Positions 1 to 57,977 of a stretch of 57,977 nt of DNA are shown one piece after another. How positions within the stretch are numbered: the stretch's first letter is position 1; each line of letters starts with the position of its first letter. A program made the position numbers and the translations under genes. The notes beneath the pieces were generated by a model that was not told the DNA's origin, made no database searches, and worked only from the letters and a program-made list of their open reading frames with translations. Source of the DNA: Pseudomonadota bacterium (GTDB taxonomy: Bacteria > Pseudomonadota > Gammaproteobacteria > Burkholderiales > Rhodocyclaceae); assembly GCA_018240585.1 (NCBI GenBank), contig JAFEFM010000484.1:1-57977 (forward strand). The letters are read 5' to 3'.

Positions 1-53
1 ACGTTGATGTCGTTCGGCACGTCCTTGCCGGCGCTGACCAGATCAAAACCCAT
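1..53 (-). CDS. ppa: Inorganic pyrophosphatase, N-terminal fragment
   Basis: Only the first 17 codons lie inside the window; the gene runs off the left edge. The visible start reads MGFDLVSAGKDVPNDIN, which matches the conserved opening of family I inorganic pyrophosphatases (V-x-AGK-x-x-P-x-D). These cytoplasmic Mg-dependent enzymes hydrolyse PPi to drive biosynthesis. A GGGAGG Shine-Dalgarno sits about 6 nt before the ATG. It lies downstream of copA-copZ on the same strand but has its own likely -10 element. The identity rests on this short match only. Confidence 0.7.
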   Translation of the reverse strand, partial: MGFDLVSAGKDVPNDIN

Positions 54-68
54 GGTTCCCTCCCGTGG

Positions 69-109
69 AAAAAGTCCGCGAATTATAGGGGAAATTCCCT
101 AGTGCGGAC
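69..109 (-). terminator. Stem-loop with T tail after copZ, overlapping the ppa promoter
   Basis: Read on the minus strand, GTCCGC (104-109) and GCGGAC (74-79) form an outer stem enclosing a TAGGG/CCCTA inner stem. A run of five T follows at 69-73. This looks like an intrinsic terminator for copA-copZ. The same segment contains TATAAT (82-87), a good -10 for ppa, so terminator and promoter share the DNA. Confidence 0.5.
82..87 (-). promoter_or_regulatory. Probable -10 element of ppa
   Basis: The minus strand reads TATAAT, an exact sigma70 -10 hexamer, about 30 nt before the ppa start codon. No good -35 is visible 16-18 nt upstream. Confidence 0.45.
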
Positions 110-173
110 GCGGTCACGACGGCCGTTCGCGGCGGCCGCGCCATGCCAGCCATCATGCGCCGTCGCGTGCTGC

Positions 174-383
174 TCAAGCCGGCGCATCGAACCCGGCGCC
201 CTCCACCGCGGCGCGCATCGCATCCACCGTCACCTTCGCCGGATCGAAACGCACCTGTGCCTGCGCCGCCTCGAGAGAAACCTCGGCGTCCGCCACGCCG
301 GGCAGCGCCTTCAGCACCCCCGTCACGCTGCGCACGCAGCCACCACAGGTCATGCCTTGAACCTTGATCGTCACTTCGTCCAT
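174..383 (-). CDS. copZ: Copper chaperone, HMA domain (CopZ-like)
   Basis: This 69-residue protein is a single heavy-metal-associated domain (ferredoxin-like beta-alpha-beta-beta-alpha-beta fold). The metal site GMTCGGC is at residues 10-16, with the two Cys that bind Cu(I). The family carries cytosolic copper to P-type ATPases. The start was set at the ATG at 383 because GGAGGA lies 5 nt upstream; an in-frame ATG seven codons earlier has no such site. It follows copA on the same strand with a 61-nt gap, so the two probably form an export operon controlled from the MerR-type promoter before copA. Confidence 0.88.
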   Translation of the reverse strand: MDEVTIKVQGMTCGGCVRSVTGVLKALPGVADAEVSLEAAQAQVRFDPAKVTVDAMRAAVEGAGFDAPA

Positions 384-444
384 TGCTTCCTCCGTTGTCA
401 GCATCCATGAATTGAAGAAACACTCGCGGCGCCTCCTCCAGCCC

Positions 445-2691
445 TCAGCGGCCGGGGCGCCAGCGCTTGAGCAGCAGCGAATTGCTCACCACCGAAACCG
501 AACTCATCGCCATCGCCGCCCCGGCGATCACCGGGTTCAACATGCCCGCCGCCGCGAGCGGGATACCGAGCACGTTGTAGATGAAGGCAAAGAACAGATT
601 CTGGCGGATCTTCGACAGGGTGGCGCGCGACAGGTCGATGGCGTCGGCCACGCCCTGCAGGCTGTTGCGCACCAGCGTGATGTCGGCCGCCTCGACCGCC
701 ACGTCGGCGCCGACCCCGATCGCGAAGGACACGTCCGCTGCCGCCAGTGCGGGCGCATCGTTGATGCCGTCGCCGGCCATGCCGATAAGCTCGCCCGGTG
801 CCGCCAGTGCCTTCACTGCTGCAGCCTTGTCGCCCGGCAGCACGCCCGCACGCCACTCGCGGATGCCCGTTTCGCGTGCAATCGCCTCCGCCGTCGCAGG
901 ATGGTCGCCCGTCAGCATCACCACCCGCAGCCCCCGCGCCTGCAAGCGCGCCACGGCCGCGGCGGAATCGGCGCGCACGCGGTCGGCAACGCCGATCAGT
1001 CCGGCGAATTCCCCATCGCAAGCCACCGCAACCAAGGTGTGGCCCGCCGCCGCCATGTCGCCCAGCATCGCCGGCGGAACCGTCACGCCGCGTTCGGCGA
1101 GGAAACCGGGGGAGCCGAGGACCACTTCGGCCCAGCCCTGTTCATGACGCACGCGTCCCTCGACGCCCTTGCCCCCCAGCGCGCGGACGGCATCCGTTTG
1201 CGCCAGCGCCACACCCGTCTCCCTGGCTGCGGCCACCACCGCAGCGGCGATCGGGTGCCCGCTGCTCTGCTCCAGCGCGGCGGCAACGCCCAGCACGCTC
1301 TCGCGAGTCCAGCCTTCTCCCGTCCTCACTGCTGTGACCGCGGGTTTGCCCTCGGTCAGCGTGCCGGTCTTGTCGACCGCGAGCACGCGGATGCGCTCGG
1401 CCAATTCCAGCGCCTCGACGTTCTTCACCAGCATGCCCGCACGCGCGCCCTGGCCGGTACCGACCATGACCGCCGTCGGCGTGGCCAGCCCCAGCGCGCA
1501 GGGACAGGCGATCACCAGCACCGCGACCGCGTTGATCAGCGCCTGCTGGAAATCGCCGCTCCAAAGCCACCAGCCCCCGAAAGTCGCCAGCGCGACCAAC
1601 ACCACTGCTGGCACGAACACCGCGGCGATGCGGTCAGCCATGCGCTGCACCGGCGCCTTGGAGCCCTGCGCCTGCTCCACCAGGCGGACGATCCCTGCGA
1701 GCATGGTACTCGCCCCCACTCCCGTCGCGCGGCAGCGCAGCACGCCCTCGCCATTGATCGTCGCAGCGAACACCGTGTCGCCCGAGTGCTTGTCGACGGG
1801 CAGGCTCTCGCCGGTCAGCATCGCCTCGTTAAGCGCAGAAGTGCCGCTCACGATCACTCCATCCACCGGCACCGCATCGCCCGGGCGCAGCAGGAAGGCA
1901 TCTCCCGGCTGCAGGGTATCGACCGGCACCTCGACCACCTCGCCGTCGCGCTCGATACGGGCCATCTTCGGCTGCAGCCGCAGTAGCGCGTCAATCGCCG
2001 CAGTGGTGCGCGCCTTCGCACGCGCTTCGAGCAGCTTGCCGAGCAGGATCAACGTGATGATCATCGCCGAAGCCTCGAAATAGACGTGCAGGTCGTGCCT
2101 GCCGGCGAGCGTCACCGCGAGGCTATAGACGTAGGCGATGCTGGTTCCCAACACCACCAGCACGTCCATGTTCGCGCTGCCGCCGCGCAGCGAAGCCCAC
2201 GCGCCGCGGTAGAAGCGCGCGCCGATCCAGAACTGCACCGGCGTCGCCAGCAACAACTGCAGCCAGCGCGGCACCAGGTCGTGGTGGCCTTCGGCCATCG
2301 GCCACAAGCCGAACATAGCCGGCATCTGTGCGGCCAGCGGCAGCGTCAGCAGCGCAGCCGCCCAGAAATGCCGCAGCCCGGAGCGCCACTCGGCTTCATG
2401 CCGCAGCCGGGTCTGCTCGCGCTGCATGGCGCCGGTTTCGGTCGCACCGAAACCGGCGCGCTGGACCGCAGCCTTTGCCGTCTCAAGCGAAAGCGCGCCG
2501 GGCGCGTAGCGCAGCGTTGCGCGCTCGGTCGCCAGGTTGACGGTGGCCTGCACGCCAGGAAGGCGGTTCAGCACCTTCTCCAGTCGGGTGGAGCACGAAG
2601 CGCAGGTCATGCCGGAGATGGCAAGTTCCAGCGTCTCCTGACTGTCCCTGGCTGCGGTTGCCGGAGGCGCGCCGAGCGTCGTGTCTGTCAT
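445..2691 (-). CDS. copA: Copper-exporting P1B-type ATPase CopA
   Basis: The 748-residue protein has one N-terminal HMA domain (GMTCASC, residues 27-33) and P1B ATPase core motifs: TGES near 293, the membrane CPC motif at 396-398 typical of Cu(I)/Ag(I) pumps, DKTGT at 440-444 with the phosphorylated Asp, and GDGINDAP near 690. It pumps cytosolic Cu(I) outward across the inner membrane. The ATG at 2691 is preceded by AAGAGGA; the open frame continues upstream but crosses the promoter. The gene is divergent from a MerR-family regulator and followed by copZ. A role in supplying or protecting copper for the nearby cbb3 oxidase is possible but inferred. Confidence 0.95.
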   Translation of the reverse strand: MTDTTLGAPPATAARDSQETLELAISGMTCASCSTRLEKVLNRLPGVQATVNLATERATLRYAPGALSLETAKAAVQRAGFGATETGAMQREQTRLRHEAEWRSGLRHFWAAALLTLPLAAQMPAMFGLWPMAEGHHDLVPRWLQLLLATPVQFWIGARFYRGAWASLRGGSANMDVLVVLGTSIAYVYSLAVTLAGRHDLHVYFEASAMIITLILLGKLLEARAKARTTAAIDALLRLQPKMARIERDGEVVEVPVDTLQPGDAFLLRPGDAVPVDGVIVSGTSALNEAMLTGESLPVDKHSGDTVFAATINGEGVLRCRATGVGASTMLAGIVRLVEQAQGSKAPVQRMADRIAAVFVPAVVLVALATFGGWWLWSGDFQQALINAVAVLVIACPCALGLATPTAVMVGTGQGARAGMLVKNVEALELAERIRVLAVDKTGTLTEGKPAVTAVRTGEGWTRESVLGVAAALEQSSGHPIAAAVVAAARETGVALAQTDAVRALGGKGVEGRVRHEQGWAEVVLGSPGFLAERGVTVPPAMLGDMAAAGHTLVAVACDGEFAGLIGVADRVRADSAAAVARLQARGLRVVMLTGDHPATAEAIARETGIREWRAGVLPGDKAAAVKALAAPGELIGMAGDGINDAPALAAADVSFAIGVGADVAVEAADITLVRNSLQGVADAIDLSRATLSKIRQNLFFAFIYNVLGIPLAAAGMLNPVIAGAAMAMSSVSVVSNSLLLKRWRPGR

Positions 2692-2724
2692 GGCATCCTC
2701 TTGCAGTACTTCATCGTGAAGCGC

Positions 2725-2756
2725 AGTGTAAACCCCGTACCTGACTACGGAGTCAA
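2725..2756 (-). promoter_or_regulatory. MerR-type copA promoter with 20-bp spacer and dyad operator
   Basis: On the minus strand -35 TTGACT (2751-2756) and -10 TACACT (2725-2730) are separated by 20 bp, longer than the sigma70 optimum, as in promoters that MerR proteins activate by DNA distortion. The spacer holds an inverted repeat ACTCCGTA / TACGGGGT (7 of 8 positions) around a 6-bp centre. It resembles mercury-type MerR operators. It ends four bases before the merR start codon. Confidence 0.8.
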
Positions 2757-2760
2757 CCCC

Positions 2761-3201
2761 ATGGACCGCAAAAATACGCCGGAATTCAGCGAGGGAGACG
2801 CACGCACCCGAGCATTCACGATCGGCGCGCTGGCCAGGGCCGCCGACGTCAGCGTGGAGACGATCCGCTACTACCAGCGGCGCGGTCTGCTGCCGGAACC
2901 GAGCACGACCCGCGGCGCCTACCGCGTGTATGGCGAGGATGAACTCGCGCGCCTGCGCGCCATCCGCCGCGCCCAGCAGCTCGGCTTCTCGCTCGACGAG
3001 ATCAACGGCCTGCTCGCGCTCAACGCCGAACGCGACCGCCAGCGCGCACGCGCGGCAGCACAGGCGAAGATCGAGCTGATCGATTCGCGCATCTGCCAGT
3101 TGCAGGACATGCGCGACGCGCTGGCCGAGCTCGTGCATTGCTGCGAGCACACCGACGGCGCAGCGCCCTGCCCCATCCTGCGCGCCTTGTCCAGCGAGTG
3201 A
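2761..3201 (+). CDS. MerR-family metal-responsive regulator
   Basis: This 146-residue protein has the MerR winged helix-turn-helix (about 19-88, including FTIGALARAADVSVETIRYY), a dimerisation helix, and a C-terminal metal loop with Cys127, Cys128 and Cys137. Cys128-x8-Cys137 matches the spacing of Cys117/Cys126 of MerR rather than the x7 spacing of CueR. The third MerR ligand (Cys82 position) is missing. It is divergent from copA, with the dyad operator between them, so it very likely controls copA-copZ and itself. Copper is the inferred signal; the loop does not prove it. An 18-residue N-terminal extension precedes the HTH, and no closer start codon is available. Confidence 0.85.
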   Translation: MDRKNTPEFSEGDARTRAFTIGALARAADVSVETIRYYQRRGLLPEPSTTRGAYRVYGEDELARLRAIRRAQQLGFSLDEINGLLALNAERDRQRARAAAQAKIELIDSRICQLQDMRDALAELVHCCEHTDGAAPCPILRALSSE

Positions 3202-3240
3202 AGGTCGCCTGGGCAGGCCGAGTCGATGAAGGACGGTGGT

Positions 3241-3951
3241 TCAGACCGCGCAGACAACGCCGCTCCACAAGTCCCCGCCCAGCGTCGGCGCGTGATACAG
3301 GCCGAACAAGCCGAAACCCAGCACCAGCAGGCCCGACACGAAACGCACCTTGCGGTTGCGGGTGAAATCGCGGAAGCGCTTGAAGAGCATCCCCGCCAGC
3401 AGCAGGTTGGGCAGCGTGCCGAGGCCGAAAGCGAGCATCAGCCCTGCGCCGCGCAAGCCCGATCCGGTGACCAGCGCGGTGGCGAGGATGGAATAGGTCA
3501 GGCCGCAGGGAATGAAGCCCCACAGCAGGCCCAGCGGCAAGGCCTGCCGCACCGAGTGCGCCGGCAGGAAGCGCCGCGTGGCGGGCTGGATCTTCCGCCA
3601 CAGCACATGACCCACACGCTCGATCGGTGTCAGCAGCCGGGTGAAGCCCGTCAGGTACAGGCCGAGTGCGACCAGCATCACGTTGGCCAGCACGTATAGC
3701 GTCATCTGCACCGGCAGCATGCCGTCGTAGAGCATGCCGACCGACCCGAGGGCGCCGACGAGACCGCCAAGCGCGGTGTAGGTGGTGATGCGGCCCAGGT
3801 TATAGGCGAGGTGCAAGGGCCACTGGGGCTTGCCGCCCGGTGTGCGGACCTGCACCGTGAGCGCTCCGACGATGCCGCCGCACATCGACACGCAGTGCGT
3901 GCCGCCGAGCAGGCCGATGAGGAAGACGGCGAGATAGCCGGTTTGGGGCAT
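3241..3951 (-). CDS. SafE/UreH-like membrane protein (sulfite exporter TauE/SafE family)
   Basis: The 236-residue polytopic protein has about six membrane segments. Residues 16-27 carry a conserved GGTHCVSMCGG element with Cys20 and Cys24. This branch of the DsbD-transmembrane/UreH superfamily is commonly encoded near cbb3 oxidase assembly genes, hemN and fnr, as here, and has been linked to copper or thiol handling during oxidase maturation. The substrate is not known from sequence. It lies downstream of hemN on the same strand (95-nt gap) and converges with merR. Confidence 0.8.
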   Translation of the reverse strand: MPQTGYLAVFLIGLLGGTHCVSMCGGIVGALTVQVRTPGGKPQWPLHLAYNLGRITTYTALGGLVGALGSVGMLYDGMLPVQMTLYVLANVMLVALGLYLTGFTRLLTPIERVGHVLWRKIQPATRRFLPAHSVRQALPLGLLWGFIPCGLTYSILATALVTGSGLRGAGLMLAFGLGTLPNLLLAGMLFKRFRDFTRNRKVRFVSGLLVLGFGLFGLYHAPTLGGDLWSGVVCAV

Positions 3952-4046
3952 GGGCGATCAGCGCATGAGACAAGGTGGCAAAACAAGGCGACACGGCCGC
4001 GAGCGTCGGTGTCGCCATTGTACGCCGCAGCGCAACATCCCGCCGC

Positions 4047-5438
4047 TCAGATCACGCGGGAGTAACGCGTCCTCTCACGGTCGGCGCGCAGGTAGCGGTC
4101 GAACACCATCGCGATGCCCCGCACCAGCAGGCGGCCGGCGGGCTGCACGCTGATCCAGTCGCCTTCGACCTTCAGCAGCCCGGCTTTCTGCATCTCCGCG
4201 AGATCCTCAAGCTCCTCGGCGAAATACTCGCGGAAGTTGATCAGGTGGGCGATCTCGATCGACTGCATCGACAACTCAAAATGGCACATCAGCGCCTGGA
4301 TCACTGCGCGCCGCAGCAGGTCGTCGGCAGTGAGCTCGATGCCGCGCAGCACCGGCAGTTCGTCGCGATCGAGCGCGTCGTAGTATTCGTCCAGCGTCTT
4401 CACGTTCTGTGAATACACCGGCCCGATCTTGCCGATCGCCGACACGCCGAAAGCCAGCAGATCGCATTCGGCGTGCGTCGAATAGCCCTGGAAGTTGCGG
4501 TGCAGCCGCCCCTGCCGCTGCGCCACCGTCAGCTCGTCGTCCGGCTTGGCGAAGTGGTCCATGCCAATATAGACGTAGCCCGCCTCGGTGAGCCGACGGA
4601 TGCCGAGCTGCAGCAGTTGCAGCTTGGTGTCGGGAGTGGGCATGTCGCCCGTCGAGATACGGCGCTGCGGCTTGAACAGCCCCGGAAGGTGCGCATAACT
4701 GTAGAGGGAGACGCGATCCGGTGCGATCTGCAGCACCTGCTCCAGCGTTCGATTGAAGCTGATCACGTTCTGCTTGGGCAAGCCGTAGATCAAGTCCATG
4801 CTGACCGACTTGAAACCGGTCTGACGCGCCGAGTCGATGACGAGCTTGGTCTCGTCGTAGCTCTGGATGCGATTCACCGCCTTCTGCACGTCCTCGGCGA
4901 AGTCCTGCACGCCCACGCTCATGCGGTTGAAACCGAGGTCGGCGAGCAGCTTCACCGTGTCGAAATCGACTTTGCGCGGATCCACCTCGATCGAGTACTC
5001 GCCGTTGGGCACCAGCGTGAAATGCTCGCGCACCGCCCCCATCAACTCGCGCATTTCATCGTGCGACAGGAAGGTGGGCGTCCCCCCGCCGAGGTGCAAT
5101 TGCGTGACCTGGCGACTGCCTTCGAGGCAGGCGGACTGCATCGCGATCTCTTTCGCGAGATATTTCAGGTACTTCGCCGAGCGCCCATGATCCTTGGTGA
5201 TGATCTTGTTGCAGGCGCAGTAGTAGCAGATCGTGTTGCAGAAGGGGATGTGGAAGTATAATGAGAGCGGTTTGCTCACGCCGCCAATTGCCCGCTTCGC
5301 CAGCCATGCCTTCAAGGCGTCGGCATTGAAGGCTTCAACGAAGCGGTCGGCGGTCGGATACGACGTGTAGCGCGGGCCGTTGATGTCGAAGCGGCGAATC
5401 AGTTGCGGGTCGAAGATGAGATCGGTCTGACTGGTCAT
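4047..5438 (-). CDS. hemN: Oxygen-independent coproporphyrinogen III dehydrogenase
   Basis: The 463-residue radical SAM enzyme decarboxylates coproporphyrinogen III to protoporphyrinogen IX without oxygen. The cluster motif CNTICYYCAC (Cys67, 71, 74, plus Cys76) and the preceding HIPFC are diagnostic of HemN. The N-terminal RRFDINGPRYTSYPTADRF segment is also typical. It lies divergent from fnr, and an FNR-type box 65 nt before its ATG explains anaerobic induction. It would supply heme for cbb3 cytochromes and anaerobic respiration. Confidence 0.96.
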   Translation of the reverse strand: MTSQTDLIFDPQLIRRFDINGPRYTSYPTADRFVEAFNADALKAWLAKRAIGGVSKPLSLYFHIPFCNTICYYCACNKIITKDHGRSAKYLKYLAKEIAMQSACLEGSRQVTQLHLGGGTPTFLSHDEMRELMGAVREHFTLVPNGEYSIEVDPRKVDFDTVKLLADLGFNRMSVGVQDFAEDVQKAVNRIQSYDETKLVIDSARQTGFKSVSMDLIYGLPKQNVISFNRTLEQVLQIAPDRVSLYSYAHLPGLFKPQRRISTGDMPTPDTKLQLLQLGIRRLTEAGYVYIGMDHFAKPDDELTVAQRQGRLHRNFQGYSTHAECDLLAFGVSAIGKIGPVYSQNVKTLDEYYDALDRDELPVLRGIELTADDLLRRAVIQALMCHFELSMQSIEIAHLINFREYFAEELEDLAEMQKAGLLKVEGDWISVQPAGRLLVRGIAMVFDRYLRADRERTRYSRVI

Positions 5439-5502
5439 TGTCGTGCTGCAGGCTCTGCTGCCGGGATGTGCCTAACAATGGCAGATCACCCCGATTTTGT
5501 GG

Positions 5503-5516
5503 TTGACGTGGATCAA
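5503..5516. promoter_or_regulatory. FNR box shared by hemN and fnr
   Basis: TTGAC-GTGG-ATCAA is nearly the FNR consensus TTGAT-N4-ATCAA (one mismatch). It sits in the 131-bp divergent region, 65 nt from the hemN start and 54 nt from the fnr start. It could activate hemN and autoregulate fnr. Neither side shows a strong -10, so the direction of control is uncertain. Confidence 0.75.
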
Positions 5517-5569
5517 CGGTGTCCGGAATCTGCCGGCATCACCAATGCTGACAAGGGAAACAAGAACTC

Positions 5570-6316
5570 GTGCAGATGAAGGCGGCAGTCCCCATCACCG
5601 TCAGTGGGCTCAAGGCATCCTGCTCGCAGTGTAACCTCGTTGAGCTATGTCTGCCGTTCGGGATGTCCGAGCACGACCTCAACCGCCTCGACGAGCTTGT
5701 CGGTGCCCGCCGCAAGATCAAGCGCCAGCAGAGCCTTTACCGCGCGGGCGATCCCTTCGAGGCGATCTACGCCATCCGCGCAGGCTCCTTCAAGACCGAC
5801 GTGCTGCTCGAGGACGGTCGCGACCAGGTCACCGGCTTCCAGATGACCGGCGAGATCCTCGGCCTGGACGGCATCAGCGCGGAGACGCACTCCTGCAACG
5901 CGATCGCGCTCGAGGACAGCGAGGTCTGTGTCATTCCCTACGGCAAGCTGGAAGAGATGTCGCGCGAGGTCGAAGGCCTGCAACATCAGTTCCACAAGGT
6001 CATGAGCCGCGAGATCGTTCGCGACCACGGCGTGATGATGCTGCTCGGTTCGATGCGCGCCGAGGAGCGACTTGCGGCCTTCCTCCTCAACATGTCGCAG
6101 CGTTTCACGGCGCGCGGCTTCTCGCCGGCGGAGTTTCACCTGCGCATGACGCGTGACGAGATCGGCTCCTACCTGGGCCTGAAGCTGGAAACGGTCTCGC
6201 GCGCCTTCTCGCGCTTCCAGGAAGATGGGCTGGTGAGCGTGCAGCAGAAGCACATCCGCATCCTCAACGCGGGCGGTCTCAAGCGCCTGCTGCAGCATCA
6301 GTCCGGCGGACGTTGA
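5570..6316 (+). CDS. fnr: FNR-type oxygen-sensing transcriptional regulator
   Basis: The 248-residue CRP/FNR protein has the oxygen-labile [4Fe-4S] ligands Cys18-x2-Cys21-x5-Cys27 plus Cys109 (HSC). It has a cyclic-nucleotide-type beta barrel (about 35-150), a dimerisation helix, and a winged HTH whose recognition helix contains E-TVSR, which reads TTGAT half sites. It is the obvious activator for the FNR boxes before hemN, ccoN and perhaps uspA and the candidate sRNA. The start is GTG at 5570 or ATG at 5576; AAGGGA lies about 12 nt upstream of the GTG. Confidence 0.94.
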   Translation: MQMKAAVPITVSGLKASCSQCNLVELCLPFGMSEHDLNRLDELVGARRKIKRQQSLYRAGDPFEAIYAIRAGSFKTDVLLEDGRDQVTGFQMTGEILGLDGISAETHSCNAIALEDSEVCVIPYGKLEEMSREVEGLQHQFHKVMSREIVRDHGVMMLLGSMRAEERLAAFLLNMSQRFTARGFSPAEFHLRMTRDEIGSYLGLKLETVSRAFSRFQEDGLVSVQQKHIRILNAGGLKRLLQHQSGGR

Positions 6317-6332
6317 CACGCCCGGCATCGCG

Positions 6333-6350
6333 GCCTGCGCTGTCGCAGGC
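6333..6350. terminator. Hairpin between convergent fnr and sirB2-like gene
   Basis: GCCTGCG and CGCAGGC form a perfect 7-bp stem with a 4-nt loop between the two stop codons. There is no T run on either side, so termination is only plausible. Confidence 0.35.
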
Positions 6351-6356
6351 TGCGAA

Positions 6357-6755
6357 TCACGCCGTGGCGCCGAGCACCGCCAGATAGCCCAGCGGATTCT
6401 TCGTCAGGGCGACCGACACGATCCACAGGAAAACGGCGATGGCCGCGACGAACGCCGCAACCCGGACAGCCGGCGTGCGCCCGCGCTTGAGCGCGACCGT
6501 ACCGAGCAGGATGTAGGCGATCAGGCCGAGCACCTTGGCGGTCACCCATGCGGCGACGAAAGGGTATTGCCCGATCAGGGCGGCCAGCGCGAGCGCGCTA
6601 CCGAGCAGCAGCGTGTCGACGATGTGCGGCAGCACCCGGGTCAGGCGGTGACGCAGCAGCGCGCTGCCGCCGACCATCCAGGCGCCGCGCAGCAGAAACC
6701 CCAGGCCGCTGAGGATCACGCAGGTGACATGCAGATGTTTGACCGCAAGGTACAT
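6357..6755 (-). CDS. SirB2-family membrane protein
   Basis: The 132-residue integral membrane protein has four hydrophobic segments and the SirB2 signature (VKHLHVTCVILSGLGFLLRG near the start, HIVDTLLL in the middle). The family is widespread in proteobacteria and often named invasion gene expression up-regulator, but its molecular function is unknown. It converges with fnr and is divergent from the DNR-like regulator, so it may belong to the respiratory regulon by position only. Confidence 0.8.
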   Translation of the reverse strand: MYLAVKHLHVTCVILSGLGFLLRGAWMVGGSALLRHRLTRVLPHIVDTLLLGSALALAALIGQYPFVAAWVTAKVLGLIAYILLGTVALKRGRTPAVRVAAFVAAIAVFLWIVSVALTKNPLGYLAVLGATA

Positions 6756-6850
6756 CTCGACTCTCGAATCCGGAATCCGGCACTTTTCATCAGGGAAGCG
6801 ACCCTAACACGAGCGAGTTAAAATTGCTTCTCACTACGGAGAGCATGCTG

Positions 6851-7531
6851 ATGGCCCCCCCACCTGTCGATATTCCCGCCCTGTTGCGCCGCATTCCCCT
6901 TTTCAGCGAACTGGCTGACGCCGATCTCGAGCACGTGCTGCGCTTCGCGCGCGAGCGGCGCCTCGCCCGCGGCGAGGTGTTGTTCCAGCGTGGCGACATG
7001 CCGCACGGCTTCTACTTCCTGGTGAGCGGCCAGGTCAAGCTTGCATTCTCATCGGCCCACGGCACCGAGAAAGTGGTCGAGATCCTGGGCCCGATGCAGA
7101 GCTTCGGCGAAGCGGTCATGTTCATGAACCGGCCCTATCCGGTTTTTGCCGAAGCGCTGAGCGAGAGCGTGCTGCTGCACATCGGCCAGGCGGTGGTCAC
7201 CGAACTCATCGAGCAGGATCCGAAATTCGCGCTCAAGCTGCTCGCAGGCATGTCGGTGCGCATGCACGGCTTGGTGAGCGACGTCGAAACCTACTCCCTG
7301 CGCTCCAGCGTGCAGCGGGTGATCGGCTATCTTCTGCAGCAGGCCGACAGCGACAAACCTTGCGAATTCGCGCTGCCCACCAGCAAGCAGGTCATTGCCT
7401 CGCGGCTGAATCTCACGCCCGAAACCCTTTCGCGCATCTTCCACGATCTTTCCGATGCGGGGCTCGTCACCGTCCAGGGCAAGCACATCACCCTGCACGA
7501 CCCCGCCCGGCTGGCCCGCTACCAGGGCTGA
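6851..7531 (+). CDS. CRP/FNR-family regulator, DNR-like
   Basis: The 226-residue protein has a cyclic-nucleotide-type sensor domain (about 15-130, with FQRGDMPHGFYFLVSGQVKL) and a C-terminal winged HTH (SKQVIASRLNLTPETLSRIF). It lacks the N-terminal Cys cluster of FNR. The EAVMFMNRPYP stretch resembles DNR, the heme-based nitric oxide sensor of denitrifiers, so an NO or redox signal is plausible but inferred. The ATG at 6851 was chosen because GGAG lies 9 nt upstream; upstream alternatives are ATG 6845 and TTG 6824. Confidence 0.82.
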   Translation: MAPPPVDIPALLRRIPLFSELADADLEHVLRFARERRLARGEVLFQRGDMPHGFYFLVSGQVKLAFSSAHGTEKVVEILGPMQSFGEAVMFMNRPYPVFAEALSESVLLHIGQAVVTELIEQDPKFALKLLAGMSVRMHGLVSDVETYSLRSSVQRVIGYLLQQADSDKPCEFALPTSKQVIASRLNLTPETLSRIFHDLSDAGLVTVQGKHITLHDPARLARYQG

Positions 7532-7602
7532 GCAGATGCGCCCGCACTGACCGGTTGCGCCCGCTGCGAGGGGCCCGCCAGAGCGGCACTGCGTCCCGCG
7601 CG

Positions 7603-9012
7603 TCACCGGATGGTATAGGCCAGCCCCCGCTCGGGTATCACCGGTGCTGGCCACCCGAGGGCCGACTGTATGGCCTCGCCGAACGTGGTGGAGGCCGTCA
7701 TCTCTCCGTGTACGACGAAAACCCGGCGCGGCGGGAGGCGCAGATGGCGCAGCCACGCAAGCAGCGCCGGCTGGTCCGCGTGGGCAGACAGACCACCTAT
7801 CGTGTAGACCCTCGCGCGCACGGGAATACGCTCACCGAACAAAGTGACGTAGCGCGCCCCATCGACGAGGCGCCGACCGAGGGTGCCGCTCGCCTGGAAG
7901 CCGACGATGACGATCGCGCATTCACGGCGATCGAGGTTGTAGCGCAGATGGTGCTTGACGCGGCCCGCTTCGCACATCCCCGATGCGGAGATGATCACCA
8001 GCCCGCCGCGGCACTCGTTGAGGGCGATCGACTCTTCCACGTCGGCCACGAAGCGCACATGGAAGCGATCGGTGTTGTGTTGCGCCCAGCGGTACAGCTC
8101 GCGTGTCTCCTCGTCCCAGAGCTCCTCGTGCTTCACCGTGAGCGCTGTAACCGCCGACGCCATCGGCGAATCCACCACGACCTGCAGCCTGTCGATGCGT
8201 CCCAGGCGCACCAGGTCCGCGAGCACGAACAGCAGCTCCTGGGTGCGGCCCACGGCGAACGACGGGATGATCACATTGCCGCCATCGCGCTTCAGCGTCT
8301 GCTGCAGCGCCTGCGTTAGTTCATCCATGGTCTGCGTCATCTGCCTGTGCGCACGATTGCCATAGGTGGATTCGATGCACAGGATGTCGGCATGATCGGT
8401 GAACTCCGGATCGCGCAACACCGGTCGCATCGGCTGACCGAGATCGCCGCTGAATACGATCCTGCACAGCGCGCCCTGCGCTGACACGTCGACCTCGATG
8501 AAGGACGACCCAAGAATGTGCCCCGCATCACGGAAACGGCAGCGCACGCCAGGCCCGGGCTCGAAACCCTGTCCGTATTCGATCGCGCGCAGGCGCGAAA
8601 GGCTCAACCTGGCCTGCTCGACGGTATAGAGCGGCGCCACGTCCCAGCCACGTCGGGCGTGGCGGACGCGGTCGTGGCGGTTGGCCCACTCCGCCTCCTT
8701 TTCCTGGATATGGGCGGAGTCCAGAAGCATCACCCCGAGCAGGTCCACCGTCGCCCGGGTGGCGTAGATCGGGCCCTTGTAGCCGAGCGCGACGAGCCTC
8801 GGCAACAAGCCGGAATGGTCGAGATGGGCGTGTGTCAGCAAGACGAAGTCGATGCCCTTGACGTCCAGATCCAGCGCGCGCACGTTGCGCACCGCAGCGT
8901 CCCGCCCGCCCTGGAACAGCCCGCAATCGACGAGAAAGCTGCCCCCCTCATGCCTGACGAGCGTGCAGGAACCCGTTACCTCCCCCGCCGCACCGAGAAA
9001 ACTCAGTTCCAC
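7603..9012 (-). CDS. MBL-fold beta-CASP nuclease (YsiC/Ysh1-type)
   Basis: The 469-residue metallo-beta-lactamase fold protein has motif 2 HAHLDHSG, further metal-binding His/Asp residues, a beta-CASP insertion, and a C-terminal GGLSAHADQ motif typical of RNA-processing exonucleases (COG1236). The substrate is probably RNA. The GTG start at 9012 was chosen because AAAGGAGG lies 7 nt upstream; the frame stays open for 18 more codons without a better site. It is divergent from uspA across an FNR-like box, which may place it in the low-oxygen regulon. Confidence 0.85.
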   Translation of the reverse strand: MELSFLGAAGEVTGSCTLVRHEGGSFLVDCGLFQGGRDAAVRNVRALDLDVKGIDFVLLTHAHLDHSGLLPRLVALGYKGPIYATRATVDLLGVMLLDSAHIQEKEAEWANRHDRVRHARRGWDVAPLYTVEQARLSLSRLRAIEYGQGFEPGPGVRCRFRDAGHILGSSFIEVDVSAQGALCRIVFSGDLGQPMRPVLRDPEFTDHADILCIESTYGNRAHRQMTQTMDELTQALQQTLKRDGGNVIIPSFAVGRTQELLFVLADLVRLGRIDRLQVVVDSPMASAVTALTVKHEELWDEETRELYRWAQHNTDRFHVRFVADVEESIALNECRGGLVIISASGMCEAGRVKHHLRYNLDRRECAIVIVGFQASGTLGRRLVDGARYVTLFGERIPVRARVYTIGGLSAHADQPALLAWLRHLRLPPRRVFVVHGEMTASTTFGEAIQSALGWPAPVIPERGLAYTIR

Positions 9013-9052
9013 CGTCGCCCCTCCTTTTGTCGGCACGCGCAATCGGTGCCGT

Positions 9053-9096
9053 TTGACGGCCGTCAAACCGCTGATCGCGCATTCGCTGGCTATAAT
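9053..9096 (+). promoter_or_regulatory. FNR-like box and -10 of the uspA promoter
   Basis: A perfect palindrome TTGAC-GGCC-GTCAA (9053-9066) is followed 24 nt later by an exact TATAAT (9091-9096). The box centre would lie near -43.5, slightly further than the classical -41.5. The box is also 40 nt from the divergent nuclease start. uspA-type genes are classic ANR/FNR targets. Confidence 0.65.
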
Positions 9097-9130
9097 GACT
9101 CGTCGAACACACTACCAAGGGAGACCCGCG

Positions 9131-9574
9131 ATGTTCAAACATTTCCTCGTGCCGACCGACGGTTCCGCGCTGTCGGAGAGCACGGTTGCGCGTGCCGTAT
9201 CCTTTGCCAAGGAAGCAGGGGCGCGCGTCACCTTCTTCTATTCGCAGCCGGATTTTCCGATGCCGATCTACGGTGAAGGAGCCCTGATCGACCCGACCAC
9301 GCCCGAGCAGTTCGCCAAGGCTGCGGCGACCGAGGCCGAACAGATCCTGCAACGCGCAAAGGCGGTAGCCGACGCCGAAGGCGTTGCCGCCGATACCGAC
9401 ACGGTGGTGAACGAGATTCCGTATGAAGCGATCATCGACGCGGCCGATCGCCATGGTTGCGACCTGATCTTCATGGCTTCCCATGGCCGTCGTGGCATCG
9501 CCGGTCTGCTGCTCGGCAGCGAGACGCAGAAAGTGCTCACCCACAGCAAGACACCGGTCCTCGTCTATCGCTGA
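9131..9574 (+). CDS. Universal stress protein, UspA family
   Basis: The 147-residue UspA-fold protein begins MFKHFLVPTDGSALSE and carries the nucleotide-binding element MASHGRRGIAGLLLGSETQKVL (G-x2-G-x9-G-[ST] type) near the C-terminus, so ATP binding is likely. These proteins aid survival during growth arrest and, in related bacteria, anaerobic energy stress. AAGGGAGA precedes the ATG. It has its own FNR-type promoter and an intrinsic terminator, so it is monocistronic. Confidence 0.92.
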   Translation: MFKHFLVPTDGSALSESTVARAVSFAKEAGARVTFFYSQPDFPMPIYGEGALIDPTTPEQFAKAAATEAEQILQRAKAVADAEGVAADTDTVVNEIPYEAIIDAADRHGCDLIFMASHGRRGIAGLLLGSETQKVLTHSKTPVLVYR

Positions 9575-9599
9575 ACGCCGCCGTTCGACCCCGAACACG

Positions 9600-9626
9600 A
9601 AACGGCCCGCTTTACGCGGGCCGTTT
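9600..9626. terminator. Terminator after uspA, usable from both sides
   Basis: AAACGGCCCGC and GCGGGCCGTTT form a perfect 11-bp stem with a 5-nt loop between uspA and the convergent small membrane gene. The arms end in A/T runs on both strands. Confidence 0.85.
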
Positions 9627-9646
9627 CACTTGCGGGTTCGATGCGA

Positions 9647-9883
9647 CTAGCGGGGGCGGTTCACTTCCCTCGCCGGCCGCTCGAGGAAGATCGTGGTCAG
9701 GCTCGAGGCAGCACAAACCACCCAGAACCCGAGAAAGCCGATCGAGTAGGTCGCCAGCGCACTGTAATGCACCGGCTCTCCCAGCAGATAGAGCTCCTGG
9801 GGATCGATCACAGTAAAGAAGAGCCCTTCCGCCAAGGCTGCAATCAGGAAGGACGGCCACAATACCAGGATCCACTTGCGCAT
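9647..9883 (-). CDS. Small two-TM membrane protein downstream of fixH
   Basis: The 78-residue protein has two hydrophobic segments (about 4-22 and 44-66) joined by a short loop (IDPQELYLLGEP), and a basic C-terminal tail. AGGAGAAGAAG precedes the ATG, so translation is likely. It is on the same strand as fixH, 71 nt downstream, and ends at the uspA terminator. I do not recognise a named family. Position suggests an accessory or assembly role for cbb3 oxidase, but that is inference. Confidence 0.7.
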   Translation of the reverse strand: MRKWILVLWPSFLIAALAEGLFFTVIDPQELYLLGEPVHYSALATYSIGFLGFWVVCAASSLTTIFLERPAREVNRPR

Positions 9884-9954
9884 CGCTTCTTCTCCTGCTT
9901 CTGTGATTTGACGGATTCGGCTCAAGGCCTCCGCGTGGGATGCTGCACGACGGG

Positions 9955-10470
9955 TCACGAAGTGGATGCGTCCATCCGGATCTCGGTCTCTGTCGGAAGG
10001 TATGCAGCCCCATTCATTCGCCAAACTCGGGACTCGTCTTCCAGTTGGAACAACCAACGCCCGGCAGCCAGCGTCTTCATGTCGCCCTCATACACGCCGT
10101 CGACACCGCTGAGCGTCAGGACCTGGTCGAGGCCGGTGCGGGTGGGATGCGAAATCGTCACCACGAGCCTGGCGGGGAGATTTGCCCGATCCACCGCCTT
10201 GAGCTCGACGCGCAGCCGCTCGCTGCGCACCCGAACCAGGGCAGACAAGCCCAGATCACGCGCGTGCGTCGTGCGTTCTATCGTCTGCACAATCGCGTTG
10301 CCTTCCTTGTAGTAGTCATCGACCACCAGGCCATCCCAGCTCCGGATCGCGATCACCAGGGTCACCAGGCAGGCCACCACGGCGATGGCCGGTAGCGCGA
10401 TCAGGAACCACGGCCATCCCTGTTGGTACCAGCGGGCGTTCTTTTGATCGATCAAGGTCGTGCTCATCAT
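9955..10470 (-). CDS. ccoH: FixH/CcoH family cbb3 oxidase accessory protein
   Basis: The 171-residue protein has one N-terminal membrane anchor (about 17-43, WPWFLIALPAIAVVACLV) followed by VDDYYKEG, the hallmark of FixH, and a periplasmic domain. FixH/CcoH is needed for stability or assembly of cbb3 oxidase, together with the CcoI copper pump. Its start overlaps the ccoG stop (TGATG), which implies translational coupling. A second ATG immediately follows the first. Confidence 0.9.
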   Translation of the reverse strand: MMSTTLIDQKNARWYQQGWPWFLIALPAIAVVACLVTLVIAIRSWDGLVVDDYYKEGNAIVQTIERTTHARDLGLSALVRVRSERLRVELKAVDRANLPARLVVTISHPTRTGLDQVLTLSGVDGVYEGDMKTLAAGRWLFQLEDESRVWRMNGAAYLPTETEIRMDASTS

Positions 10471-11897
10471 CAGCGAGGAAAGAGGAAAGTAGTTTTTTCG
10501 TGCACCTTCAGTGCCGGATCGTCCTCGGCCTTCACGTCGAAGGCGAGCTCGTTCGCACCAGGCTTGCCGGAGTCGGCGGGGACCAGCACCCTCAAGGTGA
10601 CGGCTTCGGTTGCAGCGGGCCCCACCTTGATCTGGCTCTCGCCGTCGATCTTCGCGCCTTCCAGCCCGGAAACCGCAAAGTGGAACGCGCGTGGCGCCTC
10701 GGTCATGTTCATGACCTGCAGCCGGTAAACGTTCTCGATCATGCCGTCCTCGACCTCGCGCGCCAAGGAGGCGCGGTCGCGAATCACATCCACCCGCAAG
10801 GGCTCGCGCGACGCCAGACCGATCACGAAGCCGATGCAGACCAGGGCAAGGACGGCGCCGTAGAGCAGCGTGCGCGGGCGCATCACGTGCCCCAGGATCT
10901 CCTTCCTGCCCCAGTGCTGCTTGACCGCATTCTCGGTGGAATAACGGATCAGGCCGCGCGGATAGTTCATCTTGTCCATGACCTGGTCGCAGGCGTCGAT
11001 GCAGGCGGCGCAGCCGATGCACTCGTACTGCAGGCCATCGCGGATGTCGATGCCGGTCGGGCACACCTGCACGCAGATGCCGCAATCGATGCAGTCGCCC
11101 TTATCCACGGTGCGCGGGTCGATCCCCTTCTTGCGGGTACCGCGCGGCTCGCCGCGCGCTACGTCGTAAGTGATCACCAGCGTGTCCGGGTCGAACATCA
11201 CGCTCTGGAAGCGCGCGTACGGGCACATGTACTTGCACACCTGCTCCCGCATCACGCCTGCGAACAGATACGTGAAGCTGCCGTAGAAGAGGATCCAGAA
11301 CAGTTCCCACGGGCCGAAACCGAGAGTCGACACCGAACGCAACAGCTCCTTCAGCGGCGAGAAATAGGCGACGAAGGTGAAGCCGGTCCACAGCGAGACC
11401 AGCATCCAGGCCCCGTATTTGGCGCTGCGAAGTGCCAGTCTGCGGCTGCTCATCGGCGCCTGGTCGAGTTTCTGGCGCTTGTTGTGGTCGCCTTCGATCT
11501 TCTGCTCGATCCACATGAAGATCTCGGTATAGACCGTCTGTGGGCAGGCGTAACCACACCACAGGCGCCCCGCCACCGCCGTGAAGAAGAACAGCGCGTA
11601 AGCGGAGATGATCAGCAGGATGGCGAGAAAGAACACGTCCTGCGGCCAGAAGACCCAGCCGAAGATGTAGAACTTGCGCTCGGTCAGGTGAAACAGGACG
11701 GCCTGCCGGTCATTCCACGTCAACCAGGGCAGGCCGTAAAAGACGAGCTGAGTGATCCACACCAAAGCCCAGCGCCATTTGGCAAAGACACCGGTGACCG
11801 CTCGCACGTAGAGCTTCCTGCGCGGGGCGTAGAGGACTTCTTCACGGTCGGCCGCGACATCCTTGCCGGGCGCAGGCTTGGGGGAAGCGTCTTTCAT
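10470..11897 (-). CDS. ccoG: cbb3 oxidase accessory ferredoxin-like protein CcoG
   Basis: The 475-residue protein has several N-terminal membrane segments, two 4Fe-4S cluster motifs (CIDCGICVQVCP and CIGCAACIDAC) around residues 255-300, and a C-terminal periplasmic Ig-like domain. CcoG (FixG/RdxA) is a cupric reductase that provides Cu(I) for cbb3 assembly. It is separated from ccoP by a terminator and 73 nt, so it probably has its own promoter. fixH follows with overlapping codons. Confidence 0.94.
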   Translation of the reverse strand: MKDASPKPAPGKDVAADREEVLYAPRRKLYVRAVTGVFAKWRWALVWITQLVFYGLPWLTWNDRQAVLFHLTERKFYIFGWVFWPQDVFFLAILLIISAYALFFFTAVAGRLWCGYACPQTVYTEIFMWIEQKIEGDHNKRQKLDQAPMSSRRLALRSAKYGAWMLVSLWTGFTFVAYFSPLKELLRSVSTLGFGPWELFWILFYGSFTYLFAGVMREQVCKYMCPYARFQSVMFDPDTLVITYDVARGEPRGTRKKGIDPRTVDKGDCIDCGICVQVCPTGIDIRDGLQYECIGCAACIDACDQVMDKMNYPRGLIRYSTENAVKQHWGRKEILGHVMRPRTLLYGAVLALVCIGFVIGLASREPLRVDVIRDRASLAREVEDGMIENVYRLQVMNMTEAPRAFHFAVSGLEGAKIDGESQIKVGPAATEAVTLRVLVPADSGKPGANELAFDVKAEDDPALKVHEKTTFLFPR

Positions 11898-11906
11898 GAT
11901 CGCTTT

Positions 11907-11922
11907 ATTAGTAGATACTAAT
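11907..11922. repeat. Perfect AT-rich palindrome before ccoG
   Basis: ATTAGTA-GA-TACTAAT is an inverted repeat with 7-bp arms, centred 17 nt upstream of the ccoG start codon. It may be an operator, or part of a -10 (TACTAA preceded by TTGTTG at 16 bp). It is not an FNR box. Confidence 0.4.
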
Positions 11923-11939
11923 TTTTTCGCAACAAGATA

Positions 11940-11961
11940 CCCCGGAGACGACGCTCCGGGG
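11940..11961 (-). terminator. Stem-loop after ccoP
   Basis: CCCCGGAG and CTCCGGGG form a perfect 8-bp stem with a 6-nt loop, 10 nt after the ccoP stop. A tail of mixed T residues follows. It separates ccoNOQP from ccoG. Confidence 0.6.
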
Positions 11962-11970
11962 CATGCACTC

Positions 11971-12861
11971 TTACTTCTTGCTCAGACCAACGACGTAGGC
12001 TGCGAGCAGATGCACCTTGTCCTCGCCGAGGAATTCGCCGAACTGGGGCATCCGGTTGTTGCGACCGTTCGTGATCGTCTCGATGATCGTCGCTTCGGAC
12101 GAGCCATAGAGCCAGATCTTGTTCGTCAGGTTCGGTGCTCCCATCGCCGTGTTGCCCTTCGCATCGGCGCCGTGGCAGGCAACGCAGTTCTGCTGGAACA
12201 GTTCGGCACCGCGTTGCGCACGCAGGGAATCATGAGCCAGACCGGACAGCGAGCGAACATAGTTGGCCACGTCCTTCACACCTTCCGCGCCAAGCGACGG
12301 ACCGAACGGGGGCATCATGGCGATGCGGCCACCGGTGATCGTCGTCTTGATCGTCTCAGCCTCGCCACCCCATTGCCATTCGTCATCGGTCAGGTTCGGG
12401 AATCCCTTCGCCCCCTGCGCCGCGGAACCGTGGCACTGCGCACAGTAGGTCAGGAACATGCGTTGGCCCATGGCCTTCGCCTCCGGATCGGCCGCCACCG
12501 CGGCCAGATCCATGCCGCGATACTTGGCGAAGATCGGTCCGTACTTCTCATTGGCCGCCTTCATTTCCGCCTCGTACTGGGCGTGCTCGCCGCGCTCCTG
12601 GTTGGTCTTGCCAAAGCCCGGATAGATCGCCAGATAGACCACCGCGAAGCCGATGGTGATCCAGAACAGGTACATCCACCAGCGCGGCAGCGGGTTGTTG
12701 TACTCGGCGAGCGTCTCGTCCCAGACGTGGCCGTGCAGTTGGACCGGCCCCGCTTCCCGCTTCGTCATGTTCGACACCAGCACGAACACGCAGAACAGCA
12801 GGCTGAGGGCGACGATCACCATCACATACATGTTCCAGAAACCGCTGATAAAGTCAGCCAT
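11971..12861 (-). CDS. ccoP: cbb3-type cytochrome c oxidase subunit III (diheme)
   Basis: The 296-residue protein has two N-terminal membrane segments (about 8-30 and 61-80) and two cytochrome c domains with heme sites CAQCH (140-144) and CVACH (226-230) and axial Met residues in MMPP and NRMPQ contexts. It passes electrons from cytochrome c to CcoO/CcoN. Its start overlaps the end of ccoQ by 8 nt. It is the last gene of ccoNOQP. Confidence 0.96.
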   Translation of the reverse strand: MADFISGFWNMYVMVIVALSLLFCVFVLVSNMTKREAGPVQLHGHVWDETLAEYNNPLPRWWMYLFWITIGFAVVYLAIYPGFGKTNQERGEHAQYEAEMKAANEKYGPIFAKYRGMDLAAVAADPEAKAMGQRMFLTYCAQCHGSAAQGAKGFPNLTDDEWQWGGEAETIKTTITGGRIAMMPPFGPSLGAEGVKDVANYVRSLSGLAHDSLRAQRGAELFQQNCVACHGADAKGNTAMGAPNLTNKIWLYGSSEATIIETITNGRNNRMPQFGEFLGEDKVHLLAAYVVGLSKK

Positions 12862-13042
12862 TTTGTCTTCCTTCTTGTTCTTGCCGGCGCATGCTGGCCG
12901 GCAGATCGTCGTCGTTCAGGGGGAGGCGCGCCGCTTCTTCAAAACCTGCCTGCGCATGCCGGCTGTACGCCCAGGCGCAGATGCCCAGGAAGGACAACAG
13001 CCCCATGACGGTGATGATGCTTCGGAAGTCGTTGATATCCAC
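12854..13042 (-). CDS. ccoQ: cbb3-type oxidase subunit IV
   Basis: The 62-residue protein has one membrane helix (about 9-26) and a polar cytoplasmic tail. It fits the CcoQ family by sequence start (MDINDFRSIITV), size and position between ccoO and ccoP. CcoQ stabilises the complex, especially under oxygen. ccoP overlaps its 3' end. Confidence 0.9.
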   Translation of the reverse strand: MDINDFRSIITVMGLLSFLGICAWAYSRHAQAGFEEAARLPLNDDDLPASMRRQEQEGRQNG

Positions 13043-13056
13043 GGCGCATACTCTCC

Positions 13057-13692
<636 letters not shown>

Positions 13693-13710
13693 CTCGTTTT
13701 TCTCCGGTTA

Positions 13711-15138
13711 TCAGTGAGCGGCCGCAGGCGCGAGCACCGGCGCGTTGTAGGCTTTCTCACCCGCGATGGTCTTCACCATGTTGTAGAACATGATCAGCAT
13801 GCCGGTCAGGAACAGCACACCACCCGTCAGACGAATCGTCCAGAACGGATAGCTGGCCTTAACACTTTCGACGAAGGAGTAGGTCAGCGTGCCGTCCGCA
13901 TTGGTGGCGCGCCACATCAGGCCCTGCATCACGCCGGCAATCCACATCGAGGCGATGTACAGCACGACGCCGATGGTGGCGATCCAGAAATGCGCGTTGA
14001 TGAGCTTGACGCTGTACATCTCGGTCTTGCCGTACATGCGCGGGATCAGGAAGTAGATCGAACCGATCGACACCATCGCCACCCAGCCGAGGGCGCCCGA
14101 GTGCACGTGGCCAATGGTCCAGTCCGTGTAGTGCGACAGCGCATTGACGGTCTTCACGGACATCATCGGGCCTTCGAAGGTCGACATGCCGTAGAAGGAC
14201 AGCGAGGTGATCAGGAACTTCAGGATCGGGTCGGTGCGCAGCTTATGCCAGGCGCCGGACAGCGTCATGATGCCGTTGATCATGCCGCCCCACGAGGGCG
14301 CCAGCAGGATCAGCGAAAACACCATGCCGACGGACTGCGTCCAGTCGGGCAGCGCGGTGTAGTGCAGGTGGTGCGGACCCGCCCACATGTAAGTGAAGAT
14401 CAGCGCCCAGAAGTGCACCACGGAGAGGCGATACGAATAGACCGGACGTTCGGCCTGCTTCGGCACGAAGTAGTACATCATGCCGAGGAAGCCGGCGGTC
14501 AGGAAGAAGCCCACCGCGTTATGGCCGTACCACCACTGCACCATGGCGTCCTGCACGCCGGCGTAAGCCGAGTAGGACTTCATGCCGGTGAACGACACCG
14601 GAATCGCCGCGCTATTGACGATGTGGAGCAGCGCCACGGCGAGGATGAAGCCGCCGTAGAACCAGTTGGCAACGTATATGTGCGAGACCTTGCGCTTGGC
14701 GATGGTGCCGAAGAACACGATCGCATACGACACCCACACGACGGCGATCAGGATGTCGATCGGCCACTCGAGCTCTGCATATTCCTTGCCCTGGGTGTAG
14801 CCCAGCGGCAGCGTGATCGCAGCGAGCACGATGACGAGTTGCCAGCCCCAGAAGGTGAAGGACGCCAGGGCCGGCGCGAACAGCCGGGTGTGACAGGTAC
14901 GCTGCACGACGTAGTAGGACGTCGCGAACAACGCACAGCCACCGAAGGCGAAGATCACTGCGTTGGTATGCAGCGGACGGAGCCTGCCGAAGTGCAGGAA
15001 TTCGTGGACGTTCAGTTCGGGCCACACGAGCTGTGCTGCGGCGATGACACCGACCAGCATGCCCACTATGCCCCACACCACCGTCATGATGGCGAACTGG
15101 CGCACGACTTTATAGTTATAAGTCGCTTGCGATTGCAT
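13711..15138 (-). CDS. ccoN: cbb3-type cytochrome c oxidase catalytic subunit I
   Basis: The 475-residue heme-copper oxidase subunit has about 12 membrane helices and the conserved His ligands in contexts such as [21 protein letters not shown] and [12 protein letters not shown]. It holds the heme b/b3-CuB site that reduces oxygen with high affinity and pumps protons. The ATG at 15138 follows GAGGTGACTCAC; the frame stays open for 27 further codons upstream with no conservation. A perfect FNR box lies 107 nt upstream. Confidence 0.97.
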
Positions 15139-15218
15139 GTGAGTCACCTCTACGAAAGAAAACTCTTTGGGGTAAAGCCCCGCGCTGCAAGGAACGCCGC
15201 AGCGCAAAAATCGCCGCA

Positions 15219-15259
15219 AGAATACCGCGGGACGGGGTCCACAATTTGATACAGATCAA
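15219..15259 (-). promoter_or_regulatory. FNR-dependent promoter of ccoNOQP
   Basis: TTGAT-ACAG-ATCAA (15246-15259) is a perfect FNR consensus box. On the minus strand, 21 nt after it lies TATTCT (15219-15224) as -10, giving a start near 15212 and a leader of about 73 nt. This is a class II FNR layout. Confidence 0.9.
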
Positions 15260-15387
15260 CATTGTATTGCAGCGCGGCAGCAGGCGGAAGCAAGATGACG
15301 AAACGGCGCGGCTGCAAGGGCCGAATCGTGCCGCGGCGGATTGCGCCACCCGATTCATTCGGAATGACCCGAGCAGATCCGGCGGGC

Positions 15388-15417
15388 AAAAAAAAAAGGG
15401 TGCGTCTGCACGCACCC
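15388..15417 (-). terminator. Strong intrinsic terminator between ccoS and ccoN
   Basis: On the minus strand a perfect 8-bp stem (GGGTGCGT/ACGCACCC, 15398-15417) is followed by ten T (15388-15397). It ends minus-strand transcripts coming from ccoI-ccoS or from the candidate sRNA promoter, before the ccoN promoter. Confidence 0.92.
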
Positions 15418-15489
15418 CCAACCCCAACAGAGAGACAAAAGTTCCCGGCCCTGCACACTGACCACTGGCCTCGCCAGAACCGGAACCAC
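15388..15489 (-). ncRNA. Candidate FNR-activated small RNA
   Basis: No conserved reading frame is seen here. The segment is bounded by a class II FNR-like promoter (15496-15536) and the strong terminator at 15388-15417, predicting a transcript of about 100 nt. The 5' half can fold: GUUCCGG (15480-15486) pairs with CCGGGAAC (15441-15448, one bulged base), enclosing a hairpin CUGGC-GAG-GCCAG (15465-15477). A pyrimidine/G-rich linker with UUUUGUCUCUCU (around 15429-15440) stays unpaired, followed by the terminator hairpin. This is the architecture of base-pairing sRNAs such as E. coli FnrS. Transcription is inferred. Confidence 0.55.
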
Positions 15490-15495
15490 ACGCGA

Positions 15496-15536
15496 ATTAT
15501 GCCGATCCCCTCCCGACACGTATTGACCTAGGTCAA
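15496..15536 (-). promoter_or_regulatory. FNR-like promoter inside the ccoS-ccoN gap
   Basis: TTGAC-CTAG-GTCAA (15523-15536) is a perfect palindrome of the FNR/DNR type. On the minus strand, 21 nt after it lies CATAAT (15496-15501), giving a start near 15489. The box-to--10 distance is identical to that in the ccoN promoter. It lies 53 nt past the ccoS stop and about 385 nt before ccoN, so it does not suit ccoN directly. Confidence 0.6.
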
Positions 15537-15588
15537 CGGATCGGCCCCGGCGCCGGCGCGACCGTCCGCAACGTGCCTGTGGCAGGCC

Positions 15589-15795
15589 TCACTCCCTGCC
15601 CTCACCACGCTGGCACGCCTCTTTTTCCGCCTTTTCCCCGGCTGAGGGAAGCTCGTCGCGATCGTCGAGCAGGAGGCGATACGCAGGTCCCTCCAGATCG
15701 TCGTACTGCCCGCTGCGCAAGGACCACCAGAACAGCACGCCGATGATGAAGACGAGGATCACGGACACCGGGATCAGCAGGTAAAGGCTTTCCAT
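15589..15795 (-). CDS. ccoS: cbb3-type oxidase assembly protein CcoS
   Basis: The 68-residue protein has one N-terminal membrane helix (about 5-26) followed by WWSLRSGQYDDLEGPAYRLLLDD, the CcoS signature. CcoS is required for insertion of heme and copper cofactors into cbb3 oxidase. It follows ccoI by 9 nt on the same strand. Confidence 0.93.
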   Translation of the reverse strand: MESLYLLIPVSVILVFIIGVLFWWSLRSGQYDDLEGPAYRLLLDDRDELPSAGEKAEKEACQRGEGRE

Positions 15796-15804
15796 GTTCT
15801 TCCT

Positions 15805-18300
15805 TCAGCGGGCGCGCTGCAGGCGCATCGCGTTGAGCACCACCAGCAATGAACTCGCGGCCATGCCGATGCCCGCCATCCAAGGCGTCACCAGGCCCGC
15901 CATGGCAAGCGGTACGGAGATGATGTTGTAGGCGAACGACCACCACAGGTTCTGGCGAATGATGCGCAGCGTCATTCGCGCCAGCCGGATCCCCCGCCCG
16001 AGACTGCCGAGGTTCTCGTTGAGCAGCACGATGTCGGCCTGATTGCGGGCCAGGTCGGTGCCGCCGCCCATGGCGATGGACACGTGGGCCTGGGCCAGCA
16101 CCGGCGCATCATTGACGCCGTCGCCTACCATCGCCACCACGGCTGCGGCGTCGTGCTGCAGATCGACGATGCGCGCCTGCTTGCCCTGCGGAGTGAGCCC
16201 TCCGTGCGCATCTCCGATCCCCAGCTCCGCCGCCACGGCATTCACCACGACGGGCGTATCGCCGGACAGCACGCTCGCGCGGATGCCGTCGGCCTTGAGC
16301 CCGGCGACGAAGGATTCGGCCTCGGCCCGCGGCAGGTCGGCCAGGCGGAACAACGCCAGCCAGCCCTCGCGCGAGCCCAGCGCCACCACCGTCCCGCCGC
16401 CCTGCTCGAAGCGCTCCAGAGACTCTGGCAGGGCCAGGCCCGCAGCGGCGGCGACGAAGCCGGGGCGGCCGATCCAGACGCTGCGTCCGTCGATCTCGCC
16501 TTCCATGCCCTGCCCCGTCTCTGCCCTCACGTCATGCACCAGGGGCAAGGCGCGCTCCCCTGCCGCTTCTCGCAGGCCCGCCGCCACCGGGTGCTCGGAG
16601 CCCTGCTCGATGGCAGCTGCCAGGGCAAGCACCTCGTCGGCCGACTGGCCGCCGAGCGGACTGGCTTCCTCCAGCTTCATGCGGCCATAGGTCAGGGTGC
16701 CGGTCTTGTCGAGCACCATGTGGTTGGTCCGCGCGAGCGTCTCGATCGCATGCCCCCGCGTCACCAGCACCCCCATGCGCGCCAGCGCGTCGGTCGCCAC
16801 CGTCAACGCCGTGGGCGTCGCCAGCGACAGCGCACAGGGGCAGGCAACGACAAGGACCGACACGAACACCCACAGCGCACGCTGAGGATCGATGAAATAC
16901 CACGCCACGCCAGTCACGCCCGCCAGCGCCAGCAAGGCAATGATGAAGAACACCGCGACCCGGTCGGCGAGCGTTGCAACCCGCGGCTTGTCGGTTGCGG
17001 CACGCTCCATCAGGCGGCGGATCGCGGCGAGCCGCGTCGCATCACCAACCTGTTCGACGCGGAAGACGAGCGGGCTCGACACGTTGATGCTGCCACCGGT
17101 CAGGATCGCGCCGACGTCCTTGGGCACTGGCCGGCTCTCGCCGGTGAGCAGCGCCTCGTTCACCTCGCCGCTGCCGGAAATCACCACGCCGTCGGCTGCC
17201 ACCGTCTCGCCCGGCCGCACCCGCAGCACGTCACCCGGCAGCAATTGCGACACCGGCACACGCTCGGCCTCGGGCGCCGGCCAGGCCGTCAGTCGCTCGG
17301 CGAAGGACGGCAGCACCTTGCCCAGTTCCTCGACTCCGCGCACCGCCTTCTGGCGCGCAATCATTTCGAGATAGCGGCCACCCAACAGGAAGAAGACGAA
17401 CATCGTGACCGAATCGAAATACACCTCCGGTCCATCGGTGAGCGTAGCCCACAGGCTGGCGAGGAAGGCGCTGCCGACCCCGAGCGCCACCGGCACATCC
17501 ATGCCGAGCCGGCGCAGCTTCACGTCGCGCCAGGCACGCTGGAAGAAAGGCGCGGCGGAATAGAGCACCACCGGCAGCGTCAACAGCAGGCTCGCCCAAC
17601 GCAGCAGCAGCTCGATATCCCAGGTCATGTCGCCCTCGCGCGCGACGTATACCGGGAAGGCGTACATCATCACCTGCATCATGCCGAAGCCGGCGACGAA
17701 CACCCGCCACAGCATCGAGCGCCGTTCCTTGTGCGCGATCTGCTCCGAACGCTCGGCATCGTAAGGGTAGGCCCGGTAGCCGATCGCCTGCACCGCAGCC
17801 AGGATGCCGGACAGATTGATGCGGCGCTCGTCCCAGCGCACGCGCGCGCGGCGCGTGGCGTAGTTGATGTGGATCGCCGACACGCCGGGCTGGCGCGCCA
17901 CATGCTGCTCGTTGAGCCACACGCACGCTGCGCAGGTGATCCCCTCCAGGATCAGCGACGCCTCGCGTTCGTGCTCGCCCACCGGGCGCACGAAAGTCTT
18001 CTGGAAATCAGGGTGATCGAACAAGCCGAGCTCCTGCAACTCGGCAGGCAGCGCCTCGCGCCGCGTCTCGGGCATCGCGTCGCGATGGCGGTAGTAGTCG
18101 ATCAGGCCGCTGTCGACGATGGATTGCGCCACGGCCTCACAGCCCACGCAGCACATGCGGCGGTCGCGGCCGTCGATGCGGACGTAGTGACGACTGTCCG
18201 GCGGGATGGGGAGCCCGCAGTGGTAGCAGTCGGCGTCCGCCGCGGTGTTGTCGAGGACGGGTGCGGCGGCTTCAGCAGGCGGCAGTTCGGCTGGGTTCAT
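15805..18300 (-). CDS. ccoI: Copper-transporting P1B ATPase for cbb3 assembly (CcoI/FixI)
   Basis: The 831-residue protein has an N-terminal Cys-rich zinc-finger-like segment (Cys25, 28, 50, 51, 54), an HMA domain with CAAC at 123-126, eight expected membrane helices, the membrane CPC motif (VVACPCALSLATPTAL), DKTGTLT and GDGVNDAP. CcoI exports Cu(I) to the periplasm for the CuB centre of CcoN and is functionally distinct from CopA. The ATG at 18300 lacks an obvious Shine-Dalgarno; a TTG codon precedes it directly. A perfect 14-bp hairpin lies 17 nt upstream. Confidence 0.95.
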   Translation of the reverse strand: MNPAELPPAEAAAPVLDNTAADADCYHCGLPIPPDSRHYVRIDGRDRRMCCVGCEAVAQSIVDSGLIDYYRHRDAMPETRREALPAELQELGLFDHPDFQKTFVRPVGEHEREASLILEGITCAACVWLNEQHVARQPGVSAIHINYATRRARVRWDERRINLSGILAAVQAIGYRAYPYDAERSEQIAHKERRSMLWRVFVAGFGMMQVMMYAFPVYVAREGDMTWDIELLLRWASLLLTLPVVLYSAAPFFQRAWRDVKLRRLGMDVPVALGVGSAFLASLWATLTDGPEVYFDSVTMFVFFLLGGRYLEMIARQKAVRGVEELGKVLPSFAERLTAWPAPEAERVPVSQLLPGDVLRVRPGETVAADGVVISGSGEVNEALLTGESRPVPKDVGAILTGGSINVSSPLVFRVEQVGDATRLAAIRRLMERAATDKPRVATLADRVAVFFIIALLALAGVTGVAWYFIDPQRALWVFVSVLVVACPCALSLATPTALTVATDALARMGVLVTRGHAIETLARTNHMVLDKTGTLTYGRMKLEEASPLGGQSADEVLALAAAIEQGSEHPVAAGLREAAGERALPLVHDVRAETGQGMEGEIDGRSVWIGRPGFVAAAAGLALPESLERFEQGGGTVVALGSREGWLALFRLADLPRAEAESFVAGLKADGIRASVLSGDTPVVVNAVAAELGIGDAHGGLTPQGKQARIVDLQHDAAAVVAMVGDGVNDAPVLAQAHVSIAMGGGTDLARNQADIVLLNENLGSLGRGIRLARMTLRIIRQNLWWSFAYNIISVPLAMAGLVTPWMAGIGMAASSLLVVLNAMRLQRAR

Positions 18301-18316
18301 CAAGGACGACAGGAAG

Positions 18317-18347
18317 CCGCCCCGGATGGCGGGGCCATCCGGGGCGG
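18317..18347 (-). terminator. Perfect 14-bp hairpin just upstream of ccoI
   Basis: CCGCCCCGGATGGC and GCCATCCGGGGCGG pair perfectly around a 3-nt loop. It ends 17 nt before the ccoI start. No T tract follows on the minus strand, so it may be an RNA structure in the ccoI leader rather than a terminator. Confidence 0.5.
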
Positions 18348-18416
18348 TCGGAACGGACGCAACCTTTTAGCACATTTCCGGCACACCGGCTATTGCACTG
18401 CAGCACGCGTCGCGAC

Positions 18417-18461
18417 GGGCCTGCACGAGCGGACGCCGACGCCGGCCGCTCGTGCAGGCCC
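18417..18461 (-). terminator. 16-bp hairpin after the SDR gene
   Basis: GGGCCTGCACGAGCGG and CCGCTCGTGCAGGCCC pair perfectly around a 13-nt loop, starting 8 nt after the SDR stop. There is no T tract, so Rho-independent termination is only plausible. Confidence 0.5.
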
Positions 18462-18468
18462 AAAGGTG

Positions 18469-19236
18469 CTACTTGGCGGCCATGCGGATCGCGCCGTCGA
18501 GGCGGATCACTTCGCCATTGAGATAGCCGTTCTCGAGGATGTGGCGCACCAGCGCGGCGAACTCCGCCGGCTTGCCCATGCGCGACGGGAAAGGCACCGT
18601 CTTGCCGAGCGAGTCTTGCACGTCCTGCGGCATGCCCATCAGCATCGGCGTTTCCATGATGCCGGGGGCAATGGTCATCACGCGAACGCCGAAGCGCGCG
18701 AGCTCACGCGCCACCGGCAGCGTCAGGCCGACCACGCCCGCCTTGGAGGCGGCGTAACCTGCCTGCCCCACCTGGCCGTCGAACGCGGCGATCGAAGCGG
18801 TATTGACGATCACACCGCGCTCGCCGTCGGCGTTGGGCGCCGCCTTGCTCATCACGTCGGCGGCCAGTCGCAGCATGTTGAAGGTGCCGATCAGGTTGAT
18901 GCCGACGGTGCGCGCGAAGGAGTCCAGACGGTGCGGCGCATCGCGACCGACCACCTTCTCCGCCGGGGCGACGCCGGCGCAACTCACCAAGCCGTTCAGC
19001 CCGCCGAAGCGCGACACCGCGGTGTCGATCGCCGCCTTCGCGCTCGCCTCGTCGGTGACGTCGGTGGCCACGAACACCGCCGCCTTGCCCAGCTCAGCCG
19101 CCATGGCCTCGCCGGCCTCCCGATTCACGTCGGCCAGCACGACGCTGCCACCACCTTCCACCAGCATGCGGGCCGTCGCCGCGCCCAGCCCGGATCCGCC
19201 ACCGGTCACCACGAAAACGCCGTTTTCAATCTTCAT
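18469..19236 (-). CDS. Short-chain dehydrogenase, 3-hydroxyacyl-CoA dehydrogenase (HSD10) type
   Basis: The 255-residue Rossmann-fold SDR has the NAD site TGGGSGLG near residues 11-18, the [10 protein letters not shown] serine region, and the catalytic YAASK. The whole matches the type 2 3-hydroxyacyl-CoA dehydrogenase group, which oxidises 3-hydroxyacyl-CoA or 2-methyl-3-hydroxybutyryl-CoA (isoleucine and fatty acid breakdown). The ATG at 19236 was chosen for its Shine-Dalgarno (GGAGAG) and canonical length. It follows the MFS gene but has its own promoter overlapped by a palindrome. Confidence 0.88.
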
Positions 19237-19288
19237 CGCAAGACTCTCCTCTCTCCCGTCCGCCCCACGCGGCGAACGCCAAGGCGCG

Positions 19289-19318
19289 AACATATTTCTC
19301 GTTGACGTAAACGTCAAC
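19289..19318 (-). promoter_or_regulatory. SDR promoter with palindromic operator
   Basis: On the minus strand, -35 TTGACG (19312-19317) and -10 TATGTT (19289-19294) are spaced by 17 bp. The palindrome GTTGACGT-AA-ACGTCAAC (19301-19318, perfect 8-bp arms) covers the -35 and half the spacer, a repressor position. From memory it resembles LiuR (MerR family) boxes of branched-chain amino acid breakdown genes. Confidence 0.7.
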
Positions 19319-19320
19319 AT

Positions 19321-20589
19321 TCAATGAATGCCGTCGCCACTTCCATGGAACGACCGTAGTCGCGGCACCAGACTCAAACTCCACAAGAAGAACCCGGCGA
19401 GCAGCACACCCTCGACCAGCACCGCGGCCTGTACGCCAATGCGCGCCGCCAGCAACCCTGCCAGCAGGCCGCCGATCGCATCCAGCCCGAAGCGCGTCGA
19501 ACTGAAGAAGGACACCACGCGCCCGCGCAGGTGATCGGGCGCCGCGGCCTGCAGCAACATGTTGACGCCGACATTGCACACCGAAATGCCGAAACCCACC
19601 CCACCCATCGCGGCCAGCGCCAGCGGCAGATAGCGGTTGTAGGAGAAGACGAGCAGCGCGAGCGCGCTCAGCCCCGCGCCACCGACCACCACCCGCACCA
19701 GGCTCTTCAGGCGCTTGCGCGTGGCGAGGAAGATCGTGCCGAGAAAGGCGCCCGCCCCCGCCGCGCCCCAAAGCCATCCAAGCATGCGCGCATCACCCAC
19801 GAAGACCTCCCTGGCGAACACCGGCAGCAGCACGGCGTAGCTCGATGCAGTGATGTTCACCACCGCGAGGATCGTGATCTGCATCCGCGCCGGATATTCC
19901 GACCACACATAGCGCAGCCCTTCGCGGAACACCTCGCCGATCGACCCCGCCGCACGAGGTGGCGGCACCACGCGGATGCGCGCCACGCCCACGGCCAGGG
20001 CGGCAAACGACAACGCATTGATGGCGAAACATGCCGCCTCCGACGTCAGCCCCAGCAACAGGCCTGCGAGCGGCGGCCCGATGAAGCGCCCGGAGTTGAA
20101 CAGCATCGCATTGAGCGCCAGCGCGTTGGGCAGGTCCTCGCGCCGACCGACGAAGGCGCCGATCTGCGACTGGCGCAGCGGCGTATCGAAGGCATTGAGC
20201 ACGCCGAGCACAACCGACATGGCGATGATGAGCCGCGGACCGATGGCATCGAACGCAGTCAGCAGCGCCAGGCTGCCAGCCTGCATGGCCAGCAGGCCCT
20301 GCACCAGGATCAGCAGGCGGCGCTTGTCGTGGCGGTCGATCCACGCTCCGGCCAGCGGCCCGATGAACAGGATGGGCAGCAACGCAGCGAAAGTGGTGAA
20401 ACCGAGCAGCGCCACCGAGCCGGTCAGGCGGTACACGAGCCAGGACAGCGCCACCTGCTGCACCCACGAGCCCAGCACCGACACGCCCTGCCCGATGAAA
20501 TAGAAACGGAAGTTGCGATGCGCCAGGGCGCGGATCGGCGCCGGCCAGGGGCGCGCTACACCCTGCCCCGTCGCATCCCCGGACGTCAC
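19321..20589 (-). CDS. MFS transporter, EntS-like (MFS_3)
   Basis: The 422-residue protein has about 11-12 membrane helices. It has the MFS_3/EntS-type layout with GSWVQQVALSWLVYRLTGS in helix 1 and the loop motif GPLAGAWIDRHDKRRLL. Such proteins export siderophores, drugs or metabolites; the substrate here is unknown. The GTG at 20589 has GGGGAG 7 nt upstream; a GTG two codons earlier is the alternative. It lies upstream of the SDR gene on the same strand, but the SDR has its own promoter. Confidence 0.82.
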   Translation of the reverse strand: MTSGDATGQGVARPWPAPIRALAHRNFRFYFIGQGVSVLGSWVQQVALSWLVYRLTGSVALLGFTTFAALLPILFIGPLAGAWIDRHDKRRLLILVQGLLAMQAGSLALLTAFDAIGPRLIIAMSVVLGVLNAFDTPLRQSQIGAFVGRREDLPNALALNAMLFNSGRFIGPPLAGLLLGLTSEAACFAINALSFAALAVGVARIRVVPPPRAAGSIGEVFREGLRYVWSEYPARMQITILAVVNITASSYAVLLPVFAREVFVGDARMLGWLWGAAGAGAFLGTIFLATRKRLKSLVRVVVGGAGLSALALLVFSYNRYLPLALAAMGGVGFGISVCNVGVNMLLQAAAPDHLRGRVVSFFSSTRFGLDAIGGLLAGLLAARIGVQAAVLVEGVLLAGFFLWSLSLVPRLRSFHGSGDGIH

Positions 20590-20626
20590 GTGCACGCTCC
20601 CCGGCTTTGCGTGGCTGTCCTGCGCT

Positions 20627-21160
20627 TCAGCACGCTGCCGAATCGTCGTTCAGGTTCAGATCGACCATCAATTCGTTGGCGAGCGCCTCGAGATCTCCGC
20701 GCAGCGCATCCAGCGACACGCTCGCCGGCACATCGAGCACGGCTGTCGCGCGGAACAAGGGCTCGCTCGACATCGGCGCGCTTTCGCAGGCCGTCTCGAG
20801 CTCCTCGATGCTGACGCCGTGGCGCGCAAGCACCGCCGAGATGTCGCGCACGATGCCGGGGCGGTCGTGGCCGACGAGCTCCAGCCGCGTGATCCGCCGT
20901 GTCGCAGCAGTGCCCGCGACGGCACCACGTTCGATGATCAGGTGCAGTCCCTCGGTCTCGAGCTCGCGAAGCGCGGCCTCGAGCCGTCCGGCGTCGCGCT
21001 CCTCCACCTCGAGGCGTACAACCCCGGCGAACTGCCCGGCCAACTGCGCCAGCCGGCTCTCCAGCCAGTTCGCACCGACGGCGGTCGCACGCGCGGCGAC
21101 TGCACTGACCAGCCCCGGCCGGTCGCGGCCGATCAGGGTGAGCACGAAGGATGTCTTCAT
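20627..21160 (-). CDS. Tandem ACT-domain protein, GcvR-like
   Basis: The 177-residue cytoplasmic protein has two ACT domains (about 3-75 and 88-165), each opening with the DRPG motif (IGRDRPGLV, VGHDRPGIV) that binds small ligands such as glycine. It is homologous to GcvR, the antagonist of GcvA. No gcv operon is in the window, but a GcvA-like LysR is encoded at 47265-48293. AAAGGA precedes the ATG by 8 nt. The regulatory partner is unknown. Confidence 0.82.
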   Translation of the reverse strand: MKTSFVLTLIGRDRPGLVSAVAARATAVGANWLESRLAQLAGQFAGVVRLEVEERDAGRLEAALRELETEGLHLIIERGAVAGTAATRRITRLELVGHDRPGIVRDISAVLARHGVSIEELETACESAPMSSEPLFRATAVLDVPASVSLDALRGDLEALANELMVDLNLNDDSAAC

Positions 21161-21337
21161 GAGGGATTCCTTTGCAGTGGCGAGCGGATTTTCGATCGTA
21201 CCGCGAACCACGGCGCCCGGCCATTCACGCCGTGACCGGCAAACCCTCTGCGGCCAGCCACGCCACTGCCGATCGGCCGCATCGACCCCGTCGCGCTAAT
21301 TGGCAGCTCCTCGAGGCCAGGCCGGAAAGGCGCAGCC

Positions 21338-21382
21338 AAAAGCACGAAAGCCCGACCTTGCGGATCGGGCTTTCGTGCTTTT
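21338..21382 (-). terminator. Terminator of the tRNA operon
   Basis: AAAAGCACGAAAGCCCGA (21338-21355) and its exact complement at 21365-21382 form an 18-bp stem with a 9-nt loop. On the minus strand the stem ends in CTTTT just after the fMet tRNA. Confidence 0.88.
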
Positions 21383-21383
21383 G

Positions 21384-21460
<77 letters not shown>

Positions 21461-21469
21461 TCGGAGTTC

Positions 21470-21545
<76 letters not shown>

Positions 21546-21556
21546 AAGGGACGCGC

Positions 21557-21585
21557 ACTATACCCGAGCTTGAAATCCATTTCAA
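21557..21585 (-). promoter_or_regulatory. Promoter of the tRNA-Thr/tRNA-fMet operon
   Basis: On the minus strand, -35 TTGAAA (21580-21585), 17-bp spacer and -10 TATAGT (21557-21562) are followed by a GC-rich discriminator (GCGCG), as expected for stringently controlled stable-RNA promoters. The start would be about 5 nt before the tRNA. Confidence 0.88.
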
Positions 21586-21615
21586 CACCGCTCGCATGTC
21601 CGAGCGGGCGCCAGA

Positions 21616-22515
21616 TCAGGAGGCGCGCCAATATTCGGGTTCGCCGTAGCGATTGCGCAGGAAATCGATGAACAGGCGCACCCGCAGCGCGAGGTTGCGG
21701 CGCTGCGGATAGACGGCGTGGATGCCGTTGGGCGGTGCGGCAAAATCGTCCAGAACCGACTTCAGGCGGCCGGCGCGCAGATCGCCCTCCACTTCCCACA
21801 GCGATCGCCATGCCAGCCCATGTCCGGCCAGCGCCCATTCATGCAGCACCGCGCCATCATTGCACTCGAAACGCCCGCCCACCTTCACCGTCACCATTTC
21901 GCCCGCCGCATCGCGAAACTGCCAGCCCCGCTGCTGGCCCAGCGACAGGCAGACGTGCCCGGCGAGTTCGGCCGGCGTGATCGGCCCGCCGTGGCGCGCC
22001 AGATAATCCGGACTGGCGACCACCACGCGGCGGTTCTCCGCCAGGCGCACCGACACCAGGCTGGAGTCGCCCAGCTCGCCGATGCGGATCGCGCAGTCGA
22101 TGCCTTCATTCACGAGATCCACCAGGCGGTCGCTCAGGTCCAGCGTGCAACTGACCTCGGGATGGGCGTCGAGGAACTCCCTCACCAGCGGCGCGACATG
22201 GCGTCGCCCGAAACCCGCCGGTGCGGAGATGCGCAGGTGCCCGCTGGCCTTCACGCTTCCCAGGCTGACCGCCGCCTCGGCGTTCGACAGTTCGGTCAGG
22301 ATGCGCTGGCAGTCCTCGAAGAACGCGCTGCCCTCGAAGGTGAGGGTCACGCTGCGCGTGGTGCGCAGCAGCAACCGCACCCCGAGCCGCTGCTCGAGCG
22401 CGTCCAGCCGGCGCCCGATCACCGCCGGCGTGACTCCTTCCGCGCGCGCGGCCGCGGACAGGCTGCCGCGAATAGCGACAGCAACGAAGGTTTCGATCTG
22501 CTTGAGCTGATCCAT
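21616..22515 (-). CDS. LysR-family transcriptional regulator
   Basis: The 299-residue LTTR has an N-terminal winged HTH (1-60, MDQLKQIETFVAVAIRGSLSAAA) and a periplasmic-binding-like effector domain (about 90-295). The ATG at 22515 opens the canonical LTTR start. It is divergent from the TSUP-aceB unit with 145 bp between them, so it is the best local candidate to control malate synthase and the permease. The effector is unknown. Confidence 0.9.
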   Translation of the reverse strand: MDQLKQIETFVAVAIRGSLSAAARAEGVTPAVIGRRLDALEQRLGVRLLLRTTRSVTLTFEGSAFFEDCQRILTELSNAEAAVSLGSVKASGHLRISAPAGFGRRHVAPLVREFLDAHPEVSCTLDLSDRLVDLVNEGIDCAIRIGELGDSSLVSVRLAENRRVVVASPDYLARHGGPITPAELAGHVCLSLGQQRGWQFRDAAGEMVTVKVGGRFECNDGAVLHEWALAGHGLAWRSLWEVEGDLRAGRLKSVLDDFAAPPNGIHAVYPQRRNLALRVRLFIDFLRNRYGEPEYWRAS

Positions 22516-22539
22516 CTTTGACAAAAAGTAAAAGCCGAA

Positions 22540-22573
22540 TTGATCATACCTGATCTGTTGTTTTATATAAGAC
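22540..22573 (+). promoter_or_regulatory. Promoter of the TSUP-aceB unit with TATATAAGAC motif
   Basis: -35 TTGATC (22540-22545), 17-bp spacer and -10 TTATAT (22563-22568) make a good sigma70 promoter. The overlapping TATATAAGAC (22564-22573) is half of the 18-bp palindrome found in the aceA leader at 42875-42892. Confidence 0.55.
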
Positions 22574-22660
22574 TCGCATAGACTGCAGCGCAGCAGGACC
22601 ACGCCAAGCCCCTCGCCCCGCCCTTCCAGACACGCCCCGCGAACACCCGACAAGCAACCC

Positions 22661-23443
22661 ATGGCCGGCATGGATTTCACCCAGATCGCACTCATCGGCG
22701 TCGCCGCCTTCGCGGCGGGCGCAGTGAACTCGGTCGCCGGCGGCGGCACCTTCTTTTCATTCCCGGCCCTGCTGGCGGTGGGTGTGCCGCCGGTGGTGGC
22801 CAACGCCAGCAACTCGGTGTCGCTGTGGCCCGGCAGCCTGGCCGGGGCCTGGGCCTTCCGCCAGGAGCTGGCGCGCTTCCGGCGCAGCCTGCCGATGCTG
22901 TCGGCGGTCGCGTTCGTCGGCGGAATCGCAGGGGGGCTGCTGTTGCTGGCCACGTCCAACGCGGCGTTCGCCAGGCTCATCCCGTGGCTGCTGCTGGTGG
23001 CGACGGTGCTGTTCGCCTTCAGCAGCCAGATTTCGACGCTTGTCCGCAAGCTCAGGCCTGTGCCTGCACATGCAGACGAGCGCCACATCGGCCCCGGCGG
23101 ATTCGTGTTCCAGCTCGTCGTGTCGATCTACGGCGGCTTCTTCGGCGCCGGCATGGGCATCCTGATGATCGCCGCGCTGGCCATACAGGGTTTCAAGGAC
23201 GTGCATGAAATCAACGCCTTGAAAAACTGGCTGTCGGCGGTAATCTACAGTGTTGCCGTCGGCACGTTCGTCATTGCCAATGCGGTGTCGTGGCCTCACA
23301 CCCTGGTGATGCTCGCCACCGCGACGCTGGGGGGCTATGTGGGCGCCGCGCTGGCACGGCGCATTCCGGCCGCCTGGCTGCGACGCTTCATCATCGCCGT
23401 CGGCGGCCTGCTCACGGCACATTACTTCCTGAAGACTCCATGA
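22661..23443 (+). CDS. TSUP-family permease (TauE/SafE)
   Basis: The 260-residue protein has about seven to eight membrane helices and two TSUP repeats, with the N-terminal GAVNSVAGGGTFFSFPALL and the internal SIYGGFFGAGMGILMIAAL signatures. The family moves sulfoacetate, sulfite or organic anions across the inner membrane. It is 64 nt upstream of aceB on the same strand, so a C2-acid substrate such as glyoxylate or a related anion is possible but unproven. Confidence 0.85.
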   Translation: MAGMDFTQIALIGVAAFAAGAVNSVAGGGTFFSFPALLAVGVPPVVANASNSVSLWPGSLAGAWAFRQELARFRRSLPMLSAVAFVGGIAGGLLLLATSNAAFARLIPWLLLVATVLFAFSSQISTLVRKLRPVPAHADERHIGPGGFVFQLVVSIYGGFFGAGMGILMIAALAIQGFKDVHEINALKNWLSAVIYSVAVGTFVIANAVSWPHTLVMLATATLGGYVGAALARRIPAAWLRRFIIAVGGLLTAHYFLKTP

Positions 23444-23507
23444 ACCGCGTCATCGGCTGACCCTCCCTTCACCAGACATCACCCACCCGCAAGCACAAGG
23501 ACTTCCC

Positions 23508-25106
23508 ATGAGCCTCGACCTGCCCCAGGGCATGCAGATCAACGCCCCGCTGTCGCCCCGTTTCGACCAGATCCTGACCCGCGACGCGCTGGCGCTGGTC
23601 GCCAAGCTGCACCGCACTTTCGAACCGCGCCGCCAGGAGCTGCTGAAGGCGCGCGTCGCCCGCCAGGCGCGCATCGACGCCGGCGAGATGCCCGACTTCC
23701 TGCCCGAGACCAAGCACATCCGGGAGGGCGACTGGAAGGTCGCGCCCCTCCCCAAGGCGCTGGAATGCCGCCGCGTGGAGATCACCGGCCCGGTCGAGCG
23801 CAAGATGATCATCAACGCCTTCAACTCGGGCGCTGATTCCTACATGACCGACTTCGAGGATTCCAACAGCCCGAACTGGTACAACCAGATCCAGGGCCAG
23901 GTGAACCTCTTTGACGCCATCCGCCGCCAGATCGACTTCACCGCCGACGGCGGCAAGGCCTACAGGCTGAACGACAAGATCGCCACCCTGCAGGTGCGTC
24001 CGCGCGGCTGGCATCTGGACGAGAAGCACGTGCTGATCGACGGCCAGCGCGTGTCGGGCGGCATCTTCGACTTCGCCCTGTTCTTCTTCCACAACGCGAG
24101 GGAGCAGATCGCCCGTGGCGCCGGCCCCTTCTTCTACCTGCCGAAGATGGAGTCGCACCTCGAAGCCCGCCTGTGGAACGACATCTTCTGCATGGCGCAG
24201 GACGAAGTCGGCCTGCCGCGCGGCACGATCAAGGCCACCGTGCTGGTCGAAACCATTCTCGCCACCTTCGAGATGGAAGAGATCCTGTACGAACTGCGCG
24301 AGCACTCCGCCGGCCTCAACGCCGGGCGCTGGGACTACATCTTCTCGTGCATCAAGAAGTTCAAGAAGAACAAGAACTTCTGCCTCGCTAACCGCGCCGC
24401 GATCACGATGGAAGTGCCCTTCATGCGCAGCTACGCGCTGGCGCTGGTGCAGGCCTGCCACAAGCGCGGCGCGCCGGCGATGGGCGGCATGAGCGCGCTG
24501 ATCCCGATCAAGAGCGACCCGGTCGCCAACGAGAAGGCACTGGCCGGCATCCGCCACGACAAGACGCGTGACGCCAATGACGGCTACGACGGTGGCTGGG
24601 TGGCGCACCCGGGGCTGGTGCCGATCGCCATGGAAGAGTTCGTCAAGGTGCTGGGCGACAAACCCAACCAGTGGGAAAGGCAGGTGGAAGGGCGCTTCGG
24701 CCCGAAGGACTGGCTGAACTTCCAGCCCGAACAGCCGATCACCGAAGCGGGTGTGCGCAACAACATCAACGTCGGCATCCACTACCTGGGAAGCTGGCTG
24801 GCCGGCAACGGTTGCGTGCCCATCCACAACCTGATGGAAGACGCCGCCACCGCCGAGATCTCGCGCTCGCAGATCTGGCAGTGGGTGATTTCGCCGAAGG
24901 GCGTTCTCGACGACGGCCGCAAGGTCACCGCCGACTGGGTCCGCGCACTGATCCCCGAGGAGCTTGCCAAGGTGAAGGCGACCGTCACCGCCGAGGGCGA
25001 AGCCACCGCGACCTACGACCAGGCAGCAGTGATCTTCGAGAAGATGTCGCTGACCGAGGACTTCCCCGAGTTCCTGACCCTGCCGCTCTACGAAGCGATG
25101 GAATGA
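23508..25106 (+). CDS. aceB: Malate synthase A
   Basis: The 532-residue protein matches the A isoform of malate synthase in length and in motifs: LQVRPRGWHLDEKHV, the KMESHLEARLWNDIF segment, and GYDGGWVAHPGLV. It condenses glyoxylate with acetyl-CoA to malate in the glyoxylate bypass; isocitrate lyase is encoded at 43039-44352. A terminator follows. It shares its upstream promoter region with the TSUP permease. Confidence 0.97.
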   Translation: MSLDLPQGMQINAPLSPRFDQILTRDALALVAKLHRTFEPRRQELLKARVARQARIDAGEMPDFLPETKHIREGDWKVAPLPKALECRRVEITGPVERKMIINAFNSGADSYMTDFEDSNSPNWYNQIQGQVNLFDAIRRQIDFTADGGKAYRLNDKIATLQVRPRGWHLDEKHVLIDGQRVSGGIFDFALFFFHNAREQIARGAGPFFYLPKMESHLEARLWNDIFCMAQDEVGLPRGTIKATVLVETILATFEMEEILYELREHSAGLNAGRWDYIFSCIKKFKKNKNFCLANRAAITMEVPFMRSYALALVQACHKRGAPAMGGMSALIPIKSDPVANEKALAGIRHDKTRDANDGYDGGWVAHPGLVPIAMEEFVKVLGDKPNQWERQVEGRFGPKDWLNFQPEQPITEAGVRNNINVGIHYLGSWLAGNGCVPIHNLMEDAATAEISRSQIWQWVISPKGVLDDGRKVTADWVRALIPEELAKVKATVTAEGEATATYDQAAVIFEKMSLTEDFPEFLTLPLYEAME

Positions 25107-25141
25107 TGCGCTGCGGCCCGAAGCCGCGCGTAGAATCCCGG

Positions 25142-25166
25142 ACGGCGCCTGCGGGCGCCGTTTTTT
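25142..25166 (+). terminator. Terminator after aceB
   Basis: ACGGCGCC and GGCGCCGT form an 8-bp stem with a 4-nt loop followed by six T. Confidence 0.9.
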
Positions 25167-25257
25167 GTGCGCGCCCACGGCGCGCCGGGCATCGCCCCGA
25201 ACCCAACACGGCACGCCTGATGTCTTTCCCCACCCACGTTCCCGCCTTTCGACGCCG

Positions 25258-26211
25258 ATGATTGCCGGCCTGCTCTGTGCGCTGGGCGCCGGCCTGCTGT
25301 GGGGCCTGGTTTTCGTCACGCCGCTGGTGCTGGGCGACTATCCGGGACTGATGCTGGCGATCGGCCGCTACATCGCTTTCGGCGTGCTCGCGCTCGGCCT
25401 GGCATGGTTCGACCGCCACACCCTGGCGCGGCTCGAGCGCAGCGACTGGATCGAGGCGTTCAAGCTGGCGGCGATCGGCAACCTGCTGTACTACGCCACG
25501 CTGGCCAGCGCGATCCAGTTGGCCGGTGCGCCCTTGCCCACCCTGATCATCGGCACGCTGCCGGTCGTCATCGCCGTGTGCGCCAACCTCGTCGACCGGC
25601 GCACCGCCGGCGGCGGCGTGCCCTGGCGCAGGCTTGCGCTGCCGCTGGCGGCGATGGCGGGCGGCCTGCTGCTGGTGCATGCCGACACCGCCGGCCGCAC
25701 TGGCGCTGACGGCCCCGCAGGCGCCGGCTATCTGCTCGGCATCGCGTCTGCCGTCTGTGCGCTGGCCTGCTGGACCTGGTACCCGATTCGCAACGGCCAC
25801 TGGCTGCGCGCGCGCGGTGCCGGCCTGTCCCGCGCCTGGGCCACCGCCCAGGGGCTCGCCACGCTGCCGCTGGCGCTGCTTGCGGCCCTGGGCTATGGGC
25901 TGTGGGACGGGCTGGCAGGCGCCGGCGGCAGCGGTTTCCCCTGGCCACTCGGGGCGCGTCCGGCGCTCTTCGTGGGCATGATGCTCACCCTCGGCCTGGC
26001 GGCGTCCTGGCTCGGCACGCTGCTGTGGAACCACGCCAGCGCCCGGCTGCCTGCCGCGCTGATGGGCCAGTTGATCGTTTTCGAGACGCTCGCGGCGCTG
26101 CTGTATGCCTTCATCTGGCACGGGCGCTGGCCCAGTGCGGCCGAGACGGCGGGCATCGTCCTGCTGACCACCGGCGTGCTGCTGGGCGTGCGGGTCTTTG
26201 GCCGCAAATGA
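25258..26211 (+). CDS. EamA/DMT-family transporter
   Basis: The 317-residue protein has about ten membrane helices and the drug/metabolite transporter two-repeat layout. The ATG at 25258 starts directly at the first hydrophobic segment (MIAGLLCALGAGLLWGLVFV); the frame is open upstream but that part overlaps the aceB terminator. The substrate is unknown. It is followed on the same strand by a Gate-domain protein. Confidence 0.85.
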   Translation: MIAGLLCALGAGLLWGLVFVTPLVLGDYPGLMLAIGRYIAFGVLALGLAWFDRHTLARLERSDWIEAFKLAAIGNLLYYATLASAIQLAGAPLPTLIIGTLPVVIAVCANLVDRRTAGGGVPWRRLALPLAAMAGGLLLVHADTAGRTGADGPAGAGYLLGIASAVCALACWTWYPIRNGHWLRARGAGLSRAWATAQGLATLPLALLAALGYGLWDGLAGAGGSGFPWPLGARPALFVGMMLTLGLAASWLGTLLWNHASARLPAALMGQLIVFETLAALLYAFIWHGRWPSAAETAGIVLLTTGVLLGVRVFGRK

Positions 26212-26287
26212 CTCACCCGCGATCGACTGCGGCCGGCATGACGCTTACCATGCGGCATCGCAACAATTCCCTATCACCCGGACGCCG

Positions 26288-27223
26288 ATGGACCTCCTGA
26301 CCCAGACCATCCTGCAGGCCGGCCGCTCGGCCGTGGAACTCGCCCTTTTCGTGCTGCTGCCCATCATGGTGGTGATGCTCGCCCTGATGCGAATGCTCGA
26401 GGCGCGCGGGGCGCTCGACTGGATCGTGGCGCGCCTGGCGCCGCTGCTGCGCCCGGCCGGTCTCACCGGGCTGGGCGTGTTTGCCGCATTGCAGATCAAT
26501 TTCGTCAGCTTCGCCGCGCCGGTCGCGACGCTCACCATGATGGAGAGCCGCGGCGCCTCGGACCGTCACCTGGCGGCCACGCTGGCCATGGTGATGGCGA
26601 TGGCACAGGCCAACGTGACCTTCCCCATGGCGGCGATGGGGCTCGCGTTCGGCCCGGCGCTGCTGCTGTCGCTCCTCGGCGGCCTGGTCGCGGCGGCAGT
26701 CACCTACCACGTCTTCGGCCGCTCACTGTCGTCGATCGAAGGGCCGCTGGACGAGAGCCTGCAGCATCGCGTCGCCGACGACACGAAAGGCGTGCTCGAC
26801 GTCATCAACCGTGCCGGCGCCGAAGCCTTCAAGATTGCCGTCGGCGCCATTCCGATGCTGGTGCTGGCGCTGGTGGTGGTGATGGTGCTGCGCGCCAGCG
26901 GTGCGATCGACGCGCTGACCGCCGTGCTGGCCCCGCTGCTCGCGGCGCTGGACATCCATCCGGCGATGGTGCTGCTGACGCTGACCAAGGCGATCGCCGG
27001 CGGCACCGCGATGATGGGCGTGATGGAAGACATGCTGCGGAACGGCACCGCCAGCGCGGCGATGCTCAACGCCAACGCCGGCTTCCTGATCCACCCGCTC
27101 GACGTGGGTGGCGTGGCGGTGCTGATCTCCGCCGGGCGGCGCGTGGCCTCGGTGTGGAAACCCGCCGCGCTCGGCGCCGTGCTCGGCATCCTGGCGCGCA
27201 TGGCCGGCCATGCGCTGCTATGA
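26288..27223 (+). CDS. Gate (nucleoside recognition) domain membrane protein
   Basis: The 311-residue polytopic protein contains two Gate-type repeats related to SpmA/SpmB and nucleoside transporters (for example NFVSFAAPVATLTMM in the first half and GGTAMMGVMEDM in the second). These proteins are thought to form pores or transporters, but function is unproven. ATG 26288 was chosen at the start of homologous sequence. It lies between an EamA transporter and lrgAB. Confidence 0.72.
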   Translation: MDLLTQTILQAGRSAVELALFVLLPIMVVMLALMRMLEARGALDWIVARLAPLLRPAGLTGLGVFAALQINFVSFAAPVATLTMMESRGASDRHLAATLAMVMAMAQANVTFPMAAMGLAFGPALLLSLLGGLVAAAVTYHVFGRSLSSIEGPLDESLQHRVADDTKGVLDVINRAGAEAFKIAVGAIPMLVLALVVVMVLRASGAIDALTAVLAPLLAALDIHPAMVLLTLTKAIAGGTAMMGVMEDMLRNGTASAAMLNANAGFLIHPLDVGGVAVLISAGRRVASVWKPAALGAVLGILARMAGHALL

Positions 27224-27313
27224 AGCGATAAGGGGCTCCGCAGCGCGCCCGTGCCGCGGTAGCCTGCAAGCCTTGCCCTGCACATCCCCGACCTGCCTGG
27301 TGGTGCCCCGACC

Positions 27314-27676
27314 ATGATTGCCGCCCTCACCCTGCTGCTCGTCTTCCAGTTGATCGGTGAAGTGATCGCCCGAGCGCTGGCGCTGCCGATTCCCGGGCCG
27401 GTAATCGGCATGGCGCTGCTGTTCCTGACGCTGCTGGTGCGCGGCGGGCCGGGCGAGGACCTGCGCCAGACGGCCGGCACCCTGCTGCAGCACCTGTCGC
27501 TGCTGTTCGTGCCGGCCGGCACGGGCATCGTGCTGTACGGCGACCGCCTGGCCAACGAGTGGCTGCCGCTGCTGGTGGCGCTGGTCGCCAGCACTGCGCT
27601 GGCGATCATCGTCACCGCGGTGGTGCTGCAAGCCTTGACGCGCCGCCGCGCCTCGTCGAAGGGAGCGCAGCAATGA
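27314..27676 (+). CDS. lrgA: CidA/LrgA family holin-like protein
   Basis: The 120-residue protein has four membrane helices and the family motif IPGPVIGMALLF. LrgA/CidA proteins modulate murein hydrolase export, cell lysis or, in some species, pyruvate uptake. Its stop overlaps the lrgB start (ATGA), the standard lrgAB coupling. Confidence 0.9.
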   Translation: MIAALTLLLVFQLIGEVIARALALPIPGPVIGMALLFLTLLVRGGPGEDLRQTAGTLLQHLSLLFVPAGTGIVLYGDRLANEWLPLLVALVASTALAIIVTAVVLQALTRRRASSKGAQQ

Positions 27677-28407
27677 CGCCGCGGCTGGAAGAAGTCTGGG
27701 TCTATCTGTCGGCGACGCCGCTGCTCGGGCTCACATTGACGCTGCTGGCCTACCACGCGGCGTTCCGCATCTACCAGCGCGCCGGCTTCCATCCCATCGC
27801 CAACCCGGTGCTGCTCGCGGTCACCATGCTCGCCAGCGTGCTGCTGCTCACCGGCACGCCTTACCAGACCTACTTCGACGGTGCGCAGTTCGTGCACTTC
27901 CTGCTCGGCCCGGCGACGGTCGCGCTCGCCATTCCGTTGTACGCCCAATGGCCGCGCCTGAAGGCGATGGCGGCGCCGCTGGCGATCGCGCTCGTGGCCG
28001 GCTCGCTGACTGCGGCGCTCTCTGCCTGGGGCATCGGCGCGCTGCTCGGCGCCAGCCGCGAGTCGCTGATGTCGCTCGCGCCGAAGAGCGTCACCACACC
28101 GATCGCGATGGCGGTCGCCGAGCGCCTCGGCGGGCTGCCTTCGCTGACCGCGGTGCTGGTGATCAGCACCGGCATCCTCGGCGCCATCGGCGCGCGCTAC
28201 CTGTACCGCTGGCTGCACATCTCCGACCCCGCGGTGCGCGGCTTCGCCATCGGCCTTGCCTCTCACGGCATCGGCACCGCCCGCGCCTTCCAGACAGGCG
28301 AGCAGGCAGGCGCCTTCGCCGCGCTGGCGATGGGCTTGAACGGTCTCGTCACTGCGCTGTCCCTGCCCTGGATCATGCCCTGGGTCGAACGCCTGCTGGG
28401 GCGCTGA
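27673..28407 (+). CDS. lrgB: LrgB-family membrane protein
   Basis: The 244-residue polytopic protein carries the LrgB signature (LAPKSVTTPIAMAVAERLGG and GLASHGIGTARAFQTGEQAGAFAALAMG region). It works with LrgA. The start overlaps the lrgA stop by 4 nt. Confidence 0.92.
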   Translation: MTPRLEEVWVYLSATPLLGLTLTLLAYHAAFRIYQRAGFHPIANPVLLAVTMLASVLLLTGTPYQTYFDGAQFVHFLLGPATVALAIPLYAQWPRLKAMAAPLAIALVAGSLTAALSAWGIGALLGASRESLMSLAPKSVTTPIAMAVAERLGGLPSLTAVLVISTGILGAIGARYLYRWLHISDPAVRGFAIGLASHGIGTARAFQTGEQAGAFAALAMGLNGLVTALSLPWIMPWVERLLGR

Positions 28408-28495
28408 GCTCGACGGCAGCCCGTCGCGAGCGCCTGCAAGCGTCCGCATCCACAGTCCCTGCAACGACACTCCGGGCCATCGAGGACATCCCCAA

Positions 28496-30121
28496 GTGCT
28501 GACTTCTCTTTACCGCTGGATCGACCGCAACATCCTCGAGCTCGTCCGCGAGCTGCGCGTTTCCTACCTGCCGCCGCTGATGGTGTACTGCGCCGCCGGC
28601 GTGTCCGGCCTCACCGGCATCGTCGGCACCTTCTTCGTCAAGGACTACCTCGGCCTGTCGGCGGCCTTCCTCGCCGCGCTCGGCTTCTGGGCGGGCATCC
28701 CGTGGGCGCTCAAGATGCCCATCGGCCACCTCGTCGACCTGCTTTGGCGGCACAAGGCCGGCCTGGTGTACCTCGGCGCGGCGCTGATCGCCGCCAGCCT
28801 GGCGATCATGATCGGCCTCATCGGCCAGCCGGACGCGATGCGGGCGGTGATGCCAGTCGAAGCCTGGTTCGTGCTGTCCACCCTGCTGTCGCCAGTGGGC
28901 TACGTGATGCAGGACGCGGTGGCCGATGCGATGACGGTGGAGGCGGTACCGCGCATCGACGAGCGTGGCGAGCCGCTGCCAGACGAGACCGTCCGCCTGA
29001 TGCACACGACGATGCAGATGCTCGGCCGCGTCGCCATCATCGGCGGGACGGTGCTGGTTTCGCTCGCCAATGTGGTGATGTTCGCCGGTGCGGAGTCGCT
29101 TGCCGAAGCGCAGAAGGTGGCGATCTACCTGCGCATCTACGAATACGCAATGGTCATCCCGCTGCTGTCGGTCAGCGGCGTCATGCTCGCCAGCGTGCTG
29201 AAGCGGCGCGAAGCACGCCGACTCGCCGCGCTGGGACGCGACCGCGCCGAGATCGACCGCCTGCTGCACGAGCCGCAGGAGAAGACCACCCCCAACTGGT
29301 GGATTCTCGGCGGCAGCGCGCTCTTCATCGCGATCACGCTGACGGTGGGCCTGTCGGGCATCGACTACGGCGAGGAGCTGATCTTCGCCGCGTCCTTCGC
29401 CGTCATCGGCTTCATGATCTTCCGCCTGGTACGTGAGCTCGCGCCCGACGCGCGGCGCATGCTGCTCGGCACCATCATCGTCATCTTCGTGTTCCGCGCG
29501 CTGCCCGGGCCGGGCGCCGGCGCGAGCTGGTGGATGATCGACGAGCTTGGTTTCGACCAGTCCTTCCTGTCGCGCCTCGACCTCATCACCAGCGGCCTGA
29601 CGCTCGCCGGGCTGTTCCTGTTCCGGCGCTTCATGGCGGAGAAGTCCATCGCGCAGATCGTCTTGTTCCTGACCGTCACCACCACCCTGCTGTCGCTGCC
29701 CATCATCGGCATGTTCCATGGCCTGCACCACTGGACCGCGAACCTGACTGGCGGCGTCGTCGATGCACGCTTCATCGCCATCGCCAACACCGCGCTGGAA
29801 TCCCCGCTCGGCCAGGTGTCGATGGTGCCGATGCTGGCGTGGATCGCGAATTCCGCGCCGCGGCACCTGAAGGCGACCTACTTCGCGGTGATGGCGTCCT
29901 TCACCAACCTCGCGCTGTCGGCCGCCCAGCTCGGCACCAAGTACCTGAACGAGATCTACATCGTCAGCCGCGCGGTAAAGGACGCCGCCACCGGCGCGAT
30001 CACCAGTCCGGCAGACTACAGCCAGCTCGGCACGCTGCTGGTCACCGTGACGGTGCTCGGCCTGGTGCTGCCGCTCGCCGCGATCGCGCTGACCCGCCTG
30101 CTGGGGCTGCGCAGCGCGTGA
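28496..30121 (+). CDS. BT1/folate-biopterin-type MFS transporter
   Basis: The 541-residue protein has about 12-14 membrane helices. The segment GYVMQDAVADAMTVEAVPR resembles the D-x3-D element of the BT1 (folate-biopterin) family, seen mainly in kinetoplastids, cyanobacteria and plants but also in proteobacteria. The substrate here is unknown. The start is GTG at 28496, with AGGA 9-10 nt upstream. It lies 88 nt after lrgB. Confidence 0.7.
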   Translation: MLTSLYRWIDRNILELVRELRVSYLPPLMVYCAAGVSGLTGIVGTFFVKDYLGLSAAFLAALGFWAGIPWALKMPIGHLVDLLWRHKAGLVYLGAALIAASLAIMIGLIGQPDAMRAVMPVEAWFVLSTLLSPVGYVMQDAVADAMTVEAVPRIDERGEPLPDETVRLMHTTMQMLGRVAIIGGTVLVSLANVVMFAGAESLAEAQKVAIYLRIYEYAMVIPLLSVSGVMLASVLKRREARRLAALGRDRAEIDRLLHEPQEKTTPNWWILGGSALFIAITLTVGLSGIDYGEELIFAASFAVIGFMIFRLVRELAPDARRMLLGTIIVIFVFRALPGPGAGASWWMIDELGFDQSFLSRLDLITSGLTLAGLFLFRRFMAEKSIAQIVLFLTVTTTLLSLPIIGMFHGLHHWTANLTGGVVDARFIAIANTALESPLGQVSMVPMLAWIANSAPRHLKATYFAVMASFTNLALSAAQLGTKYLNEIYIVSRAVKDAATGAITSPADYSQLGTLLVTVTVLGLVLPLAAIALTRLLGLRSA

Positions 30122-30242
30122 ACCGCAATGCGGCGCCAGACCACGCGCCGACGGCGGGCCGGCTTGATCTGATGCATTGCCATCGGCCTGCGGCAGGCGG
30201 AAACTTGGTGCGATCGCATACACAAACACAGGGAGCACAGCG

Positions 30243-32297
30243 ATGACACCCAGCTCGGTTCACGACATCCGCAACCTGAGCCTGCTCGGCCACGCCGGCT
30301 GCGGCAAGACCACGCTCGTCGAGGCGCTGCTGGCCGCAGCCGGCGAGATCGGTGCCGCCGGCAGCGTCGAACGCGGCGATACGGTTTCCGATCACGACCC
30401 TCAGGAAAGATCGATGGGTCACTCGCTGCACGCTTCCCTGGTCCACCTGACGTGGGCCGGCCACTGGATCAACCTGCTCGATGCACCGGGCCTGCCGGAC
30501 CTCGCCGGCCGCGCGCTGGCCACCCTGCCCGCTGTCGAGACGGCCGTCGTGGTGGTGAACGCCGCCGCCGGCGTGGAAAGCGGCACGCGCCGCATGATGT
30601 CGGCGGCCAGGGGCAAGTGCCGCATGATCGTCGTCAACAAGATCGATGTCGCAGGAGCCGACTTTGCCGCGCTGATGGACGCCATCGTCGCCGAGTTCGG
30701 CCGCGAGTGCCTGCCGATCAACCTGCCGGCACCGGGCGGCGACAAGGTCGTGGATTGCTTCTTCGCGCCGGACGCCGCCGCGACGACGGCGATCTCGAGC
30801 GTGGACGCCGCGCATGGCGCGATCGTCGACCAGATCGTCGAACTGGATGAAGAGCTGATGGCGAAGTACCTCGAACAGGGCGAATCGCTCGACCCAGAGC
30901 AACTGCACGCACCCTTCGAGCAGGCGCTGCGCGAGGGGCATCTGGTGCCGGTGTGCTTCGTGTCCGCGCGCACCGGTGCCGGCGTGCGCGAACTGCTCGA
31001 CATCCTCGGCAAGCTCGCGCCCGATCCCACCGAAGGCAATCCGCCCGCCTTCCTGAAAGGCGAAGGCGCCGCGGCCGAGCCCGTCGGCGTGGCGCCGGAC
31101 CCCGCGCGCCACGTCGTCGCCCACGTGTTCCAGGTTTCCAACGATCCGTATCGCGGCAAGCTGGGCCTGTTCCGCATCCATCAGGGCCAGGTGAGCCCCA
31201 GCTCGCAGCTCTTCATCGGCGATGGGCGCAAGCCGTTCAAGGTCGCCCACCTGCTGCGCATGCAGGGTCGCAACGCCGTCGAGACGCCGCTCGGTGTGCC
31301 CGGCGACCTGTGCGCAGTGGCACGGGTGGACGAAATCCACCGCGACGCGGTGTTGCACGATTCGCACGACGAGGACTACTTCCACCTCGCCCCTTTCGCC
31401 TTTCCCCAGCCGGTCTATGGCCTGGCGCTGATCACGAAGAAGCCTGCCGACGAGCAGAAGCTGTCCGAGGCGCTGGCACGCCTCACCGACGAGGATCCCT
31501 GCCTGGAAGTCAGCTACGACGTGCGCGGCCGCCACACGGTGGTGCGCGGGCTCGGCGAGCAGCACCTCAAGATCGTGCTCGAGGAGCTGTCCGCGCGCTG
31601 GAACCTGCAGCTCGACACCGCGCCGCCGGCAATTCCCTACCGCGAGACGATTTCCACCGTTGCCGAGGCGCGCTACCGCCACAAGAAGCAGAGCGGCGGC
31701 GCGGGCCAGTTCGGCGAAGTCGCCCTGCGCGTCGAGCCGCTGGCGCGCGGCGCGGGCCTGCAACTGGGCGACGAGGTCAAGGGCGGCGCGATTCCCACCA
31801 ACTTCATGCCGGCGGTGGAAAAAGGCGTGCGCCAGGCACTGACCGAGGGCGCCTTCGCCGGTTTCCCGATCCAGGACCTCCGCGTGGTGGTGACGGACGG
31901 CAAGCACCATGCGGTCGATTCCAACGAAGTGTCGTTCGCCACCGCGGCGCGCCATGCGCTGATCGAGGCAGTGCTCGCCGCGAAACCGCAGGTGCTGGAG
32001 CCGATGCTGGACGTGCAGGTGAAGATGGCGGACGCGCTGTTCGGCGAAGTCAGCGGCGAGCTGTCGGCCCGTCGTGGCCGCCTCACCAGCACCGACAGCC
32101 CGTCGGCGGGCTGGATGCAGATCTCGGCGCGGGTGCCGATGTCGGAGATGGACGGCTTCGAGAGCCGACTGAAGGCCATCTGCGCAGGCGAAAGCGAATT
32201 CGTGCTCGAGGCCGGGGGCTACGAGCCCGCGCCACAGGAAGTGCAGGCCGAGCTGTCGCGCAATTTCGCCGCGACGGGTAACGGCAACGGCGGCTGA
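30243..32297 (+). CDS. Elongation factor G-like GTPase (EF-G paralogue)
   Basis: The 684-residue translational GTPase has G1 GHAGCGKTT at 16-24, DAPG in G3 (NLLDAPGLPDL) and NKID in G4, followed by EF-G domains II-V. G1 has GHAGCGK instead of the GHVDAGK/GHIDAGK of housekeeping EF-G, as in the divergent EF-G-like group (COG0480) whose role is unsettled. No ribosomal protein operon is adjacent, so it is a stand-alone paralogue. AGGGAG lies 7 nt before the ATG. Confidence 0.88.
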   Translation: MTPSSVHDIRNLSLLGHAGCGKTTLVEALLAAAGEIGAAGSVERGDTVSDHDPQERSMGHSLHASLVHLTWAGHWINLLDAPGLPDLAGRALATLPAVETAVVVVNAAAGVESGTRRMMSAARGKCRMIVVNKIDVAGADFAALMDAIVAEFGRECLPINLPAPGGDKVVDCFFAPDAAATTAISSVDAAHGAIVDQIVELDEELMAKYLEQGESLDPEQLHAPFEQALREGHLVPVCFVSARTGAGVRELLDILGKLAPDPTEGNPPAFLKGEGAAAEPVGVAPDPARHVVAHVFQVSNDPYRGKLGLFRIHQGQVSPSSQLFIGDGRKPFKVAHLLRMQGRNAVETPLGVPGDLCAVARVDEIHRDAVLHDSHDEDYFHLAPFAFPQPVYGLALITKKPADEQKLSEALARLTDEDPCLEVSYDVRGRHTVVRGLGEQHLKIVLEELSARWNLQLDTAPPAIPYRETISTVAEARYRHKKQSGGAGQFGEVALRVEPLARGAGLQLGDEVKGGAIPTNFMPAVEKGVRQALTEGAFAGFPIQDLRVVVTDGKHHAVDSNEVSFATAARHALIEAVLAAKPQVLEPMLDVQVKMADALFGEVSGELSARRGRLTSTDSPSAGWMQISARVPMSEMDGFESRLKAICAGESEFVLEAGGYEPAPQEVQAELSRNFAATGNGNGG

Positions 32298-32385
32298 TGC
32301 AGCCCGCAAGCGCCACCTGCTCGGCCCGGTCGACGAGGGCCCCGGCGATGGGACCCTCGTCAATGTGCATGACGGCTACCTCGCG

Positions 32386-32646
32386 ATGAAACTGACCGAG
32401 AAACACCGCGCCTACTGGCGCCGCAACCTGGTCCTGACCTTCAGCCTGCTGGTGGTCTGGTTCTCCGTCACCTTCGTCGCGGGCTTCTACGCACGCGAAC
32501 TCAACGCCTTCAGCTTCCTCGACTTTCCGCTCGGCTTCTACATCTTCGCGCAGGGCTCCCTGATCGTGTATCTCGCGATCATCGGCATCTACGTGTTCGT
32601 GATGAACCGCCTGGACCGGCGCTATGGCGTCGGCGAGCGGCGCTGA
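32386..32646 (+). CDS. DUF4212 small membrane subunit of a putative Na+/solute symporter
   Basis: The 86-residue protein has two membrane helices and the DUF4212 pattern (MKLTEKHRAYWRRNLVLT, then VVWFSVTFVAGFYARELN and a C-terminal DRRYGV). This family normally precedes an ActP-like sodium:solute symporter large subunit. Here the next gene is soxZ on the other strand and no such subunit lies in the window. The start was placed at the family-typical ATG; a GTG seven codons earlier is possible. Confidence 0.85.
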   Translation: MKLTEKHRAYWRRNLVLTFSLLVVWFSVTFVAGFYARELNAFSFLDFPLGFYIFAQGSLIVYLAIIGIYVFVMNRLDRRYGVGERR

Positions 32647-32742
32647 CCAACGCGATCTGCGGCGCACCCCGCTTGAGCCACCGGGCAGCAACGGCGGCAA
32701 ACCTGGACATGATCGCTCCGCCGCGTGTCTCGCCGCGCCGGG

Positions 32743-33054
32743 TCACGCGATGGCTACCTCGTCGCTGCGGCTCTCGCCCAGGTTGTCTGTCCAGGTCACG
32801 CGTATCCGCTCGCCGGGCGCGCCGCCGCGGAACTTGAACACCACATAGGGATTGGCCGACACCGAGGGGCCGAACTGGGCGCTCAGCACGACGCGGTCGT
32901 TGTGGGACACCGCAAGATCGGTGATGAAATGGGCCGGAATCAGCACGCCCGCGGCGTTCTTGCGCATCCCCGTCTCCATGACGTGGGACAACCGGGCGCG
33001 CACTTCAGTAATGCCGTCCCTGACGGTCGCGCGGATGCGCGTGGGGTTGGTCAT
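32743..33054 (-). CDS. soxZ: Thiosulfate oxidation carrier subunit SoxZ
   Basis: The 103-residue beta-sandwich protein begins MTNPTRIRATV and contains METGMRKNAAGVLIPAHFI and a C-terminal TWTDNLGESRSDEVAIA, all typical of SoxZ. With SoxY it forms the periplasmic carrier of sulfur intermediates. GGAGAG lies 7 nt before the ATG at 33054; another ATG overlapping the soxY stop (33072) is possible. Confidence 0.94.
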   Translation of the reverse strand: MTNPTRIRATVRDGITEVRARLSHVMETGMRKNAAGVLIPAHFITDLAVSHNDRVVLSAQFGPSVSANPYVVFKFRGGAPGERIRVTWTDNLGESRSDEVAIA

Positions 33055-33071
33055 GTTCGAGCTCTCCGCCA

Positions 33072-33536
33072 TCAGCCGCAGCCACCAATGGTGACCTGCA
33101 CGTCCTTCCTGACGCTGTAGAAGCGCCCACTCGCCTTCACCAGCACGTGGATGGGGCAAGATTCGCTCACCTTGACCTCGGTCTGCAGATCGACCAGCGT
33201 CCCCTCGGGGATGGTGAAGATCGCAGCCAGCGGACTGGGATTCTTCTCGATCAGGATCGCCACCTGCTCGGTCTTCGGCAGGCGGCTGACGATGCCCAGC
33301 CGCACCGCCGCACCGTTTTCATTGAGGTCGGGCACGTTGAGTTCGATGTCGGAACTGGCCGCGGGCTTGCCCGCGCCGAGCGCCGACAAGGCGGCGTCGA
33401 GTGTGTGCGCATCAAAACCGGCGCGCTTCTGCGCGGCCTGCGCAAGTTCAGGGCTGATCAGCCCTGCGGCGACGAGCAGCGCGTAGAGGCCCAGCCCGCC
33501 GCCCGCTCGCAGCGCCCGCCTGCGTTGGTGATTCAT
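33072..33536 (-). CDS. soxY: Thiosulfate oxidation carrier protein SoxY
   Basis: The 154-residue precursor has a Tat-like signal (QRRRALRAGGGLGLYALLVAAG) and the SoxY domain. It ends in GGCG, with the substrate-binding Cys on the flexible C-terminal arm; the usual arm is GGCGG, so the last Gly is missing. SoxY carries thiosulfate-derived sulfane groups. No soxXAB or soxCD is in the window. It is divergent from fccA and coupled to soxZ. Confidence 0.92.
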   Translation of the reverse strand: MNHQRRRALRAGGGLGLYALLVAAGLISPELAQAAQKRAGFDAHTLDAALSALGAGKPAASSDIELNVPDLNENGAAVRLGIVSRLPKTEQVAILIEKNPSPLAAIFTIPEGTLVDLQTEVKVSESCPIHVLVKASGRFYSVRKDVQVTIGGCG

Positions 33537-33603
33537 GTTTCGTCTCCACAAGAATGAGGCGCCGCCGCGCTGGGCTATACTCCCTGCGCCCCATAGAGTC
33601 CCG

Positions 33604-33643
33604 CGCCGGCGCAATCACGACTGAGGCCAGCTCGCCGGCGCAA
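33604..33643. repeat. Direct repeat in the soxYZ/fccAB divergent promoter
   Basis: CGCCGGCGCAA occurs twice, at 33604-33614 and 33633-33643 (29-bp period, nearly three helical turns). The cores are also self-palindromic. It is a candidate operator between the two divergent sulfur-oxidation units. It may simply reflect GC-rich composition. Confidence 0.35.
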
Positions 33644-33677
33644 AAGTTCGCGTGCCCGCGTGAAAAAGGAATCCAAG

Positions 33678-33998
33678 GTGAAATTGTCTCCCATCCTCGC
33701 CTCGCTGTGCCTGCTCGGCGTCGGCCTCAGCATCAGCGGCGCGGCTGCCGCGGCCGACGCGAATCTCGCACGGAACCTCGCCGCCACCTGCGCCAATTGT
33801 CACGGCACCGACGGCCACAGCGCCGGCGGCATGGACAGCCTGGCAGGTGAGGCGCGCGATCGGCTGATGCAGAAGCTGCTCGCCTTCAAATCGGGATCGC
33901 GCCCGGCCACGATCATGCACCAGATCGCCAGAGGCTACAGCGACGATCAACTCGCGCTGATCGCGGGCTACCTTTCCGCGCGGCCCGCGCACGAGTGA
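33678..33998 (+). CDS. fccA: Monoheme cytochrome c, flavocytochrome c subunit FccA-like
   Basis: The 106-residue protein has an N-terminal signal (about 1-27) and one heme site CANCH. Its size fits the monoheme FccA subunit of flavocytochrome c sulfide dehydrogenase, as in Chlorobium, rather than the diheme form of Allochromatium. The GTG at 33678 has AAAGGA 7 nt upstream; a GTG six codons earlier is the alternative. fccB follows 12 nt downstream. Confidence 0.88.
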   Translation: MKLSPILASLCLLGVGLSISGAAAAADANLARNLAATCANCHGTDGHSAGGMDSLAGEARDRLMQKLLAFKSGSRPATIMHQIARGYSDDQLALIAGYLSARPAHE

Positions 33999-34010
33999 GG
34001 AATGGACGGC

Positions 34011-35276
34011 ATGCTGAATCGACGCACTTTCATGAAGGGACTTGCCGGCGCTGCGGCGCTGGGCGGGCTCGCCGCATGCGCGGGCAACACGCCCCGCGCG
34101 CGGCCCCATGTCGTGGTGATCGGCGGTGGGTACGGCGGCGCAACCGCAGCGAAATACCTGCGCATGTGGAGCCAGGGCGCGGTCGACGTGACGTTGATCG
34201 AGCGCAACCCGGCCTTCGTTTCATGCCCGATGTCGAACCTCGTGGTGGGCGGCTACCGCGAACTGGCCGACATCAGCGTGTCGTACGCCGCCCTGCAGTC
34301 GAAGTGGGGCGTGCGACTGATCACCGACGAGGCGACCGCCATCGACCACGCCCGGCGCACGGTGTCCACCACCGCCAACGGCGTGCTGAGCTACGACCGG
34401 CTGGTGCTGTCGCCGGGCATCGATTTCATGACCGCTGCGGTTCCCGGGCTGGAAGGCAACTTCGAGCGCCTCCCCCATGCGTGGAAAGCCGGCCCGCAGA
34501 CCGTGCTGCTGCGCCAGCAACTGCAGGACATGCCCGACGGCGGCGTGTTTGCCATGCACGTCCCCAAGTCGCCCTACCGCTGCCCGCCCGGGCCGTACGA
34601 GCGAGCCTGCGTGGTGGCGAGCTACCTGCAGCGGCACAAGCCGAGGTCGAAAGTGCTGGTGCTGGACGCGAACACCGAGATCCAGTCGAAGAAGGCCTTG
34701 TTCACGAAGGCCTTCCAGAGCTACGGAAAACTGATCGAATACGTCCCCAACAGCGACCTGCGCTCGGTGGATGCCGCCAGCCGCAGCGCGGAACTGGAAT
34801 TCGACCGCGTCCGCGCCGACGTGCTGAACGTGATCCCGCCGATGCGCGCCGGCAGCATCGCCGTGCGCGCGGGTCTTCCGCTGGTTAACGGCCGCTGGGT
34901 GGACATCGACTGGCTGACGATGGAAGCGAAAGGGGTGGCAGGCGTGCATGTGCTCGGCGATGCACTGCAGCCTGCGCCGGGCATGCCCAAGTCGGGCCAC
35001 ATGGCCAACCAGCACGCCAAGCTGGCCGCCGCCGCGGTGCTGAACCTGCTCGCGGGCGAGCCACCAAGCCCGGCACCGGTGCTGACGAACACCTGCTACA
35101 GCTTCGTCGACGATCGCAACGCCATCCATGTGGCCTCGGTGCATCAATACGATGCGGACAAGCGGCAACCGATGCCCGTCGAAGGCGCCGGCGGCCTGTC
35201 GACCGCCGCGAGCGACCTCGAAGGTCAGTACGCGTTCGCCTGGGCGAAGAACATCTGGGCCGACATGCTGTCCTGA
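34011..35276 (+). CDS. fccB: Flavocytochrome c sulfide dehydrogenase, FAD subunit
   Basis: The 421-residue protein has a Tat signal (NRRTFMKGLAG), followed by the FAD Rossmann motif VVIGGGYGGATAAKYL. Cys residues corresponding to the covalent FAD site (SCPMSN) and to the redox-active disulfide of Allochromatium FccB (YRCPPGPYE and NTCYSF) are present. It oxidises sulfide to sulfur and passes electrons to FccA. A LAAC lipobox-like sequence lies after the Tat signal. GAGGA lies 9 nt before ATG 34011. Confidence 0.94.
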   Translation: MLNRRTFMKGLAGAAALGGLAACAGNTPRARPHVVVIGGGYGGATAAKYLRMWSQGAVDVTLIERNPAFVSCPMSNLVVGGYRELADISVSYAALQSKWGVRLITDEATAIDHARRTVSTTANGVLSYDRLVLSPGIDFMTAAVPGLEGNFERLPHAWKAGPQTVLLRQQLQDMPDGGVFAMHVPKSPYRCPPGPYERACVVASYLQRHKPRSKVLVLDANTEIQSKKALFTKAFQSYGKLIEYVPNSDLRSVDAASRSAELEFDRVRADVLNVIPPMRAGSIAVRAGLPLVNGRWVDIDWLTMEAKGVAGVHVLGDALQPAPGMPKSGHMANQHAKLAAAAVLNLLAGEPPSPAPVLTNTCYSFVDDRNAIHVASVHQYDADKRQPMPVEGAGGLSTAASDLEGQYAFAWAKNIWADMLS

Positions 35277-35303
35277 GCCGAGCACGCGCCCGACGGCCGC
35301 CGC

Positions 35304-35735
35304 TCAGCGCGGCCAGCCGAGTTCCAGCATCCAGGGGCCCGGCCCGGCCTGCAGCGCTTCGCGCACATAGGGCACCATGGACTCCGGAAGGGCCGCACGA
35401 TCCATCCATTCGAGGCGATCGCACTTGTCCGGCTCACGGATCGCGGCCTCTCCGCGCCAGTGCGTGGCGCGCAGGAAGAAGTCGACGCGGTTGGTGTCCG
35501 ACAATCGATGCACCACCCCCATCCATTGCAGCGCGTCAGGCGCCACCGCCAGCCCGGTTTCTTCCGCCATTTCCCGCACCGCCGCCTGCAGTACCGATTC
35601 GCCCGGTTCCACATGGCCGCCCGGCAGGCTGTACAGGCCGTCGAAGAAGCCGGTGCCCGCACGCCGCATCAGCAGGATGCGGCCGTCGCACTCGCACAGC
35701 ACATGGACGCCGGTCGGGATGCCGGGATGCTCCAT
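35304..35735 (-). CDS. Nudix hydrolase
   Basis: The 143-residue protein has a complete Nudix box (GHVEPGESVLQAAVREMAEE, ending TGL). Members hydrolyse nucleoside diphosphate derivatives such as oxidised dNTPs. The start overlaps the dut stop (TGATG), so it is translationally coupled to dut, and a role in nucleotide pool cleaning is plausible. Confidence 0.9.
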   Translation of the reverse strand: MEHPGIPTGVHVLCECDGRILLMRRAGTGFFDGLYSLPGGHVEPGESVLQAAVREMAEETGLAVAPDALQWMGVVHRLSDTNRVDFFLRATHWRGEAAIREPDKCDRLEWMDRAALPESMVPYVREALQAGPGPWMLELGWPR

Positions 35736-36184
35736 CAATGCTGGCCCGTGCTGCCGAAACCGCCCGCGCCGCGCTCGCTGGCGCCGAATTCGTCGACGAC
35801 GTTCAGCGACACCTGCAGCACCGGCACGACCACCAGTTGCGCGATGCGCTCCATCGGCTGGATGGTGAAGCTGCCACGCCCGCGGTTCCATACCGACACG
35901 AAGATCTGCCCCTGGTAATCGGAATCGATCAGCCCGACGAGGTTGCCGAGCACGATGCCGTGCTTGTGACCGAGCCCCGAGCGCGGCAGCACCATCGCCG
36001 CCAGCCCGGGATCGGCGAGGTGCATCGCCAGGCCGCTCGGCACCAACGTGGTCTCGCCGGGATGCAGGGTGATGGCTGCCGGCAGGCAGGCGCGCAGATC
36101 GAGGCCCGCCGAACCGGAGGTGGAATAGGCCGGCGGATGGCTCCTGAGCCGTTCGTCCAGGATCTTGATGTCGATTCGGTGCAT
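35735..36184 (-). CDS. dut: dUTP diphosphatase
   Basis: The 149-residue trimeric dUTPase has the five conserved motifs, including [30 protein letters not shown] and the C-terminal [10 protein letters not shown]. It converts dUTP to dUMP and PPi. It lies 68 nt after coaBC on the same strand, the common coaBC-dut order of proteobacteria. Confidence 0.97.
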
Positions 36185-36252
36185 GTCAGCCCTCCGTGAG
36201 TCCTTGGTGCGTTGCGCGCCGTGATCGGTGCGGCGGGGTTTCGTGTCGGCGC

Positions 36253-37446
36253 TCAGTTCTTCGGCGGCAGCATCGCGGCCAGGTGGTCGACGATGCCGCG
36301 CGCCACCTCCGCCTTCGATGCGCGCGGCAGCGGATGACGCCCAGCGTCGTCGTACAGGACCACGGTATTGTCGTCCCCGCCCATGCCGTCGCTCACCAGG
36401 TTGCCGACCAGCAGCGGCAGGCGCTTGTTGCGCCGCTTGCCCTCGGCGTACGCGTCGAGATCGCGGCTTTCGGCCGCAAAACCGACGCAGAACGGCGCCG
36501 CCGGCAAGGCGGCGACTTCCGCCAGGATGTCGGGATTCTGTGTCAGGGAGATGGACAGGTCCGCGCCCGTCTTCTTGATCTTGTGCTCTGCCGCCTGCAA
36601 TGGCCGGTAGTCGGCCACGGCGGCCACGCCGATGAAGACATCGGCATCGGCAAGCGCCTGCAGCACCGCAGCGCGCATTTCCCGCGCACTGGCGGCCGGC
36701 ACGCACTGCACGCCCAGCGGCACCGGCAGCGACACCGGCCCGCTCACCAGCACCACCTCGGCACCCGCCTGCGCGCAAGCGCGCGCCAGCGCGTAACCCA
36801 TCTTTCCGGTACTGATGTTGGTGATGCCACGCACCGGGTCGATGGCCTCGAAGGTCGGCCCGGCGGTCATCACCACCTTGCGCCCCGCCAGGTGTTTGGG
36901 CACGAAATAGCCTTCCAGCAGTTCGAGAAGTTCTTCCGGCTCGAGCATGCGCCCCATGCCGACCTCGCCGCAGGCCTGGTCTCCGGCGGCGGGGCCGAAC
37001 ACCGCCACACCGTCCTCGCGCAACTGCCGGACGTTGCGCTGGGTGGGCGGCGAATCCCACATCTGGCGGTTCATCGCCGGCGCGACGATGAGCGGCACAT
37101 CGCGCGCCAGGCACAGCGTCGTGAGCAGGTCGTCAGCCAACCCATGGACGAGGCGGGCGATGAAGTCGGCCGTTGCCGGTGCCACCAGGATCGCGTCGGC
37201 ATCACGGCCGAGATCGATGTGCGCCATGTTGTTGGGCATGCGCGCATCCCACAGATCCGACCACACCGTGTTGCCCGACAGCGCCTGGAAGGTGACCGGC
37301 GCGACAAAGCGCGCCCCGCCCTCGGTCAGCACGACATGCACGTCGGCCCCCGCCTTCCCGAGCAGTCGCACCAGTTCCGCCGCCTTGTAGGCTGCGACGC
37401 CGCCGGTGACGCCCAGCACGACTTTCCTGCCCTGTAGACCATTCAT
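36253..37446 (-). CDS. coaBC: Bifunctional phosphopantothenoylcysteine decarboxylase/synthase
   Basis: The 397-residue fusion protein has an N-terminal flavin-dependent CoaC domain (catalytic His in NMAHIDLG, clamp PAMNRQMW, catalytic Cys in [11 protein letters not shown]) and a C-terminal CoaB domain ([18 protein letters not shown]). It catalyses two steps of coenzyme A synthesis. The ATG at 37446 has no Shine-Dalgarno; a TATTCT element lies 6 nt upstream, so the mRNA may be leaderless. It is divergent from radC. Confidence 0.96.
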
Positions 37447-37521
37447 GACAATAGAATAAAATGGATACCCGCGCACCGACTTTGCCCCTCTCCTCGACGG
37501 CGCGAAAACCAAGGAGCCACC

Positions 37522-38199
37522 ATGGCAATCACCGACTGGCCCGCGGACGAACGCCCGCGCGAAAAACTGCTCGCGCGTGGCACGCAGGCCCTGTCCGACG
37601 CGGAACTGCTCGCCATCTTCCTGCGCGTGGGCATTCGCGGCCAAAGCGCCGTCGATCTGGCACGCAGCCTGATACATCGTTTCGGCAGCCTCACCCGGCT
37701 GTGCAACGCAAGTGCAGACGACTTCGCCGCCGTGCCGGGCATGGGGCTGGCGAAGTATGCCCAACTGCAGGCAGTGATGGAACTGGCGCGGCGCGCGCTC
37801 GGCGAGACGATCCGCGAACGCGCGCTGTTCGATTCGCCGCAGGCAGTGCGCGACTGGCTGCGCCTGCGTCTGGGCCACCTCCCCCATGAAACCTTCTGCG
37901 TGATGCTGCTCGATGCACGCCATTGCCTGATCGATGCCTTGGACCTGTTCCGCGGCACGCTGACACAAACCTCCGTCTATCCGCGTGAAGTGGTCAAGCT
38001 CGCGCTCGGGCATAATGCGGCAGCGGTCATCTTCGCGCACAACCACCCATCCGGCGCGGCTGAACCGAGCACTGCGGACGAGATGCTGACCCGCGCGCTC
38101 AAGGATGCACTGGCGCTGGTCGACGTCCGTGTGCTCGACCATTTCGTCGTCCCCGCACATGGCGTACCGGTGTCCTTTGCCGAACGCGGACTGCTCTGA
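37522..38199 (+). CDS. radC: RadC family JAB1/MPN protein
   Basis: The 225-residue protein has an N-terminal helix-hairpin-helix region (about 20-100) and a C-terminal MPN domain with the metal motif HNHPSG and a downstream Asp. The name RadC is historical; a DNA-repair role is not established. AAGGAG precedes the ATG. It is divergent from coaBC, as in many proteobacteria. Confidence 0.94.
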
Positions 38200-38323
38200 C
38201 TGGCGCACTTCGCAATGCCGGCGCTCGTCCGCCGTGACGGATGCGCAGGCGACACTTGCCTTTGGCGGGGCTTCTACAGTATCCTCCACCGTTTCCCGAA
38301 CTTAGAATTCCCTGGAGCAACGT

Positions 38324-38560
38324 ATGGCTCGCGTCTGCCAAGTCACCGGTAAAGCACCGATGGTGGGAAACAACGTCTCCCACGCCAATAACAAGACCAA
38401 GCGCCGTTTTCTGCCGAACCTGCAGAACCGCCGCTTCTGGAGCGAGAGCGAGAACCGCTGGATTCGCCTGCGCGTGTCCAACGCCGGTCTGCGCACGATC
38501 GACAAGAAGGGCATCGACGTCGTCGTTGCCGAGCTTCGCGCCCGCGGCGAGAAGCTTTAA
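38324..38560 (+). CDS. rpmB: 50S ribosomal protein L28
   Basis: The 78-residue protein begins [23 protein letters not shown] and matches bL28 in length and sequence. GGAG lies before the ATG. It is followed by rpmG after 26 nt, the conserved rpmBG operon. Confidence 0.97.
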
Positions 38561-38586
38561 TCCGCCCGAACTGAACGGAGAACGCC

Positions 38587-38754
38587 ATGGCCAAAGGCAT
38601 CCGCGAAAAGATCAAGCTGGAATCGACCGCCGGCACCGGTCATTTCTACACCACATCCAAGAACAAGCGCACCACGCCGGAAAAGCTCGAGTTCAACAAG
38701 TACGACCCGGTCGCGCGCAAGCACGTTCCGTACAAGGAAATCAAGCTGAAGTGA
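38587..38754 (+). CDS. rpmG: 50S ribosomal protein L33
   Basis: The 55-codon frame begins [14 protein letters not shown] and ends YKEIKLK, matching bL33. A zinc-ribbon Cys set is absent, so this is the C-minus form. A short GC hairpin (GGGCGGAT/ATCCGCCC, 38761-38779) follows directly, and a stronger terminator lies further on. Confidence 0.96.
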
Positions 38755-38853
38755 TGTGCCGGGCGGATCGGATCCGCCCTGTCCTTGCCGCCTGAAAGGC
38801 GACGTCAGGTCGCAAGTACAGGCAGATCGGCGAGCGACGCATACCGACTCCAG

Positions 38854-38893
38854 AAACAAGAAGGCCATCGGCTTGCCGATGGCCTTCTTGTTT
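38854..38893. terminator. Bidirectional terminator between rpmG and the csp gene
   Basis: AAACAAGAAGGCCATCGGC and its exact complement form a 19-bp stem around a 2-nt loop. A-rich and T-rich ends on the two sides allow termination in both directions. Confidence 0.92.
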
Positions 38894-38937
38894 TCCAGGT
38901 CCGACCCGGGCTTTCGCTCCGGGCCGGTTTGGCCGCA

Positions 38938-39141
38938 TCAAGCCTTTTGAATGTTCGAGGCCTGCTTGCCTTTGGGGCCCTGGGTCACCTCGAAGGAAAC
39001 CTTCTCGCCCTCCTTGAGGGTCTTGAAGCCACTCATGTTGATGGCAGAAAAGTGCGCGAAAAGGTCTTCGCTGCCGTCATCGGGAGTAATGAAGCCGAAA
39101 CCCTTGGAATCGTTGAACCACTTCACGGTGCCAGTTGCCAT
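38938..39141 (-). CDS. Cold-shock family protein (CspA/CspE-like)
   Basis: The 67-residue OB-fold protein has the RNA-binding motifs KGFGFI (RNP1) and DLFAHFSAI (RNP2). It binds single-stranded RNA as a chaperone; the paralogue type cannot be told from sequence. The ATG at 39141 is the canonical start. The upstream non-coding stretch is likely its leader. Confidence 0.96.
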
Positions 39142-39470
39142 ATTGCATCTTTCCTTCAAGGTTGCTTGATACGATCGGCCCCCCGGCCGATACATCGGCG
39201 CCAATCCGCTGTCGTGTTCGACAGGCCTGAAACCAGCGCACAGCTTGGCTTTTACGCACTTGCCCGCACACCGTCAACGACTTCTTCAGGGGCGTTTCTG
39301 GCGCGTCGCAGCATTCGGCTAAAGGCACAATTCCGAAAGATATTAAATTGACTGGCACTTTTCCCGAATCCGCGCATGCGGCACCGCACGAGCTCCCCTT
39401 GAAATCACGCAACACTCCCCCACCTGCACTCTGAATCCGCCTTGTTGCACTCTGCCCGGAGTTCTTTAGA
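39142..39470. other. Intergenic region between the csp gene and clpS
   Basis: This 329-nt stretch has no supported gene. It should hold the csp 5' leader on the minus strand (a short ATCGGCC/GGCCGAT hairpin lies at about 39174-39191) and the clpS promoter on the plus strand. I see no convincing -10/-35 pair. CspA-family mRNAs often have long structured leaders, so a thermosensor leader is possible but not visible. Confidence 0.5.
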
Positions 39471-39788
39471 ATGAATTTCATGGGTACCCGTAAACAAGAC
39501 GAATTCCTGCTGGAGGCGAAGCGGACACGCACCAGGCCGCCGCCCCTTTATAAGGTGCTTCTGCTGAACGATGACTACACGCCGATGGACTTCGTGATCA
39601 TCGTGCTGCAGAAATTTTTCGGCATGGATCGCGAACGTGCCACGCGAGTCATGCTCCAAGTGCACAGAGAGGGCATGGGGATATGCGGAGTCTTTCCGCG
39701 TGACATTGCCTCGACGAAGGTCGAACAGGTCGTATCCTTTGCTCGTCAGCATCAACATCCGCTGGCATGCGTGATGGAGGAAAATTGA
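39471..39788 (+). CDS. clpS: ATP-dependent Clp protease adaptor ClpS
   Basis: The 105-residue adaptor has the core [17 protein letters not shown], which forms the N-degron pocket. ClpS delivers N-end-rule substrates to ClpAP. A second in-frame ATG lies three codons in (39480). The gene is directly followed by clpA. Confidence 0.96.
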
Positions 39789-42065
39789 ATGATCGCGCAA
39801 GAGCTTGAAGTGAGCCTGCACATGGCCTTTGTAGAGGCGCGCCAGAAGCGACACGAGTTCATTACCGTGGAGCATCTGCTGCTCGCCCTGCTCGACAATC
39901 CCTCGGCGGCAGAAGTGTTGCGCGCCTGCGCCGCCAACATCGACGAGTTGCGGCGCGAGCTGACGAACTTCATCAACGAGCACACGCCGACGATCGAAGG
40001 CAGCGGGGAAATCGACACCCAGCCCACGCTCGGCTTCCAGCGCGTGATCCAGCGCGCGATCCTGCACGTTCAGTCTTCCGGCAAGAAGGAAGTCACGGGC
40101 GCGAACGTGCTGGTCGCGATCTTCGGCGAGAAGGATTCCCACGCGGTGTATTTCCTGCAGCGCCAGAACATCTCGCGACTGGACGTGGTGAATTTCATCT
40201 CGCACGGCATCGCCAAGACGCCGCAGCAAGGCGCCAACCAGCCGAACCGCAACGAGTCCGAGCAGAGCGAGCCCGAGCAGGACGAGAAGCAGCCGGGCGG
40301 CGCACTTGAGAACTACACGCAGAACCTGAACCAGCAGGCGCTGGTGGGCAAGATCGACCCGCTGATCGGCCGCGAGAAGGAGGTCGAGCGCGTCATCCAG
40401 ACCTTGTGCCGCCGCCGCAAGAACAACCCGCTGCTGGTCGGCGAGGCCGGCGTGGGCAAGACGGCGATCGCCGAGGGTCTGGCGCACCGTATCGTCGAAG
40501 GGCGCGTGCCGGAGATCCTCGAGAACGCCCAGGTCTATGCGCTGGACATGGGTGCGCTGCTGGCCGGCACCAAGTACCGTGGCGACTTCGAGCAGCGTCT
40601 GAAGGCTGTCCTCAAGCAGTTGCTCGAGAACCCGAATGCGATCCTGTTCATCGACGAGATCCACACGCTGATCGGCGCCGGCGCCGCTTCGGGCGGCACG
40701 CTGGATGCGTCCAACCTGCTCAAGCCGGCGCTGTCGTCCGGTCAGTTGAAGTGCATCGGCGCCACCACCTACAACGAATTCCGCCAGATCTTCGAGAAGG
40801 ACCACGCGCTTTCCCGCCGCTTCCAGAAGGTGGACGTCGTCGAGCCCTCGGTGGCTGAAACAGTGGAGATCCTGAAGGGACTCAAGAGCCGCTTTGAGGA
40901 ACACCACGGCGTGAAGTACTCGACATCGGCGCTGTCGAGCGCGGCGGAGCTGTCGGCACGCTACATCAACGACCGTCACCTGCCCGACAAGGCGATCGAC
41001 GTCATCGACGAGGCGGGCGCAGCGCAGCGCATCCTGCCGAAGTCCAGACAGAAGAAGACCATCGGCAAGAACGAGATCGAGGAGATCGTCGCCAAGATCG
41101 CCCGCATCCCGCCGCGCACCGTCTCCAATGACGACCGCGCCGCACTGAAGACGCTGGAGCGTGACCTCAAGAACGTGGTGTTCGGCCAGGACATGGCCAT
41201 CGACGCGCTCGCGCAGGCGATCAAGATGTCGCGTTCCGGGCTGGGAAATCCGCAGAAGCCGATCGGCTCCTTCCTGTTCTCGGGACCGACCGGCGTCGGC
41301 AAGACCGAGGTCGCCCGCCAGCTCGCCTACGTGCTGGGCATCGAACTGGTGCGTTTCGACATGTCCGAGTACATGGAACGCCACGCGGTGAGCCGCATGA
41401 TCGGCGCGCCGCCGGGCTATGTGGGCTTCGACCAGGGCGGCCTGCTCACCGAGCAGATCACCAAGAAGCCGCACTGTGTGCTGCTGCTCGACGAGATCGA
41501 GAAGGCGCATCCCGACATCTACAACATCCTGCTGCAGGTCATGGACCACGGCACGCTGACCGACAACAATGGCAGGCAGGCGGACTTCCGCAACGTAATC
41601 CTGATCATGACCACCAACGCGGGAGCGGAAACGATGCAGAAGTCGGTCATCGGTTTCTCCGCCAAGCGCGAAGCCGGCGACGAGATGGAAGACATCAAGC
41701 GCATGTTCTCGCCGGAGTTCCGCAACCGGCTCGATGCCATCATCTCGTTCAAGGCGCTCGACAACGACATCATCCTGCGCGTGGTGGACAAGTTCCTGAT
41801 GCAGCTCGAGGCGCAACTGCACGAGAAGAAGGTCGAGGCGCATTTCACCGAGGACCTGAAGGCGTGGCTCGCCGAAAAGGGCTTCGATCCGCTCATGGGC
41901 GCGCGTCCCATGGCCCGCCTGATCCAGGACACGATCCGCTCCGCGCTCGCCGACGCACTGCTGTTCGGTCGGCTTGCCAATGGCGGCAAGGTCACCATCG
42001 ACCTCGACGAAGACGACAAGGTCAAGCTGCTGTTCGAGCAAACCGAGGACGCGACGACCGTCTGA
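39789..42065 (+). CDS. clpA: ATP-dependent Clp protease ATP-binding subunit ClpA
   Basis: The 758-residue AAA+ unfoldase has an N-domain (about 1-145), D1 Walker [10 protein letters not shown]2 Walker A GPTGVGKT, and the Walker B motif LFIDEIHTL. It feeds substrates to ClpP. It starts next to the clpS stop with no gap, so the two are co-translated. A terminator follows. Confidence 0.97.
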
Positions 42066-42085
42066 GCGCTCGATGCGCACCCGCG

Positions 42086-42113
42086 ACGCCTCCCGCCCAG
42101 GGAGGCGTTTTTC
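42086..42113 (+). terminator. Terminator after clpA
   Basis: ACGCCTCCC and GGGAGGCGT form a 9-bp stem with a 5-nt loop followed by a T run. Confidence 0.92.
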
Positions 42114-42234
42114 TTTGTGTGGCACCAACTGGCGCCTGAGCGGGCCGTCGCACGCGAGCGCACCCAAGGCGCGCACGGCTATGATGCGCAGGCCTGCGGG
42201 GATCCGCCCTGCCATTTTCCAGCGAGGAGCTTGC

Positions 42235-42714
42235 ATGACCATCCAGACCACCGATCTCTGCGACGCCAACGAAGACAAGGTCAGCGTCGTCAGCCCGATG
42301 TTCCGCAGCTTTGGAGGACGTAGCGCGTTCGGTGGCCCGATCACCACGCTGAAGCTGTTCGAGGACAACGCGCTGGTACGCAAGACACTGGAGTCCCCCG
42401 GCGACAGCCGGGTGCTCGTCATCGACGGCGGCGGATCGATGCGCTGCGCACTGGTCGGGGACCAGTTGGCCGCGCTTGGCGTGCGCAACGGGTGGGCCGG
42501 CATCGTCGTGTATGGCTGCATCCGCGACTCGAAGGCCATCGCCACGATGGACATCGGCGTGTTCGCGCTCGGCACCCATCCGCGCAAGACGATCAAGCGG
42601 AACACCGGCGAGGCCGACCTGCCGGTCACGTTCGGCGGCGTGACCTTCATTCCCGGTCACTACCTGTATGCGGACGAGGATGGAGTCATCGTCTCGCCGA
42701 CCGCTCTGCAGTAA
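42235..42714 (+). CDS. rraA: RraA-family protein (RNase E regulator / HMG aldolase fold)
   Basis: The 159-residue protein matches RraA, with [10 protein letters not shown], the [13 protein letters not shown] region and [18 protein letters not shown]. RraA proteins inhibit RNase E in E. coli; many homologues are 4-hydroxy-4-methyl-2-oxoglutarate/oxaloacetate aldolases, so the name is partly conventional. The GAGGAGCTTGC Shine-Dalgarno fixes the start at 42235. Confidence 0.88.
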
Positions 42715-42830
42715 GGCCGGCGACGACGCAGGCGGCGGCTTGCCGGCGCCGTGCGGCAGGGCGCCGCAGCGCAGCACGCGACGCACCATGATCCGTTTCA
42801 CGACGCTGCTTCGACTCTCACATCGTGAAA

Positions 42831-42892
42831 TTGATAAATTAAATACCTGTTTTTATTAGATAACTTTTTTTCTTATGTCTTATATAAGACAT
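42831..42892 (+). promoter_or_regulatory. aceA promoter and 18-bp palindromic operator
   Basis: Within the 324-nt non-coding gap 42715-43038, -35 TTGATA (42831-42836), 17-bp spacer and -10 TATTAG (42854-42859) form a plausible promoter. The perfect palindrome ATGTCTTATATAAGACAT (42875-42892) lies just downstream, near +9 to +26, as a repressor site would. The segment is unusually AT-rich for this genome. Its half TATATAAGAC also lies in the TSUP-aceB promoter. Confidence 0.65.
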
Positions 42893-43038
42893 ATTGCTGC
42901 TGCGCATTATGCAGCCTATACTTCCACTCAACCGCAACACCTCTCTCCCTCGAAGATGTTCCGGCTTGGACCTCTGCCGCCAGGTGCAAAACCGGCCGCT
43001 GGGGTTGAATCAACTCTCGAATCAGACAAGGACGCATC

Positions 43039-44352
43039 ATGACCCTGACCCGCGAACAGCAAATCGCCGCCCTCGAAAAAGACTGGGCCGAGAATCCCCG
43101 TTGGAAAGGCATCAAGCGCGGTTACTCCGCCGCTGACGTGGTTCGCCTGCGCGGCAGCCTGCAGCCCGAATACACGCTGGCCCAGCGCGGCGCAAAGCTG
43201 CTGTGGGAGCGCGTCAACGGTGGCGCCAAGAAGGGTTATGTGAACGCCTTCGGCGCGATCACCGCCGGTCAGGCGATGCAGCAGGCCAAGGCCGGCCTCG
43301 AGGCGGTCTATCTGTCGGGCTGGCAGGTCGCCGCCGACGGCAACACCTCCGAGACCATGTACCCCGACCAGTCGCTGTACGCCTACGACTCGGTGCCGAC
43401 CATGGTCCGCCGCATCAACAACACCTTCAAGCGCGCCGACGAGATCCAGTGGTCGCGTGGCATCAACCCGGGCGACAAGGAATTCATCGACTATTTCCTG
43501 CCGATCGTCGCCGACGCTGAAGCCGGTTTCGGCGGCGTGCTGAACGCCTTCGAACTGATGAAGAACATGATCGCCGCCGGTGCTGCCGGTGTGCACTTCG
43601 AAGACCAGCTCGCTGCAGTGAAGAAGTGCGGCCACATGGGCGGCAAGGTGCTGGTGCCGACCCAGGAAGCGATCGAGAAGCTGATCTCCGCCCGCTTCGC
43701 TGCCGACGTCATGGGCGTGCCGACCATCATCCTGGCTCGTACCGATGCAGAAGCGGCCAACCTGATCACCTCCGATCACGACGCCAACGACAAGCCCTTC
43801 CTGACCGGCGAACGCACCCAGGAAGGCTTCTACCGCGTCAAGAACGGTCTCGAGCAGGCCATCAGCCGCGGCGTCGCCTACGCCCCCTACGCCGACCTCG
43901 TGTGGTGCGAGACCGGTACGCCGGATCTCGGCTTCGCCCGCGAGTTCGCGCAGGCCGTGCATGCCGCCTGCCCGGGCAAGCTGCTGTCGTACAACTGCTC
44001 GCCGTCCTTCAACTGGAAGAAGAACCTGGACGACAAGACCATCGCCAGGTTCCAGGACGAGCTCTCGGCGCTGGGCTACAAGTACCAGTTCATCACGCTG
44101 GCCGGCATCCACATCAACTGGTTCAACACCTTCAAGTTTGCTCACGCCTACGCCCGCGGCGAAGGCATGAAGCACTACACCGAGATGGTGCAGGAACCGG
44201 AATTCGCCGCACGCGAGCAGGGCTACACCTTCGTGTCGCACCAGCAGGAAGTCGGCGCCGGCTACTTCGACGACGTGACCACCGTGATCCAGGGTGGCTC
44301 GTCCAGCGTGAAGGCGCTGACCGGTTCGACCGAAGAAGAGCAGTTCCACTAA
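43039..44352 (+). CDS. aceA: Isocitrate lyase
   Basis: The 437-residue protein contains the catalytic motif [11 protein letters not shown] near residue 195 and other ICL features ([32 protein letters not shown]). It cleaves isocitrate to glyoxylate and succinate, the first step of the glyoxylate bypass. It is monocistronic, with a long regulatory leader and a hairpin after the stop. Confidence 0.97.
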
Positions 44353-44359
44353 GAAGGAC

Positions 44360-44393
44360 GACACGGCGAACGGCCCGGGCCGTTCGCCGTGTC
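44360..44393 (+). terminator. 34-bp perfect palindrome after aceA
   Basis: GACACGGCGAACGGCCC and its complement are contiguous (17-bp arms), starting 7 nt after the aceA stop. There is only a weak T content after it, so termination efficiency is uncertain. Confidence 0.65.
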
Positions 44394-44401
44394 ACTTATC
44401 G

Positions 44402-44436
44402 CGGGGCCGCATGGGTGAACACCCGTCGCGGCCCCG
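44402..44436 (-). terminator. Hairpin after the Spy-like gene
   Basis: CGGGGCCGC (44402-44410) and GCGGCCCCG (44428-44436) form a 9-bp stem enclosing a GGGT/ACCC mini-stem, 13 nt past the stop of the minus-strand gene. Confidence 0.5.
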
Positions 44437-44449
44437 TTGCCTTTCAGGC

Positions 44450-45019
44450 TCAGCCGCGGCCCGGACCCATGCCCTGGCCAGGAACCATGCCCTGCCCTGC
44501 TCCGTCCGGACGCCCCGGCCGCATGCCCGCTCCGCGCTCACCCTTGCCGCCACGCGGCCCCGGGTGGAAGTCGGCATCGAACACCTTCTTCTGCGCGTCG
44601 CTCAGATGCGGATAGAACGCCTCGACGGCGCGCCGCGTTTCCACCAGCTCGGTCTGGTGAATGCGGCTCATCTCCTCCATGCGCTGGAGGCGCTCGAGCG
44701 CGGTGGCAGGCCACGGCGCCGCACGGTGCGCAGCCATGCGCTCGCCGACATCCTTTGCCCGCACCAGCATCGCGCCCTTGAACTGTGACCAAGCAGCTTG
44801 CTGGTCCGGCTTCAGCGCCAGCGCCAGCTCAAGCCGGGCGAGCCGGGTTTCGCTGCGCTGCACGATGCGCTCGCCCAACTGCGCCGGATCGAAGCGCTGC
44901 ATCATCGGCCCCGGGCCGTAGCCGTCACAGTGTCCGCCACGCGCCATCGCTGCCGATGCGCCGAAGGCGGTGCTGGCAATAAGGGCGGCGGCAAGGGTGG
45001 TCTTCATCCAGGTCTTCAT
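44450..45019 (-). CDS. Spy/CpxP-family periplasmic LTXXQ protein
   Basis: The 189-residue precursor has a signal peptide (about 1-26) followed by an alpha-helical Spy-like region with two LTXXQ-type motifs (LKPDQQAAW and LSDAQKKVF) and a Gly/Pro/Met-rich tail. Spy proteins are ATP-independent chaperones; CpxP inhibits the CpxA kinase. It is divergent from an OmpR/HK pair, so it may be both a target and a modulator. AGGAG precedes the ATG. Confidence 0.85.
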   Translation of the reverse strand: MKTWMKTTLAAALIASTAFGASAAMARGGHCDGYGPGPMMQRFDPAQLGERIVQRSETRLARLELALALKPDQQAAWSQFKGAMLVRAKDVGERMAAHRAAPWPATALERLQRMEEMSRIHQTELVETRRAVEAFYPHLSDAQKKVFDADFHPGPRGGKGERGAGMRPGRPDGAGQGMVPGQGMGPGRG

Positions 45020-45142
45020 GATGTTTCTCCTCGTGGGGCATTGCCCGTTCATTCGGGCGACGGAGCCATTGAAGCACCCTGATGTAAGCCGGATTTGTCC
45101 GCAAGCCTTCGTTTTGCAGCCTCGTGTCTCCGCGCCCGGTCT

Positions 45143-45158
45143 GGATACGCTGGGATAC
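45143..45158 (+). promoter_or_regulatory. Tandem GGATAC repeats upstream of the response regulator
   Basis: GGATAC occurs at 45143-45148 and 45153-45158, a 10-bp period that places both on one DNA face. This layout suits an OmpR-family dimer. It lies 48 nt before the response regulator start, in the divergent region shared with the Spy-like gene. Confidence 0.45.
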
Positions 45159-45206
45159 AAAGCACGTGCGTGTCCGACATAAGATGCCGGCCATGGAGAG
45201 ATCGCC

Positions 45207-45971
45207 ATGAGCAACCACACCGACCACATCCTCATCGTCGATGACGATCGCGACATCCGCCAACTGCTGGCCGACTACCTCGAAAAGCAGGGCCTGCGCT
45301 GCACGACCGCCGCCGACGGTCGCGACATGAAGGCCAAGCTCGAGACGCACCGCGTCGACCTCATCGTGCTCGACATCATGATGCCCGGCGAGGACGGCCT
45401 GAGCCTGTGCCGCAACCTGCGCGCCAGCGGCAGCCCGCATGCCAACACGCCGATCCTGATGCTGACCGCGCGCGGCGAGGACATGGACCGCATCCTCGGT
45501 CTCGAGATGGGCGCCGACGACTACCTGCCCAAGCCTTTCGTTCCGCGCGAGCTGTATGCACGCATCCGCGCCATCCTGCGCCGCGCCCGGGCACTGCCGC
45601 CCAACCTGGAGGCCGCACCCCCGGCGAATGCACGCGAGCTGCATTTCGCCCAATGGCGCCTGGACACGGTGAACCGCCATCTGATCGACGGCTCCGGCAC
45701 CGTGGTCGCGCTGTCGGGCGCCGAATACCGGCTGCTGGGCGTGTTCCTCGCCCATCCGCAGAAGGTGCTGTCGCGCGACCAGTTGATGGAGCTCACGCAG
45801 GGCCGCGAGGCGGATGTGTTCGACCGCTCGATCGACCTGCTCGTGAGCCGGTTGCGACAGCGCCTCGGCGACAACGCGCGCGAACCGGCGATCATCAAGA
45901 CGGTGCGCAATGAAGGCTATGTGCTCGCAGCCGAGGTCAACACGGTAGGCGACGAACAGGGATCCGCATGA
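45207..45971 (+). CDS. OmpR-family response regulator
   Basis: The 254-residue protein has a receiver domain with the acidic pocket VDDD (11-14), phosphoacceptor Asp56 (LIVLDIMMPGEDG), MLTAR, and Lys in LPKPF, followed by an OmpR winged-helix domain (about 150-240). Its stop overlaps the kinase start (ATGA). It is divergent from a Spy/CpxP-like gene, which suggests an envelope-stress circuit. Confidence 0.94.
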   Translation: MSNHTDHILIVDDDRDIRQLLADYLEKQGLRCTTAADGRDMKAKLETHRVDLIVLDIMMPGEDGLSLCRNLRASGSPHANTPILMLTARGEDMDRILGLEMGADDYLPKPFVPRELYARIRAILRRARALPPNLEAAPPANARELHFAQWRLDTVNRHLIDGSGTVVALSGAEYRLLGVFLAHPQKVLSRDQLMELTQGREADVFDRSIDLLVSRLRQRLGDNAREPAIIKTVRNEGYVLAAEVNTVGDEQGSA

Positions 45972-47296
45972 AGCTGCCCGCGCCGCGCAGCCTCTTCGCA
46001 CGCCTGATGCTGATCTGGCTGATCGGCATCGCGCTGGTGCTGGCGCTGAGCTTCATGCTCTTCGCAGGCGAACGCGAGCGCGTCGGACGCGCGGCGCTGC
46101 TGGCCGGCATCGCGCAGGAGATCGCCACTGCAGCCGACGTCCTCGATCGCATGCCACCGACCGACCGGGAGCGCTGGATCGACGAGTTCGGCCGCCGCCG
46201 GCTGCGCTTCGCACTGCGCGCTCCGGGTGAGCCCATGCCGCCCGAGCAGGCGGGCCACCCGCTTCTGCAGGCCTTGCGCGAAGCCATGCCGGAGCGCACG
46301 GTGAGCCTGCATCGGCTTGAGCGCCCCACCATGCCCCACCCGCTGCTGGTGGCGTCGGTGAGCCTCGCCGACGGCACCGCGCTGCTGGTTCGGCTGCCCG
46401 GTTTTCCGGCCTCGCCCGGCCTGCGTCTGCCGCCTCCGGACCGCCTGTTCGCCGCGCTGTTCGCGCTGATCGGCGGCGTCAGCCTGCTTGCCTGGATCGC
46501 GGTGCGGCTCGCCACCCGGCCGCTGTCGCGCATGGCCGCGGCAGCCCGCGCACTTGGCGACGACCCCGAACGCGCCCCAATGGAGACGTCAGGCCCGACG
46601 GAGGTGGCGCAGGCGGCCATCGCCTTCAATCAGATGCAGCAGCGCATCCGCGAGCACGTCGCCGAACGCACCCGCATCCTCGCTGCGATCTCGCACGACC
46701 TGCAGACGCCCATCACCCGCCTGCGCCTGCGCGCCGAGATGGTCGACGACGAGGGCCTGCGTGCGCGCATCCAGTCCGACCTCGACGCCATGCAGGCGCT
46801 CGTCAAGGAAGGGCTGGCCTACGCACGCAGCCTGGACGAGCGCCAGCCGGCGCAGCCCATCGACCTCGATGGCCTGCTGTCGGCCCTGCGCGCCGACGCC
46901 GAGGACATGGGCTGGCAGGTCAGCGTGGCCGGCAGCGCACGGCATCCTTGCGTCGGCCAGCCGACGGGGCTGCGCCGCGCGCTGTGGAACCTGATCGAGA
47001 ACGGCATCAAGTTCGGCGGGCGGGTCGAGATCCTTCTGGTCGAGCGGCGCGAGGAGTTCGAAATCCGCATCCGCGATCACGGCACCGGCCTGCCCGAACC
47101 GGAACTCGAGAAGGTGTTCGAGCCTTTCTATCGCACCGAGTCCTCGCGCAGCCGGGAAACCGGCGGCACCGGACTGGGCCTCGCGATCACGCGCAACCTG
47201 CTGCGCGCGCAGCGTGGCGAGGTGAAGTTGCGCAATCACCCCGACGGCGGTCTCGAGGCCGTGGTCAGCCTGCCGGCCGGGCCAGCGACGCACTGA
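45968..47296 (+). CDS. Envelope sensor histidine kinase
   Basis: The 442-residue kinase has TM1 (about 12-33), a periplasmic domain of about 125 residues, TM2 (about 160-180), a HAMP-like linker, H-box ISHDLQTPITRLRLRAE with His243, and a catalytic domain with NLIENGIKF (N box) and GTGLGLAI (G2 box). The start overlaps the response regulator. Its last 32 nt overlap the convergent LysR gene. Confidence 0.94.
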   Translation: MKLPAPRSLFARLMLIWLIGIALVLALSFMLFAGERERVGRAALLAGIAQEIATAADVLDRMPPTDRERWIDEFGRRRLRFALRAPGEPMPPEQAGHPLLQALREAMPERTVSLHRLERPTMPHPLLVASVSLADGTALLVRLPGFPASPGLRLPPPDRLFAALFALIGGVSLLAWIAVRLATRPLSRMAAAARALGDDPERAPMETSGPTEVAQAAIAFNQMQQRIREHVAERTRILAAISHDLQTPITRLRLRAEMVDDEGLRARIQSDLDAMQALVKEGLAYARSLDERQPAQPIDLDGLLSALRADAEDMGWQVSVAGSARHPCVGQPTGLRRALWNLIENGIKFGGRVEILLVERREEFEIRIRDHGTGLPEPELEKVFEPFYRTESSRSRETGGTGLGLAITRNLLRAQRGEVKLRNHPDGGLEAVVSLPAGPATH

Positions 47297-48293
47297 GCAA
47301 GGGCGACACCGGGCCTCCCTGCGGACACAAGGGCTCGGCAAGGTCTGCCGCCACCTCGGCGCGCAGCCACGCCAGAAAATCCGTCAGCAGGGGAGTGTCC
47401 GCCGGGCGTTCCGGCAGCACGATCCAGTAGTGCCAGCGCGCACGGGCGTCGAAGCCCGAGGGGTCATCGAAGCTGCAGCCGCTGTCGCCCGGGGGCGCCT
47501 GGGCGGCCGGGATGCCGACCATGAACGGCCGCAGCAGCCTGCCCGCACGCAGCGCCAGCGCGGCGAGGCTGCGACGCGCCAGTGCCACGCCGCGGCCCTC
47601 GATGGCCGCCTGCACCACCAGGGCTGAGTCCGAGATCATCAGCCCGGTCGACGGCTCGGGCCAGTTCAGGCCGGCCGCACGAAACCACGGTAGCCAGTCC
47701 TCGCCTTCCGAGCGCAGCAACGGCAGGCCGGCGAGGTCAGCCGGCTCGGCGATGCGTCGGTTCGCCACCAGCGTCGGGCTGAGCACGGGAAAAAGCTCGT
47801 CCTCCATGAGAAGCTCCGCGCGCACCCCCGAGTAACCGCCCGGTCCCCAGCGGATGCAGACATCGACGGCATCGCGCGCGAAATCCGCGAGTTCGTTGGT
47901 GGCGCTGACGATCACCTCCGCATCGGGATGGCGATCGATGAAATCCCCGATGCGCGGCGCCAGCCAGCGTCCGGCAAACGAGGGCATCGTGCTGACGGAC
48001 AGGCGGTTCCGATTCATTCGGCGACGCAGCGTGGACACCGTATCCGACAACTGTCGCAGGGCCGCGTTGGCGCTCTGCAGCAGCTCCGCGCCCGGCGGCG
48101 TCAGGCTGACCTGCCGCCCCTGCCGCAGGAACAGCGGGAAGCCGAGTTGCTCCTCCAGCGCACGAATCTGGTGACTGACCGCCCCATGCGTGACGAACAG
48201 CTCGTCGGCGGCACGCGAGAAGCTGCCCAGCCGCGCAGCGGCCTCGAACATGCGCAGGCCCGATAGCGACGGGAGTCTGCCAGGACGTTCCAT
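47265..48293 (-). CDS. LysR-family regulator, GcvA-like
   Basis: The 342-residue LTTR begins with the GcvA-type motif LPSLSGLRMFEAAARLGSFSRAADEL and keeps SHQIRALEEQLGFPLF in the HTH. The effector domain spans about 95-300, and a C-terminal extension of about 30 residues overlaps the kinase gene. It is divergent from a DUF2917 gene, a recurrent pairing in betaproteobacteria that suggests DUF2917 is its target. Confidence 0.9.
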   Translation of the reverse strand: MERPGRLPSLSGLRMFEAAARLGSFSRAADELFVTHGAVSHQIRALEEQLGFPLFLRQGRQVSLTPPGAELLQSANAALRQLSDTVSTLRRRMNRNRLSVSTMPSFAGRWLAPRIGDFIDRHPDAEVIVSATNELADFARDAVDVCIRWGPGGYSGVRAELLMEDELFPVLSPTLVANRRIAEPADLAGLPLLRSEGEDWLPWFRAAGLNWPEPSTGLMISDSALVVQAAIEGRGVALARRSLAALALRAGRLLRPFMVGIPAAQAPPGDSGCSFDDPSGFDARARWHYWIVLPERPADTPLLTDFLAWLRAEVAADLAEPLCPQGGPVSPLLSASLARPAG

Positions 48294-48391
48294 GTGTTAG
48301 CCCTGCTCACAAATCCGAGAGATTTCATCGTTTTGAAGTCGTCGTCTGACCGACCACAATGAATTCACATAACTGATCGAGGAGAGGCGAC

Positions 48392-48745
48392 ATGGAAGCC
48401 AGACTAGCATCGTTCGCGCAGACATTGGATGTCGATCGGCTGCTGTCCGTGCGCGACGCGGAAGGCTGGACGGTCATCTGCGAAGCCGGGCGCGCCTGGC
48501 TGACGCTTGAGGGCCATTCACAAGACAAGTGGCTGGCCAGCGGCGAGCGTTTCGTGTTGCCGGGCAGCGGTCATGTGCTCATCGAGGCCGATGGCGCCGC
48601 CCGCATCAGGCTGCAACCGCCGCGCGAGGGCAGCGCAGGGCGCCTGACGGCAGACGCATGGTCGCACGGCCGGCAATGGTTGCAGGCGCTGGCCAGCACC
48701 GCGATCGTACGGCCCGAGGCGCTGGGCTGCGCGGGACGACCCTGA
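48392..48745 (+). CDS. DUF2917 protein
   Basis: The 117-residue cupin-like small protein has the DUF2917 core (WTVICEAGRAWLTLEGHSQDKW, LASGERFVLPGSGHVLIEA). The function of the family is unknown. GGAGAGGCGAC precedes the ATG. It is divergent from the GcvA-like LysR gene, the likely regulator. Confidence 0.85.
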   Translation: MEARLASFAQTLDVDRLLSVRDAEGWTVICEAGRAWLTLEGHSQDKWLASGERFVLPGSGHVLIEADGAARIRLQPPREGSAGRLTADAWSHGRQWLQALASTAIVRPEALGCAGRP

Positions 48746-48794
48746 CGCACTCGCCGCCGCGGCACCCGACGATGGCGGCGGCACCCGACCACGG

Positions 48795-50369
48795 CTACGC
48801 GCCTGCGTCCAGCTCACGATAGCACGCCGCCAGCGCAGCAAAACGCGCGCATTCGGCCGCGCACCAGTCGGCACCCGCACCCCGCTCCTGCGCCAGGATG
48901 GACGCCACCGCGGGGGCGGCCGTGGCCGCCAGCGCGGCATCGAGGAACAGGGCCCGATGCCGCCGTGCGAGCACGTCGTCCACCGTGCGGGCGAACTCGG
49001 CGCGAAACGCGTAGCGCACCTCGGCCTCGGTCAGCGTCAACCCCTCGACCAGACGGCAGCCTGCGCCCGCCAGGCGATCCACCTGGTCACGGTCGGTTCC
49101 GTAGCAATCCGATGCCGGCGCGGCGTCATGTGCCGAAGGCGCGCCATGCAGCGGCAGGCGCGCGGTCGGCGAGTCGCGCCGCGGTAGCCCGGCCACCGAC
49201 TGCGCAGCGTCCACCGCGTCCTGCGCCATCAGGCGATAAGTGGTCCACTTGCCACCGGTCACGCTGACGAGCCCCCGTGACGACACCTCGACGACATGTT
49301 CGCGCGACAGGTTGCGTGTGGTCGTCGCATCGGCGGCGCCGATCAGCGGCCGCAGGCCGACGAAGGCGCTGCACACGTCGGCGCGCGTGGGCGCACGGGC
49401 CAGATGGCGGGCCGCGGTGGCGAGGATGAAGTCCACCTCGCCAGGCAGCGGACGTGGCTCGAGCGGAGTGTCCCGACGCGGAGTGTCGGTGGTGCCGAGC
49501 AGCACCCTCCCCTGCCATGGAATGGCGAACAGGACCCGCCCGTCGGCCGTGCGCGGCACCAGCATCGCATCGGAGCCGGGAAGGAATTCGCGGCCGACGA
49601 CCAGATGCACGCCCTGGCTCGGCCGCAGCAGCGGCGGGACGGCGGGATCGGCCAGGTGGCGTACGGCGTCCGCCCACACGCCGGTGGCGTTGATCACCAC
49701 CCGCGCAGCCACCCGGAATGCCTCGCCGGTCTCGCGGTCACGCACGCTCACGCCGCAGACCCGACCGTCCTCGACCACGAGTTCCCAGACCTCGCAATGG
49801 TTGATTGCCGTGCCACCAAGGTCGAACACGGTGCGGGCAAGCGCCAGCGCAAGGCGCGCGTCGTCGAACTGTGCATCCATGTAGGCGATGCTGCCGCGCA
49901 GACCCGACGTATTGACGTTGGGCAACGCGGCCACCGTGCGCGCGACATCGAGCAGCCGGCTGCGGCCCATCGCGCTGCCGCTGCTGGCCAGCAGGTCGTA
50001 CAGGCCCAGCCCGGTGCCGAGAATCGGCCGGTCGTACCAGCGGTAGGCCGGCACCACGAAGCGCAGCGGGCGCACCAGATGGGGCGCGTTCTCGAGCAGG
50101 TGCGCACGTTCGGCGAGCGCTTCGCGCACCAGCGCGAGCCGCCCCTGCGCCAGATAGCGCACGCCGCCGTGGACCAGCTTGGTGGCCCGCGAGCTCGTGC
50201 CGGCGGCGAAGTCCTGCGCTTCGACCAGCAGCACGGAATGGCCGCGTGCAGCCGCATCGACGGCGCAGCCCAGGCCGGTCGCGCCACCGCCGATGACGAC
50301 CACGTCCCAGGTGCGCGCCTCGCGCAGGCGCGCGATCAGCGCCGGCCGGGAAAGATCCGCTGCCTGCAT
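48795..50369 (-). CDS. glpD: Glycerol-3-phosphate dehydrogenase, FAD-dependent
   Basis: The 524-residue flavoenzyme has the FAD motif VVVIGGGATGLGCAVDAAARG near residue 24 and the GlpD signatures SSRATKLVHGGVRYL and VTGGKWTTYRLMA. It oxidises glycerol-3-phosphate to DHAP at the inner membrane and passes electrons to quinones. GGGAG precedes the ATG. It follows glpK by 31 nt on the same strand, forming a glycerol catabolic operon. Confidence 0.96.
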   Translation of the reverse strand: MQAADLSRPALIARLREARTWDVVVIGGGATGLGCAVDAAARGHSVLLVEAQDFAAGTSSRATKLVHGGVRYLAQGRLALVREALAERAHLLENAPHLVRPLRFVVPAYRWYDRPILGTGLGLYDLLASSGSAMGRSRLLDVARTVAALPNVNTSGLRGSIAYMDAQFDDARLALALARTVFDLGGTAINHCEVWELVVEDGRVCGVSVRDRETGEAFRVAARVVINATGVWADAVRHLADPAVPPLLRPSQGVHLVVGREFLPGSDAMLVPRTADGRVLFAIPWQGRVLLGTTDTPRRDTPLEPRPLPGEVDFILATAARHLARAPTRADVCSAFVGLRPLIGAADATTTRNLSREHVVEVSSRGLVSVTGGKWTTYRLMAQDAVDAAQSVAGLPRRDSPTARLPLHGAPSAHDAAPASDCYGTDRDQVDRLAGAGCRLVEGLTLTEAEVRYAFRAEFARTVDDVLARRHRALFLDAALAATAAPAVASILAQERGAGADWCAAECARFAALAACYRELDAGA

Positions 50370-50400
50370 GCCCGCTCCCGCAGGATTGCGCCCTTCACCG

Positions 50401-51891
50401 TCACGGCTGCGCCCATCCCTTCGCCCGCTCCACCGCCCGCTGCCAGCGTGCGCACGCCGCCTCGCGCGCGTCGGCGGGCAGCGAGGGGGAGAACACGCGG
50501 TCGACCCGCCACTGCGCGGCCAGCTCGTCTTCTCCGGTCCACACACCCACGCCCAGGCCGGCAAGAAAGGCCGCACCCAGCGCGGTGGTCTCGAGCAGGC
50601 GCGGCCGCAGCACCGGCACGCCCAGCAGGTCGGCCTGGATCTGCATCAGCAGGTCGTTCGCCGCCGCGCCGCCGTCGACGCGCAGCTCGCGCAGCGGCGC
50701 GGCGCCGTCGCGCTTCATCGCATCGACGAGATCCACCGTCTGCAAGGCGATCGCCTCCAGTGCCGCACGCGCGATATGGCCGGCACCCGTACCCCGCGTC
50801 AGTCCGATCAGGGTTCCTCGCGCGTAGGCGTCCCAGTGCGGCGCCCCCAGGCCGGTGAAGGCCGGCACCAGGACCACACCCCCGCTGTCCGGCACGCTTG
50901 CGGCGAGCGCCTCGATGTCGGCAGCGCGCTTCACCAGGCCGAGCCCATCGCGCAGCCACTGCACGGTGGCGCCCCCCATGAACACGCTGCCCTCTAGGGC
51001 ATGGCGCGTTGCGCCCCGCGCGGACCATGCGATCGTGGTCAGCAGGCGGTTGCGCGAGGCCACCGGCACTTCGCCGGTGTTCATGAGCAGGAAGCAACCG
51101 GTGCCGTAGGTGTTCTTGGCCATGCCCGGTGCAAAGCAGGCCTGGCCGAAGGCGGCTGCCTGCTGGTCGCCGGCGACGCCCGCGATCGGCACCGCGGCGC
51201 CGAGCACGGCAGCGTCGGTCTCGCCGCAGATGCCGATGCTGTCCACCACCGCAGGCAGGAGTTGCGCCGGAATGCGGAAGCGCTCGAGCAGCAGCGGATC
51301 CCACTCCCGCGTGTGGAGGTTGAACAGCAGGGTGCGCGACGCATTGGTCGGGTCGGTGACATGCAGCCGCCCGCCTGTCAGGTGCCACACCAGCCAACTG
51401 TCCACGGTGCCGAAGGCGAGTTCGCCGCGCTCGGCACGCTCGCGCGCACCCGGCAGATGGTCGAGCAGCCAGGCCAGCTTGGTGGCGGAGAAGTACGGAT
51501 CCAGCTCGAGGCCGGTGCGCGCGCGAAGATCGTCCGCCCAGCCTTCTGCCCGCAGACGGCCGCAGTCGGCAGCGGTACGCCGGTCCTGCCAGACGATGGC
51601 GGGCGCCAGCGCACGACCACTGGCACGCTCCCACAGCACTGTCGTCTCGCGCTGGTTGGCAATGCCCAGCGCTGCAAGCTCGCTGGCGGGCACGCCCGCA
51701 TCGGCAAGGGCCGCACGGGCACAATCGAACTGCGTCCGCAAGATCTCTTGCGCGTCGTGCTCGACCCAGCCGGGATGCGGATAGTGCTGGGCAAAAGCGC
51801 GCTGAGCCGCGCCGCGCACTCGGCCCTCCGCATCGAACACCATCGCCCGCGAACTCGTCGTCCCCTGGTCCAGCGCCAGCAGGTAGCTCAT
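50401..51891 (-). CDS. glpK: Glycerol kinase
   Basis: The 496-residue FGGY kinase opens with [16 protein letters not shown] and has [16 protein letters not shown] and an ATP-binding C-terminal half. It phosphorylates glycerol to glycerol-3-phosphate. It is the first gene of glpKD. No glpF transporter is adjacent, so glycerol uptake would depend on another locus or diffusion. Confidence 0.97.
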
Positions 51892-52029
51892 CGCCTTCTC
51901 CCGTCCTGTGGGTGCGCCATGCGGGCGTCAAGCCTAACCCGATTCGCCGCAGCCGCGCGACCGGCCGGCTGCGCGCTGTCGGATGCCCCGCATCGTCCGG
52001 CCCGGGCCCTGCAGCGGCGCGGGCTGCGA

Positions 52030-52058
52030 TTGAGCGGCACAGGCGCGAGGGCTATAGT
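52030..52058 (+). promoter_or_regulatory. Promoter of the SpoIIAA-like/sulfurtransferase operon
   Basis: -35 TTGAGC (52030-52035), 17-bp spacer and -10 TATAGT (52053-52058). The predicted start near 52065 is 26 nt before the ATG. Confidence 0.75.
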
Positions 52059-52090
52059 GAGAAGCACGTCATTGCCGAGCGGAGACTGAC

Positions 52091-52453
52091 ATGATCACCA
52101 CCGACCACAGCGAAAACCTGGTTGCCGTCACCGTGTTCGGCGAATTCACGCTGGCGGACTACAAGGAGTTCGAGGAGCTGGTGAACTTCAAGGTGCAGTT
52201 CGAAGGCCTGGTCGATCTGCTGATGGATCTGCGCGAAATGGTCGGCTTCACGCTGGATGTCGCGTGGGAGGAGATCAAGTTCTCGCGTCTGCATGCGCAC
52301 GATTTCCGCCGCATCGCCATCCTCACCGAAGACCAGTGGCTGACCTGGAGCGCGTGGGTGTCGCAGCTTTTCGTCGATGCCGAGGTGCAGGTCTTCAGCG
52401 ACGAAACCGAGGCGCGCGACTGGCTCGCGGAAACCGCCGAGGCCGCCCCGTGA
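52091..52453 (+). CDS. SpoIIAA-like (STAS/CRAL-TRIO-type) protein
   Basis: The 120-residue protein fits the SpoIIAA-like family (VTVFGEFTLADYKEFEELV..., LLMDLREMVGFTLDVAWEEIKF), which has the STAS-like fold but no known anti-sigma role. Its function is unknown. GGAGACTGAC precedes the ATG, and its stop overlaps the GTG of the next gene (GTGA), so the two are coupled. Confidence 0.82.
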   Translation: MITTDHSENLVAVTVFGEFTLADYKEFEELVNFKVQFEGLVDLLMDLREMVGFTLDVAWEEIKFSRLHAHDFRRIAILTEDQWLTWSAWVSQLFVDAEVQVFSDETEARDWLAETAEAAP

Positions 52454-53304
52454 ATGCTTCGTTTACCACGCTGATCGGGGCGCTGGATCTGGCCCAGCGT
52501 CTGCGCGACCCCGACTGGGTGGTCGTCGATTGCCGCTTCGATCTGGCGAATCCGGATTTCGGCTACCAGGCCTGGCGCCGCAGCCACATTCCTGGCGCGC
52601 GCTTTCTCGATCTCGATACCGATCTGTCGGGCTTTCGCACCGGCGACAACGGCCGCCACCCGCTTCCCGATCCGGCGCAACTCGCTGCCCGCCTGGGCGA
52701 ATGCGGCATCGACAACCACAGCCAGGTCGTCGCCTACGATGACACCGGCGGCATGTTCGCTGCGCGGCTGTGGTGGCTGATGCGCTGGCTCGGTCATCAC
52801 CGCGCCGCGGTGCTCGATGGCGGCCTGCAGGCATGGTGCCGGGCCAGTCAGGCACTCGACGGCGAAACGCCCGAGCCGATACAGCGCAGCTACACGTTCT
52901 CGCTGCAGCCAGGCCGGGTGGACGCCGACTACGTTGCCGCCCATCTTGGCCGGCCGGACATGGTGCTGATCGATGCCCGCAGCCCCGACCGGTTCCGCGG
53001 CGAGAACGAGATACTGGATCCCGTCGGCGGGCACATTCCGGGCGCAATCAACCGCTTCTTCCGCGACAACCTGGGCGCGGACGGCTGCTTCAAGCAGGCC
53101 TCGGTGCTGCGCGAGGAATTCGGTGCCCTCCTCGCCGCGCGCAATCCACACCAGGTCGTGCATCAGTGCGGATCGGGCGTCACCGCGTGCCACAACCTGC
53201 TCGCGATGGAAGCCGCCGGCTTTCCCGGCTCGCGCCTGTATGCCGGTTCGTGGAGCGAATGGTGCGCCGACCCCTCCCGTCCGGTCGCGACCGGCCAGGC
53301 CTGA
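52450..53304 (+). CDS. sseA: Two-domain sulfurtransferase (3-mercaptopyruvate type)
   Basis: The 284-residue protein has two rhodanese domains; the C-terminal one has the loop CGSGVTA, which suits 3-mercaptopyruvate sulfurtransferase better than thiosulfate (CRKGVTA). It transfers sulfur from mercaptopyruvate to cyanide, thiols or persulfide acceptors. The GTG start overlaps the upstream stop. It converges with murI, 5 nt away. Confidence 0.88.
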   Translation: MNASFTTLIGALDLAQRLRDPDWVVVDCRFDLANPDFGYQAWRRSHIPGARFLDLDTDLSGFRTGDNGRHPLPDPAQLAARLGECGIDNHSQVVAYDDTGGMFAARLWWLMRWLGHHRAAVLDGGLQAWCRASQALDGETPEPIQRSYTFSLQPGRVDADYVAAHLGRPDMVLIDARSPDRFRGENEILDPVGGHIPGAINRFFRDNLGADGCFKQASVLREEFGALLAARNPHQVVHQCGSGVTACHNLLAMEAAGFPGSRLYAGSWSEWCADPSRPVATGQA

Positions 53305-53309
53305 ACGCG

Positions 53310-54125
53310 CTACCAGTCGACCTTCTCGAGCTGCCCCAGGGAACGGCCCAGGAAACGCTCGCCTATGGTCTGGAAGCGTAGCGGCACGTCGCTGACGACG
53401 TAACGGTAGCTCGCCGGTGCGCTGCCGCCCTGCGCCAGACCCTCATGCTGCAGACGTTGCGCAGCAAATTCCGCCGTGGTGACGGCCGAATCGATGAGTT
53501 TGACCGCCGGTCCGGCGACATCGCGCAACAGCGGCTTGAGCAGCGGGTAATGCGTGCAACCGAGCACCAGGCTGTCGACTTCTTCCGCCAGCACCGGGCG
53601 CAGGTATTCCTGCGCAGTCAGGCGCGTGACTTCGTGGTCCAGCCAGCCCTCTTCCACCAGCGGCACGAACAACGGGCAGGCCTGCGAATACACCCGCACC
53701 GTCGGATCGAGCGCATGCATGCGACGAGCATAGGCGTTGCTGTTGATGGTGGTGGGCGTGCCGATCACGCCGATGCGTCCGCCGGGCGACTCGGCCACCG
53801 CCGCGCGCGCACCGGCCTCGATGACGTCCAGCACCGGGACGCCCCGCGCCAGCCGGTGCACCACGTGCGCAGCCACCGCCGCGATGGTGTTGCAGGCGAT
53901 GATCAGCATCTTCACGTCGCGTTGCAGCAGGAAGCGGGTGATCTGCTCGGTAAACTGCTCGATCGTGGCGACCGACTTCACGCCGTAAGGCACTCGCGCG
54001 GTGTCACCGAAATAGATGATGTTCTCGAACGGCAGGCGCTCCATCAGCGCCCGCACGACGGTCAACCCGCCGACGCCGGAGTCGAACACCCCGATCGGGC
54101 GCGCGGCGTCGGTCGCCGTCAGCAC
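53310..54125 (-). CDS. murI: Glutamate racemase
   Basis: The 271-residue enzyme has both catalytic cysteines, in IIACNTIAAV and LVLGCTHYPLL, and IGVFDSGVGGLTV at the N-terminus. It makes D-glutamate for peptidoglycan. The GTG at 54125 is the only start just before the conserved region; its Shine-Dalgarno is weak. It follows tyrS by 40 nt on the same strand. Confidence 0.94.
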   Translation of the reverse strand: MLTATDAARPIGVFDSGVGGLTVVRALMERLPFENIIYFGDTARVPYGVKSVATIEQFTEQITRFLLQRDVKMLIIACNTIAAVAAHVVHRLARGVPVLDVIEAGARAAVAESPGGRIGVIGTPTTINSNAYARRMHALDPTVRVYSQACPLFVPLVEEGWLDHEVTRLTAQEYLRPVLAEEVDSLVLGCTHYPLLKPLLRDVAGPAVKLIDSAVTTAEFAAQRLQHEGLAQGGSAPASYRYVVSDVPLRFQTIGERFLGRSLGQLEKVDW

Positions 54126-54165
54126 GCACGCCCCCTGCCCGCGCCGACGCGCGCCGCTACCTCGC

Positions 54166-55365
54166 TCATTCCAGCACCACCGCAGCGAACTTGCGCTTGC
54201 CCACCTGCAGCACGACGGAGGCACCGGCGGCCAGCACCAGCCCCTTGTCATCCACCCGCTCGCCGTTCAGCTTCACCGCGCCTTGCTCGATCATGCGCAT
54301 GGCTTCTGAAGTCGATCCGGTGAGGCCGGCCTGCTTGAGCACCTGGAACACCGGCAGCCCCTCGGCGCCCACCTGCACGCGCACTTCGGGCAGATCCTCG
54401 GGAATCGCATTGCGCTGGAAGCGCGCCTCGAAATCGGCCAGCGCCTCTTCGGCGGCCTTCCGGCCGTGGAAGCGCCCGACGAGTTCCATCGCCAGCATGA
54501 CCTTGACGTCGCGCGGGTTGCGTCCGCCCTCGACCTCGCTACGCAATTGCACGATCTCGGCCGTCGAACGGAAGGACAACAGGTCGTAGTAGCGCCACAT
54601 CAGCGTGTCCGACACCGACATCGTCTTGCCGAAGATCTCCTTGGGCGCTTCGGCGATGCCGATGTAGTTGCCGAGCGACTTGGACATCTTGTTGACGCCA
54701 TCCAGCCCCTCGAGCAGCGGCACCATCACCACGCACTGCGGCGCCTGGCCGTAGTGCTTCTGCAACTCGCGCCCCATCAGCAGGTTGAAGCGCTGGTCGG
54801 TACCGCCAAGTTCGACATCGGCCTTCATCGCCACCGAGTCATAGCCCTGGCACAGCGGGTACAGGAACTCGTGGATCGCGATCGACTGGTTGTTGGCGTA
54901 GCGCTTGGAGAAATCGTCGCGCTCGAGCATGCGTGCCACCGTCTGCTGCGCCGCGAGACGGATCATGCCGGCCGAACCGAGCCCTTCCATCCAGGCGGAG
55001 TTGAAGCAGATCTCCGTCTTCTCGGGGTCGAGAATCTTGAACACCTGCTCCTGGTAGGTCTTCGCGTTGTCGGCGATCTGCTCGCGAGACAGCGGCGGCC
55101 GGGTGGCGTTCTTGCCGCTGGGGTCGCCGATCATCCCGGTGAAGTCGCCGATCAGGAACATCACATGGTGCCCCAGCTCCTGGAAATGGCGCATCTTGTT
55201 GATCAGCACGGTGTGGCCCAGATGCAGGTCGGGGGCGGTGGGGTCGAAACCGGCCTTGATACGCAGCGGACGCCCGCTCTTGAGCTTCTCGACCAGCTCG
55301 GCCTCGATCAGCAGTTCATCCGTGCCACGCTTGATCAGGTCGATCGCGGCCTGAACATCACTCAT
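54166..55365 (-). CDS. tyrS: Tyrosyl-tRNA synthetase
   Basis: The 399-residue class I synthetase has HLGH at 48-51, KMSKS near 230, and a C-terminal S4 RNA-binding domain (about 340-399, [18 protein letters not shown]). It charges tRNA-Tyr. Its start is 89 nt from the divergent M23 peptidase gene. Confidence 0.97.
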
Positions 55366-55454
55366 TCGACTTCTCCAAAAACCTTTTCAGGGCAGGGGAA
55401 ACATTTGTTAGAATCCAATCCGTTTTTTGTCCACTTCTGGAGCCGGACGCCCCG

Positions 55455-56780
55455 ATGCAGACCAGAAAGACCCGGATTCTAGCCGATCTGCCGACCCAAC
55501 TCCTCACCCGCCCGCGCGCGTGGGCGCTGACGGGGGTCGTCGGCCTCTCCCTGATGGGCGTGGTGGCAGCCGTTGCCGTTCCCCAGCAGGGCCCCTCACA
55601 GATTCCCACCTCCGCCGTCGTCGAGACGCTGTCTTCGCCGGTTGCCGTCTCCCCTGCCAGCTCCGACCTGCCCTTCGTCAGCGAACTGCGTGTGCAGGGC
55701 GGCGACACCGCACAAACCCTCTTCCGCCGCCTGCGCATCGAAGATCCGCAGGCGCTTGCGATGCTGACCGAATCCAGTGACGGCCGTCAGGCCCTGCGCC
55801 AGTTGCGCGCGGGTCGCACCGTCACCGCGATGGTGCATGGCGACGGCCGCATCCAGTCCTTGCGCCTGCCGGTCGGCCAGGACGGCGAGCGCATCGTGCT
55901 CGAGCGTGGCGACGGCGGACGGCTCACGCTGCGCACGGACCGGGAAGCCGCGACGACGACGCTGGTCGAGATGCGTTCCGGCGTGATCCGCAGCTCGCTG
56001 TACGCGGCGACCGACGCTGCAGAATTGCCCGACGAGGTCGCGAACAAGCTCGTCGAGCTGTTCGGTACCGAGATCGACTTCCACACCGACCTGCGCAAGG
56101 GCGATCGCTTCAACGTGATCTACGAGGCGGTCTACGATCGCGGCGCGCCGGTCCGCGCCGGACGCGTGCTGGCCGCCGAATTCGTGAACCAGGGCGAGAG
56201 CCACGTCGTCGTGCTGCATCAGCGCGCGGACAAGGAGCAGTACTACACGGCCGACGGTCGCAGCCTGGGGCAGGCCTTCCTGCGTTCGCCGCTGGAGTTC
56301 TCGCGCGTGACCTCGGGCTTTGGCGGGCGCATCCATCCCATCCTGAACCGCGCGCGCGACCACAAGGGCGTCGACTTCGGCGCTCCGACCGGCACGCCGG
56401 TCAAGGCCACTTCCGACGGCGTCGTCGAGTTCGCGGGCACCCAGCGCGGCTACGGCAACCTGATCGTGCTGCAGCACCGCGGCAAGATCTCCACCGCCTA
56501 CGCGCACCTCCACGGCTTCGCCTCCGGCCTCAGGCAGGGCCAGGCGGTCAGCCAGGGCGATCTCATCGGTTACGTCGGCACCACAGGCATGTCCACCGGT
56601 CCGCACCTGCACTACGAGGTGCGCATCGACGGCGAAGCGCACGACCCGATGTCGGTCGAACTGCCGATCGCCAATGCACTCGAAGGGCGCGAACTGCAGG
56701 CGTTCAAACGCGACACGGCGCCGCTGCTGCACCGCTTCGCGCTGCTCAATCGCGACACGCAGGTGGCCCGCGCCGATTAG
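55455..56780 (+). CDS. M23-family peptidoglycan endopeptidase (LytM domain)
   Basis: The 441-residue protein has an N-terminal membrane anchor (about 23-44), a periplasmic linker with an OapA/LysM-like region, and a C-terminal LytM domain. The zinc motifs are HKGVDFG, HLHGF and HLHYEV, all present, so it should be an active DD-endopeptidase of the MepM type. It is divergent from tyrS, a common betaproteobacterial arrangement. A terminator follows. Confidence 0.93.
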   Translation: MQTRKTRILADLPTQLLTRPRAWALTGVVGLSLMGVVAAVAVPQQGPSQIPTSAVVETLSSPVAVSPASSDLPFVSELRVQGGDTAQTLFRRLRIEDPQALAMLTESSDGRQALRQLRAGRTVTAMVHGDGRIQSLRLPVGQDGERIVLERGDGGRLTLRTDREAATTTLVEMRSGVIRSSLYAATDAAELPDEVANKLVELFGTEIDFHTDLRKGDRFNVIYEAVYDRGAPVRAGRVLAAEFVNQGESHVVVLHQRADKEQYYTADGRSLGQAFLRSPLEFSRVTSGFGGRIHPILNRARDHKGVDFGAPTGTPVKATSDGVVEFAGTQRGYGNLIVLQHRGKISTAYAHLHGFASGLRQGQAVSQGDLIGYVGTTGMSTGPHLHYEVRIDGEAHDPMSVELPIANALEGRELQAFKRDTAPLLHRFALLNRDTQVARAD

Positions 56781-56820
56781 CCGGGGGGCTGCTGCGCGCC
56801 TCACCGGGCGCATCAAGCAC

Positions 56821-56846
56821 ACGGGGCGCCGACGGCGCCCCGTTTT
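56821..56846 (+). terminator. Terminator after the M23 gene
   Basis: ACGGGGCGCC and GGCGCCCCGT form a 10-bp stem with a 3-nt loop followed by TTT. Confidence 0.9.
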
Positions 56847-56870
56847 CATTCCACGCTGCCGCCGAGAAAG

Positions 56871-57221
56871 TCAGACGGAGAAGGAAGAACCACAGCCGCA
56901 GGTGCTGGTGGCGTTAGGATTGCGAATCACGAACTGCGAGCCTTCCAGGCCTTCGGAGTAATCGATCTCGGCACCAACGAGATACTGGTAGCTCATCGGG
57001 TCGATGAGCAGCGTGACGCCGTTCTTCTCGTAAGCCGTATCGTCCTCGTTCACTTCCTCGTCGAAAGTGAAGCCGTACTGGAAGCCGGAGCAGCCACCGC
57101 CGGACACGAACACACGGAGTTTCAGACCGGGATTGCCTTCCTCTTCGATCAGCTCGCGAACCTTGTTCGCGGCACTGTCGGTAAAGACGAGAATTTCGGG
57201 GGTTTCGGCTACAGCGTTCAT
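56871..57221 (-). CDS. erpA: Iron-sulfur cluster insertion protein ErpA
   Basis: The 116-residue A-type carrier has the conserved Cys44 (GGGCSGF), Cys108 and Cys110 (CGCGSSFSV). It delivers [Fe-S] clusters to target proteins. GAGGAGAAAAT fixes the ATG at 57221. It lies downstream of argC on the same strand, as in many betaproteobacteria. Confidence 0.95.
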
Positions 57222-57312
57222 ATTTTCTCCTCTGCAGGGGTATGGGGCGGATGATGCGCCATCCGCCCCTTTATCGTCAAAATCTGATTGTCCGGGACGT
57301 GACAAGTTCCCG

Positions 57313-57977
57313 TCACGGGCTGACCGGCACGATGTCGAGCGCGGTGCTCTCTTCGAAGCCGAACATGATGTTGAGGTTCTGCACCGCTTGGCCGGCCGCG
57401 CCCTTCACCAGGTTGTCGATCACCGACAGCACCACCACCGTGTCGCCGCCCTGCGGCCGATGCACCGCGATGCGGCAAAGATTGGAGGCGCGCACCGAGC
57501 GCGTCTCCGGATGGCTGCCCGCCGGCATCACGTCGACGAAGGGCTCTCCCGCGAAACGTCGCTCGTAGAGGGCCTGCAGGTCGACATCCTTCGTCAGACG
57601 CGCGTAAAGGGTGGCGTGGATGCCGCGGATCATCGGCGTGAGGTGCGGGACGAAAGTCAGCCCCACCGCCTGGCCGGCGAAGCGCGTCAGCCCCTGGCGG
57701 ATCTCCGGCAGATGGCGGTGGCCCGCCACGCCGTAGGCCTTGAAGCTGTCCGCCGACTCCGAGAACAGGGTGTGCACCTCCGCCTTGCGGCCGGCGCCGG
57801 ATACGCCCGACTTGGCGTCGGCGATGAGGTGGGACAGGTCGACCGCACCGGCTTCGACCAGCGGCAGGAAGCCGAGCTGCACCGCAGTCGGATAGCAGCC
57901 GGGGTTGGCCAGCACACGCGCCTTGCGGATCTGTTCGCGGCTGGTCTCGGGCAGGCCATACACGGCCTCGGCGACGA
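57313..57977 (-). CDS. argC: N-acetyl-gamma-glutamyl-phosphate reductase, C-terminal part
   Basis: The gene runs off the right edge; the visible 221 codons include the catalytic Cys in [24 protein letters not shown] and [11 protein letters not shown]. ArgC makes N-acetylglutamate semialdehyde in arginine synthesis. The reading frame continues through the last base of the window. erpA follows 91 nt downstream. Confidence 0.95.

Follow-up and report, generated by a model that had tools for sequence, protein, structure and literature searches.

A segment lying between ccoS and ccoN very probably encodes an FNR-activated small RNA (sRNA) that acts in trans and blocks the translation of oxygen-linked mRNAs. 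In the window, i.e. the whole 57,977-nt stretch of DNA analyzed here, the gene of about 102 nt was placed at positions 15388-15489 of the minus strand on the basis of its fold, its promoter and the alignment of relatives. According to the mechanism that we propose, FNR would bind a box located at about -41.5 when oxygen falls, and the RNA started in this way would, as judged from its conserved anatomy, end about 102 nt further on at its own terminator. A near-invariant core of 22-27 nt would pair with the ribosome-binding sites of mRNAs, in some relatives over nearly its full length, and translation of the paired mRNAs, which code for oxygen-using, peroxide-handling, Fe-S and catabolic enzymes, would presumably be blocked, Hfq probably assisting the pairing. 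In this way, low oxygen would induce the cbb3 oxidase and, out of one locus, silence competing oxygen-dependent functions, cytochrome bd for example. An initial annotation had proposed an oxygen-responsive sRNA at this place, a reading that the sequence comparisons support.

The promoter was located by pattern matching. A palindromic FNR box, TTGACCTAGGTCAA, is present without mismatch at 15523-15536 (minus strand), and the -10 element CATAAT follows 21 nt after it at 15501-15496 (minus strand), both as initially annotated. With the predicted start at 15489, the centre of the box falls near -41.5, the class II position. In the window, seven matches to the FNR-box pattern were counted with at most one mismatch; shuffled sequences gave a mean of 2.19 and none of 100 shuffles reached seven. 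A second, separate box, assigned to the ccoN promoter, was found by pattern match at 15246-15259 (minus strand), 3' of the sRNA terminator. By eye, a TATTCT also lies 21 nt 3' of this box, which gives the two promoters the identical spacing that had been claimed.

The neighboring genes on the minus strand are ccoN, encoding cbb3 oxidase subunit I (13714-15138, TIGR00780 over cut-off), ccoS (15592-15795, TIGR00847 over cut-off) and, in the ccoI position, a gene for a copper-type P-type ATPase (15808-18297, TIGR01511/TIGR01525 over cut-off), which we take to be CcoI. The presumed activator is encoded by fnr (5576-6313, plus strand), whose product scored 253.4 bits with NF008365 Fnr (cut-off 228) and contains a Crp-type helix-turn-helix. 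An exact FNR box at 5503-5516, between the divergent hemN and fnr genes (window positions 4047-6316), suggests that fnr may be autoregulated. Another exact FNR-type box, TTGACGGCCGTCAA, at 9053-9066, overlaps a mechanical ORF start, the product being MBL-fold-like by eye.

The predicted RNA begins with a variable 5' stem-loop domain (15440-15487, minus strand), assigned from the fold and from the covariation of a short form described below. It is followed by a 27-nt core, GTCTCTCTGTTGGGGTTGGGGGTGCGT (15410-15436, minus strand), which the alignment and the start-codon complements in relatives point to as the putative target-pairing sequence. In the sRNA of family genomes, the near-invariant core GUCUCUCUGUUGGGGUUGGGGGUGCG continues into the terminator stem, and the 27-nt core includes the terminator 5' arm. 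A hairpin search placed the Rho-independent terminator at 15419-15388 (minus strand; stem 15419-15396, T10 15397-15388). Its hairpin, GGGTGCGT-GCAG-ACGCACCC, has 8 bp, or 10 with G-U pairs, and is followed by ten T, as originally described. This T10 tail is compatible with Hfq binding, and a role of Hfq may be presumed. The fold of positions 15490-15388 has a minimum free energy (MFE) of -42.2 kcal/mol (z -2.59), and 4 of 200 shuffles were equally good. In the MFE structure, a 5' stem forms and the pyrimidine linker stays outside it, in agreement with the annotated fold, four linker bases being weakly paired with GGGG. That linker had been taken as the pairing seed; it keeps this place in our proposal, and the recognition sequence extends from it via GUUGGGGUUGGGG towards the terminator 5' arm. 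The ORFs overlapping the segment (103, 113 and 54 aa on the minus strand, 71 and 89 aa on the plus strand) are mechanical and the length of the 5' domain varies freely across relatives; the initial annotation had likewise seen no convincing gene in these roughly 100 nt. The window genome contains one clear copy of the sRNA, the next model matches having E values of 0.12 and 0.36.

The anatomy was compared across 119 loci, 108 of which were kept after removal of 7 duplicates, 2 cut loci and 2 loci without a box. In these non-redundant relatives, the box-to--10 spacing is 21 nt in 54, 22 nt in 52, 19 nt in one and 17 nt in one, as returned by a script that covered 17-26 nt and resolved near-ties towards 21/22. 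The commonest -10 elements are CATACT (42) and CATAAT (17). The fold of the 5' domain is more stable than that of dinucleotide shuffles (mean z -2.33, n=106), with 54% of the values below -2 and 82% below -1. The short form comprises 19 RNAs of 68-71 nt, the named ones coming from Dechloromonas and Azonexus. In its 7-bp 5' helix, all 7 pairs have changed on both sides and 89.5% of cells are paired; for the whole structure, the proportion is 95.1%, compared with 39.6-60.4% after sliding of the partners, and at least as many double-changed pairs were obtained in 1 of 500 letter shuffles. Covariation, together with the conservation of box, -10 element and hairpins in relatives, had been set beforehand as a check on the sRNA reading, which survived it. 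The terminator behaves differently from the drifting 5' helix: 7 of its 8 pairs never vary in the 19 short-form RNAs. Its 5' arm lay within the search pattern for most loci, and its 3' arm, outside the pattern, reads CGCACCC in all of the 106 relatives (of 108) that could be parsed; five of these have one or two extra C. Departures are seen in L171, where the terminator differs, and in L201, where the loop is longer.

When the 176-nt segment was used as a DNA query against 395 genomes of the family, 362 of them matched at E≤1. At E≤1e-3, 294 of the 395 matched, the other 68 of the 362 being weaker, and about a quarter of the family genomes are without a clear match in this search. The strong matches mostly span the linker and the terminator only. 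In the 30 best-scoring loci (best 30 of 362 matches), the 27-nt core is identical throughout, an FNR box with at most one mismatch is present in each, ccoI and ccoS lie upstream in all 30 and ccoN downstream in 28; in the other two, the contig ends first. A scan of named genomes with the core as pattern returned at least 119 stretches, and 80 loci among the matches listed were analyzed. The invariance of the core in these 80 loci is a selection effect, since the core pattern found them. Among the matches listed, they carry Rhodocyclales names or broader proteobacterial MAG labels, with one Burkholderiales (L136), and the genera represented are Thauera, Azoarcus, Aromatoleum, Zoogloea, Dechloromonas, Azonexus, Accumulibacter, Uliginosibacterium and others. 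Viral contigs scanned with the core pattern gave no match. The exact box TTGAY-N4-RTCAA is found in 76 of the 78 testable loci among the matches listed; L170 has two mismatches and L194 has no box. Likewise among the matches listed, ccoI, ccoS and ccoN surround the sRNA in 63 of the 80 loci, 7 not being classed for synteny because the retrieved stretch ends.

The element stands directly 5' of ccoN, on the same strand, in most loci, and this arrangement would also suit a cis-acting leader or attenuator in which transcription from the FNR promoter enters the oxidase operon by way of a regulated terminator. We regard such a role as very unlikely because the sRNA persists away from ccoN and away from ccoIS. 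An attenuator should always be linked to ccoN, whereas 5 of the 80 scan loci among the matches listed have no ccoN within 900 nt downstream. Within the retrieved stretch, no ccoN follows the sRNA in L149, L185 and L202, and in L146 and L195 a gene with the FNR-like cysteine motif CxxCxxxxLCLPLGL (by eye) stands between the two. Furthermore, a separate FNR box with at most one mismatch is located 3' of the terminator in 72 of the 80 loci among the matches listed, and sequences complementary to the core are found elsewhere in relatives, at start codons.

As the sRNA follows ccoS on the same strand, the terminator and the core could also just end the ccoIS transcript and yield at most a functionless processed 3' fragment. 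This appears extremely unlikely: the RNA is separated from ccoS by an FNR promoter of its own, with near-fixed spacing, and the conservation of the core exceeds what a terminator needs. In addition, 5 of the 80 scan loci among the matches listed (L128, L139, L148, L170 and L201) keep the RNA without ccoIS upstream, L170 having the two-mismatch box only.

A further point against a mere end of the ccoIS transcript comes from other families of the order, which served as a control. A search of 90 genomes of the order located ccoN in 67, and 30 loci among the matches listed were examined. Three of them belong to family members, all with the sRNA; in the 27 loci from other families (27 of 27 among the matches listed), no such core was found. 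There, ccoS was detected in 21 loci with a ccoS-ccoN gap of 65-290 nt, 700 nt being examined in the other 6, and one or more FNR boxes (at most one mismatch) are present in 25 of the 27. Terminator-like matches were restricted to L106 and L117, both without the core. From these 27 loci, the sRNA is seen as an insertion typical of the family of the window. An order-wide search with a model of the RNA tail matched 25 of 250 genomes; 17 loci were inspected, 10 of them outside the family, and L052 (genome G930) and L053 (G949) are the only two of the 10 with core, FNR box and cco synteny. Since the sRNA is also present in these two genomes, transfer or loss is possible. Matches of the tail model at the level of the class (12 of 369 genomes at E≤0.01, the window's own included) were rejected; of the 11 others, 5 were inspected and proved to be terminators of other genes or coding sequence. 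In L012 and L027, the FNR box of the sRNA promoter forms the centre of a long, perfect inverted repeat (about 48 bp and 34 bp, by eye), and in L012 this repeat gave rise to a spurious match to mir-642.

The complement of the core is CGCACCCCCAACCCCAACAGAGAGAC. Sixty genomes, picked because the DNA search suggested the long form in them, were searched with the 20-mer CCCAACCCCAACAGAGAGAC allowing at most 3 mismatches. Of 98 matches, 60 are the sRNA genes and 38 are other sites, the reversed pattern giving 13. Among these 38 non-self sites, 28 are situated 2-16 nt 5' of an ATG that opens an ORF of at least 60 aa. Nine of the 28 belong to the genus of the window, and the 28 are not fully independent, as the genomes are related.

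AGAGAGA looks like a ribosome-binding site, and it might be argued that the sRNA is real and FNR-controlled but that its start-codon complements are Shine-Dalgarno coincidences, the true targets being different. The uneven conservation of the sites in orthologues goes in this direction, as does a 15-mer search (at most 2 mismatches) in four genomes of the window's genus, where 9 non-self matches against 9 for the reversed control represent no excess; a few of them immediately precede start codons (L246, and L247 and L254, which are near-identical). Three results make this explanation quite unlikely. First, 494 patterns that keep AGAGAGAC and permute the C/A half were run on 1.2 Mb of arbitrary stretches from 20 genomes and gave 11 matches, 6 of them before a start; scaled to about 250 Mb, 4.7 and 2.5 are expected, compared with the 38 and 28 observed. 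Second, the 6-nt extension outside the search pattern also matches, at 2.84 of 6 positions versus 1.85 (0 of 20,000 draws; n=31, one contig-end site being skipped). Third, where an A of the complement is changed, it is G in 28 of 42 cases and can still pair with U (p 4e-4, with 0.40 guessed from composition), an excess to which purine-rich ribosome sites may contribute.

The longest core complement is held by the 5'UTR of a gene for a 151-aa protein in G041, where 24 of 26 complement positions are found just before the start codon and the predicted duplex reaches -48.1 kcal/mol. This protein (L315-L318) is without a Pfam family, and three orthologues found in 30 genomes have weaker, recognizable sites. 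In the window genome, the 20-mer search gave no site at up to 3 mismatches beyond the sRNA gene itself. A 12-nt match at the start of a gamma-carbonic anhydrase gene (named by eye) is a weak candidate there; as a conserved target it was rejected, the seed match occurring in two genera and the orthologues mostly keeping a GAGAGA ribosome site or less. A search for a 10-mer followed by ATG in 24 genomes gave 30 matches, 2 of which are sRNA genes, and 0 for the control, the reversed pattern being a poor control here. In the window, erpA (57221, minus strand) carries CCCCATACCCCTGCAGAGGAG 5' of its start. Its predicted duplex (-35.8) ranks second in the window target scan and best for an identified gene; with 8 mismatches to the 20-mer, this site is weak.

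Ten of the 38 sites fall outside the start-codon set. L350, L361 and L365 lie 25-37 nt from a start, and L363 is 12 nt before a rubredoxin of 57 aa, below the ORF limit of 60 aa. The others are L353, L355 and L378, just after a stop codon, L379 and L380, inside a long ORF, and L384. In L353 and L355 (genus g27) and in L378 (the window's genus), a near-complete core complement lies between the stop codon of a mutase-like gene (by eye) and a hairpin; it is possibly a 3'UTR sponge or target.

The products of the predicted target genes were identified with profile models or by eye. Over curated cut-offs were IspH (L351; L372 is the same protein by eye), a YfhL-type ferredoxin (L350), peroxiredoxin C (L360), isocitrate lyase (L361), catechol 2,3-dioxygenase (L364), a FAD-dependent oxidoreductase of the aromatic-hydroxylase kind (L365), a hotdog thioesterase (L367), an amidohydrolase (L370; L376 by eye) and DUF1428 (L381). 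The rubredoxin of L363 was over the cut-off by Pfam and not by NCBIfam. Below cut-off but clear were cytochrome bd subunit I (CydA) in L354, which is cut by the end of the stretch (L373 by eye), a glutathione-peroxidase-like protein (L349), a WrbA-like protein (L358), acyl-CoA dehydrogenase (L359; L366 by eye), enoyl-CoA hydratase (L371; L375 by eye), a TPR-like protein (L352; L377 by eye), YceI, an ABC binding protein and an enolase-superfamily protein. IspH, CydA, acyl-CoA dehydrogenase and the TPR-like protein recur across genera. Among the named products, oxygen-using, peroxide and Fe-S functions stand out; the predicted targets vary between genomes, and the thioesterase, DUF1428 and the ABC binding protein are not oxygen-linked. 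Repression of these genes would follow from the position of the complements at their ribosome-binding sites.

A more speculative extension, which we consider possible but rather doubtful, is that the long core with its terminator 5' arm, the consumption of the RNA by full pairing and the mutase-like sponge make up a one-shot, titratable oxygen switch. As the pairing with targets would include the terminator 5' arm, a target paired in full would open the terminator and use up the RNA. The use of this arm for pairing would also explain why the sequence of the terminator stem stays fixed, in contrast to the 5' hairpin, which drifts through compensatory changes. If true, a one-shot switch anchored to cbb3 would rank the terminal oxidases post-transcriptionally.

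Independently of this extension, the trans-acting sRNA that we propose would represent a testable post-transcriptional layer in the change from a metabolism based on oxygenases and bd oxidase to one that is microaerobic and denitrifying, and cydA, ispH and catechol 2,3-dioxygenase are concrete candidate targets for reporter assays. With a pairing core that stays fixed next to a hairpin that drifts and covaries, the sRNA also offers a clean natural case for the study of seed evolution.

No family of Rfam 15 matches the sRNA segment at threshold, and no description of the sRNA was found in a literature search with subscription journals mostly outside its scope; the initial annotation had likewise not recognized it as a described sRNA. 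SorY (RF02651), an alphaproteobacterial RNA with another stress role, shows a weak likeness over CUCYCUGUUGG, and membership was rejected at 21.5-29 bits against a gathering threshold of 111. The likeness to ncS16 (RF02866) consists of a hairpin, a CU-rich linker and a terminator; it scored 17 bits against 48, with no match over cut-off in 60 genomes of the order, and was rejected as well. An excerpt of the source places ncS16 in the ompA 3'UTR of Burkholderia cenocepacia (PMC5688073). For S17 of Bordetella, the excerpted text reports a 27-nt block conserved in Betaproteobacteria, Aromatoleum included, and pairing at ribosome-binding sites that is enhanced by Hfq (PMC11722255). The same excerpt locates S17 by coq7, links its expression to BvgA, notes a resemblance to RF02278 and does not mention FNR (PMC11722255). 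Compared by this partial description only, the style of conservation is similar, whereas the coq7 locus and the BvgA link of S17 differ from the cco locus and the FNR box found here. RF02278 (toxic small RNA) was itself rejected, giving no match up to E 10 in the segment or up to E 1 in 20 loci, one being that of the window and 19 those of relatives.

FnrS-like RNAs are known from enterics and from Neisseria, and FnrS represses aerobic functions by pairing near start codons. Rfam contains an FnrS family, which is absent among the Rfam matches to the sRNA segment up to E 10. In Enterobacteriaceae, according to the excerpt of the source, FnrS has an FNR class II promoter with its site at -41.5 (PMC3032703). 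On this partial account, both RNAs share the class II position of FNR and are short; they differ in their locus and in the very long C-rich complements present here in predicted targets. For AniS, or gonococcal FnrS, excerpts of two papers describe FNR control, a 5' hairpin, an unstructured linker and a terminator (PMC3032703, PMC4423775). Set against these excerpts, the segment has the same parts, FNR control being predicted from the box, and the RF02274 model aligns with it over its full length; membership in RF02274 was rejected at 20.1 bits against a gathering threshold of 50 (E 0.92). The gonococcal RNA lies opposite NGO0796 and beside bacterioferritin genes in the excerpted description (PMC3032703), whereas cco genes are found at this place here. 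The best reading of these comparisons is that the sRNA would correspond to FnrS and AniS in function, with no detectable homology to either. An apparently unrelated RNA with FnrS-like logic would thus occur in the majority of the genomes sampled from this family, whose members include denitrifiers, pollutant degraders and wastewater bacteria.
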